A stretch of DNA of 64,000 bases. It comes from Legionella cardiaca. Lineage in GTDB: Bacteria > Pseudomonadota > Gammaproteobacteria > Legionellales > Legionellaceae. The stretch spans positions 2,355,036 through 2,419,035 of the forward strand of contig NZ_CP119078.1 in the NCBI RefSeq assembly GCF_029026145.1, in the 5' to 3' direction. A program made the translations under genes and the position numbers. Shown here one piece after another: positions 1 through 64,000 of the stretch (positions are counted from its first letter, which is position 1; each line of letters starts with the position of its first letter). A model generated the notes under the pieces. That model worked only from the letters and a program-made list of their open reading frames with translations, had not been told where the DNA came from and did no database searches.

Positions 1-1131
1 CACCAAGGTTATTCCGGTATTCCGGTCTAGATAATAATGATCTTTGCCATTTGATCCATTAGGGTGCATATCAGGTCTTGCAAATGTCCGGTGACTTGAA
101 GGACTGCCTCCCTTGAATTTGGTATCATACTCACCCTTCATCGCTCGTTCGTAATCAGAGGAGACTGTTACGGTTTGCCTGTTTTGACTAAAATGGTAAC
201 GACCATCAGGTCTTACTACCATCGTCACCCCAGTATTGCTGTCTAAGTAATAATGATCTTTATTACGCTGATTAACCCCTTTATCTATTAGGTTTGGACG
301 TGGTGGCTCTGAAGCAGCAGAACGATTATGAGTCGTCGCATTTGGGATAACCCAGCCTGCCCCCGGTTGTAATTTAGGTGCTATCTTATCGTGCGATAAA
401 TCAACAGTTCTTTTTAAGTCCGAATAAGCTTTCCAGGGATCATCAATAGCTGGTTTTTTTCCTTGAGAACGCAACAGTTCGTTTGCTTCTTCCAAAATAA
501 TAATGCCCAACATGTTCAAGCCAGCGCCATCTTTACCGGAAGCCCAATTATCATCCTTATGACTAATTTCTACAGGGAAAATCCCTTCTTCAGCACAAGC
601 CATGGCGGTTTTTCTTAAATCATCATGTTGCTCTAACTTAAGTTTGACAACCGTGCGCATAAAATCAATGCCTTTTGTTTTACCGTTTGGATTATATTTA
701 ACATGATAATCCGCATCACAAAGGGCATCGAACTGATGTTTATGATTAAGAAGTTGGCCATTATTTTCTTGGCGAAGCCCAGCATTATTTAAACGATCAA
801 TATAGTTAGTCACTAACGTATCGTAATGCCCACGGGGGTCATATTCTTCATTTGTATTTTCAATTTCATCCAACATATCTGTCAAAACAGCCTGAGCCGG
901 ATGATGAGGATCATTTAATTTATTTTTCAAATGAAGAATTTTTTGCGCATGAAAAGCATGTTCAGAAGAAGGCCAAAGAAAGGTGCGCTCCTCACCATCG
1001 ACCATAAGCGTTTGCTTAATAGGTTTATGACCAGGTTTTGTTGTATTGGCAAAAGCACCATAAGGGTCAATTTTAGTATTTTTAAAAGGAGCAATTTTTT
1101 GCTGCCCGATTTTCAGATAAGGAAAAGGCAT
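1..1131 (-). CDS. NADAR (YbiA-like) domain protein with C-terminal repeats, effector candidate; 3' end beyond window
   Basis: The reverse frame is open without a stop from the ATG at 1131 to base 1, so at least 377 residues are visible and the C-terminus lies outside the window. Residues 53-65 (WPSSEHAFHAQKI) and 195-209 (NWASGKDGAGLNMLG) match the two signature blocks of the NADAR/YbiA fold. Family members are N-glycosidases that act on riboflavin-pathway intermediates or remove ADP-ribose from guanine bases. After the domain comes a linker and then a repeated unit: DHYYLD-x-NTG occurs twice, 72 codons apart (around 241-258 and 25-42). A PmrA-box match and -10 lie upstream at 1162-1194. The fold call is strong; a role as a Dot/Icm effector is inferred from promoter and architecture. 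The substrate is unknown. Confidence 0.75.
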   Translation of the reverse strand, partial: MPFPYLKIGQQKIAPFKNTKIDPYGAFANTTKPGHKPIKQTLMVDGEERTFLWPSSEHAFHAQKILHLKNKLNDPHHPAQAVLTDMLDEIENTNEEYDPRGHYDTLVTNYIDRLNNAGLRQENNGQLLNHKHQFDALCDADYHVKYNPNGKTKGIDFMRTVVKLKLEQHDDLRKTAMACAEEGIFPVEISHKDDNWASGKDGAGLNMLGIIILEEANELLRSQGKKPAIDDPWKAYSDLKRTVDLSHDKIAPKLQPGAGWVIPNATTHNRSAASEPPRPNLIDKGVNQRNKDHYYLDSNTGVTMVVRPDGRYHFSQNRQTVTVSSDYERAMKGEYDTKFKGGSPSSHRTFARPDMHPNGSNGKDHYYLDRNTGITLV

Positions 1132-1161
1132 ATTTCACCAATAAAAACGCAATAAAATATA

Positions 1162-1194
1162 ATAATAGACGATCTAAATTAAGATAGTATTATC
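1162..1194 (-). promoter_or_regulatory. PmrA box and -10 for the NADAR gene
   Basis: On the minus strand 1194-1178 reads GATAATACTATCTTAAT, matching 12 of 15 defined positions of the Legionella PmrA consensus cTTAATatT-N2-cTTAAT. Exactly 10 bp further is TATTAT (1167-1162), a good -10. The same arrangement recurs at five other orphan genes in this window. Confidence 0.65.
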
Positions 1195-1238
1195 TGATAA
1201 TTAACAAATGTTTTTTTTGCTTGTCCCAGACAAAAATT

Positions 1239-1260
1239 GTCATGCCCGCGCGAGCATGAC
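1239..1260. repeat. REP-like palindrome (GTCATGC...GCATGAC)
   Basis: This is a 7-bp inverted repeat around a GC-rich core (ccgcgcga). It resembles other short intergenic palindromes in the window built on GTCATTCCCGC / GCGGGAATGAC (9191, 20983, 35000, 37308). It lies in the gap between the NADAR gene and the ceramidase-like gene. Confidence 0.5.
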
Positions 1261-1321
1261 CGATCTTGTTGTCGCAGACAGAAGATGATTTTCATGCTGA
1301 ATTTTTATAACTAAATTGCTC

Positions 1322-2122
1322 TCAAGATTCGGAAGTTTTTTTACTATTTAACATCATCACTGCACCATAAGTACTCATTGCAGCGAAAATATGCTTCAAG
1401 CTATGGCCGCTGATAATGCCATCTAAATTATAAATTTCCACATCAAGGTGTTCGCATAACTTCGCTAAACTATAGAAGAAAATTATCCATAAATAGGCTT
1501 TTAATGGTGGATATGGTTTTGGAAAGAGAATAAGAATGGCCACAATCAATACCACAGAATAAAATTGAACAAGGCCATATAATCTTAAATCCCCATGTCC
1601 TGAAATTTCACTCCAGTACCAATACAATACTGAGAAAACTCCACAAGCTAACAAGGGTATTAAAAGCCAAAATCCTAGATTAAAATTAACTCTTTCCATT
1701 ATGGTTAATGATAGTAATGACATAAATATGAGTGTCATAGGAAGCCTATCCCAAACTAGACGTGCATTATCAGGAGACCAATGGTAATAAGAAGAACCGA
1801 AGCCTATTAAAAAAATTCCAGTAAATAATATAAAAAAGACAGTAAGCTCTTTGTTAGTTAAATTTTTCTGCCGCCATTGTCTACCTAATGAATAAAATCC
1901 AAGCGTAGCCATTAAAATAAACAGCAAATTAGAAACAACATTCAAAAAATTTGGCATGCCAATCCATTGACGTACATCCGAAAAATGATGATAGCTCGAC
2001 CATTGCGGAATTCTGGGTATTAAGCCAAAAGTCACGACAACTCCCACCACAATTAGTGTAATTAAAATAAGGCCAGCAAATTTGGAATTAAGCCGTTTTC
2101 TATCGTGTTTTCTTTTTTTCAT
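1322..2122 (-). CDS. Ceramidase-like (CREST superfamily) integral membrane protein
   Basis: This is a 266-residue, very hydrophobic protein with about seven predicted membrane spans after a basic N-terminus (MKKRKHDRKRLNSK). It carries the marks of the alkaline ceramidase/CREST superfamily: NFLNVVSNLLF near residues 57-67, YYHWSP followed by WDRLPM in the middle, and HSLKHIFAA near the C-terminus. These supply the Ser, Asp and His residues that bind the catalytic metal in the family. Characterised relatives hydrolyse ceramides in membranes. Bacteria generally lack ceramide, so a host lipid or another amide lipid is conceivable, but the sequence does not show this. It stands alone, with no PmrA box seen upstream. 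Confidence 0.7.
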   Translation of the reverse strand: MKKRKHDRKRLNSKFAGLILITLIVVGVVVTFGLIPRIPQWSSYHHFSDVRQWIGMPNFLNVVSNLLFILMATLGFYSLGRQWRQKNLTNKELTVFFILFTGIFLIGFGSSYYHWSPDNARLVWDRLPMTLIFMSLLSLTIMERVNFNLGFWLLIPLLACGVFSVLYWYWSEISGHGDLRLYGLVQFYSVVLIVAILILFPKPYPPLKAYLWIIFFYSLAKLCEHLDVEIYNLDGIISGHSLKHIFAAMSTYGAVMMLNSKKTSES

Positions 2123-2217
2123 AAGTTAATTATATAACCCTCTACTATCTTCTTTTGCTGGGTTCCCAAGCAAAAATTGTTTCCTGCAAAGAGGGTATCT
2201 TAAACAATTATTCCCTT

Positions 2218-2250
2218 CTTAATATTGTATTAATTTTTTACGTTTATAAT
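2218..2250 (+). promoter_or_regulatory. PmrA box and -10 for the 2279 gene
   Basis: CTTAATATTGTATTAAT at 2218-2234 matches 14 of 15 defined positions of the PmrA consensus. TATAAT follows at 2245-2250, exactly 10 bp downstream. The start codon at 2279 lies 28 bp past the -10. This is the best box in the window. Confidence 0.75.
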
Positions 2251-2278
2251 CTATCCAAACAAAATTAAGGATTAGTTT

Positions 2279-2989
2279 ATGACACTTAAAGAAATATTCT
2301 TCCTCCAAGGTCGGAATATGCTTGGTACTTTAAAAAAAGGCTATGTTAATCCTGATGAATGGGCCCAACTTGCATTTATAACCTGGATTGCTCATACCGC
2401 ATTACTACCAATAAGCCTTTTGATAGGGGCAACTTTTAAAACCCTATTCGATGTATTAACAAGGTCAAAAATGCCGGTAGATCTCGACAAAGCTACCGAT
2501 AATGTTGATAAACTGCAGGAGCAAGAACTAAACGCACTTGTAGAGACAATATCTCAATATAACGCTAAATCAAATTCCAGCAGAGACGCTTTAGAAAAAT
2601 TGCAACAAGCAGACCTACACGAAAAAGCAACTTTTACAAAAGCACATCAAGCTCAAGAAAAAATACTGATGAAAAAAAGAAAAGAAGCTAACCTTGAGGA
2701 GATTAAATCCACTCTTGGTGCACTTGCAGACAAAGCGATAATTGAACCCAAATCTGACTTGACTGCAGAGGACAAATTCTTTTTAACCGAGCATGATAGA
2801 GAACATAAAAAACTGTGTGCGGATGTAAAAATTAAAACACAAAAAGAGATAATCAAGGAATTTTTAACAGACTCAAAAAATGAAGGAAAAAAATTACATC
2901 AACTTATTTGCCACAGCCTCTTTTCTCCAAAAGAAGAAAAAGTGGAGCAAGTCACTGTATTGTCTATAGAAACACCAACTTATCAATGA
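2279..2989 (+). CDS. Orphan membrane/coiled-coil protein, Dot/Icm effector candidate
   Basis: This 236-residue protein is not recognised as any known family. Residues about 30-60 form a hydrophobic stretch (WAQLAFITWIAHTALLPISL onward) that could be one long or two short membrane segments. From about residue 70 to 215 the sequence is highly charged, Lys/Glu-rich and heptad-like, suggesting coiled coil. The tail (ETPTYQ) is short and polar. The start is supported by AGGA at about 2270. It is monocistronic, behind the strongest PmrA box in the window and ahead of a perfect 14-bp hairpin. Effector status is an inference from promoter and composition; no enzymatic motif is visible. Confidence 0.6.
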   Translation: MTLKEIFFLQGRNMLGTLKKGYVNPDEWAQLAFITWIAHTALLPISLLIGATFKTLFDVLTRSKMPVDLDKATDNVDKLQEQELNALVETISQYNAKSNSSRDALEKLQQADLHEKATFTKAHQAQEKILMKKRKEANLEEIKSTLGALADKAIIEPKSDLTAEDKFFLTEHDREHKKLCADVKIKTQKEIIKEFLTDSKNEGKKLHQLICHSLFSPKEEKVEQVTVLSIETPTYQ

Positions 2990-3030
2990 TACTAGTTTAA
3001 GAATTTTCTTAAATAGAGAATTCATCTTAT

Positions 3031-3063
3031 ATTGCCCATAATCTGGCTTAGATTATGGGCAAT
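3031..3063 (+). terminator. Perfect 14-bp stem hairpin after the 2279 gene
   Basis: ATTGCCCATAATCT, a 5-nt loop (ggctt), then AGATTATGGGCAAT. The following tract (aatttatttc) is only moderately T-rich, so termination is likely but not canonical. It lies 41 bp after the upstream stop and about 155 bp before aguB. Confidence 0.55.
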
Positions 3064-3218
3064 AATTTATTTCGGTAATAATTTATCTGTATTTTTAAAT
3101 CTTTTCTTGAACTACGAAAAAATAAAGAATATTTGCCTATATTTTTCTCCAAATCTACTATTCTTGATTTCTAGCAATAGTGATATCTTTAACCACATTT
3201 TTCGTATAGGTAAAAAAG

Positions 3219-4085
3219 ATGACAATGAATAAATTTAAAATTGGCTTGGTGCAGGAAAAATGGACCGAGAATCCCGAGGAACATCAAGATCGCCTTGCAG
3301 CAGGTATTTTATCTGCAGCCGAGCAAGGTGCACAAATGGTATGTTTGCAAGAGCTCACATTATCACCTTATTTCTGTACGCGACATGACGTTGACGGTAC
3401 CCCATATAAAGAAGACATTCATACAGGCCCAACCGCACGCTTTGTCAGCATGATGGCAAAAACTGCAAAAGTAACAATTACCGCTTCTCTGTTTGAAAAA
3501 GCTGGATTTAATACTGCTGTTGCATTTAATGAGCTGGGAGAATTGGTTGCTATTACCCGCAAACAACATATACCAAGTGGGGAAAAATACCATGAAGATT
3601 ATTATTTCCAGCCTGGAGATTCTAATTACCCCATTCATACCTTGGCCGGACATCAATTTGGCTTACCAACCTGTTATGATCAATGGTTTCCAGAATTATC
3701 GCGTATTTACGGCTTAAAAGGAGCGGAGGTTCTTGTCTATCCTACCGCCATTGGTGGTGAACCCACCGCACCTGGTTTTGACAGCCAACCGATGTGGCAA
3801 AAAGTGATGGTGGCTCAGGGCATTATGGCAAACACGTTTATTGTGGCAGTTAACCGTATTGGCTGTGAAGATGGTCTTGAATTTTATGGCAGTAGCTTTA
3901 TCAGCACACCTATGGGTGAAATTTTAGCGCAAGCGCCTCGCGATAAACCTGCGGTTTTAGTTGCTGAACTGGATTTTAATCAACGAGCACTCTGGGGACG
4001 ATTATTCCCCTTTGCGAGACAACGGCAACCTGAAACCTATCACGAATTACTAAAGCCCCATCAACCTAATTTGGAAACCCCCTAA
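3219..4085 (+). CDS. aguB: N-carbamoylputrescine amidase
   Basis: This nitrilase-superfamily enzyme hydrolyses N-carbamoylputrescine to putrescine, CO2 and ammonia in the cytoplasm, the last step of the agmatine route. At 288 residues it has the family's usual length. The Glu-Lys-Cys catalytic set is visible: E45 in LQELTLSP, K115 in RKQHIPSGEKYHE and C152 in PTCYDQWFPE. The ATG at 3219 has AGG eight bases upstream; a second ATG two codons on cannot be excluded. The stop codon (4083-4085) overlaps the speA start by one base, so the two are translationally coupled. With speA and aguA it makes a complete arginine-to-putrescine pathway. Confidence 0.93.
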   Translation: MTMNKFKIGLVQEKWTENPEEHQDRLAAGILSAAEQGAQMVCLQELTLSPYFCTRHDVDGTPYKEDIHTGPTARFVSMMAKTAKVTITASLFEKAGFNTAVAFNELGELVAITRKQHIPSGEKYHEDYYFQPGDSNYPIHTLAGHQFGLPTCYDQWFPELSRIYGLKGAEVLVYPTAIGGEPTAPGFDSQPMWQKVMVAQGIMANTFIVAVNRIGCEDGLEFYGSSFISTPMGEILAQAPRDKPAVLVAELDFNQRALWGRLFPFARQRQPETYHELLKPHQPNLETP

Positions 4086-5971
4086 TGATCAATAAAGCTT
4101 TATCCAATGAGAACTTATACAATATTGCCCATTGGGGCGAAGGGTATTTTACCATCAACCCACGAGGTAATATTGAAGTTAGCAAAAATTCAGACAGCGT
4201 TGGGGTAGAATTACAAAACATTGTCAATGCGGCTAGCCGGGCAGGGTTACAGTTACCTCTTTTAATCCGTTTTACTGATATTCTTCATGACAGGGTTGTC
4301 AAACTTAACGAAGCATTTGCAGAAGCAATTGCCGAAAACGATTATCGTGGCACATATAAACTCGTTTATCCAATTAAAGTGAATCAGGAATCAAGTGTTG
4401 TTCGTGAACTTTTAAAAGCACCTAAATATTCCGTTGGACTTGAAGCAGGCAGTAAACCTGAACTGATGGCAGTCATTGGTTTGCTTGGTCAAACTCCTTC
4501 AACCATTGTTTGTAATGGTTATAAGGATAGCTCTTATATTCGTACCGCATTGATTGCTCAGCAGATGGGGCATGAGGTATTTATTGTTATAGAAAAACGC
4601 TCTGAATTAGACATTATTCTTAAAGAATCTGCTCGTCTGGATATAAGACCAAAAATTGGTGTTCGTATTCGTTTGGTCACGAAAGGAGCAGGTAAATGGG
4701 AAAATACCGGTGGAGCTAAATCCAAATTTGGCTTAAACGCTGAGCAGGTTCTTGATTTAGTGAAACAATTGAAAGCAAGTAATTATTTAGATTGCCTGCA
4801 ACTAATGCATTGCCATTTAGGTTCGCAAATAGCCAATATTCGCGACATTCGCCATTGCATGCAAGAAGTGGCTCGCTACTATGTTGAATTACGACATTTA
4901 CAAGCCCCTATTAACACCATTGACGTCGGCGGTGGTTTGGGCGTGGATTATGAAGGCACTCATTCTACTTCGGATTGCTCAATGAATTATTCCATTAAAG
5001 AATATGCAACTAATATTCTTTTAGCACTTCGCCCCCTCTGTGAAGAAGCGAATATGCCAGAGCCTAATTTAATTTCTGAATCAGGTCGCGCGCTAACAGC
5101 CCATCACGCCGTTTTAGTAACGAATATCACGGATGTTGAATTAATCAAAAAAACACGTGAATTGCCTTCTATTGAACCTGATGAATCACATGTCATTCGC
5201 GATATTTGGAATACTTATCAAACTATGGCAGAAAACTCACCGAGTGAAATATACAACTATGCGTCATTAGCACTCGATGAAGCGAATTCGTTATTCAAAC
5301 ATGGTGTCATAAGTCTCCAGGAAAAAGCAAAAGTCGAACAACTTTTTACCGCCATTTGTTTTGTTATAGAAGAACAATTAGATGAAACAAATCCTGGTGA
5401 TAAAGAATTGCTTAATACGATTAATGAGCGCATGGCTGCAAAAATATTTTGTAATCTTTCTTTTTTCCAATCCTTGCCAGATGCTTGGGCCATAGGGCAG
5501 ATATTTCCTGTAGCACCTATTTCTCATTTAAATGAAAAACCTAGCATGCATAGCATCCTCCAGGATTTAACCTGTGATTCGGATGGAACTATTAAAAAAT
5601 ACACCGGGAGTGATGCAATTAATACGACATTGATGCTGCCCCCATATAACCCACAACAACCCTATGCACTTGCTTTCTTTTTAGTAGGGGCTTATCAGGA
5701 GATTTTAGGGAATTTACATAATTTATTTGGTGATACCAATTCATTGGACGTAAAACTACTTGCAAACGGTCAATTTGAAATTACCGATCTTATTAGCGGT
5801 GATACGGTAACGAATGCATTAAATTATGCGCATTTTGATACTAAAAGACTGCTCTTATCTTATGAGAAACAATTGATTCAAGCAGAATTACCCAATGAAA
5901 AGATTCAAAGTTATCTCAATGAATTGCGAAGTATTTTTAGCCAATTAACTTATCTTGATAGTAATAAATAA
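4085..5971 (+). CDS. speA: Biosynthetic arginine decarboxylase (PLP-dependent)
   Basis: This enzyme decarboxylates arginine to agmatine. It is a fold-type III PLP enzyme of 628 residues, slightly shorter than the E. coli enzyme. The PLP-binding lysine is K98 in YPIKVNQ. IDVGGGLGVDYEGT and SESGRALTAHHAV are the phosphate-binding and active-site segments typical of SpeA. The start overlaps the aguB stop (TAATG), and there is little independent ribosome-binding sequence, which supports coupling. aguA begins nine bases after its stop. No signal peptide is seen, consistent with a cytoplasmic biosynthetic form rather than the acid-inducible AdiA. Confidence 0.95.
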   Translation: MINKALSNENLYNIAHWGEGYFTINPRGNIEVSKNSDSVGVELQNIVNAASRAGLQLPLLIRFTDILHDRVVKLNEAFAEAIAENDYRGTYKLVYPIKVNQESSVVRELLKAPKYSVGLEAGSKPELMAVIGLLGQTPSTIVCNGYKDSSYIRTALIAQQMGHEVFIVIEKRSELDIILKESARLDIRPKIGVRIRLVTKGAGKWENTGGAKSKFGLNAEQVLDLVKQLKASNYLDCLQLMHCHLGSQIANIRDIRHCMQEVARYYVELRHLQAPINTIDVGGGLGVDYEGTHSTSDCSMNYSIKEYATNILLALRPLCEEANMPEPNLISESGRALTAHHAVLVTNITDVELIKKTRELPSIEPDESHVIRDIWNTYQTMAENSPSEIYNYASLALDEANSLFKHGVISLQEKAKVEQLFTAICFVIEEQLDETNPGDKELLNTINERMAAKIFCNLSFFQSLPDAWAIGQIFPVAPISHLNEKPSMHSILQDLTCDSDGTIKKYTGSDAINTTLMLPPYNPQQPYALAFFLVGAYQEILGNLHNLFGDTNSLDVKLLANGQFEITDLISGDTVTNALNYAHFDTKRLLLSYEKQLIQAELPNEKIQSYLNELRSIFSQLTYLDSNK

Positions 5972-5980
5972 AGGATCACT

Positions 5981-7000
5981 ATGCTTACACCTAAACAAGC
6001 CGGTTTCAAAATGCCTCCCGAATGGTATCCACATGCTGCCTGCTGGATGGCTTGGCCTCGTCATCCAGAAACCTGGTCTTTTATTGGTCTTGACCGTGCA
6101 CGACTTGCTTATGCTCATGTGGCGCAAGCTATCGCTCACTATGAGCCTGTCATCATGTTAGTTCATCCAGGCGAAGAAGCGTTAGCTCGTCAACTCTGCG
6201 GTGAAAAAATTGAGCTGATGACTTTGGAACTGAATGACTCCTGGACTCGAGACACAGGTCCCACTTTTTTAATTAATGCGCAAAATGAATTAGCCGGAAT
6301 TGATTGGATTCATAACGCCTGGGGCGGTAATTATGCCGATTGCGCCTTGGATAATAAGATTGCTGCTGCGGTGATCGAAAAAACAAAAGCCCACTATTTT
6401 CATGCGCCTCTGGTCATGGAAGGTGGATCATTTCATGTTGACGGTGAAGGTACTGTTCTAACCAGTCGCGAATGCCTATTAAATCCCAATCGTAATCCCC
6501 AACTATCCCAAAGCGAAATTGAGACTTATCTTAATAATTATCTGAATACTGAAAAGGTTATTTGGTTAAATAAGGGGTTACTTGGAGATGAAACGGACGG
6601 ACACATTGATGAAATTGCCTGTTTTATTGGTCCAGGGAAAGTCTTGGCATTAATTACTCATGATAAAGAGGATGCCAATTATCAAACACTGCATGAAAAT
6701 TTGGAAATATTAAAATCAGCTACGGATGCCAAAGGTCGAGCACTTGAAGTGTTTACAGTAGAACAGCCACCTGCAACTTATCTTCATGGTGAACGACTAA
6801 CCTTGTCCTATATTAATTTTTATTTAGCCAATAAGGGAATTGTCATGCCAGCTTTTGGTCATCCTAAACAAGATAAAGCTGCCTATGAGCTTTTTACGCA
6901 ACTTTTTCCGACGTATTCTATTTCTCAAATTGACGCCTTAGACGTTTTTGCTGGTGGTGGCGGCATTCATTGCATTACTCAACAACAACCGGCAACTTGA
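5981..7000 (+). CDS. aguA: Agmatine deiminase
   Basis: This enzyme converts agmatine to N-carbamoylputrescine plus ammonia; it belongs to the guanidine-modifying (peptidyl-arginine deiminase-like) family. At 339 residues it is normal length. The N-terminus has the family's [22 protein letters not shown], the Asp/His segment DETDGHIDE and the catalytic Cys about C331 in GGGGIHCIT are all present. AAAGGA lies just before the ATG at 5981. It is the third gene of the aguB-speA-aguA unit, nine bases behind speA. A large imperfect hairpin follows at 7012-7084. Confidence 0.95.
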
Positions 7001-7011
7001 TTTTAAGCCGA

Positions 7012-7084
7012 ACTGATAGACTTAAATTTTGACTCGAACTGCCGATCAATTTGGACATCCAGGTTAAAATTTTAAGTCATCAGT
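7012..7084. repeat. Long imperfect inverted repeat downstream of aguA
   Basis: The left arm 7012-7033 begins ACTGATAGACTTAAATTTT. The right arm 7063-7084, read in reverse complement, begins ACTGATGACTTAAAATTTT. The arms are about 22 nt around a 29-nt loop. It may act as a transcript end or stability element for the polyamine operon; no T-run follows. Confidence 0.45.
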
Positions 7085-7166
7085 AGCATTTAGTAACTAA
7101 TCATTGATTCAGCAGAGATTTTAAAGGATTCTATCCAAAATTCGCGGTTTTTAAGGAAAAAATAAG

Positions 7167-9107
7167 ATGAGCACTTTGGTATGGCAACCTAACGAACCTA
7201 AGGCGAGCAGAATGTGGGAATTTATGCATTTTGCCGGTGAGAAGTATCAGCAAAAGTTTACGGACTATCAGCAGTTGCATGAATGGTCCACTCAGAAACC
7301 CACACATTTTTGGCAAACACTCTGTGATTATTTTAAGCTAACTTTCGATACACCTGCTACGGAAATTCTCAACAACTACAAGCGGATGATAGATGCTGAG
7401 TGGTTTTCTGGGGCTACATTTAATTTTGCCGAAAAACTATTAAGTCGTCATGACGATCACCCAGCTTTAGTGAGTGTAAATGAGAATGGTGAACGACGAA
7501 CACTTACTTATAAACAATTGCATCAAGAAGTTGCCTCTTGTGCTGCAGGCTTGAAAGAAGCAGGCGTAGTTGCCGGGGATCGCGTTGCAGCGATTATGCC
7601 CAATGTTTCTTACACCATCATTGCCATGTTGGCGACCACCTCTTTAGGGGCTATCTGGTCTTCCTGCTCCCCGGATTTTGGTGCGCAAGCAGCCATCGAC
7701 AGGTTAGGTCAAATTGAACCAAAAGTGCTTTTCGCCTGTGATGGTCATCAATATTTGGGTAAAAAACATGATGGCATCGCTAAAATTTCAGAAATTTCTG
7801 CAGCTATGCCTACACTGGAAAGAGTAGTCATTTGCCCAATCATTCACAGTAAAAATAAATTTAACACCTTAGCCAATGCTACAGATTGGGAAAATTTTGT
7901 GAAGCCAGCCACAATGTGTCAATTTAAAAGCATGCCCTTTTCGCATCCTATTTATATTCTTTTTTCTTCAGGAACGACAGGCAAGCCCAAATGTATAGTT
8001 CATGGAGCCGGTGGGACATTGCTACAGCACATGAAGGAACTGGGTTTACACACCGATATTCGCAGCCATGATAATCTTTTTTTCTACACCACCTGTGGCT
8101 GGATGATGTGGAATTGGATGGTGACTGTTTTAGCTTTAGGCGCTACTTTAACCCTTTATGAAGGAGCACCGGCCTATCCTGATGCTAATCGGTTATTTCA
8201 ATTGATTGAAGAGGAAAAAATTACGGTTTTTGGCACCAGCGCCAAATTTATTTCCAGCGTGGAGAAAGCAGGAGCCAGCCCTCGTTATCAATTTTCACTA
8301 AAGAGTTTACGAGCAATTTTATCCACAGGCTCTCCTCTTTTACCAAAGAATTATGATTTTGTTTATGAACAAATAAAACCTAACGTGCAACTCAGTTCCA
8401 TTTCAGGCGGCACAGATATTGTTTCCTGCTTTGCCTTAGGAAATCCTCTCTTACCTGTGTACCGTGGTGAGCTACAATGTTTAGGTCTTGGTATGGCCGT
8501 AAATGTATTTAACGAAGAAGGGCAACCTGTTCGCTCTGAAAGAGGTGAGCTGGTATGTACAAAGCCATTTCCCTCAATGCCGGTCTGTTTTTGGAGGGAT
8601 ATCGATAAAAAAGCCTATAAACACGCCTACTTTGAACGTTTTGATAATGTCTGGGCTCACGGTGACTTCGCCGAAATTACTCCACACAATGGTTTAATCA
8701 TCTATGGACGCTCAGATGCAGTATTAAATCCTGGAGGTGTTCGGATCGGCACTGCGGAAATTTATCGCCAGGTAGAAAAAATTCCAGAAGTATTAGATAG
8801 TGTTGTTATTGGCCAAGACTGGCAAGACGATGTTCGCGTTATCTTGTTTGTTAAGTTAAGAGAAAGCTTACAACTTAATGAGACTATCGAAAATAACATT
8901 CGTCAAACTATTCGTCATAATGCTTCTCCACGCCATGTACCTGCAAAAATTTTGCAAGTACCTGATATTCCTAGAACAATTAGTGGCAAGGTGGTTGAAA
9001 TTGCTGTTCGCCAGATAGTTCATGGCGAAACAATTAATAATCTCCAATCCTTAGCCAATCCCGAAGCCTTGGATTTCTTTAAAAATCGACAGGAATTAAA
9101 CGATTAA
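7167..9107 (+). CDS. aacS: Acetoacetyl-CoA synthetase (acetoacetate-CoA ligase)
   Basis: This ANL-superfamily adenylating enzyme activates acetoacetate to acetoacetyl-CoA using ATP, linking ketone bodies and polyhydroxybutyrate to central metabolism. At 646 residues it matches AacS rather than shorter acyl-CoA ligases. The P-loop-like SSGTTGKPK lies near residues 266-274. The acetyl-CoA-synthetase-type N-terminal cap, the acceptor-site motif GGTDIVSCF and the hinge/A8 region GRSDAVLNPGGVRIGTAEIY are present, ending with the catalytic-lysine region RTISGKVVE. AAGGA sits upstream of the ATG at 7167. Acetyl-CoA synthetase is the main alternative, but the CF in GGTDIVSCF and the overall match favour AacS. 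Confidence 0.9.
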   Translation: MSTLVWQPNEPKASRMWEFMHFAGEKYQQKFTDYQQLHEWSTQKPTHFWQTLCDYFKLTFDTPATEILNNYKRMIDAEWFSGATFNFAEKLLSRHDDHPALVSVNENGERRTLTYKQLHQEVASCAAGLKEAGVVAGDRVAAIMPNVSYTIIAMLATTSLGAIWSSCSPDFGAQAAIDRLGQIEPKVLFACDGHQYLGKKHDGIAKISEISAAMPTLERVVICPIIHSKNKFNTLANATDWENFVKPATMCQFKSMPFSHPIYILFSSGTTGKPKCIVHGAGGTLLQHMKELGLHTDIRSHDNLFFYTTCGWMMWNWMVTVLALGATLTLYEGAPAYPDANRLFQLIEEEKITVFGTSAKFISSVEKAGASPRYQFSLKSLRAILSTGSPLLPKNYDFVYEQIKPNVQLSSISGGTDIVSCFALGNPLLPVYRGELQCLGLGMAVNVFNEEGQPVRSERGELVCTKPFPSMPVCFWRDIDKKAYKHAYFERFDNVWAHGDFAEITPHNGLIIYGRSDAVLNPGGVRIGTAEIYRQVEKIPEVLDSVVIGQDWQDDVRVILFVKLRESLQLNETIENNIRQTIRHNASPRHVPAKILQVPDIPRTISGKVVEIAVRQIVHGETINNLQSLANPEALDFFKNRQELND

Positions 9108-9190
9108 AATATAACCCGAAACCCACCAAAGGACCTATATAACCCAGATCTGTGATGCCACTATAGCAAATTTTTTGTTCCATTTAGAAT

Positions 9191-9218
9191 CTGTCATGCT
9201 GCTACGCCGACATGACAG
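9191..9218. repeat. REP-like palindrome CTGTCATG...CATGACAG
   Basis: Eight-base perfect arms (9191-9198 and 9211-9218) flank the core ctgctacgccga. A short T-rich stretch (gtgttttgttct) follows, so it may also serve as a plus-strand transcription end for aacS. It belongs to the same palindrome family as the elements at 1239, 20983, 35000 and 37308. Confidence 0.5.
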
Positions 9219-9258
9219 GTGTTTTGTTCTGTCCTCACCATCATGTAAAGATAATTTA

Positions 9259-9292
9259 CTTAATGATACCTTAATATTAATTATGTTAGATT
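9259..9292 (+). promoter_or_regulatory. PmrA box (and weak -10) for the 9323 gene
   Basis: CTTAATGATACCTTAAT at 9259-9275 matches 13 of 15 defined positions of the PmrA consensus, with both half-sites CTTAAT intact. The -10 is weaker (TAGATT at 9287-9292, 11 bp downstream). Confidence 0.7.
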
Positions 9293-9322
9293 AATCGTCT
9301 TTTTTGTTTCTAAAGGACACAA

Positions 9323-10441
9323 ATGTGGTATGAAAAAATGCTTCATTCTCTACTTATAAAAGTGAAAGTAGAAGAACAAAAAGAAGCTCTAAGGTTTATT
9401 AACGATCTTGCCAGTTTTTTAACAAAATTACATCTAACAGATCAATATCCGGGCGTCCGTTTTTTGGATAATCTTGATAAAATAGTCACCCGAAACATTC
9501 CCATAGATGCTCGTGTTATCGATTGGCTTATCCAAGTTACCATTTTCCCCAACCTTAAAAAAATACCTGTTATCACTTCTTTCAACCATTTAATTCAGAA
9601 AATTGAGAATAAATATGGTAAGGGTTTAGCCAGATTGGTTTTTAGCAGATTGCAAAATAAATGCGAGTATCAGGAAATTTTACCTTTTGAATTGGTCTTA
9701 GGAATCGTGCAAAAAATGCATGAAAAATACGGCCCCAAGGCTAATGCTTCCGTTAGTTTTGTTGACTTCGCCCGTGATTTATTTAGCCTGAGTCTCATCT
9801 ACAGTAAAAATGTCGAAGACAAAGGAATCTTGAATAGTTACTTTTTGCCCTTTTTTGCAACAACTAGCAGACTAAAGATCCTTGGACTACCTCATCCCAC
9901 TTGGCAAGATCTGATTACGAGTGAAATAAAGGGCTTAGAGAAACAGCAATTAAGGCAGCTTGATTTTAGTCTGAAGGTTAATTTCGATTTTATTGCAGAC
10001 CTTGCCTACTATCACAACTCCATTCCTTTAGTAGATGAAATGATTAATTTTTTTAGGCTATCGCGTTGTTGTCATTCTTTTCCCTATATTGTCGAAAAAG
10101 AAGATTATTTTACAAAGTTTGTCTTAAGTTTACAGCGAATCAAATTACAGCTTGAAGTAGAACAATATCCTACTCAGAATTTACATTCCTTTTTTCCCTC
10201 AACACCCATACGCTCAGGAAGACCAGCATCAACACCGAAACCCGCTATGGCTTCTCGAGCTTCTCAAAATGTCCACACAGCTCGACCTCAAACAACTCAA
10301 TATTCTGCGCTTTTTGGGGGTAGCTTTGATTTATTTTCTCAATTACGTTCCGAGTTATCCTATAACAGTAGAGCTCAATCTTCATACTCCGATGAAAAAG
10401 GACAACTTTTAGAGCATGATATTGCCTACATACGTCAATAG
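9323..10441 (+). CDS. Orphan protein, Dot/Icm effector candidate
   Basis: This 372-residue protein is not recognised. It looks soluble and mostly helical, with no signal peptide or membrane span. Residues about 286-330 form a Ser/Thr/Pro/Ala-rich, low-complexity linker (STPIRSGRPASTPKPAMAS). The last 40 residues are polar, with a Glu-containing tail (SDEKGQLLEHDIAY). AAAGGACA precedes the ATG at 9323. It is a single gene behind a PmrA box with two perfect CTTAAT half-sites, and it ends at a bidirectional terminator shared with the convergent 10535-11872 gene. Effector status is an inference; no catalytic motif is seen. Confidence 0.6.
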   Translation: MWYEKMLHSLLIKVKVEEQKEALRFINDLASFLTKLHLTDQYPGVRFLDNLDKIVTRNIPIDARVIDWLIQVTIFPNLKKIPVITSFNHLIQKIENKYGKGLARLVFSRLQNKCEYQEILPFELVLGIVQKMHEKYGPKANASVSFVDFARDLFSLSLIYSKNVEDKGILNSYFLPFFATTSRLKILGLPHPTWQDLITSEIKGLEKQQLRQLDFSLKVNFDFIADLAYYHNSIPLVDEMINFFRLSRCCHSFPYIVEKEDYFTKFVLSLQRIKLQLEVEQYPTQNLHSFFPSTPIRSGRPASTPKPAMASRASQNVHTARPQTTQYSALFGGSFDLFSQLRSELSYNSRAQSSYSDEKGQLLEHDIAYIRQ

Positions 10442-10475
10442 CAGGTTATTAAAGACTCGATGTATTTCAAGTAAT

Positions 10476-10502
10476 AAAAAAGGCCAGAGTTCTGGCCTTT
10501 TT
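10476..10502. terminator. Bidirectional intrinsic terminator between convergent orphans
   Basis: AAAAA-AGGCCAGA-gt-TCTGGCCT-TTTT: an 8-bp GC-rich stem with A-tract and T-tract on either side, so it works in both directions. It lies between the stops at 10441 (plus) and 10535 (minus). Confidence 0.9.
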
Positions 10503-10534
10503 ATATTTATAAAAATCTCATCTTAAAAACTGTA

Positions 10535-11872
10535 TTAAAGACTGCTCTTAGGAGTTTCAACTGTCATCTTTGCTCCTTGCTCAGATTCCTTTCCTGTCTC
10601 TTCAGAGAAAAATGTATGAATATTGGCTCTCTTAGCTACTACTTTACGTTTTATACATGGGACTTCTGAGTAATTAGTTGAATCAGCTTCCAAAGGGCGC
10701 TTACCTGATGGTCTCGCAGCCTTTTTCTCAACTTCCAGGTATTTCACTCTTGAAGCTTCAACATTCTCCAGAGAGGTATAAAGCTCTGATAATTTTTTTA
10801 TAAACTTTTTATTCTTAAATAAAGGAGCAAAGGTTTCCCGATCTTCTTCACGTTGTTCTTTTAGCATTTCGGCATCTTGCCCCGTAAAATCAGCAGGTTG
10901 CTGACTCTTTAGTACGCGATCAAGAAATTGCAGCTTTTCTTGAAGAGGCAAAAACTGCTGAAATTTATTCATATGAGCAAGGAGCACGTTTCGTTGGTCT
11001 CGTTGATTTGTTTTGCTTTTATAAGTAGTATCCTCTGTTTTAAATCTTTTTTCTTCCCTATCGATTTGCCTCAATCCAATGCTTTCCAATTGCCCAAAAA
11101 CGTTCTGAGCTGCTATTTGAAAATTATCATTAGCAGCATTAGCAATGGTTTGTAATGATTTTAAGAGCTTTGTACTAAGATTTAATTCCTGCGTATAGGT
11201 ATTGAAATCTTTTAATATGTCTTTCTCAAATTTATCCAAGGCAGGAAGTAAGATCTCACATTCTGGATGCTCAGCAATTACTTTTCTAAATGCCTGAATT
11301 CTTTCTTTAAATTCCGAGCGGCTTTCTAAAGGTGTTTTTTCGCCAATTAGCCGTTGCAACCAAAGATTAGAGATAACCAACTTCTCGGAAAATGCTGGCG
11401 CTACACGATAAATAAGTTCCAAATCTTCTTTTTTTACAAAATCAGGTAGCGCTGTCAATTCTATGTCTGCTTCTTTTAACTCTCTTTGCAATAAAGTCCA
11501 TTTGTTTAATACCTTATCACCAAAGCGTAATACCAATTTTTCAATTTTATTAGCGCGACGATTATCCTCTCTTAGCTTATCTAATTGATAGTTTTTGAAT
11601 AATTCCTCCAGATAAGCCAACCTATTTTTGTCTGTTATACTTAATTGGTCTTTATCTTTTTTCTCTAGGGCGACCTTTTCATATAACATTGCTTGCTTTT
11701 GTTCGGGGTTTTTATCCAATTCATGAATAGATGGTGGCGTATTCACCACTTTTTTAAACTCTTGAAGTAAATGCTGATATTCTTTTTTAATTTGCTTGGT
11801 TACATTATTATGCTTAGTCTGAAGTTGCTTCATTTGTTGTAAATCAATTGCCCTTTTCATAACATCTCGCAT
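10535..11872 (-). CDS. Coiled-coil orphan with nuclear-localisation-like tail, effector candidate
   Basis: This 445-residue protein is rich in Lys, Glu, Gln and Leu with heptad patterning over most of its length, predicting long helices or coiled coil; no known family is recognised. Near the C-terminus are two basic clusters, KKAARPSGKRP and IKRKVVAKR, spaced like a bipartite eukaryotic nuclear-localisation signal. An acidic/Ser tail (EETGKESEQGAKMTVETP) follows, resembling Dot/Icm secretion signals. The start may be the ATG at 11872 or the ATG at 11860, which has GAGATGTT just upstream. It is transcribed singly from a PmrA-box promoter at 11899-11931. Effector status and nuclear targeting are inferences. 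Confidence 0.6.
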   Translation of the reverse strand: MRDVMKRAIDLQQMKQLQTKHNNVTKQIKKEYQHLLQEFKKVVNTPPSIHELDKNPEQKQAMLYEKVALEKKDKDQLSITDKNRLAYLEELFKNYQLDKLREDNRRANKIEKLVLRFGDKVLNKWTLLQRELKEADIELTALPDFVKKEDLELIYRVAPAFSEKLVISNLWLQRLIGEKTPLESRSEFKERIQAFRKVIAEHPECEILLPALDKFEKDILKDFNTYTQELNLSTKLLKSLQTIANAANDNFQIAAQNVFGQLESIGLRQIDREEKRFKTEDTTYKSKTNQRDQRNVLLAHMNKFQQFLPLQEKLQFLDRVLKSQQPADFTGQDAEMLKEQREEDRETFAPLFKNKKFIKKLSELYTSLENVEASRVKYLEVEKKAARPSGKRPLEADSTNYSEVPCIKRKVVAKRANIHTFFSEETGKESEQGAKMTVETPKSSL

Positions 11873-11898
11873 TAATACCGTATTGGATAGATCTATTG

Positions 11899-11931
11899 AC
11901 TATAGCACTAGTTTATTAAGCCAAAATTACA
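11899..11931 (-). promoter_or_regulatory. PmrA box and -10 for the 11872 gene
   Basis: On the minus strand 11931-11915 reads TGTAATTTTGGCTTAAT, matching 12 of 15 defined PmrA positions with an intact second half-site. TATAGT (11904-11899) follows after exactly 10 bp. Confidence 0.65.
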
Positions 11932-12100
11932 CAATATGTATAATTTGTAAAGTTAGATTTCATTATAGTTAACATAGGAAAAAAACTTTACAGAATTTTA
12001 ACTTTTTAAAATTAAAGTCTGCCTATAGCAGTTTCTTTTATTCCAAATTTAAGATACTATGCCCTACTTGCGCCGATTTGAACTTCAGCTTGCGGGCGCT

Positions 12101-12117
12101 CAATAGTCTTACTATTG
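12101..12117. repeat. Small palindrome in the leader of metN
   Basis: CAATAGT-ctt-ACTATTG, a perfect 7-bp inverted repeat. It lies in the 312-bp gap (11873-12184) between the divergent orphan gene and metN, 68 bp before the metN start. It could be an operator or leader hairpin. No SAM-riboswitch or MetJ-box pattern could be recognised. The rest of the gap holds only the PmrA-type promoter of the divergent gene. Confidence 0.35.
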
Positions 12118-12184
12118 TAAATACGGCTAAAGCGGGTTTTCCTTCCTTCTTTTGCCCCGCATGCTGTCATCTTAGGTTTATATA

Positions 12185-13210
12185 ATGATTGAATTGAATG
12201 GATTAAATAAATCCTATGGAAATACTGTTGCTTTACGGAATGTTAATCTTTTTATCCAAGAAGGTGAGATTTTTGGCATTATTGGCAGAAGTGGTGCAGG
12301 CAAATCCACCTTATTACGAGCTATTAATTTATTAGAGCGTCCTGATAGTGGTGAAGTAATTATTGATAATGAAGATCTTACAGCCCTCTCTGTTGCGGGA
12401 TTGCGTATTGCTCGCCATAAAATGGCAATGATTTTCCAGCATTTTAATCTTTTAAATTCTAAAACTGTCTATGACAACATTGCACTTCCTATGCGCATAC
12501 AAGGCATATCGGAAGTTGCCATTAAAAATAAAATTGAAGAATTATTACCCTTGGTTGAGTTGCAAGATAAAACCAACTTTTACCCACATCAACTTAGTGG
12601 TGGCCAGAAACAACGCGTTGCTATAGCACGTGCACTAAGTTGTTCTCCCAAAATACTACTTTGTGATGAAGCGACCTCTGCCCTTGATCCTGAAACAACC
12701 AATTCCATTCTGGAGTTACTGAAGAAAATTAGTACTCTCTATGGAATAACGATTGTCTTAATCACACATGAAATGGATGTAGTTAAACGAATTTGCCATC
12801 GATTAGCACTTATGGAAGCAGGAGCAATTATTGAAACAACATCTTTAGCCGGTGCATTCAATAACAAAGAAAGTCAAGCCAGAAGCATGTTATATGCGCA
12901 ATTGAGTCCGCAGTTACCCGCATGTCTAAGTAACTCTTTATCAAACGTACCCAATAACAAGCCCCTGTTACGTTTATTCTTCCAAGGAGAAAATGCAACA
13001 GTTCCTTTCATTAGTAAAGCCAGTCGTGAGCTTCATCTGGATATTAATATTTTGTTAGCCAACATTGATCGTTTTGACATGATTACCTGTGGGGTACTAA
13101 TTGTTGAACTAGTGGCAGATAGCGATTTATTAAATTTATTTATCAAACGCTGTGAAGAGTCTAATTTAACCGTGGAGATTTTAGGGTATGTCACTGACGA
13201 TGCTTTATGA
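12185..13210 (+). CDS. metN: Methionine ABC transporter, ATP-binding subunit
   Basis: This ATPase powers uptake of D/L-methionine through MetI, with substrate delivered by MetQ. Walker A is GRSGAGKST near residue 34, the signature is [15 protein letters not shown], Walker B is [13 protein letters not shown], and the H-loop lies in ITHEMD. At 341 residues it is full length and includes the C-terminal NIL regulatory domain (about residues 260-340), which senses intracellular methionine in MetN. The metI start lies 23 bp before its stop. The order metN-metI-metQ is the standard gammaproteobacterial arrangement. Confidence 0.95.
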
Positions 13211-13835
13211 TTTATTAGTTGCTAGTGGCGAAACTCTCTATATGGTTATCGTCAGTACCCTATTTGCGACTTTACTGGGCTTACCTTTAGGAACGCTTCT
13301 TTTTAGTAGTACAAAAATTAAGCCTCACCCAATGCTGAGTCGTTTTATTTCGGGATTTATCAATTTTAGTCGCTCCATCCCTTTTATTATCTTGTTAGTT
13401 GCATTAATTCCTTTTACACGCCTGATCGTAGGTACCTCCATCGGCATTCATGCAGCTATGGTTCCGCTTACCTTAGGTGCCACACCTTTCTTTGCCCGTC
13501 TGGTTGATAATATTTATCAAGCTCTCCCAAATGGATTAATTGAAACTGGATTTTCTATGGGAGCCAACACTTGGCAAATGATCCGTTTCATTTTGTTGCC
13601 AGAAGCATTCCCTTCCTTAATTCAGGCCATTACGGTTACAGCAATTACCCTAGTAAATTATTCTGCCATGGCCGGCACCGTAGGTGGTGGTGGTTTGGGT
13701 GATTTGGCAATTCGTTATGGTTACCAGCGCTTTAATGTAAGTGTCATGTTAGCAACAGTCATTGTGTTGGTGGTCATTGTACAATTACTACAAATGTGGG
13801 GCGATCGCCTTGCTCGTCATTTTACTCATAATTAA
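13188..13835 (+). CDS. metI: Methionine ABC transporter permease
   Basis: This inner-membrane subunit of the MetNIQ importer has 215 residues and about five membrane spans. The EAA-type cytoplasmic loop that docks on MetN is seen as [23 protein letters not shown] (quoted here only to identify it; about residues 117-139). [12 protein letters not shown] and the Gly-rich [12 protein letters not shown] are typical of MetI. The ATG at 13188 aligns with the E. coli N-terminus and overlaps metN by 23 bp; an ATG at 13200 is the alternative. Confidence 0.93.
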
Positions 13836-13867
13836 ACAAGGTAATACAACAAAGGAGATGAGAGTTA

Positions 13868-14647
13868 ATGCGTATTTTCAGTCTGTTAGTTTTAATATTT
13901 AGTTTGGTTGCTTGTAATAAACCTTCTCCGAACACTTTAACAATAGGTACTATTGCAGGACCTGAAACTGACTTAGTCGAAGTAGCTAAAGAGGTCGCTT
14001 TAAAAGAATACGGGCTAGACATAAAAATTGTAGAATTTAATGACTATAATTTGCCCAATGAAGCTTTAGACGATGGCAGTTTAGATGCCAATATTTATCA
14101 GCATCTACCTTATCTGCAGGCAGCAATGAAAGCCCACGGTTATAATCTGGAGGCAATCGGTAAAACTTTCGTATATCCTGCGGGGATTTATTCCAATAAA
14201 TTTAAATCAGTCGCGCAATTACCCAACAATGCAACAATTGCAATACCCAATGATCCCAGTAATGAAGCACGCGCCCTGCTACTCTTGAAAAAAGCAGGTT
14301 TAATCACTCTAAAAAATAATAATACTGCCGTTTCAGTTGCCGATATTGCCACTAATCCTAAGCGTTTAAATATCAAAGAATTGGACGCAGCCCAGTTACC
14401 TAGAGTATTGACAGATGTGGATGCAGCAGTCATTAATACAACATTTGCAATTCCTGCAGGCCTTAGCCCTTCTCGCGATGCCATTTATATTGAAAATAAA
14501 GATTCTCCCTATGCGAATTTAATAGTCATTCGTCGCGATAGCACGAAAAAGCCCCAGCTTGAAGAGTTTGTTAAAGCGATGAACTCACAAGCCGTTAAAA
14601 CCAAGGCGAAAGAGCTTTTTGGTGATGCGGCCATTCCTGCCTGGTAA
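13868..14647 (+). CDS. metQ: Methionine-binding lipoprotein (NlpA family)
   Basis: This periplasmic lipoprotein captures methionine for MetNI. The N-terminus is a lipoprotein signal peptide with lipobox LVAC and Cys16 as the predicted acylation site. The mature part matches the NlpA family: TIGTIAGPETDLVEVAKEVA, a DGSLDANIYQHLPYL hinge segment, and NTTFAIPAGLSPSRDAIYIE, including the family's Asn that contacts methionine. A strong AAAGGAG precedes the ATG at 13868. It follows metI by 32 bp. At 259 residues it is normal length. Confidence 0.94.
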   Translation: MRIFSLLVLIFSLVACNKPSPNTLTIGTIAGPETDLVEVAKEVALKEYGLDIKIVEFNDYNLPNEALDDGSLDANIYQHLPYLQAAMKAHGYNLEAIGKTFVYPAGIYSNKFKSVAQLPNNATIAIPNDPSNEARALLLLKKAGLITLKNNNTAVSVADIATNPKRLNIKELDAAQLPRVLTDVDAAVINTTFAIPAGLSPSRDAIYIENKDSPYANLIVIRRDSTKKPQLEEFVKAMNSQAVKTKAKELFGDAAIPAW

Positions 14648-14659
14648 ACATTCAAAGCA

Positions 14660-14700
14660 TCAAATGCTTAATTATAAGTTAAGCTTTTTGATGCTATACT
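14660..14700 (+). promoter_or_regulatory. PmrA-like box and -10 for the 14731 gene, overlapping a hairpin
   Basis: CTTAATTATAAGTTAAG at 14667-14683 matches 11 of 15 defined PmrA positions, and TATACT lies at 14695-14700, 11 bp downstream. The same stretch is the middle of an imperfect inverted repeat (AGCATCAAA...CTTAA / TTAAG...TTTGATGCT) that might end metQ transcripts. The PmrA call is therefore weaker here than at the other loci. Confidence 0.5.
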
Positions 14701-14730
14701 GAAATCTATTAGGTTTTAGCAGGAATAGTT

Positions 14731-16200
14731 ATGGGCCTCTTTAATCAACCTCTTTTTCGCATGCTTAGCACGACTAAGGAATTAGACAAATACTTTACTC
14801 TTGAAAAACGTAAAGAATTTTACGAAAGATATTTACAAAGCGTTAACCTCAGTAAAGGTTTAACCGGAACGGATGGTTTTGATAAGTATCAAGAAAATCG
14901 TTTGCGCGGTATTGATGATTTTCTTAATCTCACCCAAACTATTCCGGGGAAAGATGCCCAGGGAAAACCCGATTCAAGTAAAGATGTGACTAAACCTATA
15001 CTCACAGGACCTTGGGACAAGTTAAAAGATACCACTAATCCTCACGTTTCAGCAGTTAGAAACCAAATACAAACCGCTCTTGTGGACACGCCCCAACTAA
15101 CGGGTGCTTTAAAGCAGTTTAATGAGGATATTCAAAAAATTAATGCGGCCCTCGCAGAAGTTCCACCAACGATTGACCCGAGAAATCTTCGCGGTATTCT
15201 CCATGTAGCCAAAGCAGACGCTGTGGATGCAATTAAAGCACATCAAGCACAAGCCAAGCAGCAGATTGAAGATTTGTTTACTGACTCATCCTTTACCGAT
15301 GAATTAAAAGCCAGTATGAACTTGACAGATGACACGCAACTGGGACGAGTCAAAAAAGAAATGCTGAGCGCTTTAGATAAATCAAATGCCGAACAACTCA
15401 AACAGTTTGAAGATAGCTTTAATAAAAGTATTAATGATATTCATTCTCTTCATCAAAAAGAAAAAGATCGTATTGCTTTCATTGCTGCAATGCGTCAAAC
15501 CAATGATAAAGAATTTCGGGATGCAATCAACGCCTTAGCCGAGAAGAAAAAAGCAGAACTTAATTTGCCGCCTCAGCCTTTACAATTGAGCCTCCAACCC
15601 GATAAGAATAATATTGATCTCCGCGGTGTTAATGTCGCTGATCTACCCATCTTGAAAACCATTACCGGAAGAAAAATTGATATAGGCGAAGATGGCACCA
15701 TGCATTTACAACTTCCTAAAGGTTTGTCGTTTGAAGGTGCTAAATATTATAATAGTCGTCATCAAAACGTGGATTATGATTTTCAAAGTTTGGCAGAAGC
15801 TTGTAAAGCCTGCGGACATGATGATGTCGTAATTAACGTAGACTATAAAGATGAAAAAGAAGCCGATGAATACGCTCGCCGTATGTACGAAGCTTGTGTT
15901 AATGCCGGTTTTGAACCAAGTAAAATTACCGTTAAAGTTAATGGTGTTGAAAGAAAATTAGAAGAAGTTGCCGATAAGGAAGGTAAGAAAACACCTGGTT
16001 TATTTGATGGCGAACCACACCGTTACGGCCGTGTTAAGGAAGTGGCCAAAGCTATGAAGGCAGAAAGGGAAAAAGAAGCTCAAGAACCTAAAGGTGCGGA
16101 CTTGAACAAATATAAAAAAGAGTTGCAAGATCTGCGTCAACCACCTACTCCTCCTGTAGATCTCACCGATACTAATACACCTCAGCAAACTTTTAGCTAA
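14731..16200 (+). CDS. Large orphan with C-terminal alpha/beta module, effector candidate
   Basis: This 489-residue protein has no recognised family. The N-terminal 290 residues are charged and helical. Residues about 300-410 form a compact mixed alpha/beta segment beginning RKIDIGEDGTMHLQLP and containing ARRMYEACVNAGFEPSKI. This layout (short strand, 'set of residues reviewed per helix', then a second strand ending in VNG) recalls the LPD7-type modules of large polyvalent proteins and modules I associate with other Legionella effectors. That link is from memory, not a search. The tail is Pro/Thr-rich (PPTPPVDLTDTNTPQQTFS). AGGA precedes the ATG. The gene is monocistronic behind a PmrA-like box and ends at a hairpin. 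Confidence 0.55.
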   Translation: MGLFNQPLFRMLSTTKELDKYFTLEKRKEFYERYLQSVNLSKGLTGTDGFDKYQENRLRGIDDFLNLTQTIPGKDAQGKPDSSKDVTKPILTGPWDKLKDTTNPHVSAVRNQIQTALVDTPQLTGALKQFNEDIQKINAALAEVPPTIDPRNLRGILHVAKADAVDAIKAHQAQAKQQIEDLFTDSSFTDELKASMNLTDDTQLGRVKKEMLSALDKSNAEQLKQFEDSFNKSINDIHSLHQKEKDRIAFIAAMRQTNDKEFRDAINALAEKKKAELNLPPQPLQLSLQPDKNNIDLRGVNVADLPILKTITGRKIDIGEDGTMHLQLPKGLSFEGAKYYNSRHQNVDYDFQSLAEACKACGHDDVVINVDYKDEKEADEYARRMYEACVNAGFEPSKITVKVNGVERKLEEVADKEGKKTPGLFDGEPHRYGRVKEVAKAMKAEREKEAQEPKGADLNKYKKELQDLRQPPTPPVDLTDTNTPQQTFS

Positions 16201-16201
16201 C

Positions 16202-16228
16202 AATTCCACTGTTAATAACAGTGGAATT
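16202..16228 (+). terminator. Intrinsic terminator after the 14731 gene
   Basis: AATTCCACTG-ttaataa-CAGTGGAATT, a perfect 10-bp stem immediately after the stop, followed by ctgttatttt. Confidence 0.8.
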
Positions 16229-16354
16229 CTGTTATTTTGAAAGAATTGAAAATCTGCTGACATTTCCCCTTTCTTTTAGGGTAAAAATGTTATTGTTGCA
16301 TAAGCGCAACAATCTTACGTTGTTATGGATTAAACTTTGTATAGGGAGATAGTC

Positions 16355-16525
16355 ATGACCATTCGCCGCTTTGAGGATTTTGAAGCAGAAATTGACGAAC
16401 ACGTTGATAACCAGGAAGTTAGTGAATCCGGATTAAGCACAAAACTGGAAAGACGCCGACGAATTGAAGAGCTTTTTGAAGAAAAACGTCTACGAGAAGA
16501 ATTAGACGAATTTGATTTAATCTAA
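16355..16525 (+). CDS. Small charged protein (56 aa), possibly PA3496-like
   Basis: This short, strongly charged protein (MTIRRFEDFEAEIDE...KLERRRRIEELFEEKRLREELDEFDLI) should start at the ATG at 16355, which follows AGGGAG, rather than an upstream ATG at 16337. The composition and the RRRIEELxEEKxLRExL pattern resemble the small gammaproteobacterial PA3496-type proteins, but the match is from memory. No signal peptide or membrane span is present. It stands alone between a terminator and the convergent rsmJ. Codon use and the good ribosome site support a real gene. Confidence 0.6.
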   Translation: MTIRRFEDFEAEIDEHVDNQEVSESGLSTKLERRRRIEELFEEKRLREELDEFDLI

Positions 16526-16660
16526 TCTAACAAATACTGTTTGCTTTTGGTATAGCAGCCCAACCGTCCAACTGCTTTATTTATAACTACCCCAATATTT
16601 ATACTGAATGCCTGCGAGGAGTTTCAGTAATCTGATATTACTTCCTTCCTATCCAATAAC

Positions 16661-17380
16661 TCATTCAGGAAAATAAATATCAAAACGCACAGTTTTTCCT
16701 GGAATTGTAGTATCAGGGTTTAGAAGAGCAGAAAGACTTTGAGGCCATTTTACAACAACTCGTCTCTGCACTTTTGTTTTGGCAAGTGTCAGGAGATCGA
16801 GCACCTTATCATCTCTTGCAATTAACTGCTGTAATACTTGCATATCCTTTTTCACCAGTGCACTTTTTTGTCGTTCGGGGTGCATGGGATCAATATAAAT
16901 AACGTCAGGATACTCAGAGGGTAATAAATTCTGCAAAAAATCATAAGAATCGATTAAATACAACTTAAGATTCATCAGTTTCTTGGAATGCTCATCGCGA
17001 CAACTTAAGGCATCTGCTAACAACGTGGCCAAAATTGGTTGTCGTTCTAACATAATAACTTCAGCACCAAAACTCGCGAGTACCGCTGCGTCGCGCCCCC
17101 ATCCCGCTGTAGCATCAACAATACGTATACCCTGAGTGGGTTTACAGGCACGCACCAAACCTTGTTTTTTTCCTGCGTCGCGACGCTTTTGCCAAGTTGA
17201 TAGCGTAAAATCTGCATAGAGTGGGGTAAAATCATCAATCTTCAGCACCAATCTATCTGCCTTGACTAGCAGCTGCTGTTTAGCCTGATTATCTATTGGT
17301 AATGTTAAGATTTGAGCAAGCTCTTTTGCACGCTCAAATTGCTCTTCTCCTTCATAGGCAATAGCTATATCGTTAGTCAT
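16661..17380 (-). CDS. rsmJ: 16S rRNA (guanine-1516-N2)-methyltransferase
   Basis: This Rossmann-fold SAM-dependent methyltransferase modifies G1516 of 16S rRNA. At 239 residues it matches RsmJ (YhiQ). The SAM motif is IVDATAGWGRDAAVLASFG (about residues 86-104), with the acidic residue in MLERQP. The family-specific catalytic segment YIDPMHPERQKSALVKKDM is present. It is the last gene of the glyQ-glyS-gmhB-rsmJ unit, and its start overlaps the gmhB stop by eight bases. No clear terminator was found downstream. Confidence 0.92.
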   Translation of the reverse strand: MTNDIAIAYEGEEQFERAKELAQILTLPIDNQAKQQLLVKADRLVLKIDDFTPLYADFTLSTWQKRRDAGKKQGLVRACKPTQGIRIVDATAGWGRDAAVLASFGAEVIMLERQPILATLLADALSCRDEHSKKLMNLKLYLIDSYDFLQNLLPSEYPDVIYIDPMHPERQKSALVKKDMQVLQQLIARDDKVLDLLTLAKTKVQRRVVVKWPQSLSALLNPDTTIPGKTVRFDIYFPE

Positions 17381-17912
17381 TTTTCGATAATAAAAAAGTC
17401 ACGCAGTCCATTAATGAATGAAACACTGGGACATGAGCATAAGCTTGCAGACCTACCCGATCAGTCATAGGTGAAAGAACCACCATTGGTGCGGCTCCAG
17501 CAGCCTCAGCAGCCTGAATATCTGATACCCGGTCACCAACAAAAGGAACGCCTGCTAAAGAGCAATTCAAATGTTCTGCAAGTGCACGCAACATTCCTGG
17601 TTGCGGCTTTCGACATGTACACCCAGCATCAGGCATATGAGTACAATATTCAATCGCTTCGATTTCTCCTCCAGCCGCACGTACGTCGTTCAATAATTTT
17701 CTGTGAATTGCTGCCAGCTCTGTTTCACTATACAAACCACGTGAAACGCCTGATTGATTGGTTGCAACCCCAATGCGATAACCTGCTTTTGTTAGATAGG
17801 CAATAGCTTCAATACTCCCTGGCAAAAAAATAAATTCCTCAACGGATTTAATATAATGCAGGGAATCCTGGTTAATTACGCCATCCCTATCTAACAAGAT
17901 GATCTTATTCAT
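17373..17912 (-). CDS. gmhB: D-glycero-beta-D-manno-heptose 1,7-bisphosphate 7-phosphatase
   Basis: This HAD-superfamily phosphatase makes heptose 1-phosphate for the LPS inner core. The nucleophile motif is LLDRDGVIN (D8 and D10). The zinc-binding loop typical of GmhB is visible as CTHMPDAGCTCRKPQPGM, and motif IV is VGDRVSDIQAAEAAGA. At 179 residues it is standard length. The start overlaps the glyS stop (ATGA) and the end overlaps rsmJ. The glyQS-gmhB linkage is common in gammaproteobacteria. Confidence 0.92.
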   Translation of the reverse strand: MNKIILLDRDGVINQDSLHYIKSVEEFIFLPGSIEAIAYLTKAGYRIGVATNQSGVSRGLYSETELAAIHRKLLNDVRAAGGEIEAIEYCTHMPDAGCTCRKPQPGMLRALAEHLNCSLAGVPFVGDRVSDIQAAEAAGAAPMVVLSPMTDRVGLQAYAHVPVFHSLMDCVTFLLSKND

Positions 17913-19990
17913 TGATTCAACTGCAACAGAGAAATGTCAGCAACGCTTTGCAATAACGTTTGCAGACGAGCCAAAAGTTGCAATCGATTATTCTTGATTG
18001 CCTGTTCTTCAACCATAACCATCACATGCTCAAAAAAAGCATCCACCGGCTCTCGCAATCTGGCAAGTTCCGTAAGAATGGTTTTATAGTCCGCCACGCC
18101 ATAGAGTGGTTTAACTGCCTCTTCTGTTCTACACAAATGAGTAAAGAGCGATTTTTCAGCCCCCTCTTGAAGCAGAGTTTCGTCAATAGAACGTTGGTTT
18201 GCTGCACTCTCTACCTGCTGTAATAAATTATTAACGCGTTTACAGGCAGCAGACAACACGGTTGCTTCTGGCAATAACACAAATTCAGCTAAAGCAGTAA
18301 CTCGTTTGTCAAAATCATACAGCCAATTTTCCTGGCGAGCACGAACAGCCTGGAAAAGATCGATGCTGATGTTTTGATTATGGTAATAAGATTGCATTCG
18401 TTCAATGATAAAAGGTTGTAATTCAACTATAGCTGCTTTATCACCTGGTAATTTATCACCATAGCTTGCGACTGCTTCGGCGATAAGCTCGGATAAATTA
18501 AGTCTAGCAGAGGTCGAAATTAATAAACGGGCTACAGCCAAAGCATGACGGCGCAATTTAAATGGGTCTTTCACTCCAGACGGTTTTTGTCCAATCGCAA
18601 AAATCCCCACCAAGGTATCAAGTCTATCTGCTAAGGACATTGCCAAACCCAGAGGAGAGGAAGGTAATTGATCGGCAGCAAATCGCGGCATATATTGCTC
18701 GTTCAAAGCGACTGCTACTTCTGACGTTTCACCATCATGAAGAGCATAGTAATAGCCCATTAATCCTTGTAATTCCGGAAACTCACCCACCATACCTGTC
18801 ATTAGATCACATTTAGATAATTGAGCAGCGCGGCTGGCTTGTTGCTTATCTAGATTAAGAGGAATACATAATGTTTCCATCAACTCTTGAACACGATCCG
18901 TTTTATCCCTCAAAGTACCTAATTTAGCCTGGAAAATCACTTTATCAGTTGCAGGAATATGATGACTTAAGGGTATTTTTTGATCTTGATGGAAGAAGAA
19001 TGCAGCGTCACTTAGTCTTGCACGCATTACTTTCTCATTTCCAGTCGCTACTTGTTGTGGATTGGAGCTTTTTATATTTGCCACAGTAATGAAATGCGGC
19101 AGTAATTTTCCTGATTTATCCTGCAAAGCAAAACATTTTTGATGAGATTGCATAGAAGCGATTAATGCTTCAGCGGGGACTTGTAGAAACTCCTGCTCAA
19201 AATTGGCAATTAACGCTTCGGGCCATTCGACAATTGATGTGACCTCATCCAGTAAACTTTCTGGCATGATTGCTTGCGCATCATGTTTTGCAGCAAGCTG
19301 TTTAACTTGCCTGATAATCATTTCTCGTCGAGCTGAGAAATCAGCAATTACAAATGCTTGTTGCAGCAAGGCACTATAATCTTGAGGTTTGATAATCTCA
19401 AGTGCATGAGGATGATGAAAACGATGGCCATAAGTTAATCGCCCGGTTTGTACATCTAAAATTTTACAATTAATCAATTCCTGACCTAATAACAAAACAG
19501 CCCAATGGATAGGACGCGCAAACTCTGCTTCGCCATCACCCCATCGCATGGGTTTAGCAATGGGTAAACCACTAATAGCTTGATTAATTAACCCAGGTAA
19601 TAGTTCTTTAGTTTTTGCTCCTTCACTTCGAGACTCATAAACTAACCATTCACCTTTATCCGTGGTATTAATTGCTAAATCTGCGATTGTCACACCACAA
19701 GATTTCGCAAAACCAAGTAATGCCGGGGTAGGCTGACCATCGACACCATAAGCGGCAGCCAAAGCGGGTCCTCGTCGCGATAATGTTTGTGCGGGCTGCT
19801 CTTCCTGGAGGTTTGTAATTAAAACAGCCAGTCGTCTAGGTGTAGCAAAAGAGTTAACTTCACCATAACCGATTTGTGCCTTATCTAAGGCCGTAAGAAG
19901 ATTATCAGTTAACGCTTCTGCTAAAGGCCATACTGCACCAGAAGGAAGCTCTTCACAGCCTAATTCGAATAAAAAATCATTTGCCATCAC
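17909..19990 (-). CDS. glyS: Glycyl-tRNA synthetase, beta subunit
   Basis: This is the tRNA-binding subunit of the tetrameric bacterial alpha2beta2 glycyl-tRNA synthetase. At 693 residues it is close to the E. coli subunit. The N-terminus [15 protein letters not shown] and the segment [11 protein letters not shown] are diagnostic. The HD-like core and the C-terminal anticodon-binding DALR-like region are present. Its start overlaps the glyQ end by 14 bp. GlyQS catalyses ATP-dependent charging of tRNA-Gly, and a tRNA-Gly(GCC) gene lies elsewhere in this window at 54814. Confidence 0.96.
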
Positions 19991-20882
19991 ACACCCTTTG
20001 CATAGGAAAACCTAGCGCTTCACGCGCATCATAATAAGCTTGCGCCACCGCCCTGGATAACTGGCGTACTCGAAGAATAAATCGTTGCCGTTCTGTAACG
20101 GAAATAGCACGCCTTGCATCTAATAAATTAAATGCATGGGACGCTTTCATAACCATTTCGTAAGCGGGTAAAGGAAGATTCAAGGCAACCAATTTTTGTG
20201 CTTCTGCTTCGTAATAATCGAAATGCTTAAATAAGACATCGACATTAGCATGCTCAAAATTATAAGCCGACATTTCAACTTCATTCTGGTGAAAGACATC
20301 ACCATAAGTAACTATTCCCTGCGCTGTCTTGCTCCAGGGAAGCTCAAACAGATTATCAACTCCGAGAACAAACATGGCAATGCGTTCAAGACCATAGGTG
20401 AGTTCGCCTGTAACAGGCTTACAAACCAATCCACCCACTTGCTGGAAATAAGTAAATTGGGATACTTCCATACCATTTTGCCAAACTTCCCAACCTAATC
20501 CCCAGGCACCTAACGTTGGTGATTCCCAGTTGTCTTCAACAAAACGGATATCATCAGCAAGTGGATCCACGCCCAATGCGCGTAGAGAATCCAGATATTT
20601 TTCTTGAATATCGAGAGGCGATGGTTTTAATACCACCTGAAATTGATAATAATGTTGTACACGATTTGGATTTTCACCATACCGTCCATCTGTAGGCCGA
20701 CGAGAAGGCTGTACATAGGCCGCTGACCAGGGCTCAGGCCCTATGGCCCGTAAAAAAGTAGCTGGATGGAAAGTGCCTGCTCCAACTTCCATATCCAAGG
20801 GTTGTAGTATTACACAACCTTGGGCAGCCCAAAATTGCTGCAGAGTTAAAATAATATCTTGAAATGTGCTAGGCTTTGTCAT
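19977..20882 (-). CDS. glyQ: Glycyl-tRNA synthetase, alpha subunit
   Basis: This catalytic subunit is a class II aminoacyl-tRNA synthetase, here 301 residues. It is highly conserved: [40 protein letters not shown] and [19 protein letters not shown]. The open frame extends 18 codons further upstream, but the ATG at 20882 has GAG at the right spacing and matches the known N-terminus, so that start is chosen. It heads the glyQ-glyS-gmhB-rsmJ operon. Confidence 0.95.
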
Positions 20883-20982
20883 ACTTATCTCGATACTGCT
20901 GAATGCCCGATAGTAACACTCTTTTCGTTTATACATGAAGAAAATACATCGATTTTACGGGACAAAATCATGTTGTAATGTC

Positions 20983-21011
20983 GTGTCATCCCACCTACGT
21001 GGGAATAACAC
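20983..21011. repeat. REP-like palindrome (GTGTCATCCCAC...GTGGGAATAACAC)
   Basis: An imperfect inverted repeat with core ATCCCACctaCGTGGGAA, part of the dispersed palindrome family of this window. With the next element it fills much of the 351-bp gap 20883-21233 between glyQ and the DsbA-like gene. Confidence 0.5.
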
Positions 21012-21023
21012 AAATTTTAGTAA

Positions 21024-21155
21024 CCGTTCACAACCCACGTCATCCAGAGCGAAGCGAAGGATCCCCTGAATGTGGCATAGCTATTTTACCTAAAAATCAT
21101 GCCACATTCAGGGGAGCCTTCGTTGTAAACTCCTCAGGATGATGATTGTGAACGG
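21024..21155. repeat. 132-bp inverted-repeat element (MITE/REP-doublet-like)
   Basis: The outer ends are perfect 10-bp inverted repeats, CCGTTCACAA and TTGTGAACGG. The inner arms carry GGATCCCCTGAATGTGGCAT (21059-21078) and its near-complement ATGCCACATTCAGGGGAGCC, with a loop of about 20 nt. The left arm includes CAGAGCGAAGCGAAGG, a phrase common to dispersed repeats in several bacteria. There is no coding capacity. It has the shape of a non-autonomous mobile palindrome or a REP doublet; other genomic copies would confirm this. Confidence 0.6.
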
Positions 21156-21189
21156 ATATAATTTATTCAAGTTTGTTCACAATAAGCTG

Positions 21190-21219
21190 AGTCTTGGTGT
21201 GGAGTACCACACCAAGACT
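21190..21219 (-). terminator. Perfect 13-bp hairpin after the DsbA-like gene
   Basis: AGTCTTGGTGTGG-agta-CCACACCAAGACT, 14 bp beyond the minus-strand stop at 21234. The stem is strong but no T-run follows, so it may be a transcript-protecting 3' end. Confidence 0.6.
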
Positions 21220-21233
21220 ATCCAGATCCGCTC

Positions 21234-22025
21234 TTAATTGCTGGCAGCTTTCTTAATAAGTTCTTGCAATGATTCTTCACTCGCTGCGCCAGGAATAAAA
21301 GTAGGCGTAGTATCTTCTTTTAATTGTCCTGCGGGTGTTGCCGCAATAATAAAGGCAGGTGTGCCCATTAAATGCAGTTTTTCAGCAAGTTGACGATTCG
21401 CATCTAAAGCGTCAGTAACAGTTTTGCTTTCCATATCGGTTTTTAATTTTGCCATATCCAAACCGAGAGATTTTGCAGTGTTCATGACGATATCAGCATT
21501 TAATCGCTTATCCTGCTTGATTAAAGCCTCATGCATCTCTTTGTATTTACCTTGCATGGCAGCAGCCAAAGCAGCTCGCGAAGCCATGTCAGAGCTCTTA
21601 CCAAAAATGGGGAATTCTTTATAAACAACCCGCAAATTATTATTTTTCTTAATTAAGTCGCTAATTACAGAAGCCATCTTTTTGCAGTGAATACATTGAT
21701 AGTCAAAAAACTCTACCAAAGTCACATTACCTTTTGGATTACCGACAACGGTCAAACTATCATTAAATAACTGGTTTGCATTTTCTTTAATGGCTGCTTG
21801 AGCTTGTTGTTGCATTGCCTGCTGTTGCTTTTGTTGCAATGCTTGCGAAGCTTCTAATAAAACTTCTGGATTATTAACTAAATAATCATGAATTACTTTC
21901 TCTATTTCTTTTTTTTGCGCAGCAGACATCGTGTCTGAAGTATTGGATGGACTAGCAGCGATAGCAAGTGGTGCTGCCATTGCTGTAGCCAATGCGCCTG
22001 CAGTTAATAAACTTGTAAATTTCAC
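21234..22025 (-). CDS. DsbA/Com1-family periplasmic thiol-disulfide oxidoreductase
   Basis: This exported thioredoxin-fold protein has a cleavable signal peptide (MKFTSLLTAGALATAMAAP...). A Gln/Ala-rich helical stretch at residues 55-80 probably forms a dimerisation region, followed by the DsbA-like domain with active site C111-I-H-C114 in FFDYQCIHCKK. The cis-Pro is in MGTPAFI. This layout is that of Com1/DsbA2-type proteins of Legionella and Coxiella, which oxidise or isomerise disulfides in envelope and secretion proteins. The start is GTG at 22025, preceded by AAGGGGAAGG. Length 263. It is monocistronic and ends with a strong hairpin. Confidence 0.85.
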   Translation of the reverse strand: MKFTSLLTAGALATAMAAPLAIAASPSNTSDTMSAAQKKEIEKVIHDYLVNNPEVLLEASQALQQKQQQAMQQQAQAAIKENANQLFNDSLTVVGNPKGNVTLVEFFDYQCIHCKKMASVISDLIKKNNNLRVVYKEFPIFGKSSDMASRAALAAAMQGKYKEMHEALIKQDKRLNADIVMNTAKSLGLDMAKLKTDMESKTVTDALDANRQLAEKLHLMGTPAFIIAATPAGQLKEDTTPTFIPGAASEESLQELIKKAASN

Positions 22026-22187
22026 ACCCTTCCCCTTTTAGACTAAATCATCAATTAAGAAAAGTTACTTTGAGGCTACTGGCGTTTACAACAATAAAAA
22101 ATCACCCAGTAGAACCCTAAGATTTTTCGCCAACAGAAACGTAGCACCAGCTTGAATTAAATTCAACATTTATAAGTCAGCTACGGC

Positions 22188-24362
22188 TTAAAAAGCTGCA
22201 TGATCTTCAAGAATTGTTAAGTTTGCATAAGCTAAAACTAACCATTTTGGACCATGATCCGAAAATTTTACTTGTACCCGAGTGTGGGCGCCACTTCCTT
22301 CTACAGCTAATACGACACCTTGACCAAATTTGGCATGACTAACATTTTGGCCAAGTTTTAATCCCACCTCTTCTGCAGCCACTGTCGACATAGCTTTAGG
22401 AGAAAGCGGGGCTTGAAAACGAGCCTTGACTCGAACTTCATCTAATAACTCTTCAGGCAGCTCACGCAGAAAGCGAGAGCGGCGATGATATTCCTCGCGT
22501 CCATACTGTCGACGAACTTCTGCGAAAGAGAGTACTAATTTTTCCATTGCTCGAGTCATACCCACATAACAAAGTCTGCGTTCCTCTTCGAGGCGCCCCG
22601 GTTCTTCTATGCTTTGTTTACCAGGAAAGACACCTTCTTCCATGCCTACTAAGAAAACTAAAGGAAACTCTAATCCTTTTGCAGCATGGAGCGTCATAAG
22701 ATGCACAGAACGCTCATGTTCTTCAGCCTGCATTTCACCGGCCTCCAAGGAAGCATGAGCGAGAAAGGCAACCAACAGAGGCATTTCTTCTTCAATTTCC
22801 TGTTCATAACGAAACTGTTTAGCCGCATTGACTAATTCTTGTAAGTTATCCAGGCGCGATTCAGCTTTATCACCTTTGATTTTTGCAAAATGGGCATACA
22901 AACCACTGCTCTCAATGACCGTACCAATTTGCTCATCCAACTCTTGGGAAGCAGTGTGTGCTTGTAATTTCTCAATAAGTTCAATAAATTTCGTCAATGC
23001 TATGGCGGCACGTTGAGGTAACTGACCTGCCTGAAGAATAGAATGAGCTGCTTGCCATAACGAAATATCCTCTGTTTTGGCAAGATAACGCAATTCTTCA
23101 AGCGTTTTCTCGCCAATACCTCGAGTAGGAAAATTAACAATACGTTCAAATGCCGTATCATCATAAGGATTAGCAAGTAATCGCAAATAAGCCAGTGTAT
23201 CTTTTACTTCCGCACGTTCAAAGAAACGCACGCCGCCATAGATGCGATAGGCAATACCCGCACGCAATAAAGCTTCTTCAATAACACGAGACTGGGCATT
23301 GGAACGATAAAGAATAGCGACTTCATCAGCGCTACGACCATTATTAATTTCCATCATGATCCGTTCGCTTAAGAAGCGTGCTTCATCTAATTCGTTAAAT
23401 GCACTATACACAACAATTTTTTCGCCAGAATTCCCTGCAGTCCACAAATTTTTACCCATTCGCGAATTATTATTAGTAATCAGAGCATTGGCTGCATCTA
23501 AAATTGTTGAGGTAGAGCGATAATTTTGTTCCAGGCGAATAATCTGCGTATTCTTAAAATCTTGGGAAAATTGCTGAATATTCTCAATCTTTGCCCCACG
23601 CCAACCATAAATTGACTGATCATCATCACCAACAGCCATCACCGAAGTGTGTTCACCTGCTAATAAACGAATCCAAGCATACTGAATTGTATTAGTATCC
23701 TGGAACTCATCAACTAAAATCGCTTGAAACCGGTGACGATAGTGAGCCAAAATTTCAGGGTTATCGCGCAATAACTCATGCGTGCGCAACAATAACTCGG
23801 CAAAATCAATAACACCTGCCGCTTGACATGCCTGCTCGTATGCTTTGTAGATTTGAACCAAGGTTCGCGTTGGTCCATAAGGCATCACATGCACATGCGC
23901 AGGTCTTAAACCCTCGTCTTTTTGACTATTAATGAATGCTTGAGCCTGCTTCACTGGCCATTGATCTTCATCCAAATTTAAAGAAGCAATTACCCGTTTA
24001 ATAACTCTTGCCTGATCGTCGCTATCCAGAATATGAAATTGCACTGGTAACCTGGCATCCTCATAGTGACGACGTAGCAAGCGATGACATAATCCATGAA
24101 AGGTTCCCACCCATAATCCGACTAAAGGTGTCTTTAACATGGTATTAAGACGCGCTTTCATTTCCCCCGCTGCTTTATTAGTAAAAGTCACCGCCAAAAT
24201 GGCGTGGGGGGAAATTTGTTCTTGTTCTATTAACCACGCGATGCGACTAACCAGCACCCTGGTTTTACCACTGCCGGCTCCGGCTAAAACCAAGGTATTT
24301 CCAACAGGCGCTGTAACTGCTTCGCGTTGTTTTTCGTTTAACTCTTGGAGGAATGCCGTCAT
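22188..24362 (-). CDS. uvrD: DNA helicase II (3'-5' SF1 helicase)
   Basis: This helicase unwinds DNA in nucleotide-excision and mismatch repair. At 724 residues it matches UvrD. Walker A is LAGAGSGKTRVLV near residue 28. Motif II is LVDEFQDTN, motif III is GDDDQSIYGWRGA, motif IV is EQNYRST and motif VI is YVGMTRAMEKL. The C-terminal Tudor-like domain starts at HAKFGQGVVL and separates it from Rep. No strong ribosome site precedes the ATG at 24362. It stands alone on the minus strand. Confidence 0.94.
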   Translation of the reverse strand: MTAFLQELNEKQREAVTAPVGNTLVLAGAGSGKTRVLVSRIAWLIEQEQISPHAILAVTFTNKAAGEMKARLNTMLKTPLVGLWVGTFHGLCHRLLRRHYEDARLPVQFHILDSDDQARVIKRVIASLNLDEDQWPVKQAQAFINSQKDEGLRPAHVHVMPYGPTRTLVQIYKAYEQACQAAGVIDFAELLLRTHELLRDNPEILAHYRHRFQAILVDEFQDTNTIQYAWIRLLAGEHTSVMAVGDDDQSIYGWRGAKIENIQQFSQDFKNTQIIRLEQNYRSTSTILDAANALITNNNSRMGKNLWTAGNSGEKIVVYSAFNELDEARFLSERIMMEINNGRSADEVAILYRSNAQSRVIEEALLRAGIAYRIYGGVRFFERAEVKDTLAYLRLLANPYDDTAFERIVNFPTRGIGEKTLEELRYLAKTEDISLWQAAHSILQAGQLPQRAAIALTKFIELIEKLQAHTASQELDEQIGTVIESSGLYAHFAKIKGDKAESRLDNLQELVNAAKQFRYEQEIEEEMPLLVAFLAHASLEAGEMQAEEHERSVHLMTLHAAKGLEFPLVFLVGMEEGVFPGKQSIEEPGRLEEERRLCYVGMTRAMEKLVLSFAEVRRQYGREEYHRRSRFLRELPEELLDEVRVKARFQAPLSPKAMSTVAAEEVGLKLGQNVSHAKFGQGVVLAVEGSGAHTRVQVKFSDHGPKWLVLAYANLTILEDHAAF

Positions 24363-24516
24363 GTCTTAAAACCCAACTAAAATATAATTAAAGCTCATTA
24401 TCTTAAATTTAGCAGTCAAAGACAAAAACTTTGAATGCTTAATCGTTAATAGGAATTTTAAGCTAAAAATAAAAATGTACTCCATAATTACCGATTTCTT
24501 ATTTAAAGGAGCGACC

Positions 24517-25203
24517 ATGCCTAATTATCGCTATGTTTCTCAAGGAGAATTCTATATTACCACCGACTCAGAAACGACGCTGGTTACAAGCGGCATGACT
24601 GAGTGTATTGCCTTTGCCTTTATTGACAAAGAAAATCCTTCTTTACGGTTATTAGCTCATTTGGATGGCCAGATTCTAGCTACCCCACAGGTTGCCCTAG
24701 CCAACATTAGCCATCTGAAAACTGCCTTTCAGGAGAAAACAGGATCACTTGACTTTGAAGTTCATCTCTTAGGCGGGCAACTGAATCGCCATAATTATCG
24801 CATGCTAATCCCTGCCTTAGAAAAATTGAATCTTACTATGACCGAATGTGTTGATATCACAAAATTTTGTAGCACTCTCAATGTCCACAGAAGCAGATTT
24901 ACTCAATTCTCACCAATGACTGTGAATGCAACGTTTATTTGTAAAGCGTCCCTAACTCCTGAATTAATCTCTTTCAATAAAAATCATTTTTCTCCTCCCT
25001 TGTCAGAGGACGAATTAATTAATGGTGATGGATTAGAGCAAGCAGGAGAGAAAGATGAATACCTGCGGTTTCTACAAGTCAATGAGGCGATATTATCAAA
25101 TGATCTTGCCGCTTCTCAGAGTATTCGAACTAGCGCTGATACAAGGTGGGTTAAAGAATATGAAGAAAGTCATCAAATAACTTCAGATAAAAAATATGAA
25201 TAG
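24517..25203 (+). CDS. CheD-like putative cysteine deamidase, effector candidate
   Basis: The ATG at 24517 follows AAAGGAG at ideal spacing and gives 228 residues; the frame opens earlier, at 24475. The first 110 residues resemble the CheD chemoreceptor glutamine deamidase fold. Thr24 and Cys30 lie in TSGMTEC, the same T-x5-C spacing as TLGLGSC in CheD. His48 follows in LLAHLDG, and a GG-x-x-N segment (LLGGQLNRHN) sits where CheD has its conserved GG. CheD uses Thr, Cys and His to deamidate Gln. The C-terminal ~115 residues are unrelated. No chemotaxis gene is nearby, so deamidation of some other protein is possible. The fold assignment is a motif-level inference. Confidence 0.55.
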   Translation: MPNYRYVSQGEFYITTDSETTLVTSGMTECIAFAFIDKENPSLRLLAHLDGQILATPQVALANISHLKTAFQEKTGSLDFEVHLLGGQLNRHNYRMLIPALEKLNLTMTECVDITKFCSTLNVHRSRFTQFSPMTVNATFICKASLTPELISFNKNHFSPPLSEDELINGDGLEQAGEKDEYLRFLQVNEAILSNDLAASQSIRTSADTRWVKEYEESHQITSDKKYE

Positions 25204-25303
25204 TAGTTAAATAATAATAATTTTATTTATCACCGTCTTGAAAAGCCTGCTTTTCATATTGCGGTTGACAGTATAAGATTAATTAAAAAAATCGAGCATT
25301 TTT

Positions 25304-26263
25304 ATGCATTCTCTCTACCCCAGTATTAAGCCGTTTAAGCGTCACGAGTTACCGGTTAGCAAGCCGCACGTTCTTTACATTGAAGAAATAGGTAATCCAA
25401 AGGGAAAACCTGTTGTAGTTTTGCATGCGGGGCCTGGTGCTTGTAGTAATGCTCATCTGCGTCGTTTTTTTGATCCAGAGGTTTATCGCATTATCATTTT
25501 TGATCAGCGCGGTTGTGGCTACTCAACTCCTCATACAGAACTTCGTCACAATACAACCCAAGACCTGCTTGATGATATCGATACGATTCGCGACTATTTA
25601 GGTATCACGCGTTTTATACTATTCGGGGGCGGTTGGGGGGCTCTTTTAGCACTACTGTATGCACAACAGTTTCCACACCAAATCGGTACCCTTTTACTGT
25701 ATCAAATTTTCTTAGGCAGACAAAAAGACATTGATTGGTTCTACCACAAAGGCGCCAATCTTGTGTTTCCAGATTACTGGCAAGACTTTATTAGTATTGT
25801 CCCTGAAAATGAGCAAAACAATTTGCCTCGCTATTATGCGCAGGCTTTACAAGGAGATAATGAATTAGCGCGTATGGCTGCTGCCAAGCATTGGGCGTTA
25901 TGGCAAGCACGTTGTAGTAGTTTACATCCCCATTTAAGTGTCATTGATCAGTATAGCCTCCCCCATTTTGCCTTGGCATTAGCAACACTGGAATCCCATT
26001 ACATTAGTCATCATTATTTTATTGAAGAAAATCAGGTACTTAATAATATCCACAAGATAAGGCATTTGCCTACTTACCTCATTCATGGCCGTTACGACAT
26101 GATTTGCCCGCTTGCAGGCGCTTGGGATCTTTACCAGATGTTACCTGCCTCAAATCTTAACATTGTACGTGATGCAGGTCATTCAGAACGCGAAGCAGGA
26201 TTCATTGATGCATTAATTACCGTAACCAAAGAAGTTGCTCATCAGGATTTGGATGTATGTTGA
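25304..26263 (+). CDS. Proline iminopeptidase homologue lacking the catalytic serine
   Basis: This alpha/beta hydrolase is clearly of the prolyl aminopeptidase (Pip) family: oxyanion region HAGPGAC, FDQRGCGYSTPH, HGRYDMICPLAGAW with the catalytic Asp, and DAGHSERE with the catalytic His. Length 319 is typical. The nucleophile elbow, GGSWG in the family, is GGGWG here. Residue 110 is Gly, encoded GGT at 25631-25633, one base from AGT (Ser). HGGPGGG is also changed to HAGPGAC. The frame is intact, so it is probably a folded protein without Pip activity. Its stop overlaps the dtd start by seven bases. Confidence 0.85.
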   Translation: MHSLYPSIKPFKRHELPVSKPHVLYIEEIGNPKGKPVVVLHAGPGACSNAHLRRFFDPEVYRIIIFDQRGCGYSTPHTELRHNTTQDLLDDIDTIRDYLGITRFILFGGGWGALLALLYAQQFPHQIGTLLLYQIFLGRQKDIDWFYHKGANLVFPDYWQDFISIVPENEQNNLPRYYAQALQGDNELARMAAAKHWALWQARCSSLHPHLSVIDQYSLPHFALALATLESHYISHHYFIEENQVLNNIHKIRHLPTYLIHGRYDMICPLAGAWDLYQMLPASNLNIVRDAGHSEREAGFIDALITVTKEVAHQDLDVC

Positions 26264-26694
26264 CCGTTATACAGCGTGTTCGTGAAGCCCATGTAAGCAT
26301 CAATAACGAGATTGTAGGCGCTATTTCCCAAGGATTATTAATTCTTTGTGGTTTTGAGATTGATGACAATCAGCAAACTTTAAAGCGTATGTTAGAACGC
26401 GCTTTAAATTATCGCATTTTCAGTGATAACCAAGATAAAATGAATCTCAGCTTAAAAGATGTGCAGGGTGGTTTATTACTCGTGCCACAGTTTACACTGG
26501 TCGCCGATACTAAAAAAGGGTTACGTCCAAGTTTTTCTTCAGCAGCACCACCTGCATCTGGACAAGCCCTATTTGCAGAACTTCTGGAACTCGCCCATGA
26601 TAATTATCCTCATGTTGCCAGTGGGCAATTTGGCGCAGACATGCAAGTTCATCTTTGTAATGATGGCCCAGTAACCTTTATTCTTAAGTTCTAA
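26257..26694 (+). CDS. dtd: D-aminoacyl-tRNA deacylase
   Basis: This enzyme removes D-amino acids (and Gly from tRNA-Ala) mischarged onto tRNA. At 145 residues it is full length. The N-terminus MLTVIQRVREAHVSI is typical, with the family's SQFTL-type motif seen as VPQFTLVAD and the cross-subunit GPVTF motif at the C-terminus as NDGPVTFIL. The start overlaps the end of the Pip homologue, implying coupled translation. Confidence 0.95.
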   Translation: MLTVIQRVREAHVSINNEIVGAISQGLLILCGFEIDDNQQTLKRMLERALNYRIFSDNQDKMNLSLKDVQGGLLLVPQFTLVADTKKGLRPSFSSAAPPASGQALFAELLELAHDNYPHVASGQFGADMQVHLCNDGPVTFILKF

Positions 26695-26776
26695 ACGCTG
26701 TTAGTAAATGCAGTTTGCAATACACTTAAACTGGTGTAACATCAATTCATGCAGTATATCAAATATTAGAAGAATC

Positions 26777-27565
26777 ATGCGTTTAATTGTAAATCTTACG
26801 ACCTTAATCAGCACCTTGATGCTTTCTGCATGCATGACTAAAGGTTCTAACCCGGCCGATCCTTACGAACGCCTTAATCGTAAGGTATACAATTTTAATA
26901 TGGCCGTAGATGCTACCCTTCTAAAACCTACTGCAAAATTTTATAAAGTGATAGTTCCGCCACCCGTACGTAGTGGGATTAACAATGCCTACAATAATGT
27001 CGCGATGTTGCCTACAGTTGCTAATGATTTATTACAAGCAGAATGGCGCTATGCTATTAAAGACAGTTGGCGTTTTATGATTAATTCGACCTTTGGTATT
27101 GCTGGAATTTTTGATGTAGCCGATAAACACTTTGGCCTTCCCCCTCATTACAATGATATGGGACTAACCTTTGCTAAATGGGGAGATAAAAAATCGCCCT
27201 ATATTGTGATTCCACTCTTAGGACCTAGTACTATCCGCGACGGCATGGGAATGGTTTTTGATTATACTTTATTAAGCCCTTACGCTTACATTAATAATGA
27301 CGCCATTGTTTGGGGTCTTGCTGGCTTAAGGTATGTAGATTTACGTTCACAAATGTTTGAATCGGAAGCTTTAATGGGTGAAGCTTTGGATAAATATGCA
27401 TTTATGCGCGATGCCTATTTGCAACATCGCCATTTCCGCATCACTGGAGAGCAGCAAGAAACAGGCGATCTCTATGTTGACGAGGATGGTCATGAAGATT
27501 TTGGTGATTACGTTGATGATGATGAAGGTGATGATGATTCTGTCCCCACCAAAAAATCTCAATAG
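26777..27565 (+). CDS. mlaA: MlaA (VacJ) outer-membrane lipoprotein
   Basis: This is the outer-membrane component of the Mla system, which removes mislocalised phospholipids from the outer leaflet. The ATG at 26777 gives a lipoprotein signal peptide with lipobox LSAC; the frame is open 23 codons further upstream, but that stretch is not signal-like. The mature part begins DPYERLNRKVYNFN and contains INNAYNNV and PLLGPSTIRDGMG, all diagnostic. The last 30 residues are an unusual Asp/Glu-rich tail (DEDGHEDFGDYVDDDEGDDD). It has 262 residues. No other mla genes are in the window. Confidence 0.93.
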   Translation: MRLIVNLTTLISTLMLSACMTKGSNPADPYERLNRKVYNFNMAVDATLLKPTAKFYKVIVPPPVRSGINNAYNNVAMLPTVANDLLQAEWRYAIKDSWRFMINSTFGIAGIFDVADKHFGLPPHYNDMGLTFAKWGDKKSPYIVIPLLGPSTIRDGMGMVFDYTLLSPYAYINNDAIVWGLAGLRYVDLRSQMFESEALMGEALDKYAFMRDAYLQHRHFRITGEQQETGDLYVDEDGHEDFGDYVDDDEGDDDSVPTKKSQ

Positions 27566-27580
27566 TGGGCATTTGTAACA

Positions 27581-28036
27581 ATGCTACATATTGCCCTTTA
27601 TCAACCAGAAATACCCCCCAATACCGGGAATATAATACGCTTGTGCGCTAACAGTGGCGCACAGTTGCATCTAATCCATCCTTTAGGTTTTAACCTGGAT
27701 GATAAAAGGATGCGCCGGGCCGGCCTCGATTACCATGAGTGGGCCAATATCATTCATTACGACAATGAACAACAGTTTATTGAAGCAAATCAACAACGTC
27801 GGATCTTTGCCTGTTCAACAAAAGGAAGTAAAGGTTATCACGAAATAAATTATCAGGATGAAGACTTGCTGCTCTTTGGCCCCGAAACAAGAGGTTTGCC
27901 AGCAGATCTAAGAGAAAGATATACAACCATTCGTATTCCAATGTGTCCTCATAGCCGTAGCCTCAATTTATCAAATTCCGTAGCCATTATTCTTTTTGAA
28001 GCCTGGCGACAATTGCAGTTTAATAGAAATTTTTAA
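27581..28036 (+). CDS. trmL: tRNA (cytidine/uridine-34-2'-O)-methyltransferase
   Basis: This SPOUT-class methyltransferase acts on the wobble base of tRNA-Leu isoacceptors. At 151 residues it is normal. The N-terminal [28 protein letters not shown] and the knot segment [18 protein letters not shown] are all present. It starts 15 bp after mlaA and probably shares its transcript. One of its likely substrates, tRNA-Leu(UAA), is encoded at 54599-54687. Confidence 0.95.
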
Positions 28037-28084
28037 ACAATATTGCTATAATTTAGTCTATTCAAATCTTGAATCTGATTAGTT

Positions 28085-29800
28085 ATGGCCAGAAGTAAAC
28101 ATGAAGCTCCTGATGAAATTATTAGAGTACTTCTAGGATTACTTAAACCATTATCTAATGAGCATGATCAAATTGCTCTTTCCCAATTATTTAATGCAGA
28201 GCAAGGCATAGTGCAATATACACTAAATTTAAATCCACCGAGAAATTATGAAGGCTATAACTCACCCATCAAAAAAATAGAACTCTTGATTAAATTACCC
28301 ACGATGACGGAAATAAATGCAATTATTAGCCACTCGAATCAAAATAAAACACTCTGTTCGCTAAATCTTCGTGAAAAGAACATTAATCCAGATGATTTCT
28401 TTAATGCTTTACGTAGCAACCATCTTTACATGGAAACAGCCTTTGGACGGCCATCGGTTAAAGGATTATTAATAGAGGAATGGGATAAGCTGCAAGAATA
28501 CAATAAAAGTAGCTATGCAGGCAGAATTGAAGAAGACTACAAAATGTTAAGACGCCTTATAGCTCAAAATGTGATCACAAGCCTTAAGACGCACCCGGAA
28601 AAATTTACAAAAAGAAAAATTCTTTTAATTGATGCAGGCACTGGTCTGGGAGATTGTCTGGATATTACTGCCACAGCTCTTAAAGAAGAGGGGTATAATG
28701 TTGAAGCAGTGGGTATTGATACCAATTCAAAAAATATTGAAGAAGCAAATCAGCGTTTTTCTGGAAAAGATTATCATTTTAAAATAGCCGATACCTTGGC
28801 ATTAGAAGAAATAATTTCCCATTACAATCCTGAAAATCTTTGTGATGTGATTGTAACCTTTAGTGGTTCCGTTACAAGAGCAGTGCTTAATGGAACCTAT
28901 GATGCTTTAAAAGTTATTCAAACCAGAAATGTCAATATGATGGTAATGGTGGGTGAAACCGAAGTGTTAATTACTCAAAGACATGCTAAAAAAGTTGGAC
29001 TTCATTCGGAGTTTGTAACCATTCCAGATCGCCATGATCCACTTTATATTTTAACACCCAATCTCGAGCAAGCTATTAAAATAAAGAATAATCACCTCGA
29101 TTTATCGATGCATCAAGACCCATTAAAACTTCTAAGGGGATGTGAAAAGGAGCAACATGACGTATTGGCAAAAGTGCATAGTATAGAGTTGGCTTTAGCT
29201 CATTTTAAGCCTGGAGAAATAGGACTTCTACTTGCCAAATTACCTAACCTGACAGCAGTCACCGTTTCAGGTCAAGAACCTTGGTTGCATGAACTCTTTC
29301 ATACCCCCCTTAATTCTTCCGTACATATTTCAGTAAAACCAGATGATTATTTAGCAACAGAGTTAGTCGCAAACACAGAGCTTAGAAAATTTTCTCCGCG
29401 CTTTTATCGGCGTTTTACAGATGTGTCTATGAAGCAGCTGCCATCGCTAGGTTACCTAAAAAATAATGACAGCTTTTATTTCAACAGATGGTTTGCAATT
29501 AACCAACGTATAATGAATTTAGTGGATCTGAAAACCTACATTAAACAATTAGAGCAATTAGCTAGTTCCTCCGAGCCTCTGGCTTTATACACCTTGGCAA
29601 CTCAATTGAGTAAAGGAATTCCTCATATCATTCTAAAGAATGGTTACCCTTGTTATGCGAAACACTATGACTTCGAACACTCTTTGGTTTGTTGGAAGAA
29701 ACTTCAAGAGTTGGGTTATCCAGTAGAGGACGATATTAAACGAGTTGAAGCAACAATTGCTGAAGCCCCCTCTCCATTACACGCTCTATTCAAACCTTAG
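28085..29800 (+). CDS. Methyltransferase-like orphan, paralogue of the 46298 protein
   Basis: This 571-residue protein has a Rossmann SAM-binding segment, LIDAGTGLGD near residue 180, and an acidic strand end GIDTNSKNIEEAN. Then comes the distinctive TFSGSVTRAVLNG. Its counterpart in the 46298 protein reads TLSGSLTRLVLKD, with the same spacing to the glycine motif and to a following LDLS segment (HLDLSMHQ versus FLDLSLSP). The C-terminal 230 residues contain LRR-like stretches (LPNLTAVTVSG) and helices. It starts 48 bp after trmL. A PmrA-like sequence upstream is too weak to call. Whether it methylates anything is unknown; effector status is inferred from the paralogue. Confidence 0.55.
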   Translation: MARSKHEAPDEIIRVLLGLLKPLSNEHDQIALSQLFNAEQGIVQYTLNLNPPRNYEGYNSPIKKIELLIKLPTMTEINAIISHSNQNKTLCSLNLREKNINPDDFFNALRSNHLYMETAFGRPSVKGLLIEEWDKLQEYNKSSYAGRIEEDYKMLRRLIAQNVITSLKTHPEKFTKRKILLIDAGTGLGDCLDITATALKEEGYNVEAVGIDTNSKNIEEANQRFSGKDYHFKIADTLALEEIISHYNPENLCDVIVTFSGSVTRAVLNGTYDALKVIQTRNVNMMVMVGETEVLITQRHAKKVGLHSEFVTIPDRHDPLYILTPNLEQAIKIKNNHLDLSMHQDPLKLLRGCEKEQHDVLAKVHSIELALAHFKPGEIGLLLAKLPNLTAVTVSGQEPWLHELFHTPLNSSVHISVKPDDYLATELVANTELRKFSPRFYRRFTDVSMKQLPSLGYLKNNDSFYFNRWFAINQRIMNLVDLKTYIKQLEQLASSSEPLALYTLATQLSKGIPHIILKNGYPCYAKHYDFEHSLVCWKKLQELGYPVEDDIKRVEATIAEAPSPLHALFKP

Positions 29801-29821
29801 AACCCAACCTATCTCTACCGT

Positions 29822-30784
29822 TTAATGCCTTGCTTTTTCTTTTGCTAAAGTTTTCAAGCAAGTTAAATAGTCTTTCGCTATCTCTAAACCTGTCTCCTGC
29901 GCGATTTCTTGCAAGCATGTGGGGCTTGTGACATTAATTTCAGTTAAATAATCTCCAATGACATCAATACCCACAAAATAAAGTCCTTTTGTTTTCAGAG
30001 TAGGAGCAATTTGCTCACACAACCACCGATCCCTTGCAGTAATAGGTATCACTTCGCCTCGCGCTCCTGCCGCAAGATTGCCGCGTAGCTCTCCTTTTGC
30101 AGGGATACGAGCTAGTGCATAAGGGACGGGTTCACCATTAATTAACAGAATTCGCTTATCGCCTGACGAAGCAATTTCTGGAATATAATGTTGTGCCATA
30201 ATATTCATCGTTTGTCCCTTGGTTAGTACTTCCAAAATAACCGATAAATTAAGGGCCTTTTCATCGACATGAAAAACCGAACTTCCCCCCATCCCTTCAA
30301 GTGGTTTAAAAATGACATTTTTATGCTCTTGCCAAAAAGCCCTTAATTGTTTTATATCACGACTAACCAGAGTTGGGGGACAGCATTGAGGAAAATTTAA
30401 GGTGAAAAACTTTTCATTAGCATCCCGCAGACTTTGCGGTTTGTTAGCGACCAGAACGCCTTCTTTTTCTGCCAACTCTAATGCGTAAGTTGAATAAATA
30501 TATTCCATATCAAAAGGTGGATCTTTGCGCATCAGGATAATATCGACGTCACTTAGAGGTTGTATACCGATTTCTGCTACTTTAGCCCAGTCATTACTTT
30601 CTAAATCACCAAGAGAAATAGTAGACATACGAGCATAGGCAAGGCCTTCCCGACAAAATAAATCCGCTTGCGTAAAATAAAAACATGACCATCCCAAAGC
30701 TTGAGCCGCCTTAAGCATGGCCAATGTTGTATCTTTATAAGGCTTCAAGTGGTGTAAAGGATCCATCAATACCGCAAGTTTCAT
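29822..30784 (-). CDS. gshB: Glutathione synthetase
   Basis: This ATP-grasp ligase joins gamma-glutamylcysteine and glycine. At 320 residues it is typical. The N-terminus MKLAVLMDPLHHLKPYKDTT, the DPPFDMEYIY segment, the glycine-rich loop KPLEGMGGSSVF and the metal-binding GIDVIGDYLTEINVTSP are diagnostic. It lies 39 bp behind gshA, so both steps of glutathione synthesis are in one operon. It ends convergent with the 28085 gene. Confidence 0.95.
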   Translation of the reverse strand: MKLAVLMDPLHHLKPYKDTTLAMLKAAQALGWSCFYFTQADLFCREGLAYARMSTISLGDLESNDWAKVAEIGIQPLSDVDIILMRKDPPFDMEYIYSTYALELAEKEGVLVANKPQSLRDANEKFFTLNFPQCCPPTLVSRDIKQLRAFWQEHKNVIFKPLEGMGGSSVFHVDEKALNLSVILEVLTKGQTMNIMAQHYIPEIASSGDKRILLINGEPVPYALARIPAKGELRGNLAAGARGEVIPITARDRWLCEQIAPTLKTKGLYFVGIDVIGDYLTEINVTSPTCLQEIAQETGLEIAKDYLTCLKTLAKEKARH

Positions 30785-30823
30785 GAAAACTCCTATGCTT
30801 CATTCCTGCCAAGAGAAAATTAT

Positions 30824-32116
30824 CTATTCACCAATTGCTGCAATTTCTCTTGCGGCAGCCAGTGCTGCAAGTCGTGCAATAACGCCATAGGCATAAAAAC
30901 GATTTGGACAGTCAACAACATCTAAATCCCTCCGTGGGGTATTACAGGCTTGAGCAAATGCCAGAGGCTCAAAATGCATGCCAGGCGCATTAAGATTTTC
31001 ATTAGTACCACGCCCTTGATGAACCCGGTAAAATCCCCCTACAACAAACTGACCAATCATGTAAACCACAGGTTCAGCCACAGCACCATTGGGCATCGTT
31101 TCAAACGTATAGACACCTTCCTGGATCATTACTCGCTCGACTTTACGACTCCCCTTGCTTGCATTCATTCGAGTACGCTGCTTGCGATTCAGTTGTCTTA
31201 ATTCCTCACCATCATGAACCATCATGACACTCATACCGTAGGTACCATTATCAGCCTTAACTACCACAAAAGGCTTCTCTGTAATGTTATAGGTGGCATA
31301 TTTGTCTTTTATTTGAGCGAGTAATTTATCAGTCTCTATCGCCAGATTATCAAGCCCTTCTTGCGCCATAAAATCTACACCATCAACAGCGGTAAAATAA
31401 GGGTTAATTAACCAGGAATCCATATTAACTAATTTGGCAAATTCGTCAGCCACTTCATTAAAAAAATGAAAATGACTGGATTTGAGTCTCGTAGCCCAAC
31501 CTAACTTTGCAGTGGGTTTAATTGGCTGTTCTAAATGCTGCAAAATATCCGGTACCCCTGATGATAAGTCATTATTTAATAACACTATGCAAGGATTATA
31601 ATCCTCTAATACCACGCGATTACCTTCACGTTTTACCGGTTCAATTCGCAAAGCCCCTTCTTCTGAAAACGGGATCTCCCTGGGTTGTGTAATTTCAGGA
31701 TCCAGACTTCCAATTCGCACTTCAAAACCTGCCTGGACAAAAATATCTCGCAATATACTGAGACTTTGTAAATAAAATTGGTTACGTGTATGGCTCTCAG
31801 GAATTAATAAAATTCTCATGCAATTGGGAATAGAATCCACCATAACTGACTGAATCGCCTGAACACATAAGGGCAGAAAATCAGGATTGAGATTATTAAA
31901 TCCTGCAGGAAACAAATTGGTATCGACAGGAGCGAGTTTAAAGCCAGCATGACGCAAATCGACTGAAGAAGTAATGGAAGGAGGAGTTTCCTGCCACTTT
32001 TCTCTAAACCATGCCTCGATAGGAGCTATTTTCTCTAAAATAATCTTTTCTACATGGTGTAGAGGCCCACAATGTGCCGTAATCAAATGAGGGACTGGGA
32101 CATCGGTCGCGTGCAT
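30824..32116 (-). CDS. gshA: Glutamate-cysteine ligase (Acidithiobacillus-type)
   Basis: This is the first enzyme of glutathione synthesis, joining Glu and Cys. At 430 residues it belongs to the shorter ferrooxidans-type GshA family rather than the E. coli type. Supporting segments are KADNGTYGMSVMMV, NASKGSRKVERVMIQEGV and VGGFYRVHQGRGTNENLN. It is first in the gshA-gshB unit. A 146-bp gap with a minus-strand terminator separates it from the LRR gene upstream. Confidence 0.9.
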   Translation of the reverse strand: MHATDVPVPHLITAHCGPLHHVEKIILEKIAPIEAWFREKWQETPPSITSSVDLRHAGFKLAPVDTNLFPAGFNNLNPDFLPLCVQAIQSVMVDSIPNCMRILLIPESHTRNQFYLQSLSILRDIFVQAGFEVRIGSLDPEITQPREIPFSEEGALRIEPVKREGNRVVLEDYNPCIVLLNNDLSSGVPDILQHLEQPIKPTAKLGWATRLKSSHFHFFNEVADEFAKLVNMDSWLINPYFTAVDGVDFMAQEGLDNLAIETDKLLAQIKDKYATYNITEKPFVVVKADNGTYGMSVMMVHDGEELRQLNRKQRTRMNASKGSRKVERVMIQEGVYTFETMPNGAVAEPVVYMIGQFVVGGFYRVHQGRGTNENLNAPGMHFEPLAFAQACNTPRRDLDVVDCPNRFYAYGVIARLAALAAAREIAAIGE

Positions 32117-32222
32117 GCTCTCTCCTGCGAAAAATCATCAAAGGATGGTAACCTAAGGTTCGATGAGAAGCAAAGTATGGACCGGTTTAATTTTTTCAAT
32201 GCTTTATTTTCAAGGTTGTAAA

Positions 32223-32257
32223 AAATCCCGAATTAAACATCGTCTAATTCGGGATTT
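32223..32257 (-). terminator. Strong intrinsic terminator for the LRR gene
   Basis: On the minus strand AAATCCCGAATTA, a 9-nt loop, then TAATTCGGGATTT, running into TTTTTT. The 13-bp stem is perfect and lies just after the stop at 32263. Confidence 0.9.
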
Positions 32258-32262
32258 GATGG

Positions 32263-33933
32263 TTAGTTTGGTTGGTTTGAAGAAGTTGCTTCTGAAGCTT
32301 TTTCTTCTTTTCCTTTGCTTTTTGTATCTGATGACTTAGGTTGTTGCTGGAATATTGCTGGAATTATCACTTGTCGTCTATCTCTGTTGCTAGATTTATG
32401 TTTTGGTTTTTCTAAGCTTTCAGAGTGTTGGGTAACTTTAGCAAGTTCTCCTTGCAATCGCTCAATCTCTTTTTGCAATTTACCAATAAGTTGATCCTTA
32501 TCCGCTAATAAAGCAGTTAAGGTTGCCACATTGGGGATGCTATCGGGATCCGGGCCTAGTTCTACTAAACTTTGTGTTGGCACTTGCGAAGAAACCTCAA
32601 TGATCTCAATTTGTGCTAACCTTTTTTCTTCCTTTTTACGTGCAATCTGCTCTTCTAATTTTTTCTTTTGGATTTTACAAAACTCGCCATTCAATTTTTT
32701 TAATTTTCTTAAACGCTCAGTTCTTTCTGGTATCAAACTCAATAGCATCTTATCGGTAAGCCCTGTATGTTCCAAATGAATTGCTGTTAACGCAGGGGCT
32801 TTGCGAATGGCAATTAATAAAGGCTCTATCTGTTCCTTTGATTCTATAACGACTTTTTTCCGTAAGGTTTCTACTTTTACTTTCTGAGTCGAAAAGAAGC
32901 TTTTATTACCTGAAGTCACCACTGGCTTTCTATAGAGTTGCTGCGTACTCACATCTAAAGTAACAAGGGCTTGATTTGCCAGTAATTCAAGAACTCCCAC
33001 TTTAGTCATGTTATTATTTGCGCCATTAAAATGAGTTAATGCTTTAAATTGGGCTCTCAATGCTGTTGCATGCTTATCATTTAAGCTACAGAAATTTAAT
33101 TTTAATGTGTGAATTGTATCGTTTGGTTTCAGGTTGGCAAAATCCCAAGGTTGCTTTAATCCTGGATTATAGCCGAGATCAACAGTATGAAGTTTCATCT
33201 GTGAGAGATGAGCAAGTCCAGTCACACCAATTCCACAGCTGTCTGCGCGAAGAGTCCTTAATTTATCCAAATCCTGGATTGCTTTAACACCGTCATCACC
33301 AACACCAGCATTCAGGCTAATATTGAGCGTCTCTAAATTTTGCAAAGTAGCTACAGACTCCATGCCTTGGCTGGTAATATTATTTTTATATAAATTGAGG
33401 TAAGTGAGATTCTTTAATTTAGAATCTTTTAAATAGTGCAAAGCATCATCGGTCACACCACAATTTTTTAATGATAACTTTTTTAGCGACGCAGCTTTTA
33501 AACCTAAAGTAAATAAAACCTGGCGTGATGAAATTTGCGTATTATTATCTAAATAAAGCGCTTCTAAGTTTGCATTAAATGCGGGTCTTCTATTTAATGA
33601 ATTATTTTTTAAAGATAACGTGCGAACATGAGTTAGCTTTGCTAATTCCGTAGTAAAATCATCCGTTATTTTGCTATGATCTAAACGTAAAGTATGAATT
33701 GTTGGCAAGGTATTTAATACCGCTACTAATTCTATGATTTGCTCTTGGTTTAATTCACTTCTACTAAGATCCAGCTCGGTGATAGATTGAACACCAATAT
33801 TGGCAGAATCCTTTAAAGCAGCTAAGAATGATTTAATTTGCTTGCTAGTTTTTAAAACAAGCTTTACTTCTGTATGTGACTCATCTGTTTTTTTTATTCT
33901 GTCCAGGAAACTCTTGAGAGCAGTATTTGGCAT
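32263..33933 (-). CDS. Leucine-rich-repeat protein with C-terminal coiled coil, effector candidate
   Basis: This 556-residue protein has RNase-inhibitor-type leucine-rich repeats over residues about 40-310, with recurring LxxLxLxxNxIT units such as LTYLNLYKNNITSQG and LETLNISLNAGVGDDG. A charged, Lys/Glu-rich region with an IxKLQKEIERLQGEL coiled coil follows near residue 480, then a Lys/Ser/Glu tail (KSKGKEEKASEATSSNQ). Eukaryotic-type LRR proteins of this design are typical Dot/Icm substrates of Legionella. No full PmrA box was found upstream. GAGGA precedes the ATG. It ends at a strong terminator. Confidence 0.75.
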   Translation of the reverse strand: MPNTALKSFLDRIKKTDESHTEVKLVLKTSKQIKSFLAALKDSANIGVQSITELDLSRSELNQEQIIELVAVLNTLPTIHTLRLDHSKITDDFTTELAKLTHVRTLSLKNNSLNRRPAFNANLEALYLDNNTQISSRQVLFTLGLKAASLKKLSLKNCGVTDDALHYLKDSKLKNLTYLNLYKNNITSQGMESVATLQNLETLNISLNAGVGDDGVKAIQDLDKLRTLRADSCGIGVTGLAHLSQMKLHTVDLGYNPGLKQPWDFANLKPNDTIHTLKLNFCSLNDKHATALRAQFKALTHFNGANNNMTKVGVLELLANQALVTLDVSTQQLYRKPVVTSGNKSFFSTQKVKVETLRKKVVIESKEQIEPLLIAIRKAPALTAIHLEHTGLTDKMLLSLIPERTERLRKLKKLNGEFCKIQKKKLEEQIARKKEEKRLAQIEIIEVSSQVPTQSLVELGPDPDSIPNVATLTALLADKDQLIGKLQKEIERLQGELAKVTQHSESLEKPKHKSSNRDRRQVIIPAIFQQQPKSSDTKSKGKEEKASEATSSNQPN

Positions 33934-34154
33934 ATTATCCTCTTTGACTTTAGAGTACTCCTTCTCTTGTTACTCATCCCTATGATTAGAAATTTGCATA
34001 GTATAAAGGATAAAATTTAAACAACAACCTAATTTTTGCTCAACTGCATACGAGATCCATGGCAAACTCCAGAAATATTTGAATAGATTTACAATTCTAT
34101 TGTTGTTAACTTTTACAAGGAATATGGATTTATACACTCATAAGGACATTTATT

Positions 34155-34976
34155 ATGAAAAGTCATACTGCATTAGTATCTGGATTTGCCCGTTCATTTA
34201 TATCCGGTCAACCAATTCCTGATGCAACAATAAGCGTACTTGAAAATAAAGATTTAACATTTAAAACAGATTCTGCCGGAAAATTCGGACCCATCGAATG
34301 GCCTGTTGGGGAACCAATCACCCTGATTTTTGAAAAACCGGGTTCTTTTTGGTCGGGATATAAGACAACACAAACTGCAACTTTTATAGTGCCGCCAGAA
34401 GGAATAAATGATAACAACTATCTAAAAAATATTTCCTTTCAAGTACCCTCAAATATGGCTTATAAGCTTCTTTCATTCGCCATGGGCGGCACCGAAGATT
34501 CAGAAGCTTGTCAAGTTGCGGCAACCGTTACCCCACCGAATACCACCATGGATGATATTCCACAGGGTATTGAGGGGGTTACAGTAACACTGTCACCCAA
34601 TGTCAAGCCAAGAACATTTTATTTCGGTATGTTTCCAATTATTCACAAAACAAATCCCTTTATTAGATCATTAAAAAAGACATCATTAGATGGTGGTGTT
34701 GCATTTATCAATGTCCCACCTGGTGATTATGTGATGGAAGCTACAAAGGATGATATACAATTCTCCAAGGTACTCATTAAAGCACGTAAAGGCGTCATTG
34801 TGAACGCAAGTCCACCCAACGGTCCCACCATGATAAAAGAGCCTAAGTTAAACGAAGCGGAAAAAACAAAAAGCCACTTTAGCTTTTTTAAACCCGCATT
34901 AACAATAGGGTTAGTAACTAGCGTCTGCATAGCTGGAGCGGTGCTAAATAAATCTTGCTCTTATTCTGGGCAATAA
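34155..34976 (+). CDS. Ig-like/carboxypeptidase-regulatory-type repeat protein with C-terminal membrane anchor
   Basis: This 273-residue protein has no N-terminal signal peptide. Residues about 5-95 look like a carboxypeptidase-regulatory-type beta-sandwich (SGQPIPDATISV ... TDSAGKFGPIEWP). A second such unit lies near residues 130-215 (GIEGVTVTLSP ... SLDGGVAFINVPPGDYVME). Near the C-terminus FKPALTIGLVTSVCIAGAVL is a single hydrophobic segment followed by a short Cys/Ser tail, i.e. a tail anchor. The design (two sandwiches plus tail anchor) fits a surface or host-membrane protein, but its function is unknown. ATAAGGAC precedes the ATG. Confidence 0.55.
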   Translation: MKSHTALVSGFARSFISGQPIPDATISVLENKDLTFKTDSAGKFGPIEWPVGEPITLIFEKPGSFWSGYKTTQTATFIVPPEGINDNNYLKNISFQVPSNMAYKLLSFAMGGTEDSEACQVAATVTPPNTTMDDIPQGIEGVTVTLSPNVKPRTFYFGMFPIIHKTNPFIRSLKKTSLDGGVAFINVPPGDYVMEATKDDIQFSKVLIKARKGVIVNASPPNGPTMIKEPKLNEAEKTKSHFSFFKPALTIGLVTSVCIAGAVLNKSCSYSGQ

Positions 34977-34999
34977 GACTAATATATTTTGCTCTCAGT

Positions 35000-35030
35000 C
35001 ATGTCATTCCCGTCTGCGGGGAATGACATG
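35000..35030. repeat. REP-like palindrome / hairpin between convergent genes
   Basis: CATGTCATTCCC-gtctgcg-GGGAATGACATG, a perfect 12-bp inverted repeat. It is the best copy of the window's palindrome family and lies between convergent stops at 34976 and 35061, so it may also end both transcripts. Confidence 0.65.
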
Positions 35031-35060
35031 AATTTATATCTGTCTCTCATCTATACTACA

Positions 35061-36311
35061 CTACTGCCTGGGTAATCGGTGATTTAATCCCCTCGGGTCC
35101 ACATGATGCGTTGAACGGTAAGGATTAATATCTAAACCACCACGTCGAGTATAGCGTCCGTAGACTGTGAGTTTTTCTGGTTTGCAGCGCGTCATGATAT
35201 CCACAAAGATTCGCTCAATACATTGCTCATGAAATTCATTATGGTTACGGAAAGAGACTATATATTTCAACAAACCTTCTCGATTAATTTGTTTACCAGT
35301 ATACATAATTTGCACACTACCCCAATCTGGCTGATTAGTTACCAGACAATTGGATTTTAATAAATCAGAATACAGGGTTTCTTCTACCTTACTCTCGCCT
35401 ACAGAAAGATAACTCGGTTCCACGAGATAAACAGAACAGGTTGTATCGATGTCATCAATACATTCACCCGTAAAAGTGGATTGGATGATAGACAATTCTT
35501 TTTCTTGCAGCGGGAGTATTCTGACTTGCACATTTCCCCCTAAACGGGCTGCTAAATCACGTTCTACTGTTTGTCTGACCACTTCTCTATCGTTAAAGCG
35601 AGAATTATTAAACGAATTAAAATACAGTTTTAATGATTTCGACTCAATTAAATACGGCGTAGCACAATCATAAATAATCTCGGCAATCGCAACCATGGGT
35701 TTACCTTTCTCGTTGAGCCAAGACACTTCGTAATGATTCCAACAATCAAAACCATAAAAAGGGAGCTGATTGGGATCAACACCAATCTCGTTACGTTTGG
35801 CTGCACGAGGAATGGCGAATAAGCGTTCTGGATTATAATGAGGGTCATAACTGGATACTTGCCCCAATTCAGACTGTTCAGGTTTGGTTTGATATTTTTT
35901 TTCCAATGTTTCATTCATACGATGAGTCTCCAAAATATTGATAATCTGTAGGGTGCTATTCCAGTTTATAGGCTGTCCTGCCTCGATTTGGCTGGCAATA
36001 TACGTCGTCAGTTCAGCTGCTTCATGGATGCGATGCGATTTTTCTTTTAAAGCTGCTGCTTGTAAACGCATCGAATCTAGCACTGCAAATTCTGGTCTCT
36101 CCAGAATTTCTTTGATGGAGGTCAATGAAAAACCTAAGAACTTCAGAGTCACTACCTGTTGTAACCGAATTAAATCATTATCGGAATAAAGACGATAACC
36201 AGCCTCTGAACGTTGTGCAGGTTTGAGTAACCCAATATCATCATAATACTGCAGAGTACGAATGCTTAAAGCCGTCATTCGACTAATATCTTTAATCCTA
36301 TGATATTTCAT
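35061..36311 (-). CDS. queF: MerR-type regulator fused to NADPH-dependent 7-cyano-7-deazaguanine reductase QueF
   Basis: Translated from the ATG at 36311 (GAGGAGGG upstream) the protein has 416 residues. Residues 1-70 are a MerR winged helix (IKDISRMTALSIRTLQYYDD ... GYRLYSDNDL), followed by a dimerisation helix and a TipA-like linker. From about residue 150 it is a full E. coli-type QueF: SLKLYFNSFN, the catalytic-Cys region FTGECIDD, LLKSNCLVTNQPDWGS, FRNHNEFHEQC and RYTRRGGLDINP. QueF reduces preQ0 to preQ1 for queuosine. An internal ATG at 35918, with GGAG nine bases upstream, would give a normal 285-residue QueF. The frame is continuous, so either a fusion or an in-frame nested gene is possible. 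Confidence 0.85.
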   Translation of the reverse strand: MKYHRIKDISRMTALSIRTLQYYDDIGLLKPAQRSEAGYRLYSDNDLIRLQQVVTLKFLGFSLTSIKEILERPEFAVLDSMRLQAAALKEKSHRIHEAAELTTYIASQIEAGQPINWNSTLQIINILETHRMNETLEKKYQTKPEQSELGQVSSYDPHYNPERLFAIPRAAKRNEIGVDPNQLPFYGFDCWNHYEVSWLNEKGKPMVAIAEIIYDCATPYLIESKSLKLYFNSFNNSRFNDREVVRQTVERDLAARLGGNVQVRILPLQEKELSIIQSTFTGECIDDIDTTCSVYLVEPSYLSVGESKVEETLYSDLLKSNCLVTNQPDWGSVQIMYTGKQINREGLLKYIVSFRNHNEFHEQCIERIFVDIMTRCKPEKLTVYGRYTRRGGLDINPYRSTHHVDPRGLNHRLPRQ

Positions 36312-36328
36312 CTTACCCTCCTCTTTGG

Positions 36329-36359
36329 AGTCTATTCTATCACGCAACGTGAGGGTCAA
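36329..36359 (-). promoter_or_regulatory. MerR-type promoter with operator dyad, controlling the merR-queF gene
   Basis: On the minus strand: TTGACC (36359-36354), a 19-bp spacer, and TAGACT (36334-36329). The spacer holds the dyad CTCACG-ttg-CGTGAT. An over-long 19-bp spacer with a centred dyad is the hallmark of MerR-activated promoters. It lies 17 bp upstream of the start codon, implying that the fused regulator controls its own gene. Confidence 0.8.
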
Positions 36360-36415
36360 GAGAAAATCCATCTATTTTGCAAAAAATCTATAGCTAAACA
36401 TAGGAAGATATAGGA

Positions 36416-37153
36416 TTAAACGGGGGCTCGATGTGCATAAACCACAATACCACCCACTTTTTGAGCATTCAGATCCTTTAATAATTGCTGGAAACCTGAA
36501 TAGAGAATGTTCCAGGGTTCTTCACCAAACTGCTGAATAACCGCTTCGCGCTTTTGTTCAAAAGACTGTAGGAGCAAAATATACCAATGGATAAATTGTT
36601 GACTAAGATCAACACTTTCTTTGAATTGCCATCCTGTTGTCCGCAACTGCTTTTTTAATTCTGGCAAGCAAATTGGGTTAAACCGAGAGGCTGTTTTTGA
36701 CCAGGGAAACGGGCTTTCAATGCGAGCCTCATTCTGCTTTGAGTAATCAAACAAAACAAGCATTCCATTGGATGCAGCAAATTGTGCTAATCGTTTTAGC
36801 GCAAGTTTTTGAGAGGCAAAACAAAAAAAAGCACTGAAGCTATAAATGCATTGAAACTTTTTATACCCAAATCCATCTGGCTGTAAAATGTCATTACATA
36901 AAAATTCAATCTCAGGATAATGCGATTGGGCATAGGCAATTAAATTTGCATCAATATCAATTCCTGTTACTTTCCCCCATCCTTGCTTTTGTACATAATG
37001 AGCAGTACCACCCAAACCACATCCTACGTCAAGAAAATGAGCATCGCTATCTTTCATTATGGGGGATAATGCAAGATCAATTGCCTCAATTTCACCAGGA
37101 TGAGCAAAATCACCTACTCTTAACATAGCAAGGATTTGTTTAGTGTATTCCAT
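36416..37153 (-). CDS. Class I SAM-dependent methyltransferase
   Basis: This 245-residue protein has a clear SAM-binding motif, FLDVGCGLGGTAHYV near residue 40, followed by VTGIDIDANLI and NDILQPDGF. The core resembles the methyltransferase-11/25 families of small-molecule methylases (SAM:phosphoethanolamine or sarcosine-type), but the substrate cannot be read. It lies directly upstream of, and in the same direction as, merR-queF, yet that gene has its own promoter. No membrane segment is seen. Confidence 0.75.
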   Translation of the reverse strand: MEYTKQILAMLRVGDFAHPGEIEAIDLALSPIMKDSDAHFLDVGCGLGGTAHYVQKQGWGKVTGIDIDANLIAYAQSHYPEIEFLCNDILQPDGFGYKKFQCIYSFSAFFCFASQKLALKRLAQFAASNGMLVLFDYSKQNEARIESPFPWSKTASRFNPICLPELKKQLRTTGWQFKESVDLSQQFIHWYILLLQSFEQKREAVIQQFGEEPWNILYSGFQQLLKDLNAQKVGGIVVYAHRAPV

Positions 37154-37307
37154 GATAATTTAGTCCTCTTTCGTTATGCCATACAAAAAACTTAAACCAT
37201 TATAACTTGTCGATAACAAGCAAAAATAATGCTTTGAGTATGTTTTTGTCATTTCAGCGCTGGCGGAAATCGTTCCAAATACAACATGAGTTGGCTATAG
37301 AAATGGA

Positions 37308-37325
37308 TTCCCGCCTACGCGGGAA
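37308..37325. repeat. REP-like palindrome TTCCCGC-cta-c-GCGGGAA
   Basis: A 7-bp inverted repeat with the same core as the other palindromes. It lies in the 293-bp gap 37154-37446 between divergent genes, which otherwise shows no coding or recognisable RNA feature. Confidence 0.5.
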
Positions 37326-37446
37326 AGACAAAATACCCTTCATCAACTCAATTGGTATTTTATCCTGCCAGAAGTAATCATATTTTTTATATTGCCAGTA
37401 ACGATGATAAAATAATCCCCTTAACTTGGAGTTTGACTAACCTGCT

Positions 37447-38340
37447 ATGAATAAACGCACCTCGCTGGCTCTCTTTGTCCTTATATTATTAGGATTTATT
37501 TGGGGTTCCGGTTACACACTGGCAAAATACGCGATAACAAATGGTGTTCCTGCATTCGGCTATTCTTTTTGGCAATCGGCGGGACCTGCTATGCTGTTAA
37601 CATTAACTTGTCTTCTAACAGGCAATTACAGCGTCTTACTCCCCCAGTATTGGCCTTATTTTTTGACCTGCGGTCTGATTGGCATTGCGATTCCTAATAC
37701 AAACATGTATTTAATTGCCAGTCATCTTCCAGCTGGTTTACTCGCTGTTCTGGTCAATACAGTCCCTTTATTGGTTTATCCAATGGCCTTGCTCGTTAAG
37801 CAAGAACGTTTTGACACATGGCGTATGATTGCATTATTTGTCGGTATGTTGGGTATTTTTCTTATCATTAGCCCTACATTCCAGGGTTTAGTCTCTAGCT
37901 GGGCTATTTTAGCCTTCCTCAGTCCGTTTGCCTTTGCTCTTTGTTCAATTTATATCACGGCTAAGCAACCACAACCACTAAATGCACTACAAGCAGCAAG
38001 CGGTATGCTTGTGGCTTCAACTTTACTCCTCCTTCCTTTGGTAATACAGCAGCATAGCTTCTACTCACTCATAGGGCCTATAACAAAAGTAAAACAAGTT
38101 GTTATTTTGGAAATATTTTTATCCAGTATTGGTTATTTACTCTTTTTTAGTTTATTACGTTTAGCTGGACCTGTTTTTTATAGTTTGACGGGTGGTATGG
38201 TTGCATTAACAGGTTTATTTTGGGGATTTATTGTCTTTAAAGAGCTACCCACTACGTTACAAATACTCGCCATCTTTTTAATTATTTCTGCTCTTTTTCT
38301 GCTATCATGGCGGCAATCGAAATTGCAGGAGGCGATATGA
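37447..38340 (+). CDS. DMT-superfamily (EamA) transporter
   Basis: This 297-residue protein has ten predicted membrane spans in two EamA repeats. The start LALFVLILLGFIWGSGYTLAKYAI is typical of drug/metabolite exporters. The substrate is unknown. Its stop overlaps the following start in an ATGA junction (38337-38340), so it is co-translated with the small membrane protein. Confidence 0.85.
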   Translation: MNKRTSLALFVLILLGFIWGSGYTLAKYAITNGVPAFGYSFWQSAGPAMLLTLTCLLTGNYSVLLPQYWPYFLTCGLIGIAIPNTNMYLIASHLPAGLLAVLVNTVPLLVYPMALLVKQERFDTWRMIALFVGMLGIFLIISPTFQGLVSSWAILAFLSPFAFALCSIYITAKQPQPLNALQAASGMLVASTLLLLPLVIQQHSFYSLIGPITKVKQVVILEIFLSSIGYLLFFSLLRLAGPVFYSLTGGMVALTGLFWGFIVFKELPTTLQILAIFLIISALFLLSWRQSKLQEAI

Positions 38341-38636
38341 CGGTCAATGAATTGGTTCAACAGTACCAGGGACAAATCATAACGTTTCAATATTTATTAA
38401 TACTGATCAATGCACTATTGCATGTTTTATTTGCTGGTGCCGTAGCAAGAGATGCAGGAAATTTATATCAGCTTGGACAGCGCCCTGCTCTTGTTTCTGC
38501 CCCGACTTGGGCGTTTGCCACACTAATAGGTGGTGTGATTACGGCAACCATTTACTGGTTTATTCACCATTCAACATTGACAAGGCCTACTATTCGTGAG
38601 AATTCTTATGAACGAAATCGAAATACCAACAATTAG
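38337..38636 (+). CDS. Small two-span membrane protein
   Basis: The ATG at 38337 follows GGAGG and overlaps the transporter's stop; the frame opens slightly earlier but that start has no ribosome site. The 99-residue product has two hydrophobic segments, ITFQYLLILINALLHVLFAG and TWAFATLIGGVITATIYWFI. No family is recognised. It ends inside the start of the rhodanese gene, forming a three-gene overlapping unit. Confidence 0.65.
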   Translation: MTVNELVQQYQGQIITFQYLLILINALLHVLFAGAVARDAGNLYQLGQRPALVSAPTWAFATLIGGVITATIYWFIHHSTLTRPTIRENSYERNRNTNN

Positions 38637-38952
38637 TGTACAGGAATTAAAAAAAAGATTGGATGCAGACCCAGCATTATGCTTGATTGATGTAAGAGAA
38701 CTTTCCGAATGGCAAATTCTACGCATTCCACATGCAATTCACATCCCTAAAGATGAATTACCAAACCGTATTAGCACACATATTTCTGATTTGAATCACC
38801 CCATTTATCTTCATTGTAAGGGTGGCGTTCGCTCACTTTACGCGGCCAATTGTTTATTGGAGATGGGCTATAAAAAAGTGTACTCAGTGGATGGCGGCAT
38901 CATGGAATGGACAATGTTTGGCTATCCGGTTGAGGAGAAACACCCTGCGTAA
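38608..38952 (+). CDS. Single-domain rhodanese
   Basis: This cytoplasmic sulfurtransferase-type protein has one rhodanese domain: LIDVRELSEWQ and the active-site loop LHCKGGVRS with the catalytic Cys. The ATG at 38608 is preferred over the GTG at 38596; both overlap the end of the preceding gene. Length is about 114 residues. It may handle sulfane sulfur; the partner is unknown. Confidence 0.85.
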   Translation: MNEIEIPTISVQELKKRLDADPALCLIDVRELSEWQILRIPHAIHIPKDELPNRISTHISDLNHPIYLHCKGGVRSLYAANCLLEMGYKKVYSVDGGIMEWTMFGYPVEEKHPA

Positions 38953-38962
38953 TGCAGGGTGT
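38940..38962. terminator. Hairpin at the end of the rhodanese gene, between convergent genes
   Basis: CACCCTGC-gtaat-GCAGGGTG, an 8-bp GC-rich stem that includes the rhodanese stop codon in its loop. It faces the convergent stop at 38977. The T-run is weak. Confidence 0.55.
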
Positions 38963-38976
38963 AATTTCACTAAACG

Positions 38977-39699
38977 TTAGTTAGTTGTTAATTTAGAATC
39001 ATGATCGTCAACATAATCCTCTTCTTCTTCACTCTTCTTAGTGTTGGCACTCCAAATCAAACCACCCACTGTACTTCCCATTTTAGCAAATAATGAAGGG
39101 CCTTTTTTGGCTTGTTCGCGCTCATATACCTCTTTTTCAATCGCAGCACGACCTTCAGAGAGAACTTTTTTACGAGCTTCCGCACCCATATCAATAGCTT
39201 TAACTTCAAATGCTGATAAACTCATTCCTTCTATTTTAGAGAAAGGGTGTACTTCAAGCATTTTTTCAGTGTTTCCATGAGGGAATACAAGGGAAGTATA
39301 AAATTTCATTGCTTCTGACGTCATACGGGCGGCACTATTGGCATCCACTTTATTTGCCTGAATATCCTTTTTCTTATCTTCATCTCGGACACCCATAGAC
39401 TCAATGAGGACGTCACGAAGAAGGCTCCCGCTGCTTGGTAAAAGACCATCAGCAATGATGTACATGACCCCAGATAAAATCATTGACTTTAATCTTTCTT
39501 GCTCACGCGTTTCTTTTTCGCTTGATTTGGCAGGAAGTTTATCCAATTGGACAATTATTTGTTGTACAAATTCAACATAGCCTCGTCTGTGAACTGGTAG
39601 TTTTTCAACATCGGCTACTTCATGATGTCCTAAAAAGCTCAAAAGTTTACGATCAAAATTCTTTTTTATCTCATCATAAGCTGTCAGTGTAAAACCCAT
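38977..39699 (-). CDS. Orphan with acidic (E-block) tail, effector candidate
   Basis: This 240-residue protein has no recognised family. It is mostly helical and charged, with one moderately hydrophobic helix (SMILSGVMYIIADGLLP) near residue 72. The last 25 residues carry a Glu/Asp cluster (KKSEEEEDYVDDHD) followed by a short polar end, like the E-block seen in many Dot/Icm secretion signals. GGAG precedes the ATG. It is monocistronic. No PmrA box was found. Effector status is inferred. Confidence 0.5.
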   Translation of the reverse strand: MGFTLTAYDEIKKNFDRKLLSFLGHHEVADVEKLPVHRRGYVEFVQQIIVQLDKLPAKSSEKETREQERLKSMILSGVMYIIADGLLPSSGSLLRDVLIESMGVRDEDKKKDIQANKVDANSAARMTSEAMKFYTSLVFPHGNTEKMLEVHPFSKIEGMSLSAFEVKAIDMGAEARKKVLSEGRAAIEKEVYEREQAKKGPSLFAKMGSTVGGLIWSANTKKSEEEEDYVDDHDSKLTTN

Positions 39700-39973
39700 C
39701 TTACTCTCCTTAACTCCGTTAATAGGTTATGCGGTGGAATCATTCACCGTTCATCAGTGTAAACCAATTCAAGTCATTCGTCATGAATTTTCTTTAAACG
39801 GATTAATCAATTTGCAAGCTACTGATTTGATTAAACAATATCTGAAACCTCTAAGATAAAATGTGCATTCTGCCCATTAATTCTCCCAAAATGGACTAAC
39901 AATAATCAAATTTCTATTTACCCCTCACTCAAACTACTTTAGGATGCGATTGTTTATTTTTTGCGAGAACATC

Positions 39974-41596
39974 ATGAAAAAAATATTGACGTTACTCTTA
40001 CTTCTTTCATCCACGTTGATTTTTGCTAATCCAAAACAGCCAAAATTAGTTGTACAACTTGTTGTCGATCAACTAAGAGGTGATTTAATTTATAAATACC
40101 AACAAAAATTTGGCTCTGATGGCTTTAACTATCTAATCAATCATGGGATTGATTATCATAATGCGCATCACCCCCATGCGAATACGGTCACTTGTGCTGG
40201 GCATGCTACTATTGCCACTGGTAGTTATCCTGCTCTACATGGTATTGTGAACAATGATTGGTATGACAGAAAGACTAAACAGAATCTTTATTGTGTTGAA
40301 GATTCACAAAGCCCTATTTTACCAACCAAACATTCGCAAAAAGCGGTTGAAGGACGTTCGCCGCGTAATCTGGTAGCCTCAACCTTAAGTGATGAAATTG
40401 TCCTCGCCCAAACGGGTCGCGCCTTTGCAGTTTCTCTCAAAGATCGTGCTGCAATCACCTTGGCAGGCCATGCCGGAAAAGCATTTTGGTTTGATAAAGA
40501 AAATGGCGGCTTTGTTTCAAGCCAACATTATTATTCTGCTTATCCACAATGGGTTAATAACTGGAATAGTCAATATGAAGCAAAAAATAAGAGCTGGAAT
40601 TTAAGTGCCCCACTTGCCAGCTATACCTACGCTCAGGCTCCAACCTTTAAAAATCGTTTTCAGGAATACGGCGCTTCATTCCCTCACCATTTAGGCGCCC
40701 CCAATTCAAAAACTTATAACAAATTTCTGTCGATGAGTCCTTTTGCAGATGAGTTAACCGCTGATTTCGCTATGACTCTATTAGCCAATGAAAAATTGGG
40801 GACGAGTGATAAACAAACTGATTATCTTGCAATAAGTTTTTCTGCCGTTGACGCTATCGGTCATCAATTTGGTCCTAATAGCCTTGAATCAGAAGACAAC
40901 TTGTTACGGCTTGATAAAACGCTTGCAAAATTATTTGCAGCGCTTGATAAACAAGTAGGTTTGGATAATGTTTTAATTGTTTTAACTGCTGATCATGGTG
41001 TCAGTGATTCCCCTATCTATCTTGCATCACATAACATCAAAGAAAATCACTCTTTGAAGATCCCGCAAATGCAAAAGATTATCGAGCAAACGCTGGCTAA
41101 ACAATTTAAGCTTCCAGAAAACACCCTGCAAGCCATTACGTTGCCCTATGTTTACCTTAATCATGAAATTATTAATGAACACCAATTATCAATTCATGAA
41201 GTAAGCAGTTACTTAGCTGAGACCCTGCGTCAGCAACCTGGTATTTTTCAAGCTTATACCTTGCCGCTAGCCAATACAGAACATGATTGGTTAAGTGCCA
41301 AAGTCGACAAAATGGCATTCCCTGAGCGTTCTGGTGACCTTTATCTTGTATCCCCTCCCTATCAGGCGTTAGCTGATAAAAGTGATGAACGGGTAGCCCA
41401 TGGCACACCATGGCAATACGATAGCTACGTCCCCTTGTTATTTGTCAATCCAGCATTTAAAGCGCAACGTATTACTAACCCGGTAAGTACAACTGACATT
41501 GCTCCTACGCTAGCCATCATTCTATCAATTAAATCTCCTTCAGCAGCGGTGGGACAACCCTTGCCAGAAGTAGTCAAAGCGCTTAAACGGGCTTGA
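39974..41596 (+). CDS. Secreted alkaline phosphatase / type I phosphodiesterase family (PafA-like)
   Basis: The ATG at 39974 gives a clean signal peptide (MKKILTLLLLLSSTLIFA) and a 540-residue protein; the frame opens ten codons earlier. VVDQLRGDL supplies a metal ligand. The Thr nucleophile is in ANTVTCAGHAT. Later metal ligands lie in FSAVDAIGHQFGP and LTADHGVSD. This is the alkaline phosphatase superfamily, closest to PafA-type phosphate-irrepressible phosphatases of the periplasm. It may release phosphate from monoesters; a broader phosphodiesterase role cannot be excluded. Confidence 0.85.
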   Translation: MKKILTLLLLLSSTLIFANPKQPKLVVQLVVDQLRGDLIYKYQQKFGSDGFNYLINHGIDYHNAHHPHANTVTCAGHATIATGSYPALHGIVNNDWYDRKTKQNLYCVEDSQSPILPTKHSQKAVEGRSPRNLVASTLSDEIVLAQTGRAFAVSLKDRAAITLAGHAGKAFWFDKENGGFVSSQHYYSAYPQWVNNWNSQYEAKNKSWNLSAPLASYTYAQAPTFKNRFQEYGASFPHHLGAPNSKTYNKFLSMSPFADELTADFAMTLLANEKLGTSDKQTDYLAISFSAVDAIGHQFGPNSLESEDNLLRLDKTLAKLFAALDKQVGLDNVLIVLTADHGVSDSPIYLASHNIKENHSLKIPQMQKIIEQTLAKQFKLPENTLQAITLPYVYLNHEIINEHQLSIHEVSSYLAETLRQQPGIFQAYTLPLANTEHDWLSAKVDKMAFPERSGDLYLVSPPYQALADKSDERVAHGTPWQYDSYVPLLFVNPAFKAQRITNPVSTTDIAPTLAIILSIKSPSAAVGQPLPEVVKALKRA

Positions 41597-41641
41597 AATT
41601 AACAGAAGATGCTCCTACTTTTTATAAAGGAGCATCTTAAA

Positions 41642-42505
41642 ATGGACATTACCATGAATAATGTAAAAACTTTTGTTTTATTAGCAGCCTTGACTGCTTT
41701 ATTTCTTTTTATTGGTAATGTTTTGGGCGGGCATACCGGCCTAATGATTGCTCTTGTCTTTACTCTTATTATGAATTTTGGTGCTTATTGGTTTTCAGAC
41801 ACCATCGTTTTACGCATGTATAATGCTCAACCGTTAGATGAAAACCATCCAGTTTATCAAATCATTAGAGAGCTTTCGCAAAAAGCTCAAACTCCCATGC
41901 CGAAAGTTTATGTGGTTGATAGTCCTACTCCAAATGCATTCGCTACTGGACGTAACCCCAGCCATGCGAGCATTGCTGTAACAACGGGTATCTTAAGCCG
42001 ATTAACGCGGGAGGAGTTGACGGGCGTTTTAGCGCATGAAATGTCTCATGTCACTCATCGTGATACCTTAATTAGTGTTATTGCAGCAACATTAGCGGGA
42101 GCTATTAGCAGTTTTGCCAACATGTTTATGTGGACTTCAGCATTTGGCGGTAACTCAGAAGAAGACAGGCCTCACCCGATAGCTGGCTTATTAATGATGT
42201 TATTAGCACCTTTGGCTGCTGGTCTTGTGCAAATGGCTGTCTCTCGTTCACGTGAATATGAGGCAGATGTTGGAGGAGCCGAACTATGCGGACATCCTTT
42301 ATGGTTGGCTAGCGCCTTAGGTAAACTTGAAATGGCCAATCAACAAGGGAATTTTCAACAAGCAGAAGCACATCCAACAACAGCCCACCTTTTTATCGTG
42401 AATCCACTAAGCAGTGAACGCTTATCGAGCTTGTTTTCTACTCACCCTCCTATTAATGATCGCATTCAACGTTTGCAAGAAATGGCCAGAGGCTCTTCCC
42501 GCTAG
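41642..42505 (+). CDS. htpX: Membrane-bound zinc metalloprotease
   Basis: This M48-family protease helps remove misfolded inner-membrane proteins. The ATG at 41642 follows AAAGGAG and gives 288 residues; an ATG at 41654 is an alternative, and the frame opens at 41609. Two N-terminal membrane spans precede the zinc motif HEMSH near residue 138, and the third ligand Glu lies in [15 protein letters not shown]. It has the family's [11 protein letters not shown] region. Confidence 0.93.
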
Positions 42506-42632
42506 CAAAAAAATTGACTCCATGGATTTATTAATTAACACTGCTTCAGTAACCGCAATAGACCTCTTCCCGAATTCGCTGTGGCATCGCATTTAGAAAG
42601 AGCTCTAATAAAAAATTCATTGGAGTGTAGTA

Positions 42633-43781
42633 ATGATCATTTCCGCAGCTTCTGACTACCGTGATATTGCAAAACGTAAGCTTCCAAGGTTTTTATTTGA
42701 CTACATCGATGGTGGTTCATACGCTGAACATACACTTAAAACCAATATAAGCGATTTAGCCGAAATAACATTAAAACAACGTGTTTTAAGAAAAATAGAC
42801 AGCTTAAATCTCGAGACAGAACTGTTTGGAGAAAAACTGGCCATGCCAGTTATATTAGCGCCTGTCGGGATTACAGGCATGTATGCACGTCGTGGAGAGG
42901 TTCAAGCTGCAAAGGCTGCTGCAAATAAAAAAATCCCTTTTACACTATCCACCGTTTCCGTCTGTTCGTTAGAAGAAGTAACCGAGCAAAGCCCCCAATC
43001 TATTTGGTTTCAACTTTATGTACTCAAAGATCGTGGTTTTATGAAGAGTATGCTTGAGAGAGCACAAGCTGTTGGTGTTAAAAATCTGGTATTTACAGTG
43101 GATATGCCTTTACCCGGTGCACGTTATCGTGATGCGCACTCAGGGATGTCAGGACCATTCAGAATGCCAAGGCGACTGTTACAAGCGATGTGCAAACCCT
43201 CGTGGGCTTTTAAAGTTGGCCTGATGGGCAGACCCCATAATCTTGGGAACATTTCAAAATATTTAAAAAAAACCATTGGCTTAGAAAATTATATCGGTTG
43301 GTTGACTAAAAATTTTGATCCATCAATCAGTTGGACAGATCTTGAATGGATTCGCGATTTCTGGAAAGGTCCAATGATATTGAAAGGAATTTTAGATCCT
43401 GAGGATGCCAGGGATGCCATAAAATTTGGGGCAGACGGTATCATTGTTTCTAATCATGGCGGACGTCAGTTAGATGGTGTGCTATCCACAGCCAAAGCCC
43501 TTCCTATCATTGCCGATGTCGTAGGAAATGAACTAACCGTTTTGGTTGATTCAGGTGTCCGCTCTGGGCTTGATGTCGTACGTATGTTAGCTCTAGGGGC
43601 TAAAGCCGTTTTATTAGGGCGCTCGATGATTTATGCTTTAGCGGCTCAAGGTCAGGCAGGAGTTGAAAATCTCCTTACTATTTTTGCCAATGAAATACGT
43701 ATTGCCATGGCACTAACGGGTGCGACTTCAATAGCAAAAATTAACAAATCCAATCTTGTGTTACCTGAGGACAAGAATTAA
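42633..43781 (+). CDS. lldD: FMN-dependent L-lactate (alpha-hydroxyacid) dehydrogenase
   Basis: This 382-residue (S)-2-hydroxyacid oxidase/dehydrogenase family enzyme oxidises L-lactate to pyruvate and passes electrons to the respiratory chain. The substrate and FMN-binding residues are seen in [36 protein letters not shown] (catalytic His) and [15 protein letters not shown] precedes the ATG at 42633. It is followed 37 bp later by the phosphosulfolactate-synthase-like gene. Lactate is the likeliest substrate; another 2-hydroxyacid such as a sulfolactate is conceivable given the neighbour. Confidence 0.88.
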
Positions 43782-43818
43782 CACGGTAAGCTAACGATTA
43801 TTTATCAGGAGAGCTGCA

Positions 43819-44703
43819 ATGGATAGCCCACACTTTCAAAGAGCATTTGCATTTGTCGATTTACAACAACTTCCTCCTAAGCCACGTCAAACTGGCCTCA
43901 TTGAAATTCGTGGTCCGTATTATGAAGCATTTACTCTTGGTCAACTAAAAGAATTGTTAACTACCTGGGGCTATTATATCGACGGCTTTAAATTTGCCGG
44001 AGGCACCCAAGCCCTACTTGATGCAACAACAATAAAATCATTTATTAATCTTGCTCATGAACATCAAGTTTATGTGAATACGGGAGGATTTATAGAGCGT
44101 ATTGTAATTCAGGATAGTAACAATCTTGATCGCTATCTTAATGAAACAAAAGAATTAGGATTTGATGTCGTTGAGGTATCCAGTGGCATGTTTGCCCATC
44201 CCAATGATTTTAAGCTTCAGGATCAGATTAAAATTGTCAAAAAAATTGAACAGTTAGGTTTAAAGGCTAAGCCTGAAATTACCATTATGAGCGGCGTTGG
44301 CGGTGGAACAAAAGAAATCCATTATAAGGAAAAGATAAAATCAACAAAAACATTAGCCCATTTAATTGAAGAAGGTGAGCGTTTTTTTGAAGCCGGCGCT
44401 GCCATGCTGATGGTTGAATCGGAAGGAATCACCGAAGGAATAGAGGATTCGAAAAATTGGCGCAGCGATGTTATTTTCTCGCTGATTGAAAAATTTGGAC
44501 ACGAGAAATTGATGTTTGAGATTTCTCCAGAAGATGAGGAAGCACGCCAAACATTTAAATGGTATTTAAAAAATGTAAGTCCTGATATTAATCTCATGAT
44601 GAATGCGAAAAATGTCGTGGAATTTAATGCCTGGCGCTCGCATTTATGGGGTGATCGCACATTATGGCAAGGAAAAAAAGTCGTTTTAGAAAATTATAAA
44701 TAG
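43819..44703 (+). CDS. Phosphosulfolactate synthase (ComA)-like protein
   Basis: This TIM-barrel protein of 294 residues belongs to the ComA/HSA32 family. TGLIEIRGPYYEAF, GYYIDGFKFAGGTQ, FDVVEVSSGM and the metal-binding MVESEGITE are typical. ComA adds sulfite to phosphoenolpyruvate to make phosphosulfolactate in coenzyme M synthesis; plant HSA32 relatives have a thermotolerance role without known chemistry. ComB and ComC are not in the window. CAGGAGAG precedes the ATG. Possible cotranscription with lldD is suggested by the 37-bp spacing. No promoter or gene is seen in the 303-bp gap 44704-45006 after it. Confidence 0.8.
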   Translation: MDSPHFQRAFAFVDLQQLPPKPRQTGLIEIRGPYYEAFTLGQLKELLTTWGYYIDGFKFAGGTQALLDATTIKSFINLAHEHQVYVNTGGFIERIVIQDSNNLDRYLNETKELGFDVVEVSSGMFAHPNDFKLQDQIKIVKKIEQLGLKAKPEITIMSGVGGGTKEIHYKEKIKSTKTLAHLIEEGERFFEAGAAMLMVESEGITEGIEDSKNWRSDVIFSLIEKFGHEKLMFEISPEDEEARQTFKWYLKNVSPDINLMMNAKNVVEFNAWRSHLWGDRTLWQGKKVVLENYK

Positions 44704-45006
44704 ACTGGCGATATCGCAGACTCGCAATAGTAAGATTGCTTTCAAGACAGCTTGCCTCACTTGGCTTTAGCTAAACAAAAATGCCAGGGTAAGAAGTCAC
44801 GTAGGGGATCATTGCACAGGGATACTCCTATATCATTGCTATCAATTGTTTTACTATTCAGTCTTTTTATCGGAGCAACAGAGCATCCTTATGAAGATCT
44901 CAATCAAAGCATGGATTTCACTCGTAGCTGCCGATAGCTGATAAAACATTACAAAAAATTTGTTCTGGCAATGCTGAAAAATTGGGGATCAAATTAACGC
45001 ATACTC

Positions 45007-46059
45007 TTAGGCCTTATGTTGCTTTTCATGACTAATTAACCAGTGCTTACGTGCGAGACCACCCCCGTAACCACCTAATTCACCATTACTGTTAATAATG
45101 CGGTGACACGGAACTACAATAGCAAGTTGATTGGCACCATTTGCATTGGCCACTGCCCTATAAGCAGTGGGACGACCCACCACTGTCGCCTGCTCCACAT
45201 AACTGCGCGTTTCACCGTAAGGAATACGACATAAGGCCTCCCAGACGCTTTTTTGAAAAGGACTTCCCAGAAAAAATAAAGGGGTTTTGAACTGTTGCAG
45301 TGTGCCTGCAAAATAGGCTTTTAATTCCTGCTCGATTAAAGCAATAGGTTTCGTTGTTCCGGGAATAATTGTCGCTTTTAAACGCTGCCTTAAGCGATCC
45401 ACCTCGCGTTCAAGTCCGCGACGATCAATAAACTCTAAAAGATGCAAAGCATCATCATTTGCAATGGCCAGCATAGGGCCAAGACAGGTATCTAACCAGG
45501 CCGCTTTCAAGACTTGATGTTGTTTTTGAGTGGAAGATGGAGGTGCACCCATGATTTTTGTGAATGCATCACGAAATCCGCTACTTGATTCAAATCCAGC
45601 ATCCAGTTGCGCTTCGATAATGGACTCCCCTTGACGAATTTGTTGCAACGCCAACCCTAAACGTCTCGCGCGCGCATATTCAACAAAGGTCATGCCAAAA
45701 CGTTTTTTAAACTGGCGCCGTGCCGTTGAGGCATCAATCGCTAAAGCATCAAAATCACAATCTCGCCATCGTTTTGCTGGATTTAATTCAACGGCTTCAA
45801 CCAGTGCACGCACGGTCTCGGATACTTGATTTGGATGAGAGAGTGGATTACATCGCTTACAGGGACGATAGGAGGCTAATAATGCTTCTTGAGCCGTGCG
45901 ATAAAACTCACAATGCTCAAATTTCGGCTTTCTAGCGGGACAAGATGGCCGACAAAAAACACCTGTCGTTTTAACGCCAACATAAAAAACGCCATCGTAA
46001 TTTGTATTTTTATCAAGTAAAGCCTGATAAAAATCACCTTTCACTTCAGTAGTAAACAT
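45007..46059 (-). CDS. ada: Ada: methylation-responsive regulator / O6-methylguanine-DNA methyltransferase
   Basis: This bifunctional suicide repair protein and activator has 350 residues. The N-terminal zinc tetrad is C36, C40, C67 and C70 (FCRPSC ... CKRC), and C36 is the phosphotriester acceptor. An AraC-type helix-turn-helix lies at about residues 85-185. The C-terminal alkyltransferase has the acceptor Cys at about 318 in VVPCHRII. All key residues match the E. coli protein in spacing. No alkA or alkB lies next to it. Confidence 0.93.
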   Translation of the reverse strand: MFTTEVKGDFYQALLDKNTNYDGVFYVGVKTTGVFCRPSCPARKPKFEHCEFYRTAQEALLASYRPCKRCNPLSHPNQVSETVRALVEAVELNPAKRWRDCDFDALAIDASTARRQFKKRFGMTFVEYARARRLGLALQQIRQGESIIEAQLDAGFESSSGFRDAFTKIMGAPPSSTQKQHQVLKAAWLDTCLGPMLAIANDDALHLLEFIDRRGLEREVDRLRQRLKATIIPGTTKPIALIEQELKAYFAGTLQQFKTPLFFLGSPFQKSVWEALCRIPYGETRSYVEQATVVGRPTAYRAVANANGANQLAIVVPCHRIINSNGELGGYGGGLARKHWLISHEKQHKA

Positions 46060-46208
46060 AAGAGATCATCTAATTTTTGTGTATTAATTCAACTATAGCA
46101 AGTCAATTAAATTGACGTAGCCGAAATTCAGGCATTGATTTTTTTAAGAGCAGTGAGAGGATTTGGCCTATAGCTTATACTCTATAACGCTCCTGTTTCC
46201 GGTGTTAG

Positions 46209-46241
46209 TTTAAGATTTTCTTAATAATAAAACTGTACTAT
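46209..46241 (+). promoter_or_regulatory. PmrA box and -10 for the 46298 gene
   Basis: TTTAAGATTTTCTTAAT at 46209-46225 matches 13 of 15 defined PmrA positions. TACTAT at 46236-46241 follows after 10 bp. The start codon is 57 bp further. Confidence 0.7.
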
Positions 46242-46297
46242 TAATAGCCAATTTATTTGTTATTAACTTAGGCCATTTTAGTTGAAGGTGAGTCCAC

Positions 46298-48184
46298 GTG
46301 AAAGAATTTGAAAAACTACTCAACCAAGCTTTGCTTCCAGAAAGAAAAGACTCATTTCTCTATCCTTTTCCAGATTCGTTTTCTTATTTTGATGTTAAAA
46401 TTGATCCCAGCTCAACCAGCTTTTTGCTCAATGGCAAACAAGTTACAAAGCTAAGATTGCTTTATCAGCCAACAGCAAAAAAATTTTTTCTTGATAAGAG
46501 CCCTCTTCCTGCTAACGGAGCCTGTTGTATCACCTATCAAGATGGCAGCAAATCAGTACAATCAATTGCTCCTGAAAAAATAGAAGAAGTACGGGGTCAT
46601 TTTACACTGCATTGTTCTAATAGCATCCAAACTTTTTTAAGAATGAATCAACGGTCTTTAAATTGGCAAGACCATTCAATGAGAATTTACTATCAACAGC
46701 AACAAACAAATCCAACACAATACTATTCTGAGTTACACGAAAAAATCATGTCTCGCATTGTGGGGATTACTCAAGAAACTAAATACAAAGGATTAAATAT
46801 TATTGATGGCGGTTGTGGTGATGGCCAACTTGTAAAAAAAATGGAAAACAGATTTAAAGCCGAATTAGCAATACCGGTTAATATAATGGGCTTTGATTTT
46901 AATACCACTAATGTTGCAGCTTGTCAGGAAGGCTATTCTGGGAGCTGTCAATTTTTTCAGGGCAATTTGTTGGAAATCGATCAGATTATCGCTACCGCCA
47001 CAGCGAAAGGATGGCTATGCTCCGATTGGCCAATCATATTAACTCTCTCTGGCTCACTAACTCGTCTTGTTTTAAAAGATGGATTTCAAGCAGCAGAGGT
47101 ATTGATGTTAGCCTCAGCAAGTAAGGTGGATTATTTAATAGGTGGCGGCGTAGGAGAGCCACTTGTTACCGCAAGCATGATTAAGCGTCTTGGATACAAA
47201 GAAAATCAACTTTCCTCCTCCTCCAATAGTCATAACTTTTTTTCTTATCAACATCTATCTGAGGAAGAAATTAAAAGAGGAAAATTTGCCAAATTTGTGA
47301 AAAGTAATTTCTTGGATTTATCGCTTTCGCCTTATGCAGTCGATATGCTTATAATGATGAAATCTTATTTGCAAACAAATACCACCATTGATTTATCCTT
47401 TCTTCCTTTAACGAGGCAGTTAGAAAGAACATTGCATCGTATTCTGGATACTAACTCAACGCTTAAACTGATTTTCTGGCATCACGATGAACCTACAGTT
47501 AAGCAATTTATAGAAACTTTCTTCTTAAAAGCCATCATTGATGTGAAGGTTGTACGACAAGATGCGACCTTAATATCTTCCCCTAAATTTTTTACGATGT
47601 TACAGAATAGGAAAGAGAATTATCTCTCGGAAGAGGAAATAATTAATAACTTCATTATGGATTATATTAATGCAAACACAAAACCTGTTTTCGATCTCCG
47701 AAAAGAAGAAATGACAAATTTAGAAAAAGCCATTGGAAGAACTGGAAAAAATGACATTCGCATCGAGGTAACTGATGATGAAAGATTGCTAATTAATGCC
47801 AGTTTAGAAAACATGGCAATATTAAAACCGATTATGCAAGAGACCGTAACCTCTTTACAGAAAAGCGTCTTTGCTGGCGATCTTTCCAAGTTACCTTTAT
47901 TAATGCATTGGTACAAACAAGATCTACCTTTCAGGATTCCTCATAACTTTGATATTAAAGTTGAAGTGATAAGCGAGCTTATCGATGAAATTAATCTCTA
48001 TGCCCATTTAGCAACGGAGCATGCAAATATTTTCGATACGCAAGCAATGAAGATGCTGGCTTATTGGGCCATTCATACCAAAACTACCTCTTTATCTATA
48101 GAGAGGGAACACGCCTTAGAAAGAGTGTCACTTTTATGGCCATCTAACAGCGAACAATACTTAAGCGCAGCACTAGGTAGTTAA
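46298..48184 (+). CDS. Methyltransferase-like orphan, paralogue of the 28085 protein; effector candidate
   Basis: This 628-residue protein starts at GTG (46298) behind GAAGGTGAG. The SAM-type motif IIDGGCGDGQ lies near residue 170 and the next strand is MGFDFNTTNVAA. TLSGSLTRLVLKD matches TFSGSVTRAVLNG of the 28085 protein, and later LDLSLSP matches LDLSMHQ. The C-terminal half is helical with LRR-like fragments (LKLIFWHHDEPT). An N-terminal ~150-residue domain has no recognised match. It has a PmrA-box promoter and no cotranscribed partner. Function and substrate are unknown. Confidence 0.6.
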   Translation: MKEFEKLLNQALLPERKDSFLYPFPDSFSYFDVKIDPSSTSFLLNGKQVTKLRLLYQPTAKKFFLDKSPLPANGACCITYQDGSKSVQSIAPEKIEEVRGHFTLHCSNSIQTFLRMNQRSLNWQDHSMRIYYQQQQTNPTQYYSELHEKIMSRIVGITQETKYKGLNIIDGGCGDGQLVKKMENRFKAELAIPVNIMGFDFNTTNVAACQEGYSGSCQFFQGNLLEIDQIIATATAKGWLCSDWPIILTLSGSLTRLVLKDGFQAAEVLMLASASKVDYLIGGGVGEPLVTASMIKRLGYKENQLSSSSNSHNFFSYQHLSEEEIKRGKFAKFVKSNFLDLSLSPYAVDMLIMMKSYLQTNTTIDLSFLPLTRQLERTLHRILDTNSTLKLIFWHHDEPTVKQFIETFFLKAIIDVKVVRQDATLISSPKFFTMLQNRKENYLSEEEIINNFIMDYINANTKPVFDLRKEEMTNLEKAIGRTGKNDIRIEVTDDERLLINASLENMAILKPIMQETVTSLQKSVFAGDLSKLPLLMHWYKQDLPFRIPHNFDIKVEVISELIDEINLYAHLATEHANIFDTQAMKMLAYWAIHTKTTSLSIEREHALERVSLLWPSNSEQYLSAALGS

Positions 48185-48225
48185 TTTGAAACCTGGAGAA
48201 TGTACTTTCATATCAAGTCTATTTC

Positions 48226-49206
48226 CTATAACCATTTTTTATATTTAAAAAATTTATAGGAAAAGACGGCAGAAAAAATCATGAAAATTATTGCTAATAA
48301 ATACCCCCACTTCCAGGAAAGCTCTGGCATAAATTTAAAATTCATACCATAGATGCTTGCAATTAACGTCGGTGGCAAAAAAATTACTGCAGCAACAGAG
48401 AATATTTTTATAATTGTGCTCTGATCAATACTAATTAATCCTAGTGTTGCATCCAGTAAAAAACTTACCTTACTAGCAAGAAATGCCGCATAATCGCTTA
48501 AAGCATCGATATCTTTGGCAATCGTTTCTATTCTTATTTTTTTTTCCTCTTGGGGATCTGTTTCAATAATAAGTTGAGTAAAAAACCTTACCAAACGGCT
48601 GAATGTTATTAAACTATCACGAACTTTATTGTTAAGGTCAGCGTGTAGTCCAATTGTCCGTACCACTGTTTGATAATTAATTTTACTAGCCTTTTTAGTC
48701 AGATATCCTTGGCCAAATATTTTTTTAGAAACCTCATCAAGTTCATTACCAACCAGTTCCAAATGATCAGTAAGTCTGTCGATAATTGCTTCCAGCAGTT
48801 CAATGAAAAGAATATTGGCATTGTCATGTTCTAAATCATACTTTGTTATTTCTGAAATAAATTGGGGGAATGCCTGCGGCTCAATGTATCGTAAAGTAAT
48901 TAGCTTTCCTTGAGTTAAAATGAAGGTTACCGGTTCATGAAGCGGTTGCCGGGACTCTGAATCAGCAATCATGGTAGCGGTCATAAACAACGTTTCATTT
49001 TTTTTATACAGTCGACTTGATAAGGCAATTGATTGCATTTCTTCGCGTGTTGGGAGGTTCAGATTAAAAGCCTTCGCAAGCGCTTTTTCTTCGCTTTTAG
49101 TAGGAGAAATCAAGTCTATCCATAGGGCTTCCTTAATTAAGTTCAAGTCTTTTTTTTTCAATTTTTGCGAAACAAGCCCTTTTTTATTGAAATAGACAGT
49201 AAGCAT
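48226..49206 (-). CDS. corA: CorA-family magnesium/divalent-cation channel
   Basis: This 326-residue protein has a large cytoplasmic helical domain and two C-terminal membrane spans. The family signature is YGMNF, just after the first span, followed by FMPELSWKWGYLLAI. The basic C-terminus (YKFFKYKKWL) is usual. Its end converges on the 46298 gene. An AT-rich 327-bp gap (49207-49533) separates it from the next gene upstream and holds only the terminator at 49478. Confidence 0.9.
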   Translation of the reverse strand: MLTVYFNKKGLVSQKLKKKDLNLIKEALWIDLISPTKSEEKALAKAFNLNLPTREEMQSIALSSRLYKKNETLFMTATMIADSESRQPLHEPVTFILTQGKLITLRYIEPQAFPQFISEITKYDLEHDNANILFIELLEAIIDRLTDHLELVGNELDEVSKKIFGQGYLTKKASKINYQTVVRTIGLHADLNNKVRDSLITFSRLVRFFTQLIIETDPQEEKKIRIETIAKDIDALSDYAAFLASKVSFLLDATLGLISIDQSTIIKIFSVAAVIFLPPTLIASIYGMNFKFMPELSWKWGYLLAIIFMIFSAVFSYKFFKYKKWL

Positions 49207-49477
49207 ACTGCCGCTCCCTATTTTAGGTTATTCTCTATATCGGCAAAGTCTGCTAAAGCTCCACTATTATTTAAAAAATTAATTAAAATAACCTGCTGAA
49301 ACCTATTATGCAAAATAAAATCCTTTATGTTTTTTAATACGAATTATTTCAAAAACAGTTAATTTTCCCGAAATTATTGTATAAAGAACTGGATGGCAGT
49401 GTGGTAGCATATTTCACAATTATTTTTACTAATACATTAAGAATAAAATTAGGGGAAGAATAATTATCTAGATAAAA

Positions 49478-49516
49478 GAAGATGTATCGTTAACTCATTG
49501 CTAACGAAACATCTTC
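49478..49516 (-). terminator. Intrinsic terminator after the DUF4156 gene
   Basis: On the minus strand GAAGATGT ... CGTTA / TAACG ... ACATCTTC followed by TTTTATC. Two stem blocks are separated by a small internal mismatch. Confidence 0.75.
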
Positions 49517-49533
49517 AACAATTCGTTTTTTGA

Positions 49534-49926
49534 TTAGAGACCAATCGACTTTGGCGGGCAAAGGTAAGCATTTCCAAGATTAGTCACGTTGGTTTGTGCC
49601 ATATGACCACTCATATTGCCATCAAAACCACTCATTGAGCCTGTGTTTCCAGCACGTGTGGTAATTAATTGAATATAATTGGCTCCTAATCTACTTGCTT
49701 TATTTTTTAAATCATTCATGGCGCCTTCTTCGAGATTTTTATTTGAAGTCCAATCACCCGTGAAGAAGTTACCTTGATTACCAACTACCTGTCCCAGGTA
49801 TTTACATCCCTGAGGAGCTGGATTAGGAGAGGCGATAACACGTGTGGCCTGAGGGTCTAATTTAATTGATGCACACCCACTTACTAACACGACAGCCAAA
49901 ATTACACTAGAGCCAATTTTTTTCAT
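49534..49926 (-). CDS. DUF4156-type lipoprotein
   Basis: This 130-residue protein has a lipoprotein signal peptide with lipobox VSGC. The mature part (RVIASPNPAPQGCKYLGQV ... KNKASRLGANYIQL) matches the DUF4156 family common in Legionella. A Gly/Met/Asn-rich loop (GNTGSMSGFDGNMSGHM) follows. Predicted to sit in the outer or inner membrane leaflet facing the periplasm; function unknown. Confidence 0.8.
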   Translation of the reverse strand: MKKIGSSVILAVVLVSGCASIKLDPQATRVIASPNPAPQGCKYLGQVVGNQGNFFTGDWTSNKNLEEGAMNDLKNKASRLGANYIQLITTRAGNTGSMSGFDGNMSGHMAQTNVTNLGNAYLCPPKSIGL

Positions 49927-50164
49927 TTTTTATACCCTGTTGTATAACCAAGACGCCCCCATTCTAGGCTTAAATTAACCGTAGATCAATAAATATAAGC
50001 AAACTGATTTATTCATGAACAAATATGAGAATCATTCAATAAAAGCTAACGGCTTTTTAAAATTTTTCTTTATCAAACGAACCTATTAAGGGTTGGAGGA
50101 TTACTTGCTTTAGAACAACATTCTTAGGATAATTCGCCAATTCACAGCTATAATTGGATAAGAT

Positions 50165-50587
50165 ATGGGGCAGCTAGGGCAATTTATTATAAATCATTGG
50201 GCACTTTGGCTTGCATTACTAATTGTTTTGCTTTTAATTTTTATTAATGAAATTCAATCGCAAAAAAAGCAAGCTAAAGAATTATCCCCTCAAGCTGCTG
50301 TTAATTTAATTAACCATGAAGAAGCAATAGTCATTGATTTGCGAGATGCCGAAGCTTTTCGCAAGGGTCATATTATCGATGCTATCCGTGCCAATGCTGA
50401 AGATTTTGAAGCACAACGTATGGATAAATATAAAACAAAACCAATTATCTTAGTTTGTGCACGGGGTTTGCAATCAGCCCAACTGGCCGCTAAATTACGA
50501 GAGAATGGTTTTTTACAACCGCTTGTTTTAGCCGGTGGAATTACTGCATGGCAAACTGCTGATTTACCTATTGTTAAAGGAAAATAA
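50165..50587 (+). CDS. Membrane-anchored rhodanese (YibN-like)
   Basis: This 140-residue protein has an N-terminal membrane span (WALWLALLIVLLLIFI) followed by a rhodanese domain with the active-site loop VCARGLQSA (catalytic Cys). It is the first of a four-gene unit rhodanese-grxC-secB-gpsA, the order seen around E. coli yibN. The orientation (domain in the cytoplasm) is inferred. Confidence 0.88.
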   Translation: MGQLGQFIINHWALWLALLIVLLLIFINEIQSQKKQAKELSPQAAVNLINHEEAIVIDLRDAEAFRKGHIIDAIRANAEDFEAQRMDKYKTKPIILVCARGLQSAQLAAKLRENGFLQPLVLAGGITAWQTADLPIVKGK

Positions 50588-50603
50588 CGAAAGGAAGAAG
50601 GAT

Positions 50604-50858
50604 ATGGCTGAAGTAATCATGTACAGCACCGCATATTGTCCCTATTGTACACGGGCACGCGACCTGTTAGATAAAAAAGGCGTTACCTATACAGACATTC
50701 GTGTCGACGATGAGCCCATGAGGCGCGAAGAAATGATTACAAAAAGCGGGAGACGTACAGTGCCACAAATTTTCATAAACGGCCAACATATTGGGGGTTG
50801 TGATGATATGTATGCACTGGATAAAGCAGGGCATTTAGATAAACTTTTACGAGGATAA
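50604..50858 (+). CDS. grxC: Glutaredoxin 3
   Basis: This is a small dithiol glutaredoxin of 84 residues with active site C12-P-Y-C15, cis-Pro in RTVPQIF and the glutathione-binding GGCDD. The ATG at 50604 follows AAGGAAGAAGG; the frame is open further upstream but overlaps the rhodanese. It would be reduced by glutathione made by gshAB, which lies elsewhere in the window. Confidence 0.95.
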   Translation: MAEVIMYSTAYCPYCTRARDLLDKKGVTYTDIRVDDEPMRREEMITKSGRRTVPQIFINGQHIGGCDDMYALDKAGHLDKLLRG

Positions 50859-50864
50859 AAAGCA

Positions 50865-51347
50865 ATGACCGAACAATCAAGCACTGTGCAGCAACAAGAA
50901 GCGCAATTTATGATCCAGCGCATTTACATGAAGGATTCATCTTTCGAAGCACCTAATACACCAGCTATTTTTCAACAACAATGGGAACCTGAATTATCGT
51001 TGGATATAGGTACACAACATTCTCAATTAGAAAAAGATGTTTATGAAGTTGTCCTTACAGTCACTGCAACAGTCAAAAATAATAATACAACTGCATTTTT
51101 AATTGAAATTAAACAGGCTGGTATTTTTACTATTCAAATTCCCTCTAAAGAACAACTTGATCATCTGCTGAATAGCTTTTGTCCAAATATTCTTTTCCCT
51201 TATGCTCGTGAAGCGATTACTTCTCAAGTCATCCGAGGTAGTTTCCCTCAACTAGTATTGGCGCCAATTAATTTTGATGCTCTTTACGCGCAACAAATGG
51301 AAGAAAAGCAAAAAGCTGCAAAAGATCAAACTGAAACAGCACACTAA
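50865..51347 (+). CDS. secB: Protein-export chaperone SecB
   Basis: SecB binds unfolded precursors and hands them to SecA. At 160 residues it has the family's FMIQRIYMKDSSFEAPN, a beta-sheet core, and FPQLVLAPINFDALYAQ near the C-terminus. It starts six bases after grxC and is followed six bases later by gpsA. Confidence 0.96.
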   Translation: MTEQSSTVQQQEAQFMIQRIYMKDSSFEAPNTPAIFQQQWEPELSLDIGTQHSQLEKDVYEVVLTVTATVKNNNTTAFLIEIKQAGIFTIQIPSKEQLDHLLNSFCPNILFPYAREAITSQVIRGSFPQLVLAPINFDALYAQQMEEKQKAAKDQTETAH

Positions 51348-51353
51348 GATACT

Positions 51354-52340
51354 ATGAATAAAAAGATTGCCATTTTGGGTGCCGGTTCCTGGGGTACTGC
51401 AGTCGCGGTTCATCTGGCCAACTGTGGCAATCCTGTCATGCTGTGGGGACATAACCCACAGCATGTTAGCGAAATGATTAATCAACATTGCAATCAACGC
51501 TATTTACCAGAGGTTATTTTTCCAGCATCACTTACTCCTGTTGTCGAACTCGATCAATGTTTGAAGCAGGCAACTGAAGTAATTATTGCAGTCCCTTCTC
51601 ATGCTTTCGCAAACTTACTTTCTAAAATTACAAAACCTATTCACGGCTTGGCATGGTTAACCAAAGGCATTGATCCCATTACCCTTAAGCTACCAAGTCA
51701 ATTAGTTGCTGAACGCTTTGGAGAATCTTTTCCAATTGGAGTTATTTCAGGTCCCTCTTTTGCTCGTGAGGTAGCGAACTTTCTACCCACTGCCCTGACG
51801 CTTGCCTCTAATAATTTAGATTATCAAAAATCCATGCAATCGCTATTGCACGCTAATAACATACGCGTTTACTTAAGTAATGACGTTATTGGTGTTCAGG
51901 TATGCGGCGCGATAAAAAATGTATTAGCTATCGCTTGTGGTATAAGTGATGGTTTAGGGTATGGTGCCAACGCCAAAGCCGCGTTAATTACTCGTGGTTT
52001 GGCAGAGATGAGTCGTTTGGGAATAAAGATGGGCGCAAAGGAAGAAACCTTTATGGGTCTTGCAGGTATTGGCGACTTGGTCTTAACCTGTACTGATAAT
52101 CAATCACGAAATCGGCGCTTTGGCTTATATTTAGGTCAAGGAATTGACTCTTTAACGGCAGAAAAACAAATAGGTCAGGTTGTAGAAGGGAAACATAATG
52201 CAGCTCAAGTTTGTTTACTTGCAGAACAGTTACAAGTGGAGATGCCGATTTGTTCACAAGTGCAAGCTGTTTTAGACGGAACGATTAGCCCTGCTCAAGC
52301 TACCATTAATTTAATGAGCCGCTCACCACGTGAAGAATAG
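51354..52340 (+). CDS. gpsA: NAD(P)-dependent sn-glycerol-3-phosphate dehydrogenase
   Basis: This enzyme reduces dihydroxyacetone phosphate to glycerol 3-phosphate for phospholipid synthesis. The N-terminal nucleotide-binding loop is ILGAGSWGTAVAVHLA. The catalytic lysine lies in GAIKNVLAIACG, and NAKAALITRGL is diagnostic. Length 328. It is the last gene of the rhodanese-grxC-secB-gpsA unit. Its product feeds the pathway to phosphatidylglycerol that includes PgsA at 55257. Confidence 0.96.
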   Translation: MNKKIAILGAGSWGTAVAVHLANCGNPVMLWGHNPQHVSEMINQHCNQRYLPEVIFPASLTPVVELDQCLKQATEVIIAVPSHAFANLLSKITKPIHGLAWLTKGIDPITLKLPSQLVAERFGESFPIGVISGPSFAREVANFLPTALTLASNNLDYQKSMQSLLHANNIRVYLSNDVIGVQVCGAIKNVLAIACGISDGLGYGANAKAALITRGLAEMSRLGIKMGAKEETFMGLAGIGDLVLTCTDNQSRNRRFGLYLGQGIDSLTAEKQIGQVVEGKHNAAQVCLLAEQLQVEMPICSQVQAVLDGTISPAQATINLMSRSPREE

Positions 52341-52382
52341 ATTATATTATGCGGTGATAAATTCTTACTGATTTGGAAAACT

Positions 52383-52967
52383 ATGCCAATAAGACAAATC
52401 ATTTACTGCAGCTGTTTTCTATTATTTTTTTCAGCCACTACGGGCTTCTCAACACCAGCAATTTTTAAATCAAAAACATTCTATTCTATTAATGGAATAA
52501 CAGCGGAAGAATTACGCCAACAAATGAATAGTCTGGGACCAATTGTTTATGGCGCCCATTTTGATGCAAAAACCACCTGGCATATTAATTGGCAATATAC
52601 CTGGCATTATAATAATCCAACACAAAACCCCTGTTATCTGACAGCAGCCAATGTAACTGTTAACATTACGATGCTTTTACCACAATGGCTCAATCAAGAT
52701 TCTGCTTCGCCAGTATTAAAAGCAAAGTGGAATACCTATCTCATTGCTCTAGAGAATCATGAGCAAGAACATGAGGTGAATGGTATAAAAGCAGCAGAAG
52801 AAATCGATGCTGCCTTATCTAAAATATCTCCTATGCCAACTTGTCAGGCTTTAAAAGAAGCCATTGACAAAACGGCGAGTGACATTCTCCATCGCCATAA
52901 TATCTGGGATAAACAATATGATCTGGACACCACTCACGGTAAAAATCAAGGAGTTATTTTCCCCTAA
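52383..52967 (+). CDS. Secreted DUF922-type putative zinc protease
   Basis: This 194-residue protein has an N-terminal signal peptide. The domain begins YSINGITAEELRQQMNSLGP and contains WHINWQYTWHY and a zinc-type motif HEQEH in LENHEQEHEVNGIKAA. This is the DUF922 pattern of predicted secreted Zn-dependent proteases. The activity is unproven. It follows gpsA by 42 bp and may be cotranscribed. Confidence 0.75.
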   Translation: MPIRQIIYCSCFLLFFSATTGFSTPAIFKSKTFYSINGITAEELRQQMNSLGPIVYGAHFDAKTTWHINWQYTWHYNNPTQNPCYLTAANVTVNITMLLPQWLNQDSASPVLKAKWNTYLIALENHEQEHEVNGIKAAEEIDAALSKISPMPTCQALKEAIDKTASDILHRHNIWDKQYDLDTTHGKNQGVIFP

Positions 52968-53010
52968 ACGCGAAAAATGCTAAACCTGTGTGGACTTAAC
53001 TAATAAGCTA

Positions 53011-53766
53011 TTAAACAAGCTGTGGCGGTCTAGGTGGTTCATCTTCAGGAGTTGTTGAGTGTTCTTGGCGCATTTCACAAAGCGCTTGCTTCATGGCTTT
53101 AATTGTCGTCATAGAGGCTCCTGACTTGGCAGCAAGTAATGCACTTTGCTCTCTTGCTCTTTCTTCTACCTCATCACTATGCATTTCCGCCATATGTTCA
53201 TTATAGGTACCGCTTCCTAGATCATCTTCCGTTATTGCACCATAACTCCATGTTGCCTTAATCGCTCCATAAGCAAAATGGGCTAATTCTCCTACCTTAG
53301 CTGCTGCAGCTTGTTTTCTAATCTGCTCGAGTGATTCTTCATCGGGTTCAGGTTTTTTTGCGGCATCTTCCATCAGCTCTGTATATTCATCACCAAATGA
53401 TCTAGAAATTAACCTCTCTGCCGCTAAATCAGGTCCTGGATTGAAAGAATTCATTTCCATACCACCTTGCGCTAATAAAAGGGCTAGTTCTTCATCTCTT
53501 AAATCAACGCCATAGGCTTCTAATGCTCTATTTACTCCTGCGACCTCTGCTCTTGGAGCGGATGCATCAAGAACCTTACGATTTTCCTTCGTCCATACGA
53601 CAGGCGGCGGTTGATAAACAGCAATGCCTGTGGCTACTACATAACTTGCTTTTAGATAATCATTTATACGAGGTTGATAGGCTGATTGGTTGCTGTCATA
53701 GACGGCATAAGCGCCAACAGCTGCTGCGACTGTCCCGAGTGTTATCCCTAGTCTGCGAGTGGGCAT
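53011..53766 (-). CDS. Orphan with N-terminal membrane segments
   Basis: This 251-residue protein has a hydrophobic N-terminus (LGITLGTVAAAVGAYAVY) and a second, weaker segment near residue 45 (VVATGIAVY). The rest is charged and helical (ARAEVAGVNRALEAYG ..., many Glu and Ala), with a Pro-rich acidic tail (TTPEDEPPRPPQLV). No family is recognised. It is monocistronic, without a PmrA box. It could be an effector or an envelope protein; the sequence does not decide. Confidence 0.5.
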   Translation of the reverse strand: MPTRRLGITLGTVAAAVGAYAVYDSNQSAYQPRINDYLKASYVVATGIAVYQPPPVVWTKENRKVLDASAPRAEVAGVNRALEAYGVDLRDEELALLLAQGGMEMNSFNPGPDLAAERLISRSFGDEYTELMEDAAKKPEPDEESLEQIRKQAAAAKVGELAHFAYGAIKATWSYGAITEDDLGSGTYNEHMAEMHSDEVEERAREQSALLAAKSGASMTTIKAMKQALCEMRQEHSTTPEDEPPRPPQLV

Positions 53767-53864
53767 GAAATGTCCTTAAATTGAACTACTGAGTAAAATA
53801 TAGTCCAATTTTGACATTTTTTAGCAATTTTCGGCACACTCCATAGATTATACAAGGAAGAAAA

Positions 53865-54587
53865 TTATTCCCCGCAACCCCAGGGGGCGCCACAACCTAA
53901 ATCAAACTGCTGCAGACTTAAATCTCCCTTTTTATCGCATAAGGGCGCCGATGTGCATAATTGACGTATTGGCTGTTGAAACATCGTTTGCTGCGTTATT
54001 TGTTCAAGCTTATCTAAGCGCTCAAAGGATAATGAATCGATGTTATTAGCTTGTTTTAGATGGATACAAGGGCTGCATTCCAAACTGGCATGGGAGAGTA
54101 AGGCAAATCCAGTTCGATTAATCAAGCGTGTAAATTCAGCATCAGCGACATTCCATAAAGGATGCCATACTGTTCGTCTCTGATATAACTCATTTTGGTA
54201 GTCAAATTCTTCAAGATCGGCATAACGGCGTGAATCCAATCGCCTTTTACCAGACACAATCAACGCTTCACAAGCAGGATCGCAATCATCAAGATGATTG
54301 AGGATGGTTAAACCTTTAAGAAAACTGGCACACCATTGAAATTTTTGACTGGGAAACTGCTTGCGAGCAATAACCATGTCAGAGAAAGTTGTTTGCGCTA
54401 CTAAACGATGCACTGTTACACCGCGCTGTTTAATGTACTGGCTACAAGCTTCTACCCTTTCCGGCCAAGAAGCAGCCGCCCAACCCGTTTCCACGTAAAT
54501 AAAATGAATATTAGGCAAGTCCTTTTCAATGAGAACTTGCACTGCAGCCAAAGAATGGTTGCCAAAATTTCCAATTACTATATGCAT
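53865..54587 (-). CDS. Adenine-nucleotide alpha-hydrolase (PAPS reductase)-like protein with degenerate P-loop
   Basis: This 240-residue protein follows the PAPS/APS reductase layout: YVETGWAAASWPERVEACSQYI corresponds to the FxxTGxxxPET region (positions about 31-52). The PP-loop SGGKDS is replaced by GNFGNHS. Cys residues occur in QWCASF, SLECSPCIHL and at the very C-terminus (CGAPWGCGE), which might bind a metal or Fe-S cluster. The lack of a PP-loop suggests it no longer makes or binds PAPS normally. It lies just downstream of the tRNA cluster. Confidence 0.6.
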   Translation of the reverse strand: MHIVIGNFGNHSLAAVQVLIEKDLPNIHFIYVETGWAAASWPERVEACSQYIKQRGVTVHRLVAQTTFSDMVIARKQFPSQKFQWCASFLKGLTILNHLDDCDPACEALIVSGKRRLDSRRYADLEEFDYQNELYQRRTVWHPLWNVADAEFTRLINRTGFALLSHASLECSPCIHLKQANNIDSLSFERLDKLEQITQQTMFQQPIRQLCTSAPLCDKKGDLSLQQFDLGCGAPWGCGE

Positions 54588-54598
54588 ATAAAATAGGA

Positions 54599-54687
54599 TG
54601 GTGCCCAGGGCCGGAGTCGAACCGGCACGGGATTTAACTCCCGAGGGATTTTAAGTCCCTTGCGTCTACCTGTTTCGCCACCTGGGC
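54599..54687 (-). tRNA. tRNA-Leu (anticodon TAA)
   Basis: Minus-strand sequence begins GCCCAGGTGG and ends CCTGGGCACCA with encoded CCA. The anticodon loop is CTTAAAA (TAA), and a long class II variable arm is present. Acceptor stem GCCCAGG/CCTGGGC is perfect. Confidence 0.97.
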
Positions 54688-54693
54688 ATTTTT

Positions 54694-54767
54694 TGGAGGC
54701 TGAGGCCGGAATCGAACCGGCGTACACGGCTTTGCAGGCCGCTGCATAACCACTCTGCCACACAGCC
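54694..54767 (-). tRNA. tRNA-Cys (anticodon GCA)
   Basis: Minus-strand sequence begins GGCTGTGTGG and ends CTCAGCCTCCA with encoded CCA. Anticodon loop CTGCAAA (GCA), T-loop GGTTCGATTCC. It lies six bases from tRNA-Leu. Confidence 0.97.
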
Positions 54768-54781
54768 GAATTAAAATTCGG

Positions 54782-54808
54782 AAAAAAAAAGCGACTCCGC
54801 GTCGCTTT
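54782..54808 (-). terminator. Intrinsic terminator between tRNA-Gly and tRNA-Cys
   Basis: On the minus strand GCGAC-gcgga-GTCGC followed by nine T residues (54790-54782). It sits between tRNA-Gly and tRNA-Cys, so only part of the transcripts from the upstream promoter would reach Cys and Leu unless processing or read-through occurs. Confidence 0.8.
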
Positions 54809-54813
54809 AATTT

Positions 54814-54889
<76 letters not shown>

Positions 54890-54905
54890 CTGTCTACGGG
54901 TTGCC

Positions 54906-54933
54906 ATTCTACCGAAAATTAGAACGCTGTCAA
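54906..54933 (-). promoter_or_regulatory. Sigma-70 promoter of the tRNA cluster
   Basis: On the minus strand TTGACA (54933-54928), a 16-bp spacer, and TAGAAT (54911-54906), about 17 bp before the tRNA-Gly 5' end. The remaining 54934-55256 up to pgsA is AT-rich with no gene seen. Confidence 0.8.
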
Positions 54934-55256
54934 CAAATTAAATTAATTTTTTTTATAACTGCTTAATTAAAATGTAAACACTATGCAAAACGTTTATATT
55001 TAATTCAATATGCGTGTTTAAAATGGATAAGTTGCTGAGGCTTAGCAATTTTTTCAATGTAAAAAATTAAATTTATTTTAACGGTTATGGAGCTTGCGCG
55101 TAATTTTTGAATTTTGTTTCAGTGCAAAATTAAATATTTCAAGTAGCGTAAGTGAATGCTAGAAAAGGGTTGCAATACAAAAGTTGTAGACTATACAAAA
55201 ACTTCAGGGGATGCCTTAATATTCCTATCAAGGCAGAGATTATCTCTCAGCAAACT

Positions 55257-55832
55257 TTAAGACGAAACAGACCGTTTACTCATCAATTGAGGCCAAGCGA
55301 TAGTAAGATAAATTATCATTGACCAAATCGTTAGAATAGCTGCCAGATATAACAAAATAAAACCGAGCACTCCCCACCATGATTGTGTTGGGTTAAACGC
55401 CAATAGTAGTAAAAGTGCGATCATTTGCACGGTTGTTTTTATTTTACCAATATAACTTACCGTAACACTTGCGCGACTACCAACTTCCGCCATCCATTCT
55501 CTAAGCGCCGAGATAACAATCTCACGCCCTACAATGACAATAGCAGGAATAGTGATATAGTCCATTTCCCTTGCACCAACAAGGAGTAATAAACTACAGG
55601 CAACTAGCAATTTATCAGCCACTGGATCAAGAAATGCGCCAAAGGGAGACATTTGCTTCAGCCTTCGCGCAAGATAACCATCAAGCCAGTCGGTAAAACT
55701 TGCCAGGGCAAAAATTGCCGCAGCTAAACCATGCGACCAATCAAAAGGCAGATAAAACGCGATAATAAATACCGGGATCAGTACAATGCGCATTAATGTC
55801 AGTAAATTGGGTAAACTGGTTAAGGTGCTCAT
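55257..55832 (-). CDS. pgsA: CDP-diacylglycerol-glycerol-3-phosphate 3-phosphatidyltransferase
   Basis: This integral membrane enzyme makes phosphatidylglycerol phosphate. At 191 residues it has the CDP-alcohol phosphotransferase signature DG-x2-AR-x8-G-x3-D-x3-D in DGYLARRLKQMSPFGAFLDP. The start overlaps the HAD gene stop (ATGA). The order rluC-HAD-pgsA-tRNAs is the same direction. Confidence 0.95.
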   Translation of the reverse strand: MSTLTSLPNLLTLMRIVLIPVFIIAFYLPFDWSHGLAAAIFALASFTDWLDGYLARRLKQMSPFGAFLDPVADKLLVACSLLLLVGAREMDYITIPAIVIVGREIVISALREWMAEVGSRASVTVSYIGKIKTTVQMIALLLLLAFNPTQSWWGVLGFILLYLAAILTIWSMIIYLTIAWPQLMSKRSVSS

Positions 55833-56500
55833 TTAAGCTCTCCCTCTTTAGGCAAGCATAAGTAATCAGCTAAATGCTGATAATCATCAAATACTGCCAT
55901 CGCTCCTGCAGCAAGTAATGCATTGTGTTGTTGATGGTAAAAATCCACACCAATCGCATCAACACCAAGATTTTTTGCCATTTCGATATCTGTGATTGAA
56001 TCACCAATCATGAGTGTTTCATCAGTGGTAAGGCCAAAGGTATCAATAATTTCCTCAAGCATCTGGGTGGAAGGTTTTGGAGCCGTTTGACCTGCCGAAC
56101 GAGTAACTTTAAATAACGTATCCAAGCCTGAGATATGTAAAGTTCGTTGCAATGATTGCTGCCCCTTATTCGTAGCAATAGCGATATCAATCCCGGCATT
56201 ATGCAAACGGCTGATAAAATCTTTTGCACCAGGAATCAAGAACACTTCTGTGGTACGAGCAATTAAAGAGTGCTGCACAGCATGTAGTAATTGCTGATGT
56301 TGCTCCTCACTTAAATCAGGAAATATCTTCCTTAGTGCTTTTACCAAACCCAAATCTACAGACTGACGCGCTAATTGCTTATCAATTTCTCCAAATTGCA
56401 AGCGTCTTGCTTCTATAGCAACACTATTAAAAATTTGTCCCAGTGTGTCTCCTAAGGTTCCTTCCCAGTCAAACACCACCAGGCGATATGGTTTACCCAT
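55829..56500 (-). CDS. HAD-superfamily phosphatase (Gph-like) with DxE nucleophile loop
   Basis: This 223-residue protein is built like phosphoglycolate-type phosphatases: cap domain, then IAIATNKGQQSL (motif II), K in APKPSTQM (motif III) and MIGDSITDIEMAKNLG (motif IV). The first motif is FDWEGTLGD, with Glu13 where the family usually has the second Asp of DxDGT (acid/base). D11 is kept. It overlaps pgsA by four bases and follows rluC by three. Substrate unknown. Confidence 0.85.
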   Translation of the reverse strand: MGKPYRLVVFDWEGTLGDTLGQIFNSVAIEARRLQFGEIDKQLARQSVDLGLVKALRKIFPDLSEEQHQQLLHAVQHSLIARTTEVFLIPGAKDFISRLHNAGIDIAIATNKGQQSLQRTLHISGLDTLFKVTRSAGQTAPKPSTQMLEEIIDTFGLTTDETLMIGDSITDIEMAKNLGVDAIGVDFYHQQHNALLAAGAMAVFDDYQHLADYLCLPKEGELK

Positions 56501-56503
56501 GAG

Positions 56504-57439
56504 TTAACAAGCTCCCCTTGCACGTAATCTTTTTAGTGTTTCCGTAAATTTCTCATCTAAATTTGCTTCAAATAGATGATTTTTTCCGTTCAGGTTAAAT
56601 TGAATCGCTCTCGCATGCAAATAAAGTCTTGGCTTTATTGTCTCCAAACCAGCTAATTTCTCCGATTTACCATATTTTTCGTCACCCACTATGGCATGTC
56701 CAAGATAGGCGCTGTGTACTCTTATCTGGTGTGTACGACCCGTTTTAGGTGAAGCCTCTACTAAACAGGTTTGTTGATAATTTTCAAGTAACTTAAATAG
56801 GGTTTGTGAAGGCTTGCCTTCTGAATTAACAGTTACAATTCGCTCGCCTGATTTTAATATATTTTTATCCAAGGGCATATCAACAAGAATTGTTTTTTTA
56901 CCTTCCCAGGAGTGACTCAATAAAGCCCAATAAGTTTTATGAACTTGTCGCTCTTCCAATAAGGCTTGAATAGCGCGCAGCATACTCCTTTTTTTAGCCA
57001 ATAATAAACAACCCGAGGTTTCTTTATCCAGGCGATGAACAAGCTCAAGGTAAGTTAAATCGGTGCGCGTTTTTCGTAATGCTTCAATGACACCCAAGCT
57101 TAAACCGCTTCCACCATGCACAGCAATTCCTGCAGGTTTATTAATAACCAAGAGACTGCTATCCTCGAATAAAATGCTGTTTTGCAATTGCAGCTCTAAT
57201 TTAGAACCGACGAAAATTTCTTTATCTTGTGAAATCCGTACAGGTGGGATACGCACGGAATCCCCGGTACTTAAACGCAAAGAAGCTTGCGCTCTTTTCT
57301 TATTAACCCGCACCTCCCCTGCACGAATGATTCGATAAATATGACTTTTAGGTACGCCTTTAAGGATTCTTACCAAATAATTATCCAAGCGCTGCCCTTC
57401 TTCTTCGGCACTAATTTCTGTATAACGTACATCGCTCAT
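56504..57439 (-). CDS. rluC: 23S rRNA pseudouridine synthase
   Basis: This enzyme makes pseudouridines at three sites in 23S rRNA helices (955, 2504, 2580 in E. coli). At 311 residues it has an N-terminal S4 domain (GQRLDNYLVRILKGVPKSHI) and the catalytic Asp in HRLDKETSGCLLLA. GRTHQIRVHSAYLGHAIVGD is present. RluC is preferred to RluD because of the divergent rne, which also neighbours rluC in E. coli. Confidence 0.92.
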   Translation of the reverse strand: MSDVRYTEISAEEEGQRLDNYLVRILKGVPKSHIYRIIRAGEVRVNKKRAQASLRLSTGDSVRIPPVRISQDKEIFVGSKLELQLQNSILFEDSSLLVINKPAGIAVHGGSGLSLGVIEALRKTRTDLTYLELVHRLDKETSGCLLLAKKRSMLRAIQALLEERQVHKTYWALLSHSWEGKKTILVDMPLDKNILKSGERIVTVNSEGKPSQTLFKLLENYQQTCLVEASPKTGRTHQIRVHSAYLGHAIVGDEKYGKSEKLAGLETIKPRLYLHARAIQFNLNGKNHLFEANLDEKFTETLKRLRARGAC

Positions 57440-57489
57440 TTATGCATAAACCTATTTGCTGTAGCTGTTTTTTTTGATAGTATTAAAAA

Positions 57490-57509
57490 TCGCGTGAACA
57501 ATCACGCGA
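57490..57509. promoter_or_regulatory. Perfect palindrome upstream of rluC
   Basis: TCGCGTGA-acaa-TCACGCGA. An 8-bp inverted repeat about 50 bp before the rluC start; it could be an operator or an RNA hairpin in the leader. Confidence 0.4.
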
Positions 57510-57528
57510 CCGAATTATAACGTATAAA

Positions 57529-57558
57529 CAAAAAAAGTTTATCAGCCGCTAATAAACT
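57529..57558 (-). terminator. Minus-strand intrinsic terminator upstream of rluC
   Basis: Minus strand: AGTTTAT-tagcggctg-ATAAACT followed by TTTTTTG. It faces the rluC direction within the 721-bp rne-rluC gap (57440-58160). No protein gene is convincing in that gap, so it may end a short minus-strand RNA or attenuate rluC. The rest of the gap is likely the long rne leader; a lone TATAAT at 57679 has no good -35. Confidence 0.6.
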
Positions 57559-58160
57559 CGGCTAAACCAAGGGCCTGTTAGCAATTCGTCAATATGAGCC
57601 AAACTAGTCTTTGTGGAACCGGGCAGCTTTATCTGACTGCCGATACAGAAGACAAAATAGTTAAGGCGCCATTTGTAGTATAATTGAAGATAGGTCCTTA
57701 AAAATGAAACGCGCTCCCTTAAGTTGATATAAGGAAGCACCCAATACTAGAGCCAAATTGAAGAAGAACTCATCAGATACCCACGCATGTCAGACATGCC
57801 TTACATCAGTTCCCGCTTATTTTGCGAATACTAAGCAAAGGATGGTTTCTCATGCATAAAACCGTCAATGTCGCCTTTTGCTCACAAAATCTGGCATCTC
57901 AGATGTATACCTCCAGCATGCGCCGCAATATTTGCAGGCACAATGCGTGTGGTCTGTCCTTATGGTCTTGGGAAATGCTTAAACAGAATATTTTTTGTTT
58001 CGTTAAGAGACGTTCGCTGGCTAAATTATTTTTGATTTCCTAAAAAAATCAAAGGTTCAACTAAGAGAACTAATAATAAGCCTTATGTCGCTTCACACAA
58101 CAAAAAATAAATCCTTACACTGTCTAACTTAAGAGTGGCGCCCTTTTATGGGGTAAATTA

Positions 58161-60089
58161 ATGGAAAAAATGTTAATTAATGCAACACAAGCTGAAGAAG
58201 TGAGAGTTGCTCTTGTTAAAAATAATCACCTTTACGATTTAGACCTTGAGTGTCCAGCAGAAGTCAAAAAAAAGGGAAATATCTACAAAGCTATTGTTAC
58301 GCGCCGAGAACCAAGCCTGGATGCAGTTTTTGTTGAATATGGTGCCAAACGCCAAGGGTTTCTACCTCTGAAAGAAATTGCACCCGAATACTTAAGTAAA
58401 CATCCTGATGAATTTGGCGATGACAAACCACCAATCACTTCTTTAATTCGTGAAGGACAAGAATTACTTATTCAAGTTGATAAGGAAGAGCGCGGTAACA
58501 AAGGAGCAGCCCTCACAACCTATATTACTCTAGCAGGTTGTTACTTGGTTTTAATGCCAAATAACCCTAACTCTGGGGGAATTTCCCGTCGAATAGAGGG
58601 CGATGATCGGGATGAGTTAAAAGAAACACTCAACGCATTAGAGTTACCGGATGAAATGGGTCTTATTATTCGAACTGCCGGCGTTGGCAAGAGTCAGGAC
58701 GAATTACAAAGTGACCTCGATATGCTCTGCAATCAATGGCAAGCAATTAATCAGGCTTACGCAAATCAACTCGCCCCCTGTCTAATCCATCAGGAAGGCG
58801 ATGTAATTATTCGCTCTATCCGTGATAATTTGCGCAAATCCATTGGCGAAATTATCATTGATGATCAAGTTTCTTATGTAAAAGCCAAACAATACATTGA
58901 GCAAGTTAAGCCCGATTTTCTGCCTAATCTCAAGCTTTATAACAGCACCATCCCTCTCTTCAATTTCTATCAAATTGAAAGTCAAATTGAGACGGCTTTT
59001 CAACGCCAGGTACCTTTACCTTCTGGTGGCGCACTTGTCATTGATCGTACAGAGGCTTTGGTATCTATCGATATTAACTCTGCGAAGGCCACTAGCGGCT
59101 CTGATATTGAAACAACCGCTTTAAATACTAACCTTGAAGCAGCAGATGAAATTGCACGTCAACTACGCTTACGCGATTTAGGCGGCTTGGTAGTGATTGA
59201 TTTCATTGATATGAGTTCCAGCAAAAATCAACGAGACGTCGAAAATCGCTTAAAAGAGGCATTGAAAGCCGATAGAGCGCGCATTCAAGTAGGTCGTATT
59301 TCTCGCTTTGGTTTGCTTGAAATGTCTCGTCAACGTTTGCGTCTCTCCTTAGGTGAAAGTGCTCAGGAAGTATGCCCACGTTGCGAAGGAAGAGGAACGG
59401 TTAGAAATATTCAATCACATGGTTTATCGATTATTCGTTTAATTGAAGAAGAAGCTTTAAAGGAAAAAACGGCAGAAGTTCAAGTTCAGTTACCTCCTGA
59501 AATGGCTACTTTTATCATGAATGAAAAGCGTGAATTCATTTTGAATATCGAAAAACGCCACAATGTACAGGTATTAATTATTGCCAATCCTTATATACAA
59601 CCTCCTCATTACGAGATAACGCGTTTGAAGGAAGATAATGTTGGCAAGACAAAGAAACCAAGTTATTCACTTATTCATCAACCCGAATTAACAGCAGTTC
59701 GCGCTGAAGATGCGACTAAACTTGATGAACCAGCAGTGAAAGCCTTCTCAATTCCTCATCCAGTAAAAGCGCATCAAAATAATTTTATCAAGCGACTTTG
59801 GAATAGTTTATTTGGTGCCAGTGAAACAAGCACTTCCTCACAACGCCAAGAAAAAGTGACTCGTGGTAATTCTTATCAGCAAAAACAATCGAATGATAGA
59901 CGCCAGCAACAGGGTCAAGGTAATCGTCGCCGTCGTTCCGGAGGAAATCAACCGCGCAATGCTGGTGGTAATAACCCGCAACGAAAGAAAGGTCAAGGCA
60001 GTCACCATTCAAGCGGTGGACGAGTAGTACAGATGAAGCCTGATCAAGCAAAAAAAAAAGCGCCAGCTAACAAAGAGCACGACAGCTGA
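58161..60089 (+). CDS. rne: Ribonuclease E (shortened C-terminus)
   Basis: This essential endoribonuclease processes and degrades RNA. The N-terminus MEKMLINATQAEEVRVALV is near-identical in style to E. coli Rne. It is followed by the S1 domain, the catalytic Asp residues in VSIDINSAKATSG and VVIDFIDMSSSKN, and the zinc-link CPRCEGRG. Unlike the 1061-residue E. coli protein, this one has 642 residues: beyond about residue 510 is only a short Arg/Gln/Asn-rich tail (RRQQQGQGNRRRRSGG). That tail could bind RNA, but a long degradosome scaffold is absent. Confidence 0.94.
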   Translation: MEKMLINATQAEEVRVALVKNNHLYDLDLECPAEVKKKGNIYKAIVTRREPSLDAVFVEYGAKRQGFLPLKEIAPEYLSKHPDEFGDDKPPITSLIREGQELLIQVDKEERGNKGAALTTYITLAGCYLVLMPNNPNSGGISRRIEGDDRDELKETLNALELPDEMGLIIRTAGVGKSQDELQSDLDMLCNQWQAINQAYANQLAPCLIHQEGDVIIRSIRDNLRKSIGEIIIDDQVSYVKAKQYIEQVKPDFLPNLKLYNSTIPLFNFYQIESQIETAFQRQVPLPSGGALVIDRTEALVSIDINSAKATSGSDIETTALNTNLEAADEIARQLRLRDLGGLVVIDFIDMSSSKNQRDVENRLKEALKADRARIQVGRISRFGLLEMSRQRLRLSLGESAQEVCPRCEGRGTVRNIQSHGLSIIRLIEEEALKEKTAEVQVQLPPEMATFIMNEKREFILNIEKRHNVQVLIIANPYIQPPHYEITRLKEDNVGKTKKPSYSLIHQPELTAVRAEDATKLDEPAVKAFSIPHPVKAHQNNFIKRLWNSLFGASETSTSSQRQEKVTRGNSYQQKQSNDRRQQQGQGNRRRRSGGNQPRNAGGNNPQRKKGQGSHHSSGGRVVQMKPDQAKKKAPANKEHDS

Positions 60090-60112
60090 TTCCGTGTAAA
60101 CTAAATCTTAAT

Positions 60113-60135
60113 TATTGGGCCTTATTGGCCCAATA
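60113..60135 (+). terminator. Hairpin terminator after rne
   Basis: TATTGGGCC-ttatt-GGCCCAATA, a perfect 9-bp GC-rich stem 24 bp after the rne stop, followed by gttctttg. The rest of the 367-bp gap 60090-60456 is AT-rich and without a feature I can support. Confidence 0.7.
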
Positions 60136-60456
60136 GTTCTTTGTAATTCTGATATAAACCCTCTCAATCAATCGCAATAAATCCATTAAACATCCATTAC
60201 CTTTAATTGATCCACGTTATAAAAACTGAGTGCTTTCAAATGACACCACAGTTAAATCCTGATAGTCGATACAAAATTCAACAGAATTTACGGGCTTAAC
60301 GGTTCAATCAAAATTTAAGTAATCGTTCTGATCTGGCATTAGGTAATTTCCCTGAAGTTTATTTGTGTTTAAATTATGATTTTTATCTATCCTAAAAGTT
60401 TATTTTATGGTTATTTTGATTTAATATAAGGCACAACCTAATTTTCCCTTATTCTA

Positions 60457-61203
60457 ATGGCCCAATCTGGATCTTCTATACTCAACTTATTACTGGCTGA
60501 TCTGCTTAAAAAAAGTAACTCACCGAAAGAAATTGTAATCGAGCTTTACTCTAGCTTCACTCTCGATACTTTTGTTAAACAGGCTTATGACCATGAATTA
60601 TTATCCAATAAGGAAATTGGCCAAACATTAAGAACCCGAATTAATCAGAAAATGCATTTTATTTATTCACTCAATCCAAATGTTGAAATTGATTTGCAAA
60701 AAGAGGGGTTTCAGCCTTTGAATCTTACATCCCCTACTGCTCTTAAACAATTTCTCAAGTTATTAAATCCAGGCGATTCTGTGATTATCGTGGCCCAAGG
60801 AAACCTAGAGGAATCAAAAGTAGCCGATCTAGATGCAGACGCTTTTATTGAGTTGATTCAAGAAGACCTTGAATTATCCAAGCTGGTTAATCTTGAAATT
60901 TATAGCTGTATGATGGGCTATGCTACTGCTTTTCGATTAGAACTAACGACCCGGCTAGCTGAGAATTGTCAATTCATTGTAACTTATAAAGCCGTTCTTG
61001 CCGCTAATGAATTAGGCAGAGTATTTATTGAGTGTAGTGATGGTGATGATGATGAAGGAGAGGAGGCTGAAGACACTGATGAGAGGCAGGGAGATTATTT
61101 CTACAGTGAAGAGCATATTGACCGTTTTAGAGTAATTGATAAAACAAAACCATTAAATCTTTCTTCGACAAATAAAACGAATGCATCATCAAATTTAAAA
61201 TAA
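60457..61203 (+). CDS. Acidic orphan, weakly C80-peptidase-like, effector candidate
   Basis: This 248-residue protein starts at an ATG without a clear ribosome site. Residues about 100-175 have a strand-helix-strand pattern (DSVIIVAQGN ... LEIYSCMMGYATAF), recalling the caspase-like C80 fold, where the Cys follows a strand and a His precedes it (LvGHG). Here the His position appears to be Gln (AQGN), so activity is doubtful. A very acidic stretch (DGDDDEGEEAEDTDE) precedes a Ser/Asn/Lys tail. No PmrA box was seen. Family assignment is only a suggestion. Confidence 0.5.
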   Translation: MAQSGSSILNLLLADLLKKSNSPKEIVIELYSSFTLDTFVKQAYDHELLSNKEIGQTLRTRINQKMHFIYSLNPNVEIDLQKEGFQPLNLTSPTALKQFLKLLNPGDSVIIVAQGNLEESKVADLDADAFIELIQEDLELSKLVNLEIYSCMMGYATAFRLELTTRLAENCQFIVTYKAVLAANELGRVFIECSDGDDDEGEEAEDTDERQGDYFYSEEHIDRFRVIDKTKPLNLSSTNKTNASSNLK

Positions 61204-61210
61204 AGCAAAT

Positions 61211-62632
61211 TTAAGATCGGTCTTTAAGGCCTGTTGCAATTGGCGTGATACCAATATTAGGATTAACACCACAATCATCAAGCAGCTTTAACAAATTATT
61301 GCCGCGACGCGTTAAACGTTTAATACAATACTCCTCCAAATAGCTATAAAGAATGTAATAATAGTCTGGCAAGGTCAGGATGGTAAGAATTTTTTCCGCA
61401 CGCTCCAGATGATGACTATTACTGTAGTCACAAGCCTGAAAAAGAACAGCAGCTAACATTGATGCAAAACTTGCCTTGCGAACAGGATTTGCCAAATAAA
61501 AGCGGTGCACACATTCATCTAATGCTCGATCTTTATCCCACTCCACCCAGGTATTATATAATGACAGGACCCTATCCGAATTAAATTCAGCAAGCGGTTT
61601 TTCGTCTAACTCTTGCAGAGCATAAGCAACGGGGATAATAGCTTGTATATTTGCCCAAGAGCAATTACCGGCAATTTGAGAACTTATTGGGATTTGTAAT
61701 ACAGGCTGTAAACCTAGTTTTTTATTGATGGTCTGATGAAAATAATTGCGACTTTGTTTTTTAAAGAGGAATTCTTGTAAAAAATTCACGTTAATTATCT
61801 CAGGTTGCGAAATATGATAAATATTCACACTGCCTTCTTTTAAGCTATTCTCTCCTCTATCAATTTTCGCCCACCATTGTTTATAGCGTACAAAACCTAG
61901 CGCGTGACCGCGGCTGGCAGCGGGCAAAATAAGCATGGGCGATTCCACTAACCACGCCAGCTGTTTCTTGTGAGTATCCGTTAAAAATCGGTGCTGTTGG
62001 AATTTTAATAATTCCGCCGCTGCCCCGAAAGCATCCATGATTTGATATAAATAAGGAAAATGAGTGCGAAGATGACGAGTGGAATAACTGCTGGTAAAAC
62101 GTCGTAATGAATCCTTCACCACAGCAACCGTAAATTCCAACATAAATCCTTCGTAATCAAGCTCAATGAATTCACCTTGAGCATTGACGATATCCACATC
62201 CCCTGTCAGTTCAAATCGATGTCCCAATAGCTTGCCATTAATAAAATCAAGAGCAAAATCCAGTTTAGCGCCATGCTGATAAAGCAGATGCTTGAGTTTA
62301 TCCTGCCCTCTTAAAACAGGATAAACTAGTACCGCAAGACCAAAGCGAGTATAAGCATTCGGATCGGCACCATGACTTAACAGCAAACGTGTCATTTCCA
62401 AATCATTATTGTCCACTGCCCAATGCAGCGGCGTACGACCAGTTACATCGGCTTTATTTATGTTGACGCCACGAGCTATCAATTGTTCAGCAATTTTTGG
62501 CTGTTGAGTAATAGCGCATTCAATAAGAGGAGTAAAACCATATTCATCAATATCATCCAAAGACTCACCTTGACTTACATAGAAGTCAAATTCAGGCATA
62601 CGGCAACTGATGATGTCATTGGCGATGGTCAT
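61211..62632 (-). CDS. ankH: AnkH/LegA3-like ankyrin effector with cysteine-protease-like domain
   Basis: This 473-residue protein has N-terminal ankyrin repeats (DEYGFTPLIECAITQQ, VTGRTPLHWAVDNND, HGADPNAYTRFG, up to about residue 130). The C-terminal domain has a Cys in GNCSWANIQAI, like the papain-like pseudoprotease half of Legionella AnkH (LegA3), a conserved Dot/Icm effector reported to bind host LARP7. Length is close to that of AnkH. AGGA precedes the ATG at 62632, ten bases after a small upstream gene. Neighbouring asd supports the assignment, which is from recognition rather than alignment. Confidence 0.75.
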   Translation of the reverse strand: MTIANDIISCRMPEFDFYVSQGESLDDIDEYGFTPLIECAITQQPKIAEQLIARGVNINKADVTGRTPLHWAVDNNDLEMTRLLLSHGADPNAYTRFGLAVLVYPVLRGQDKLKHLLYQHGAKLDFALDFINGKLLGHRFELTGDVDIVNAQGEFIELDYEGFMLEFTVAVVKDSLRRFTSSYSTRHLRTHFPYLYQIMDAFGAAAELLKFQQHRFLTDTHKKQLAWLVESPMLILPAASRGHALGFVRYKQWWAKIDRGENSLKEGSVNIYHISQPEIINVNFLQEFLFKKQSRNYFHQTINKKLGLQPVLQIPISSQIAGNCSWANIQAIIPVAYALQELDEKPLAEFNSDRVLSLYNTWVEWDKDRALDECVHRFYLANPVRKASFASMLAAVLFQACDYSNSHHLERAEKILTILTLPDYYYILYSYLEEYCIKRLTRRGNNLLKLLDDCGVNPNIGITPIATGLKDRS

Positions 62633-62642
62633 TTAGTAAATC

Positions 62643-63050
62643 CTATGGTTTAAATTGCGGATCGGTTCTCATTTTTGGCATATTACCTAAGCGCAGTTGT
62701 TTTTCCATTTCTTGTTCTCGTCGTTCATTATCATATTCCATACGCGCCTGCGAATTTAAAGGGGGCTCCGGATTCAAATTAGGATCAATACCATCGTTAC
62801 GCTGCGAATCTAAATAAGGATGCTGCAACATGCCATTTTCTGCGGCTTCTTCAGGGGAAGCAGATGGCGCTTCCTCGTTATGCTCTCTAGCATGTACTTT
62901 TGCTAACTTACTATGTTGTTGCTGTTCGGCAATCCGTCTTTGCCTCTCCATTGACTTCGTTTCTTCAAGCAATATGGAGCCTGCCCCCTCTTTTTGAGGA
63001 GGCCAAACGGGTGGAAAAACAATACTCTCTGGTTTTTTCGTCTCGGACAT
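62643..63050 (-). CDS. Small charged hydrophilic protein between asd and ankH
   Basis: This 135-residue protein is Glu-, Gln- and Arg-rich with no membrane segment and little predicted fold (PPVWPPQKEGAGSILLEETK, then a helical ERQRRIAEQQQHSKL). No family is recognised. It begins 15 bp after asd and ends 10 bp before ankH, so all three are probably cotranscribed. It might be a chaperone-like or accessory protein; nothing proves it. Confidence 0.55.
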   Translation of the reverse strand: MSETKKPESIVFPPVWPPQKEGAGSILLEETKSMERQRRIAEQQQHSKLAKVHAREHNEEAPSASPEEAAENGMLQHPYLDSQRNDGIDPNLNPEPPLNSQARMEYDNERREQEMEKQLRLGNMPKMRTDPQFKP

Positions 63051-63065
63051 AACAACTAGTATAAA

Positions 63066-64000
63066 TTATAAATATTCACGCTGCAGAATTTCAGCAATTT
63101 GCACTGCATTCGTAGCAGCACCCTTACGAATATTATCGGCCACTACCCATAAGTTTAAACCATTTGGATGAGAAATATCTTGGCGGATACGTCCTACAAA
63201 TACTTCATCATGTCCAACTGCATGAGTTATTGGTGTTGGATATTGTAATTTATTTGGATCATCAATTAATTTAACACCTGGCGCCTTGCTCAAAAGCTTA
63301 CGAGCTTCAGCAGCGGTCAGGGGGCCCTTTAATTCCAGATGAATCGCCTCTGAATGACCATAAAGCACGGGTACCCGCACAGTAGTTGGGTTAACCAAAA
63401 TAGAATCATCTTCCATAATTTTCTTGGTTTCCCAAACCATTTTCATTTCTTCACGGGTATAGCCATTTTCCTGAAATTCATCAATATGTGGCAGTACATT
63501 GAACGCTATCTGTTTGGGATAAACCGCTGATTTAATAGGTCGTCCATTCAACAATTCGCCAATTTGCGTAACTAATTCATTGATTGCTTTTTTACCTGTA
63601 CCCGAAACTGCTTGATAAGTGGCAACATTAATACGACTAATACCGACAGCATCGTGTAAAGGTTTCAAAGCCACAACCATTTGAATAGTGGAGCAATTAG
63701 GGTTTGCAATAATACCGCGATTTTTATATTCGCTAATGCGATAGGCATTCACTTCTGGTACAACTAAAGGAATATCGTTGTCATAGCGAAAACAGGAGGT
63801 ATTATCCACAACGATACAACCCGCTGCGGCAGCTTTAGGAGCATACTCTTTAGACACAGAACCGCCTGCAGAAAATAAAGCAATATCGGCTTTACTAAAA
63901 TCAAAATTCGCAAGGTCTTCAACATCTAATTGACGGTTATTAAACATGACTGTCTTCCCAACCGAGCGGGAACTGGCTAAAGGATAAAGATTATCCACTG
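63066..64000 (-). CDS. asd: Aspartate-semialdehyde dehydrogenase; 5' end beyond window
   Basis: This enzyme makes aspartate semialdehyde for lysine, methionine, threonine and diaminopimelate. The visible 311 codons begin in the NADP-binding domain. The first full codon seen (GTG at 63998) is an internal Val of VDNLYPLASSRS, so about 25-30 residues are missing. The catalytic Cys is in NPNCSTIQMV. GSVSKEYAPKAAAAGC and ATYQAVSGTGKKA are diagnostic. No frameshift is seen. Confidence 0.94.
   Translation of the reverse strand, partial: VDNLYPLASSRSVGKTVMFNNRQLDVEDLANFDFSKADIALFSAGGSVSKEYAPKAAAAGCIVVDNTSCFRYDNDIPLVVPEVNAYRISEYKNRGIIANPNCSTIQMVVALKPLHDAVGISRINVATYQAVSGTGKKAINELVTQIGELLNGRPIKSAVYPKQIAFNVLPHIDEFQENGYTREEMKMVWETKKIMEDDSILVNPTTVRVPVLYGHSEAIHLELKGPLTAAEARKLLSKAPGVKLIDDPNKLQYPTPITHAVGHDEVFVGRIRQDISHPNGLNLWVVADNIRKGAATNAVQIAEILQREYL

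What the first reader, a model, noticed from the sequence alone, without database searches (positions are those of the whole stretch)
35061..36359. MerR regulator fused in frame to QueF, with a MerR-type promoter and a possible internal QueF start
One continuous frame encodes a MerR winged helix plus a full E. coli-type QueF. The upstream promoter has the 19-bp spacer and dyad expected of MerR control. A second ATG (35918) with GGAG could make a standalone 285-residue QueF. A transcription factor joined to a preQ0 reductase suggests sensing of preQ0/preQ1 or NADPH state, or a nested-gene arrangement.
Basis: partly seen in the sequence, partly recalled or inferred. Interest (0 to 1): 0.75.

Follow-up and report, generated by a model that had tools for sequence, protein, structure and literature searches.

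The report
Regulator-enzyme fusion with two starts
In Legionella and its relatives, the gene for a tRNA-modification enzyme (QueF) also encodes, in the same reading frame, a DNA-binding regulator that probably controls only this gene, and a conserved second start inside the gene suggests that the cell also makes the enzyme alone.

Summary
On the minus strand, one open frame (36311-35061) encodes a MerR regulator joined to a complete bimodular QueF. It is not an error: 41 of 143 Legionellaceae genomes carry the arrangement (one has a broken MerR part). All 43 distinct open fusions compared have the MerR-type promoter with 19-bp spacer and the QueF catalytic residues. The internal start is conserved too: the Glu codon in its Shine-Dalgarno is GAG in 43 of 43, against 30% elsewhere in these genes, and the ATG is 43 of 43. 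MerR seems to have been lost repeatedly, leaving queF with its internal start and sometimes the old promoter. In this genome the sites of this operator type lie before the fusion and two other MerR genes, plus one chance-level match. RefSeq starts queF of the L. adelaidensis copy at the internal ATG, so its MerR part is unannotated. The layout matches Streptomyces tipA: a long regulator and a short ligand-binding product from one autoregulated gene. Here an enzyme replaces the drug-binding domain. I propose an autoregulated trigger enzyme that senses preQ0 in its own active site. The architecture is well supported; the ligand is inferred.

The parts
36329..36359 (-). MerR-type promoter and operator: TTGACC, 19-bp spacer with dyad TCACG-TTG-CGTGA, TAGACT
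   Evidence: sequence; same element upstream of 43 of 43 distinct fusions; best hit of its type in the 3.48-Mb genome
36316..36323 (-). Shine-Dalgarno of the long product (GAGGAGGG), 4 nt before ATG 36311
   Evidence: sequence
35061..36311 (-). Full-length fusion, 416 aa: MerR regulator plus bimodular QueF (stop TAG at 35061-35063)
   Evidence: same frame in relatives
35919..36311 (-). MerR winged-helix DNA-binding part and linker, 131 codons
   Evidence: PF13411 62 bits; median dN/dS 0.072 over 96 pairs of fusions
35928..35933 (-). Internal Shine-Dalgarno TTGGAG, read as Leu-Glu in the long product
   Evidence: GAG 43 of 43, Leu codon ending in G 42 of 43; RNA less structured than the gene's median window at 43 of 43 starts
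35061..35918 (-). Internal-start product: stand-alone QueF, 285 aa, from ATG 35918
   Evidence: ATG 43 of 43; RefSeq annotates the L. adelaidensis copy as exactly this 858-bp CDS
35061..35873 (-). QueF core from SELG onward: tandem T-fold domains with Cys322, Asp329, His361, Glu362 and the second cysteine Cys364 (416-aa numbering)
   Evidence: residues 43 of 43, numbering

Best explanation
This is an autoregulated, two-product gene built like Streptomyces tipA, with the enzyme QueF in place of the drug-binding domain. From one promoter the cell makes a long MerR-QueF protein that binds its own promoter, and, by in-frame internal initiation at ATG 35918, a stand-alone QueF. The QueF domain of the long form serves as the ligand domain. 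When preQ0 accumulates, or NADPH is short, preQ0 stays bound to the active-site cysteine as the stable thioimide; this switches the MerR dimer to activate the 19-bp-spacer promoter, and more QueF is made until preQ0 is cleared. Shown by sequence: the fusion, its conservation, the promoter, the internal start signal, the intact active-site residues, purifying selection on both halves, and queF genes that kept the internal start after MerR was broken or removed. Inferred: that both proteins are made, that the long form binds this promoter, and that preQ0 is the signal. Separate likelihoods: real fusion 0.98; functional internal start 0.88; autoregulation 0.85; signal read through the QueF active site (preQ0 adduct) about 0.5.
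For: Fusion in 41 of 143 Legionellaceae genomes, one with a broken MerR part, and as the only QueF match in 27 of those 41. QueC and QueA are present in the own genome, so the enzyme role is presumably needed. Internal Glu codon GAG 43 of 43, while 11 other conserved Glu columns have GAG in 6-30 sequences and the rest of these genes 30%; it is one of three single-codon columns among 203 conserved ones. Shine-Dalgarno match of 4 or more at 43 of 43 internal starts against 38 of 214 other ATGs; RNA less structured than the gene's median window at 43 of 43. Operator before 43 of 43 fusions. In the own genome the sites of this type are before the fusion and two other MerR genes, plus one 3-mismatch match (reversed control: 3 matches) (positions). 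MerR and QueF halves diverge together, r=0.92, 0 of 2000 permutations as high; dN/dS 0.072 and 0.077. Five unfused queF genes keep the operator, starting 98-131 nt before the QueF core; L183 also keeps 45 bases identical to the MerR tail of the fusion L170, up to the ATG. MerR paralogs without QueF that align over the linker have GAG-N9-ATG there, 9 of 9. TipA precedent: two alternative starts, covalent cysteine, autoregulation (PMC7762955, passages). QueF thioimide very stable before NADPH acts (PMC5372742, passages).
Against: No expression, translation, binding or ligand data. Fused and unfused genes are interleaved on the tree, so many lineages seem to have dropped MerR and kept queF; the regulation is dispensable. 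No other queuosine gene in the own genome was found with the operator, which a wide preQ0 response might require. The 43 fusions are related, and two other columns (Lys AAA, Phe TTT) are also single-codon. The TipAS-bearing paralog of L003 does not align over the linker, so the internal start was not shown in it. Structure prediction could not be run, so it is untested whether a MerR dimer and a QueF dimer fit in one protein. The sign of regulation is unknown.
Confidence: 0.5

Rival explanations
1. Same two-product autoregulated gene, but the signal is oxidation or NADPH shortage itself: the Cys322-Cys364 pair forms a disulfide under oxidative stress and switches the MerR part, raising QueF when the enzyme is being inactivated.
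For: Both cysteines are 43 of 43; the partner cysteine is reported in 100% of 1375 bimodular QueF sequences, and the disulfide protects B. subtilis QueF from irreversible oxidation (PMC5372742, passages).
Against: By that report the pair is just as conserved in QueF at large, so it gives no special link to MerR; no stress gene was found with the operator in the own genome.
Confidence: 0.2
2. The MerR part answers to an unrelated ligand, or to none, and QueF is simply carried on an autoregulated transcript; the long form is a by-product or a bifunctional protein without sensing by QueF.
For: MerR seems to have been dropped many times without loss of queF; the operator resembles that of other MerR genes of the genome; genome neighbours differ between lineages.
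Against: Purifying selection on MerR is as strong as on QueF (dN/dS 0.072 and 0.077), and the halves diverge together; a mere by-product would be expected to decay.
Confidence: 0.22
3. Only the full-length fusion is made; the internal GGAG and ATG are chance or codon-level coincidence.
For: Leu-Glu and Met may be conserved as protein residues, and 9 MerR paralogs also have a Glu and a Met there.
Against: The Glu codon is fixed as GAG in 43 of 43 while the 11 other conserved Glu columns vary; RNA structure is low there; genes that lost MerR keep this start region; RefSeq places the L. adelaidensis start there.
Confidence: 0.07
4. Sequencing or assembly error at the junction.
For: None found.
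Against: The same junction is in 41 of 143 genomes (one has a broken MerR part upstream), and open in 21 of 80 named public loci.
Confidence: 0.01

Closest known systems
TipA class of MerR regulators (Streptomyces TipAL/TipAS, Mta, SkgA)
   Same: MerR N-terminus; C-terminal ligand domain; two in-frame starts giving a regulator and a free ligand domain; autoregulation; a cysteine that binds the ligand covalently (PMC7762955, passages). A TipAS-bearing MerR (L003) and a further MerR paralog (L002) in this genome have like operators before them.
   Different: The C-terminal domain is a metabolic enzyme, QueF, not the TipAS antibiotic-binding domain; the supposed ligand is its substrate.
Bimodular QueF (E. 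coli and Vibrio cholerae type)
   Same: Full length, 394 bits to TIGR03138, catalytic residues present.
   Different: Carries an N-terminal MerR DNA-binding part; the bimodular QueF chains of the PDB matched only residues 147-416.
Trigger enzymes such as PutA, NadR, BirA
   Same: A metabolic enzyme with a DNA-binding domain; PutA binds only the spacer between putA and putP (PMC8249747, passages).
   Different: MerR-type promoter distortion is expected here instead of simple repression, and a separate enzyme-only product appears to be made from the same gene.
preQ1 riboswitches
   Same: A known way in which bacteria sense queuosine precursors to control genes (PMC11625349, abstract start and two passages).
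   Different: No riboswitch family reached its gathering score in the window; the proposed sensor is a protein.

Membership tests
MerR family | N-terminal MerR winged-helix domain | tested here: met
   PF13411 62 bits, PF00376 51 bits, both over cut-off
MerR family | Promoter with 19-20 bp spacer and dyad (feature recalled) | tested here: met
   19 bp in the window; element in 43 of 43 fusions
MerR family | Binds and distorts its promoter | not testable with these tools
   needs experiment
TipA class | C-terminal TipAS domain PF07739 | tested here: not met
   absent; QueF_N and QueF instead
TipA class | Two in-frame start codons giving long and short products | tested here: inconclusive
   sequence signals conserved 43 of 43; translation itself not observed
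TipA class | Autoregulated promoter | tested here: inconclusive
   operator in front of its own gene; elsewhere only before two other MerR genes and at one chance-level site; binding not shown
Bimodular QueF | QueF_N and QueF domains, TIGR03138 over cut-off | tested here: met
Bimodular QueF | Catalytic Cys, Asp, His, Glu | tested here: met
   43 of 43; Cys seen against V. cholerae structures; E. coli residue numbers are recalled
Bimodular QueF | NADPH-dependent preQ0 reduction | not testable with these tools
   needs assay
Trigger enzyme | Enzyme with a DNA-binding domain in one chain | tested here: met
   by sequence:
Trigger enzyme | Substrate state changes DNA binding | not testable with these tools
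   needs experiment

The most novel reading that the evidence does not exclude
Possibly the first protein sensor of a 7-deazaguanine precursor: a TipA-type gene whose ligand domain is the enzyme itself, so that the stable preQ0 thioimide in the active site is the signal that switches on its own promoter, while an internal start supplies the bulk enzyme. Metabolic control and catalysis sit in one gene that was fused once and then dismantled many times, in the cases examined around a spared internal start.
Probability: 0.4. Interest if true: 0.8.

Novelty: new variant of a known kind. Interest (0 to 1): 0.62.

Why it matters
Queuosine precursors are known to be sensed by riboswitches; this would be a protein sensor, in a family that includes pathogens. 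It shows a TipA-type two-product gene whose effector domain is an enzyme, giving a testable route by which trigger enzymes arise. It also shows how annotation can hide a regulator: RefSeq starts queF of the L. adelaidensis copy at the internal ATG and the record's table lists no CDS over the MerR part. Paper searches found no description of the fusion (judged from listings, the hits were not opened for this; PMC7763554 and PMC11625349 were opened for passages only), in a library that lacks most subscription journals.

Tried and rejected
Artefact at the junction: rejected. MerR and QueF as a conserved operon with other genes: not supported; neighbours differ between lineages, and those of the window recur in none of the other loci clustered (31 loci in all). 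A wider regulon: one loose site (3 mismatches) beyond the three MerR promoters, while the reversed-pattern control gave three matches. Fusion outside the family: none seen among 369 genomes drawn from the class at E 1e-90, where the three MerR-covering matches (the own genome among them) were Legionellaceae; more diverged fusions could be missed. No phage record of 77 with a match covers 80% of the query; 5 of 30 plasmid records do, all Legionella. Riboswitch control: no preQ1 family in the window. Independent origins of the fusion: not excluded by the QueF tree alone (starred branches force at least 12 changes of label), but disfavoured by the shared junction, the operator and the co-divergence. 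L107 was dropped from the fusions: its long frame in GC-rich DNA shows no MerR. A contig-end fragment in G029 that runs from MerR into QueF fell below the threshold and is not counted. Metal control of queF, known from Pseudomonas CopRS (PMC7763554, passages), is only a lead. Structure prediction was never accepted, so no fold search was made.

Full report
What is there. On the minus strand an open frame of 436 codons runs from 36371 to 35061. Its first ATG lies upstream of the promoter, so the likely start is ATG 36311, with GAGGAGGG before it, giving 416 residues. The protein has MerR_1 (62 bits), QueF_N (148 bits) and QueF (99 bits), and 394 bits to the NCBIfam QueF model against a cut-off of 293. 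Among solved structures the best matches are Vibrio cholerae QueF for residues 147-416 and, for MerR, MtaN (residues 2-99), a TipA-class regulator (class). The genome is one contig of 3.48 Mb with a single QueF match. QueC and QueA are present, and family TIGR00697 (YhhQ-type transporters of queuosine precursors; role recalled) has two matches.

The fusion is real and old. Among 143 genomes of the family, 105 have a match at E 1e-100, and in 41 it runs from the MerR start (query residue 24 or less) to residue 403 or beyond; one of these, G101, has a broken MerR part. In 27 of the 41 the fusion is the only QueF match, and by my reading only three (G003, G020, G139) have an intact separate QueF; the rest have two fusions or a further frame-broken copy. 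In a sample of 369 genomes of the class the three matches covering MerR, the own genome among them, were all from this family (E 1e-90). Of 173 loci with QueF, 130 were distinct and 44 had an open frame reaching back over the MerR region; L107 was dropped because it shows no MerR, leaving 43 distinct fusions. MerR and QueF distances correlate at 0.92 over 903 pairs, with 0 of 2000 permutations as high. Median dN/dS is 0.072 for MerR and 0.077 for QueF over the 96 pairs with usable divergence. Both halves are therefore kept as proteins, and they have travelled together.

Promoter. TTGACC, 19 bp and TAGACT lie at 36359-36329 with a TCACG-TTG-CGTGA dyad, ending 17 nt before ATG 36311. The same element stands before all 43 distinct fusions, scores 34.0 to 55.6 on a matrix built from them. 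In the own genome the relaxed element is found at the fusion (0 mismatches), before the MerR paralog of L002 (1 mismatch), before the TipAS-bearing MerR of L003 (2 mismatches), and at one further place with 3 mismatches; the reversed control pattern gave three matches. The fusion has no other evident target than itself.

Internal start. Within the linker, TTG GAG (read as Leu-Glu) lies nine bases before ATG 35918. Across 43 fusions the Glu codon is GAG in 43, while the eleven other conserved Glu columns have GAG in 6 to 30 sequences and the rest of these genes in 30%. Of 203 conserved columns, two others also show one codon only (a Lys AAA and a Phe TTT). The Leu codon ends in G in 42 of 43 and has the lowest codon entropy of 32 conserved Leu columns. 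The ATG is 43 of 43. RNA around it is less structured than the median window of the same gene in 43 of 43 (mean -3.6 against -8.3 kcal/mol), and a Shine-Dalgarno match of 4 or more occurs at 43 of 43 against 38 of 214 other in-frame ATGs. The nine MerR paralogs without QueF that align over the linker, several of them close relatives of each other, have GAG, nine bases and ATG at the same place; the TipAS-bearing type of L003 does not align that far. The internal start may thus be older than the fusion. Public annotation agrees with it: in the L. adelaidensis plasmid record the queF CDS is 858 bp and begins at the internal ATG, with no CDS listed over MerR (this gene table is incomplete by design).

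Loss of MerR. On the QueF tree of 130 rows, fused and unfused genes are interleaved; starred branches force at least 12 changes of the label. Of 85 unfused or frame-broken genes with upstream DNA, seven keep a clear operator (scores 14.6 to 50.2) and L088 a weak one (6.8); the best of 85 shuffled controls scored -3.7. L156 and L173 have a frame-broken MerR before an intact queF. L183, L189, L013, L016 and L014 have lost most or all of the MerR coding DNA: the operator starts 98-131 nt before the QueF core (whose offsets omit 20 bases). L183 has 45 bases, up to the ATG, identical to the MerR tail of the fusion L170. A profile of the MerR tail and leader matches upstream of 21 of the 85 at E 0.01, L156 and L173 among them, and 0 of 85 shuffled controls. 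Upstream MerR was otherwise found only as tail remnants in L182 and L012 (tblastn). These genes kept the internal start. They are also the main evidence that the regulation can be dispensed with.

Catalysis. The Glu, Cys, Asp, His, Glu and Arg positions of the QueF active site are 43 of 43 (E. coli residue names recalled). Cys322, the nucleophile by alignment to V. cholerae QueF, and Cys364, at the place of the reported disulfide partner, are 43 of 43 (PMC5372742 passages). The same paper states that the preQ0 thioimide is very stable and that NADPH acts after it has formed.

How it probably works. The TipA paper (PMC7762955, passages) describes a gene with two start codons giving a full-length regulator and a free ligand domain, covalent ligand capture by a cysteine, and autoregulation. 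The Legionella gene has the same parts in the same order, with QueF as the ligand domain. I therefore propose that the long product senses preQ0, as the covalent adduct in its own active site, and activates its promoter, while the internal start supplies stand-alone enzyme. That both products exist, that the long one binds this promoter, and that preQ0 is the signal are inferences. An oxidation signal, or no QueF-based signal at all, remain open.

Membership. It is a MerR-family protein and a bimodular QueF by the sequence features tested. It fails the TipAS-domain criterion of the TipA class, so it works like TipA without being a member. It meets the anatomical definition of a trigger enzyme (term and PutA example from PMC8249747, passages); the substrate effect is untested.

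Novelty. Paper searches for MerR with QueF and fusion (20 papers), QueF with Legionella (5), QueF with preQ0, transcriptional regulator and domain (8, 7 listed), queuosine with Legionella and MerR (2), and the enzyme's full name with MerR family (3) gave nothing that by title and start of abstract describes this fusion. The papers were not opened for this; PMC7763554 and PMC11625349 were opened for passages on queF only. Most subscription papers are not held.

Noticed in passing
L095-L098, L199:5001-6247: A frame-broken MerR-QueF copy with the same broken frame and neighbours is held by contigs of four named Legionella species; similar two-piece matches lie on plasmids of about 144-150 kb in L. 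anisa, L. sainthelensi and L. longbeachae records, in L. anisa among acetyltransferase, phosphotransferase and DNA adenine methylase genes on a plasmid typed conjugative.
   Followed up: partly
L002:973-1938 (-): A MerR paralog of this genome whose C-terminal domain has no Pfam match; it and eight relatives share the GAG-N9-ATG at the linker, so it may be another two-product regulator.
   Followed up: partly
L089:2908-4469: An unfused queF with a separate MerR-type frame just downstream, about 35% identical to the fusion's MerR.
   Followed up: no
L122:1470-1521 (-): In a genome without the fusion, a perfect operator followed shortly by AATATTTTGGAGACT, as at the fusion's internal start, but no queF: possibly the scar of a wholly deleted gene.
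   Followed up: partly
window 35000-35030: A hairpin (CATGTCATTCCC...GGGAATGACATG) between the convergent ends of the fusion and the gene at 34155-34976, perhaps a shared terminator or a small repeat.
   Followed up: no
window 32263-33933 (-): A 556-residue leucine-rich-repeat protein.
   Followed up: no
window 36416-37153 (-): A methyltransferase-domain gene ends 104 bases before the fusion's start on the same strand; it did not recur at the other fusion loci clustered.
   Followed up: partly
window 54602-54889 (-): Three tRNA genes in a row.
   Followed up: no
L034: The named fusion locus closest to the window (79% identity) lies on a contig titled Bacteroidetes, probably a misbinned Legionellaceae contig.
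   Followed up: no
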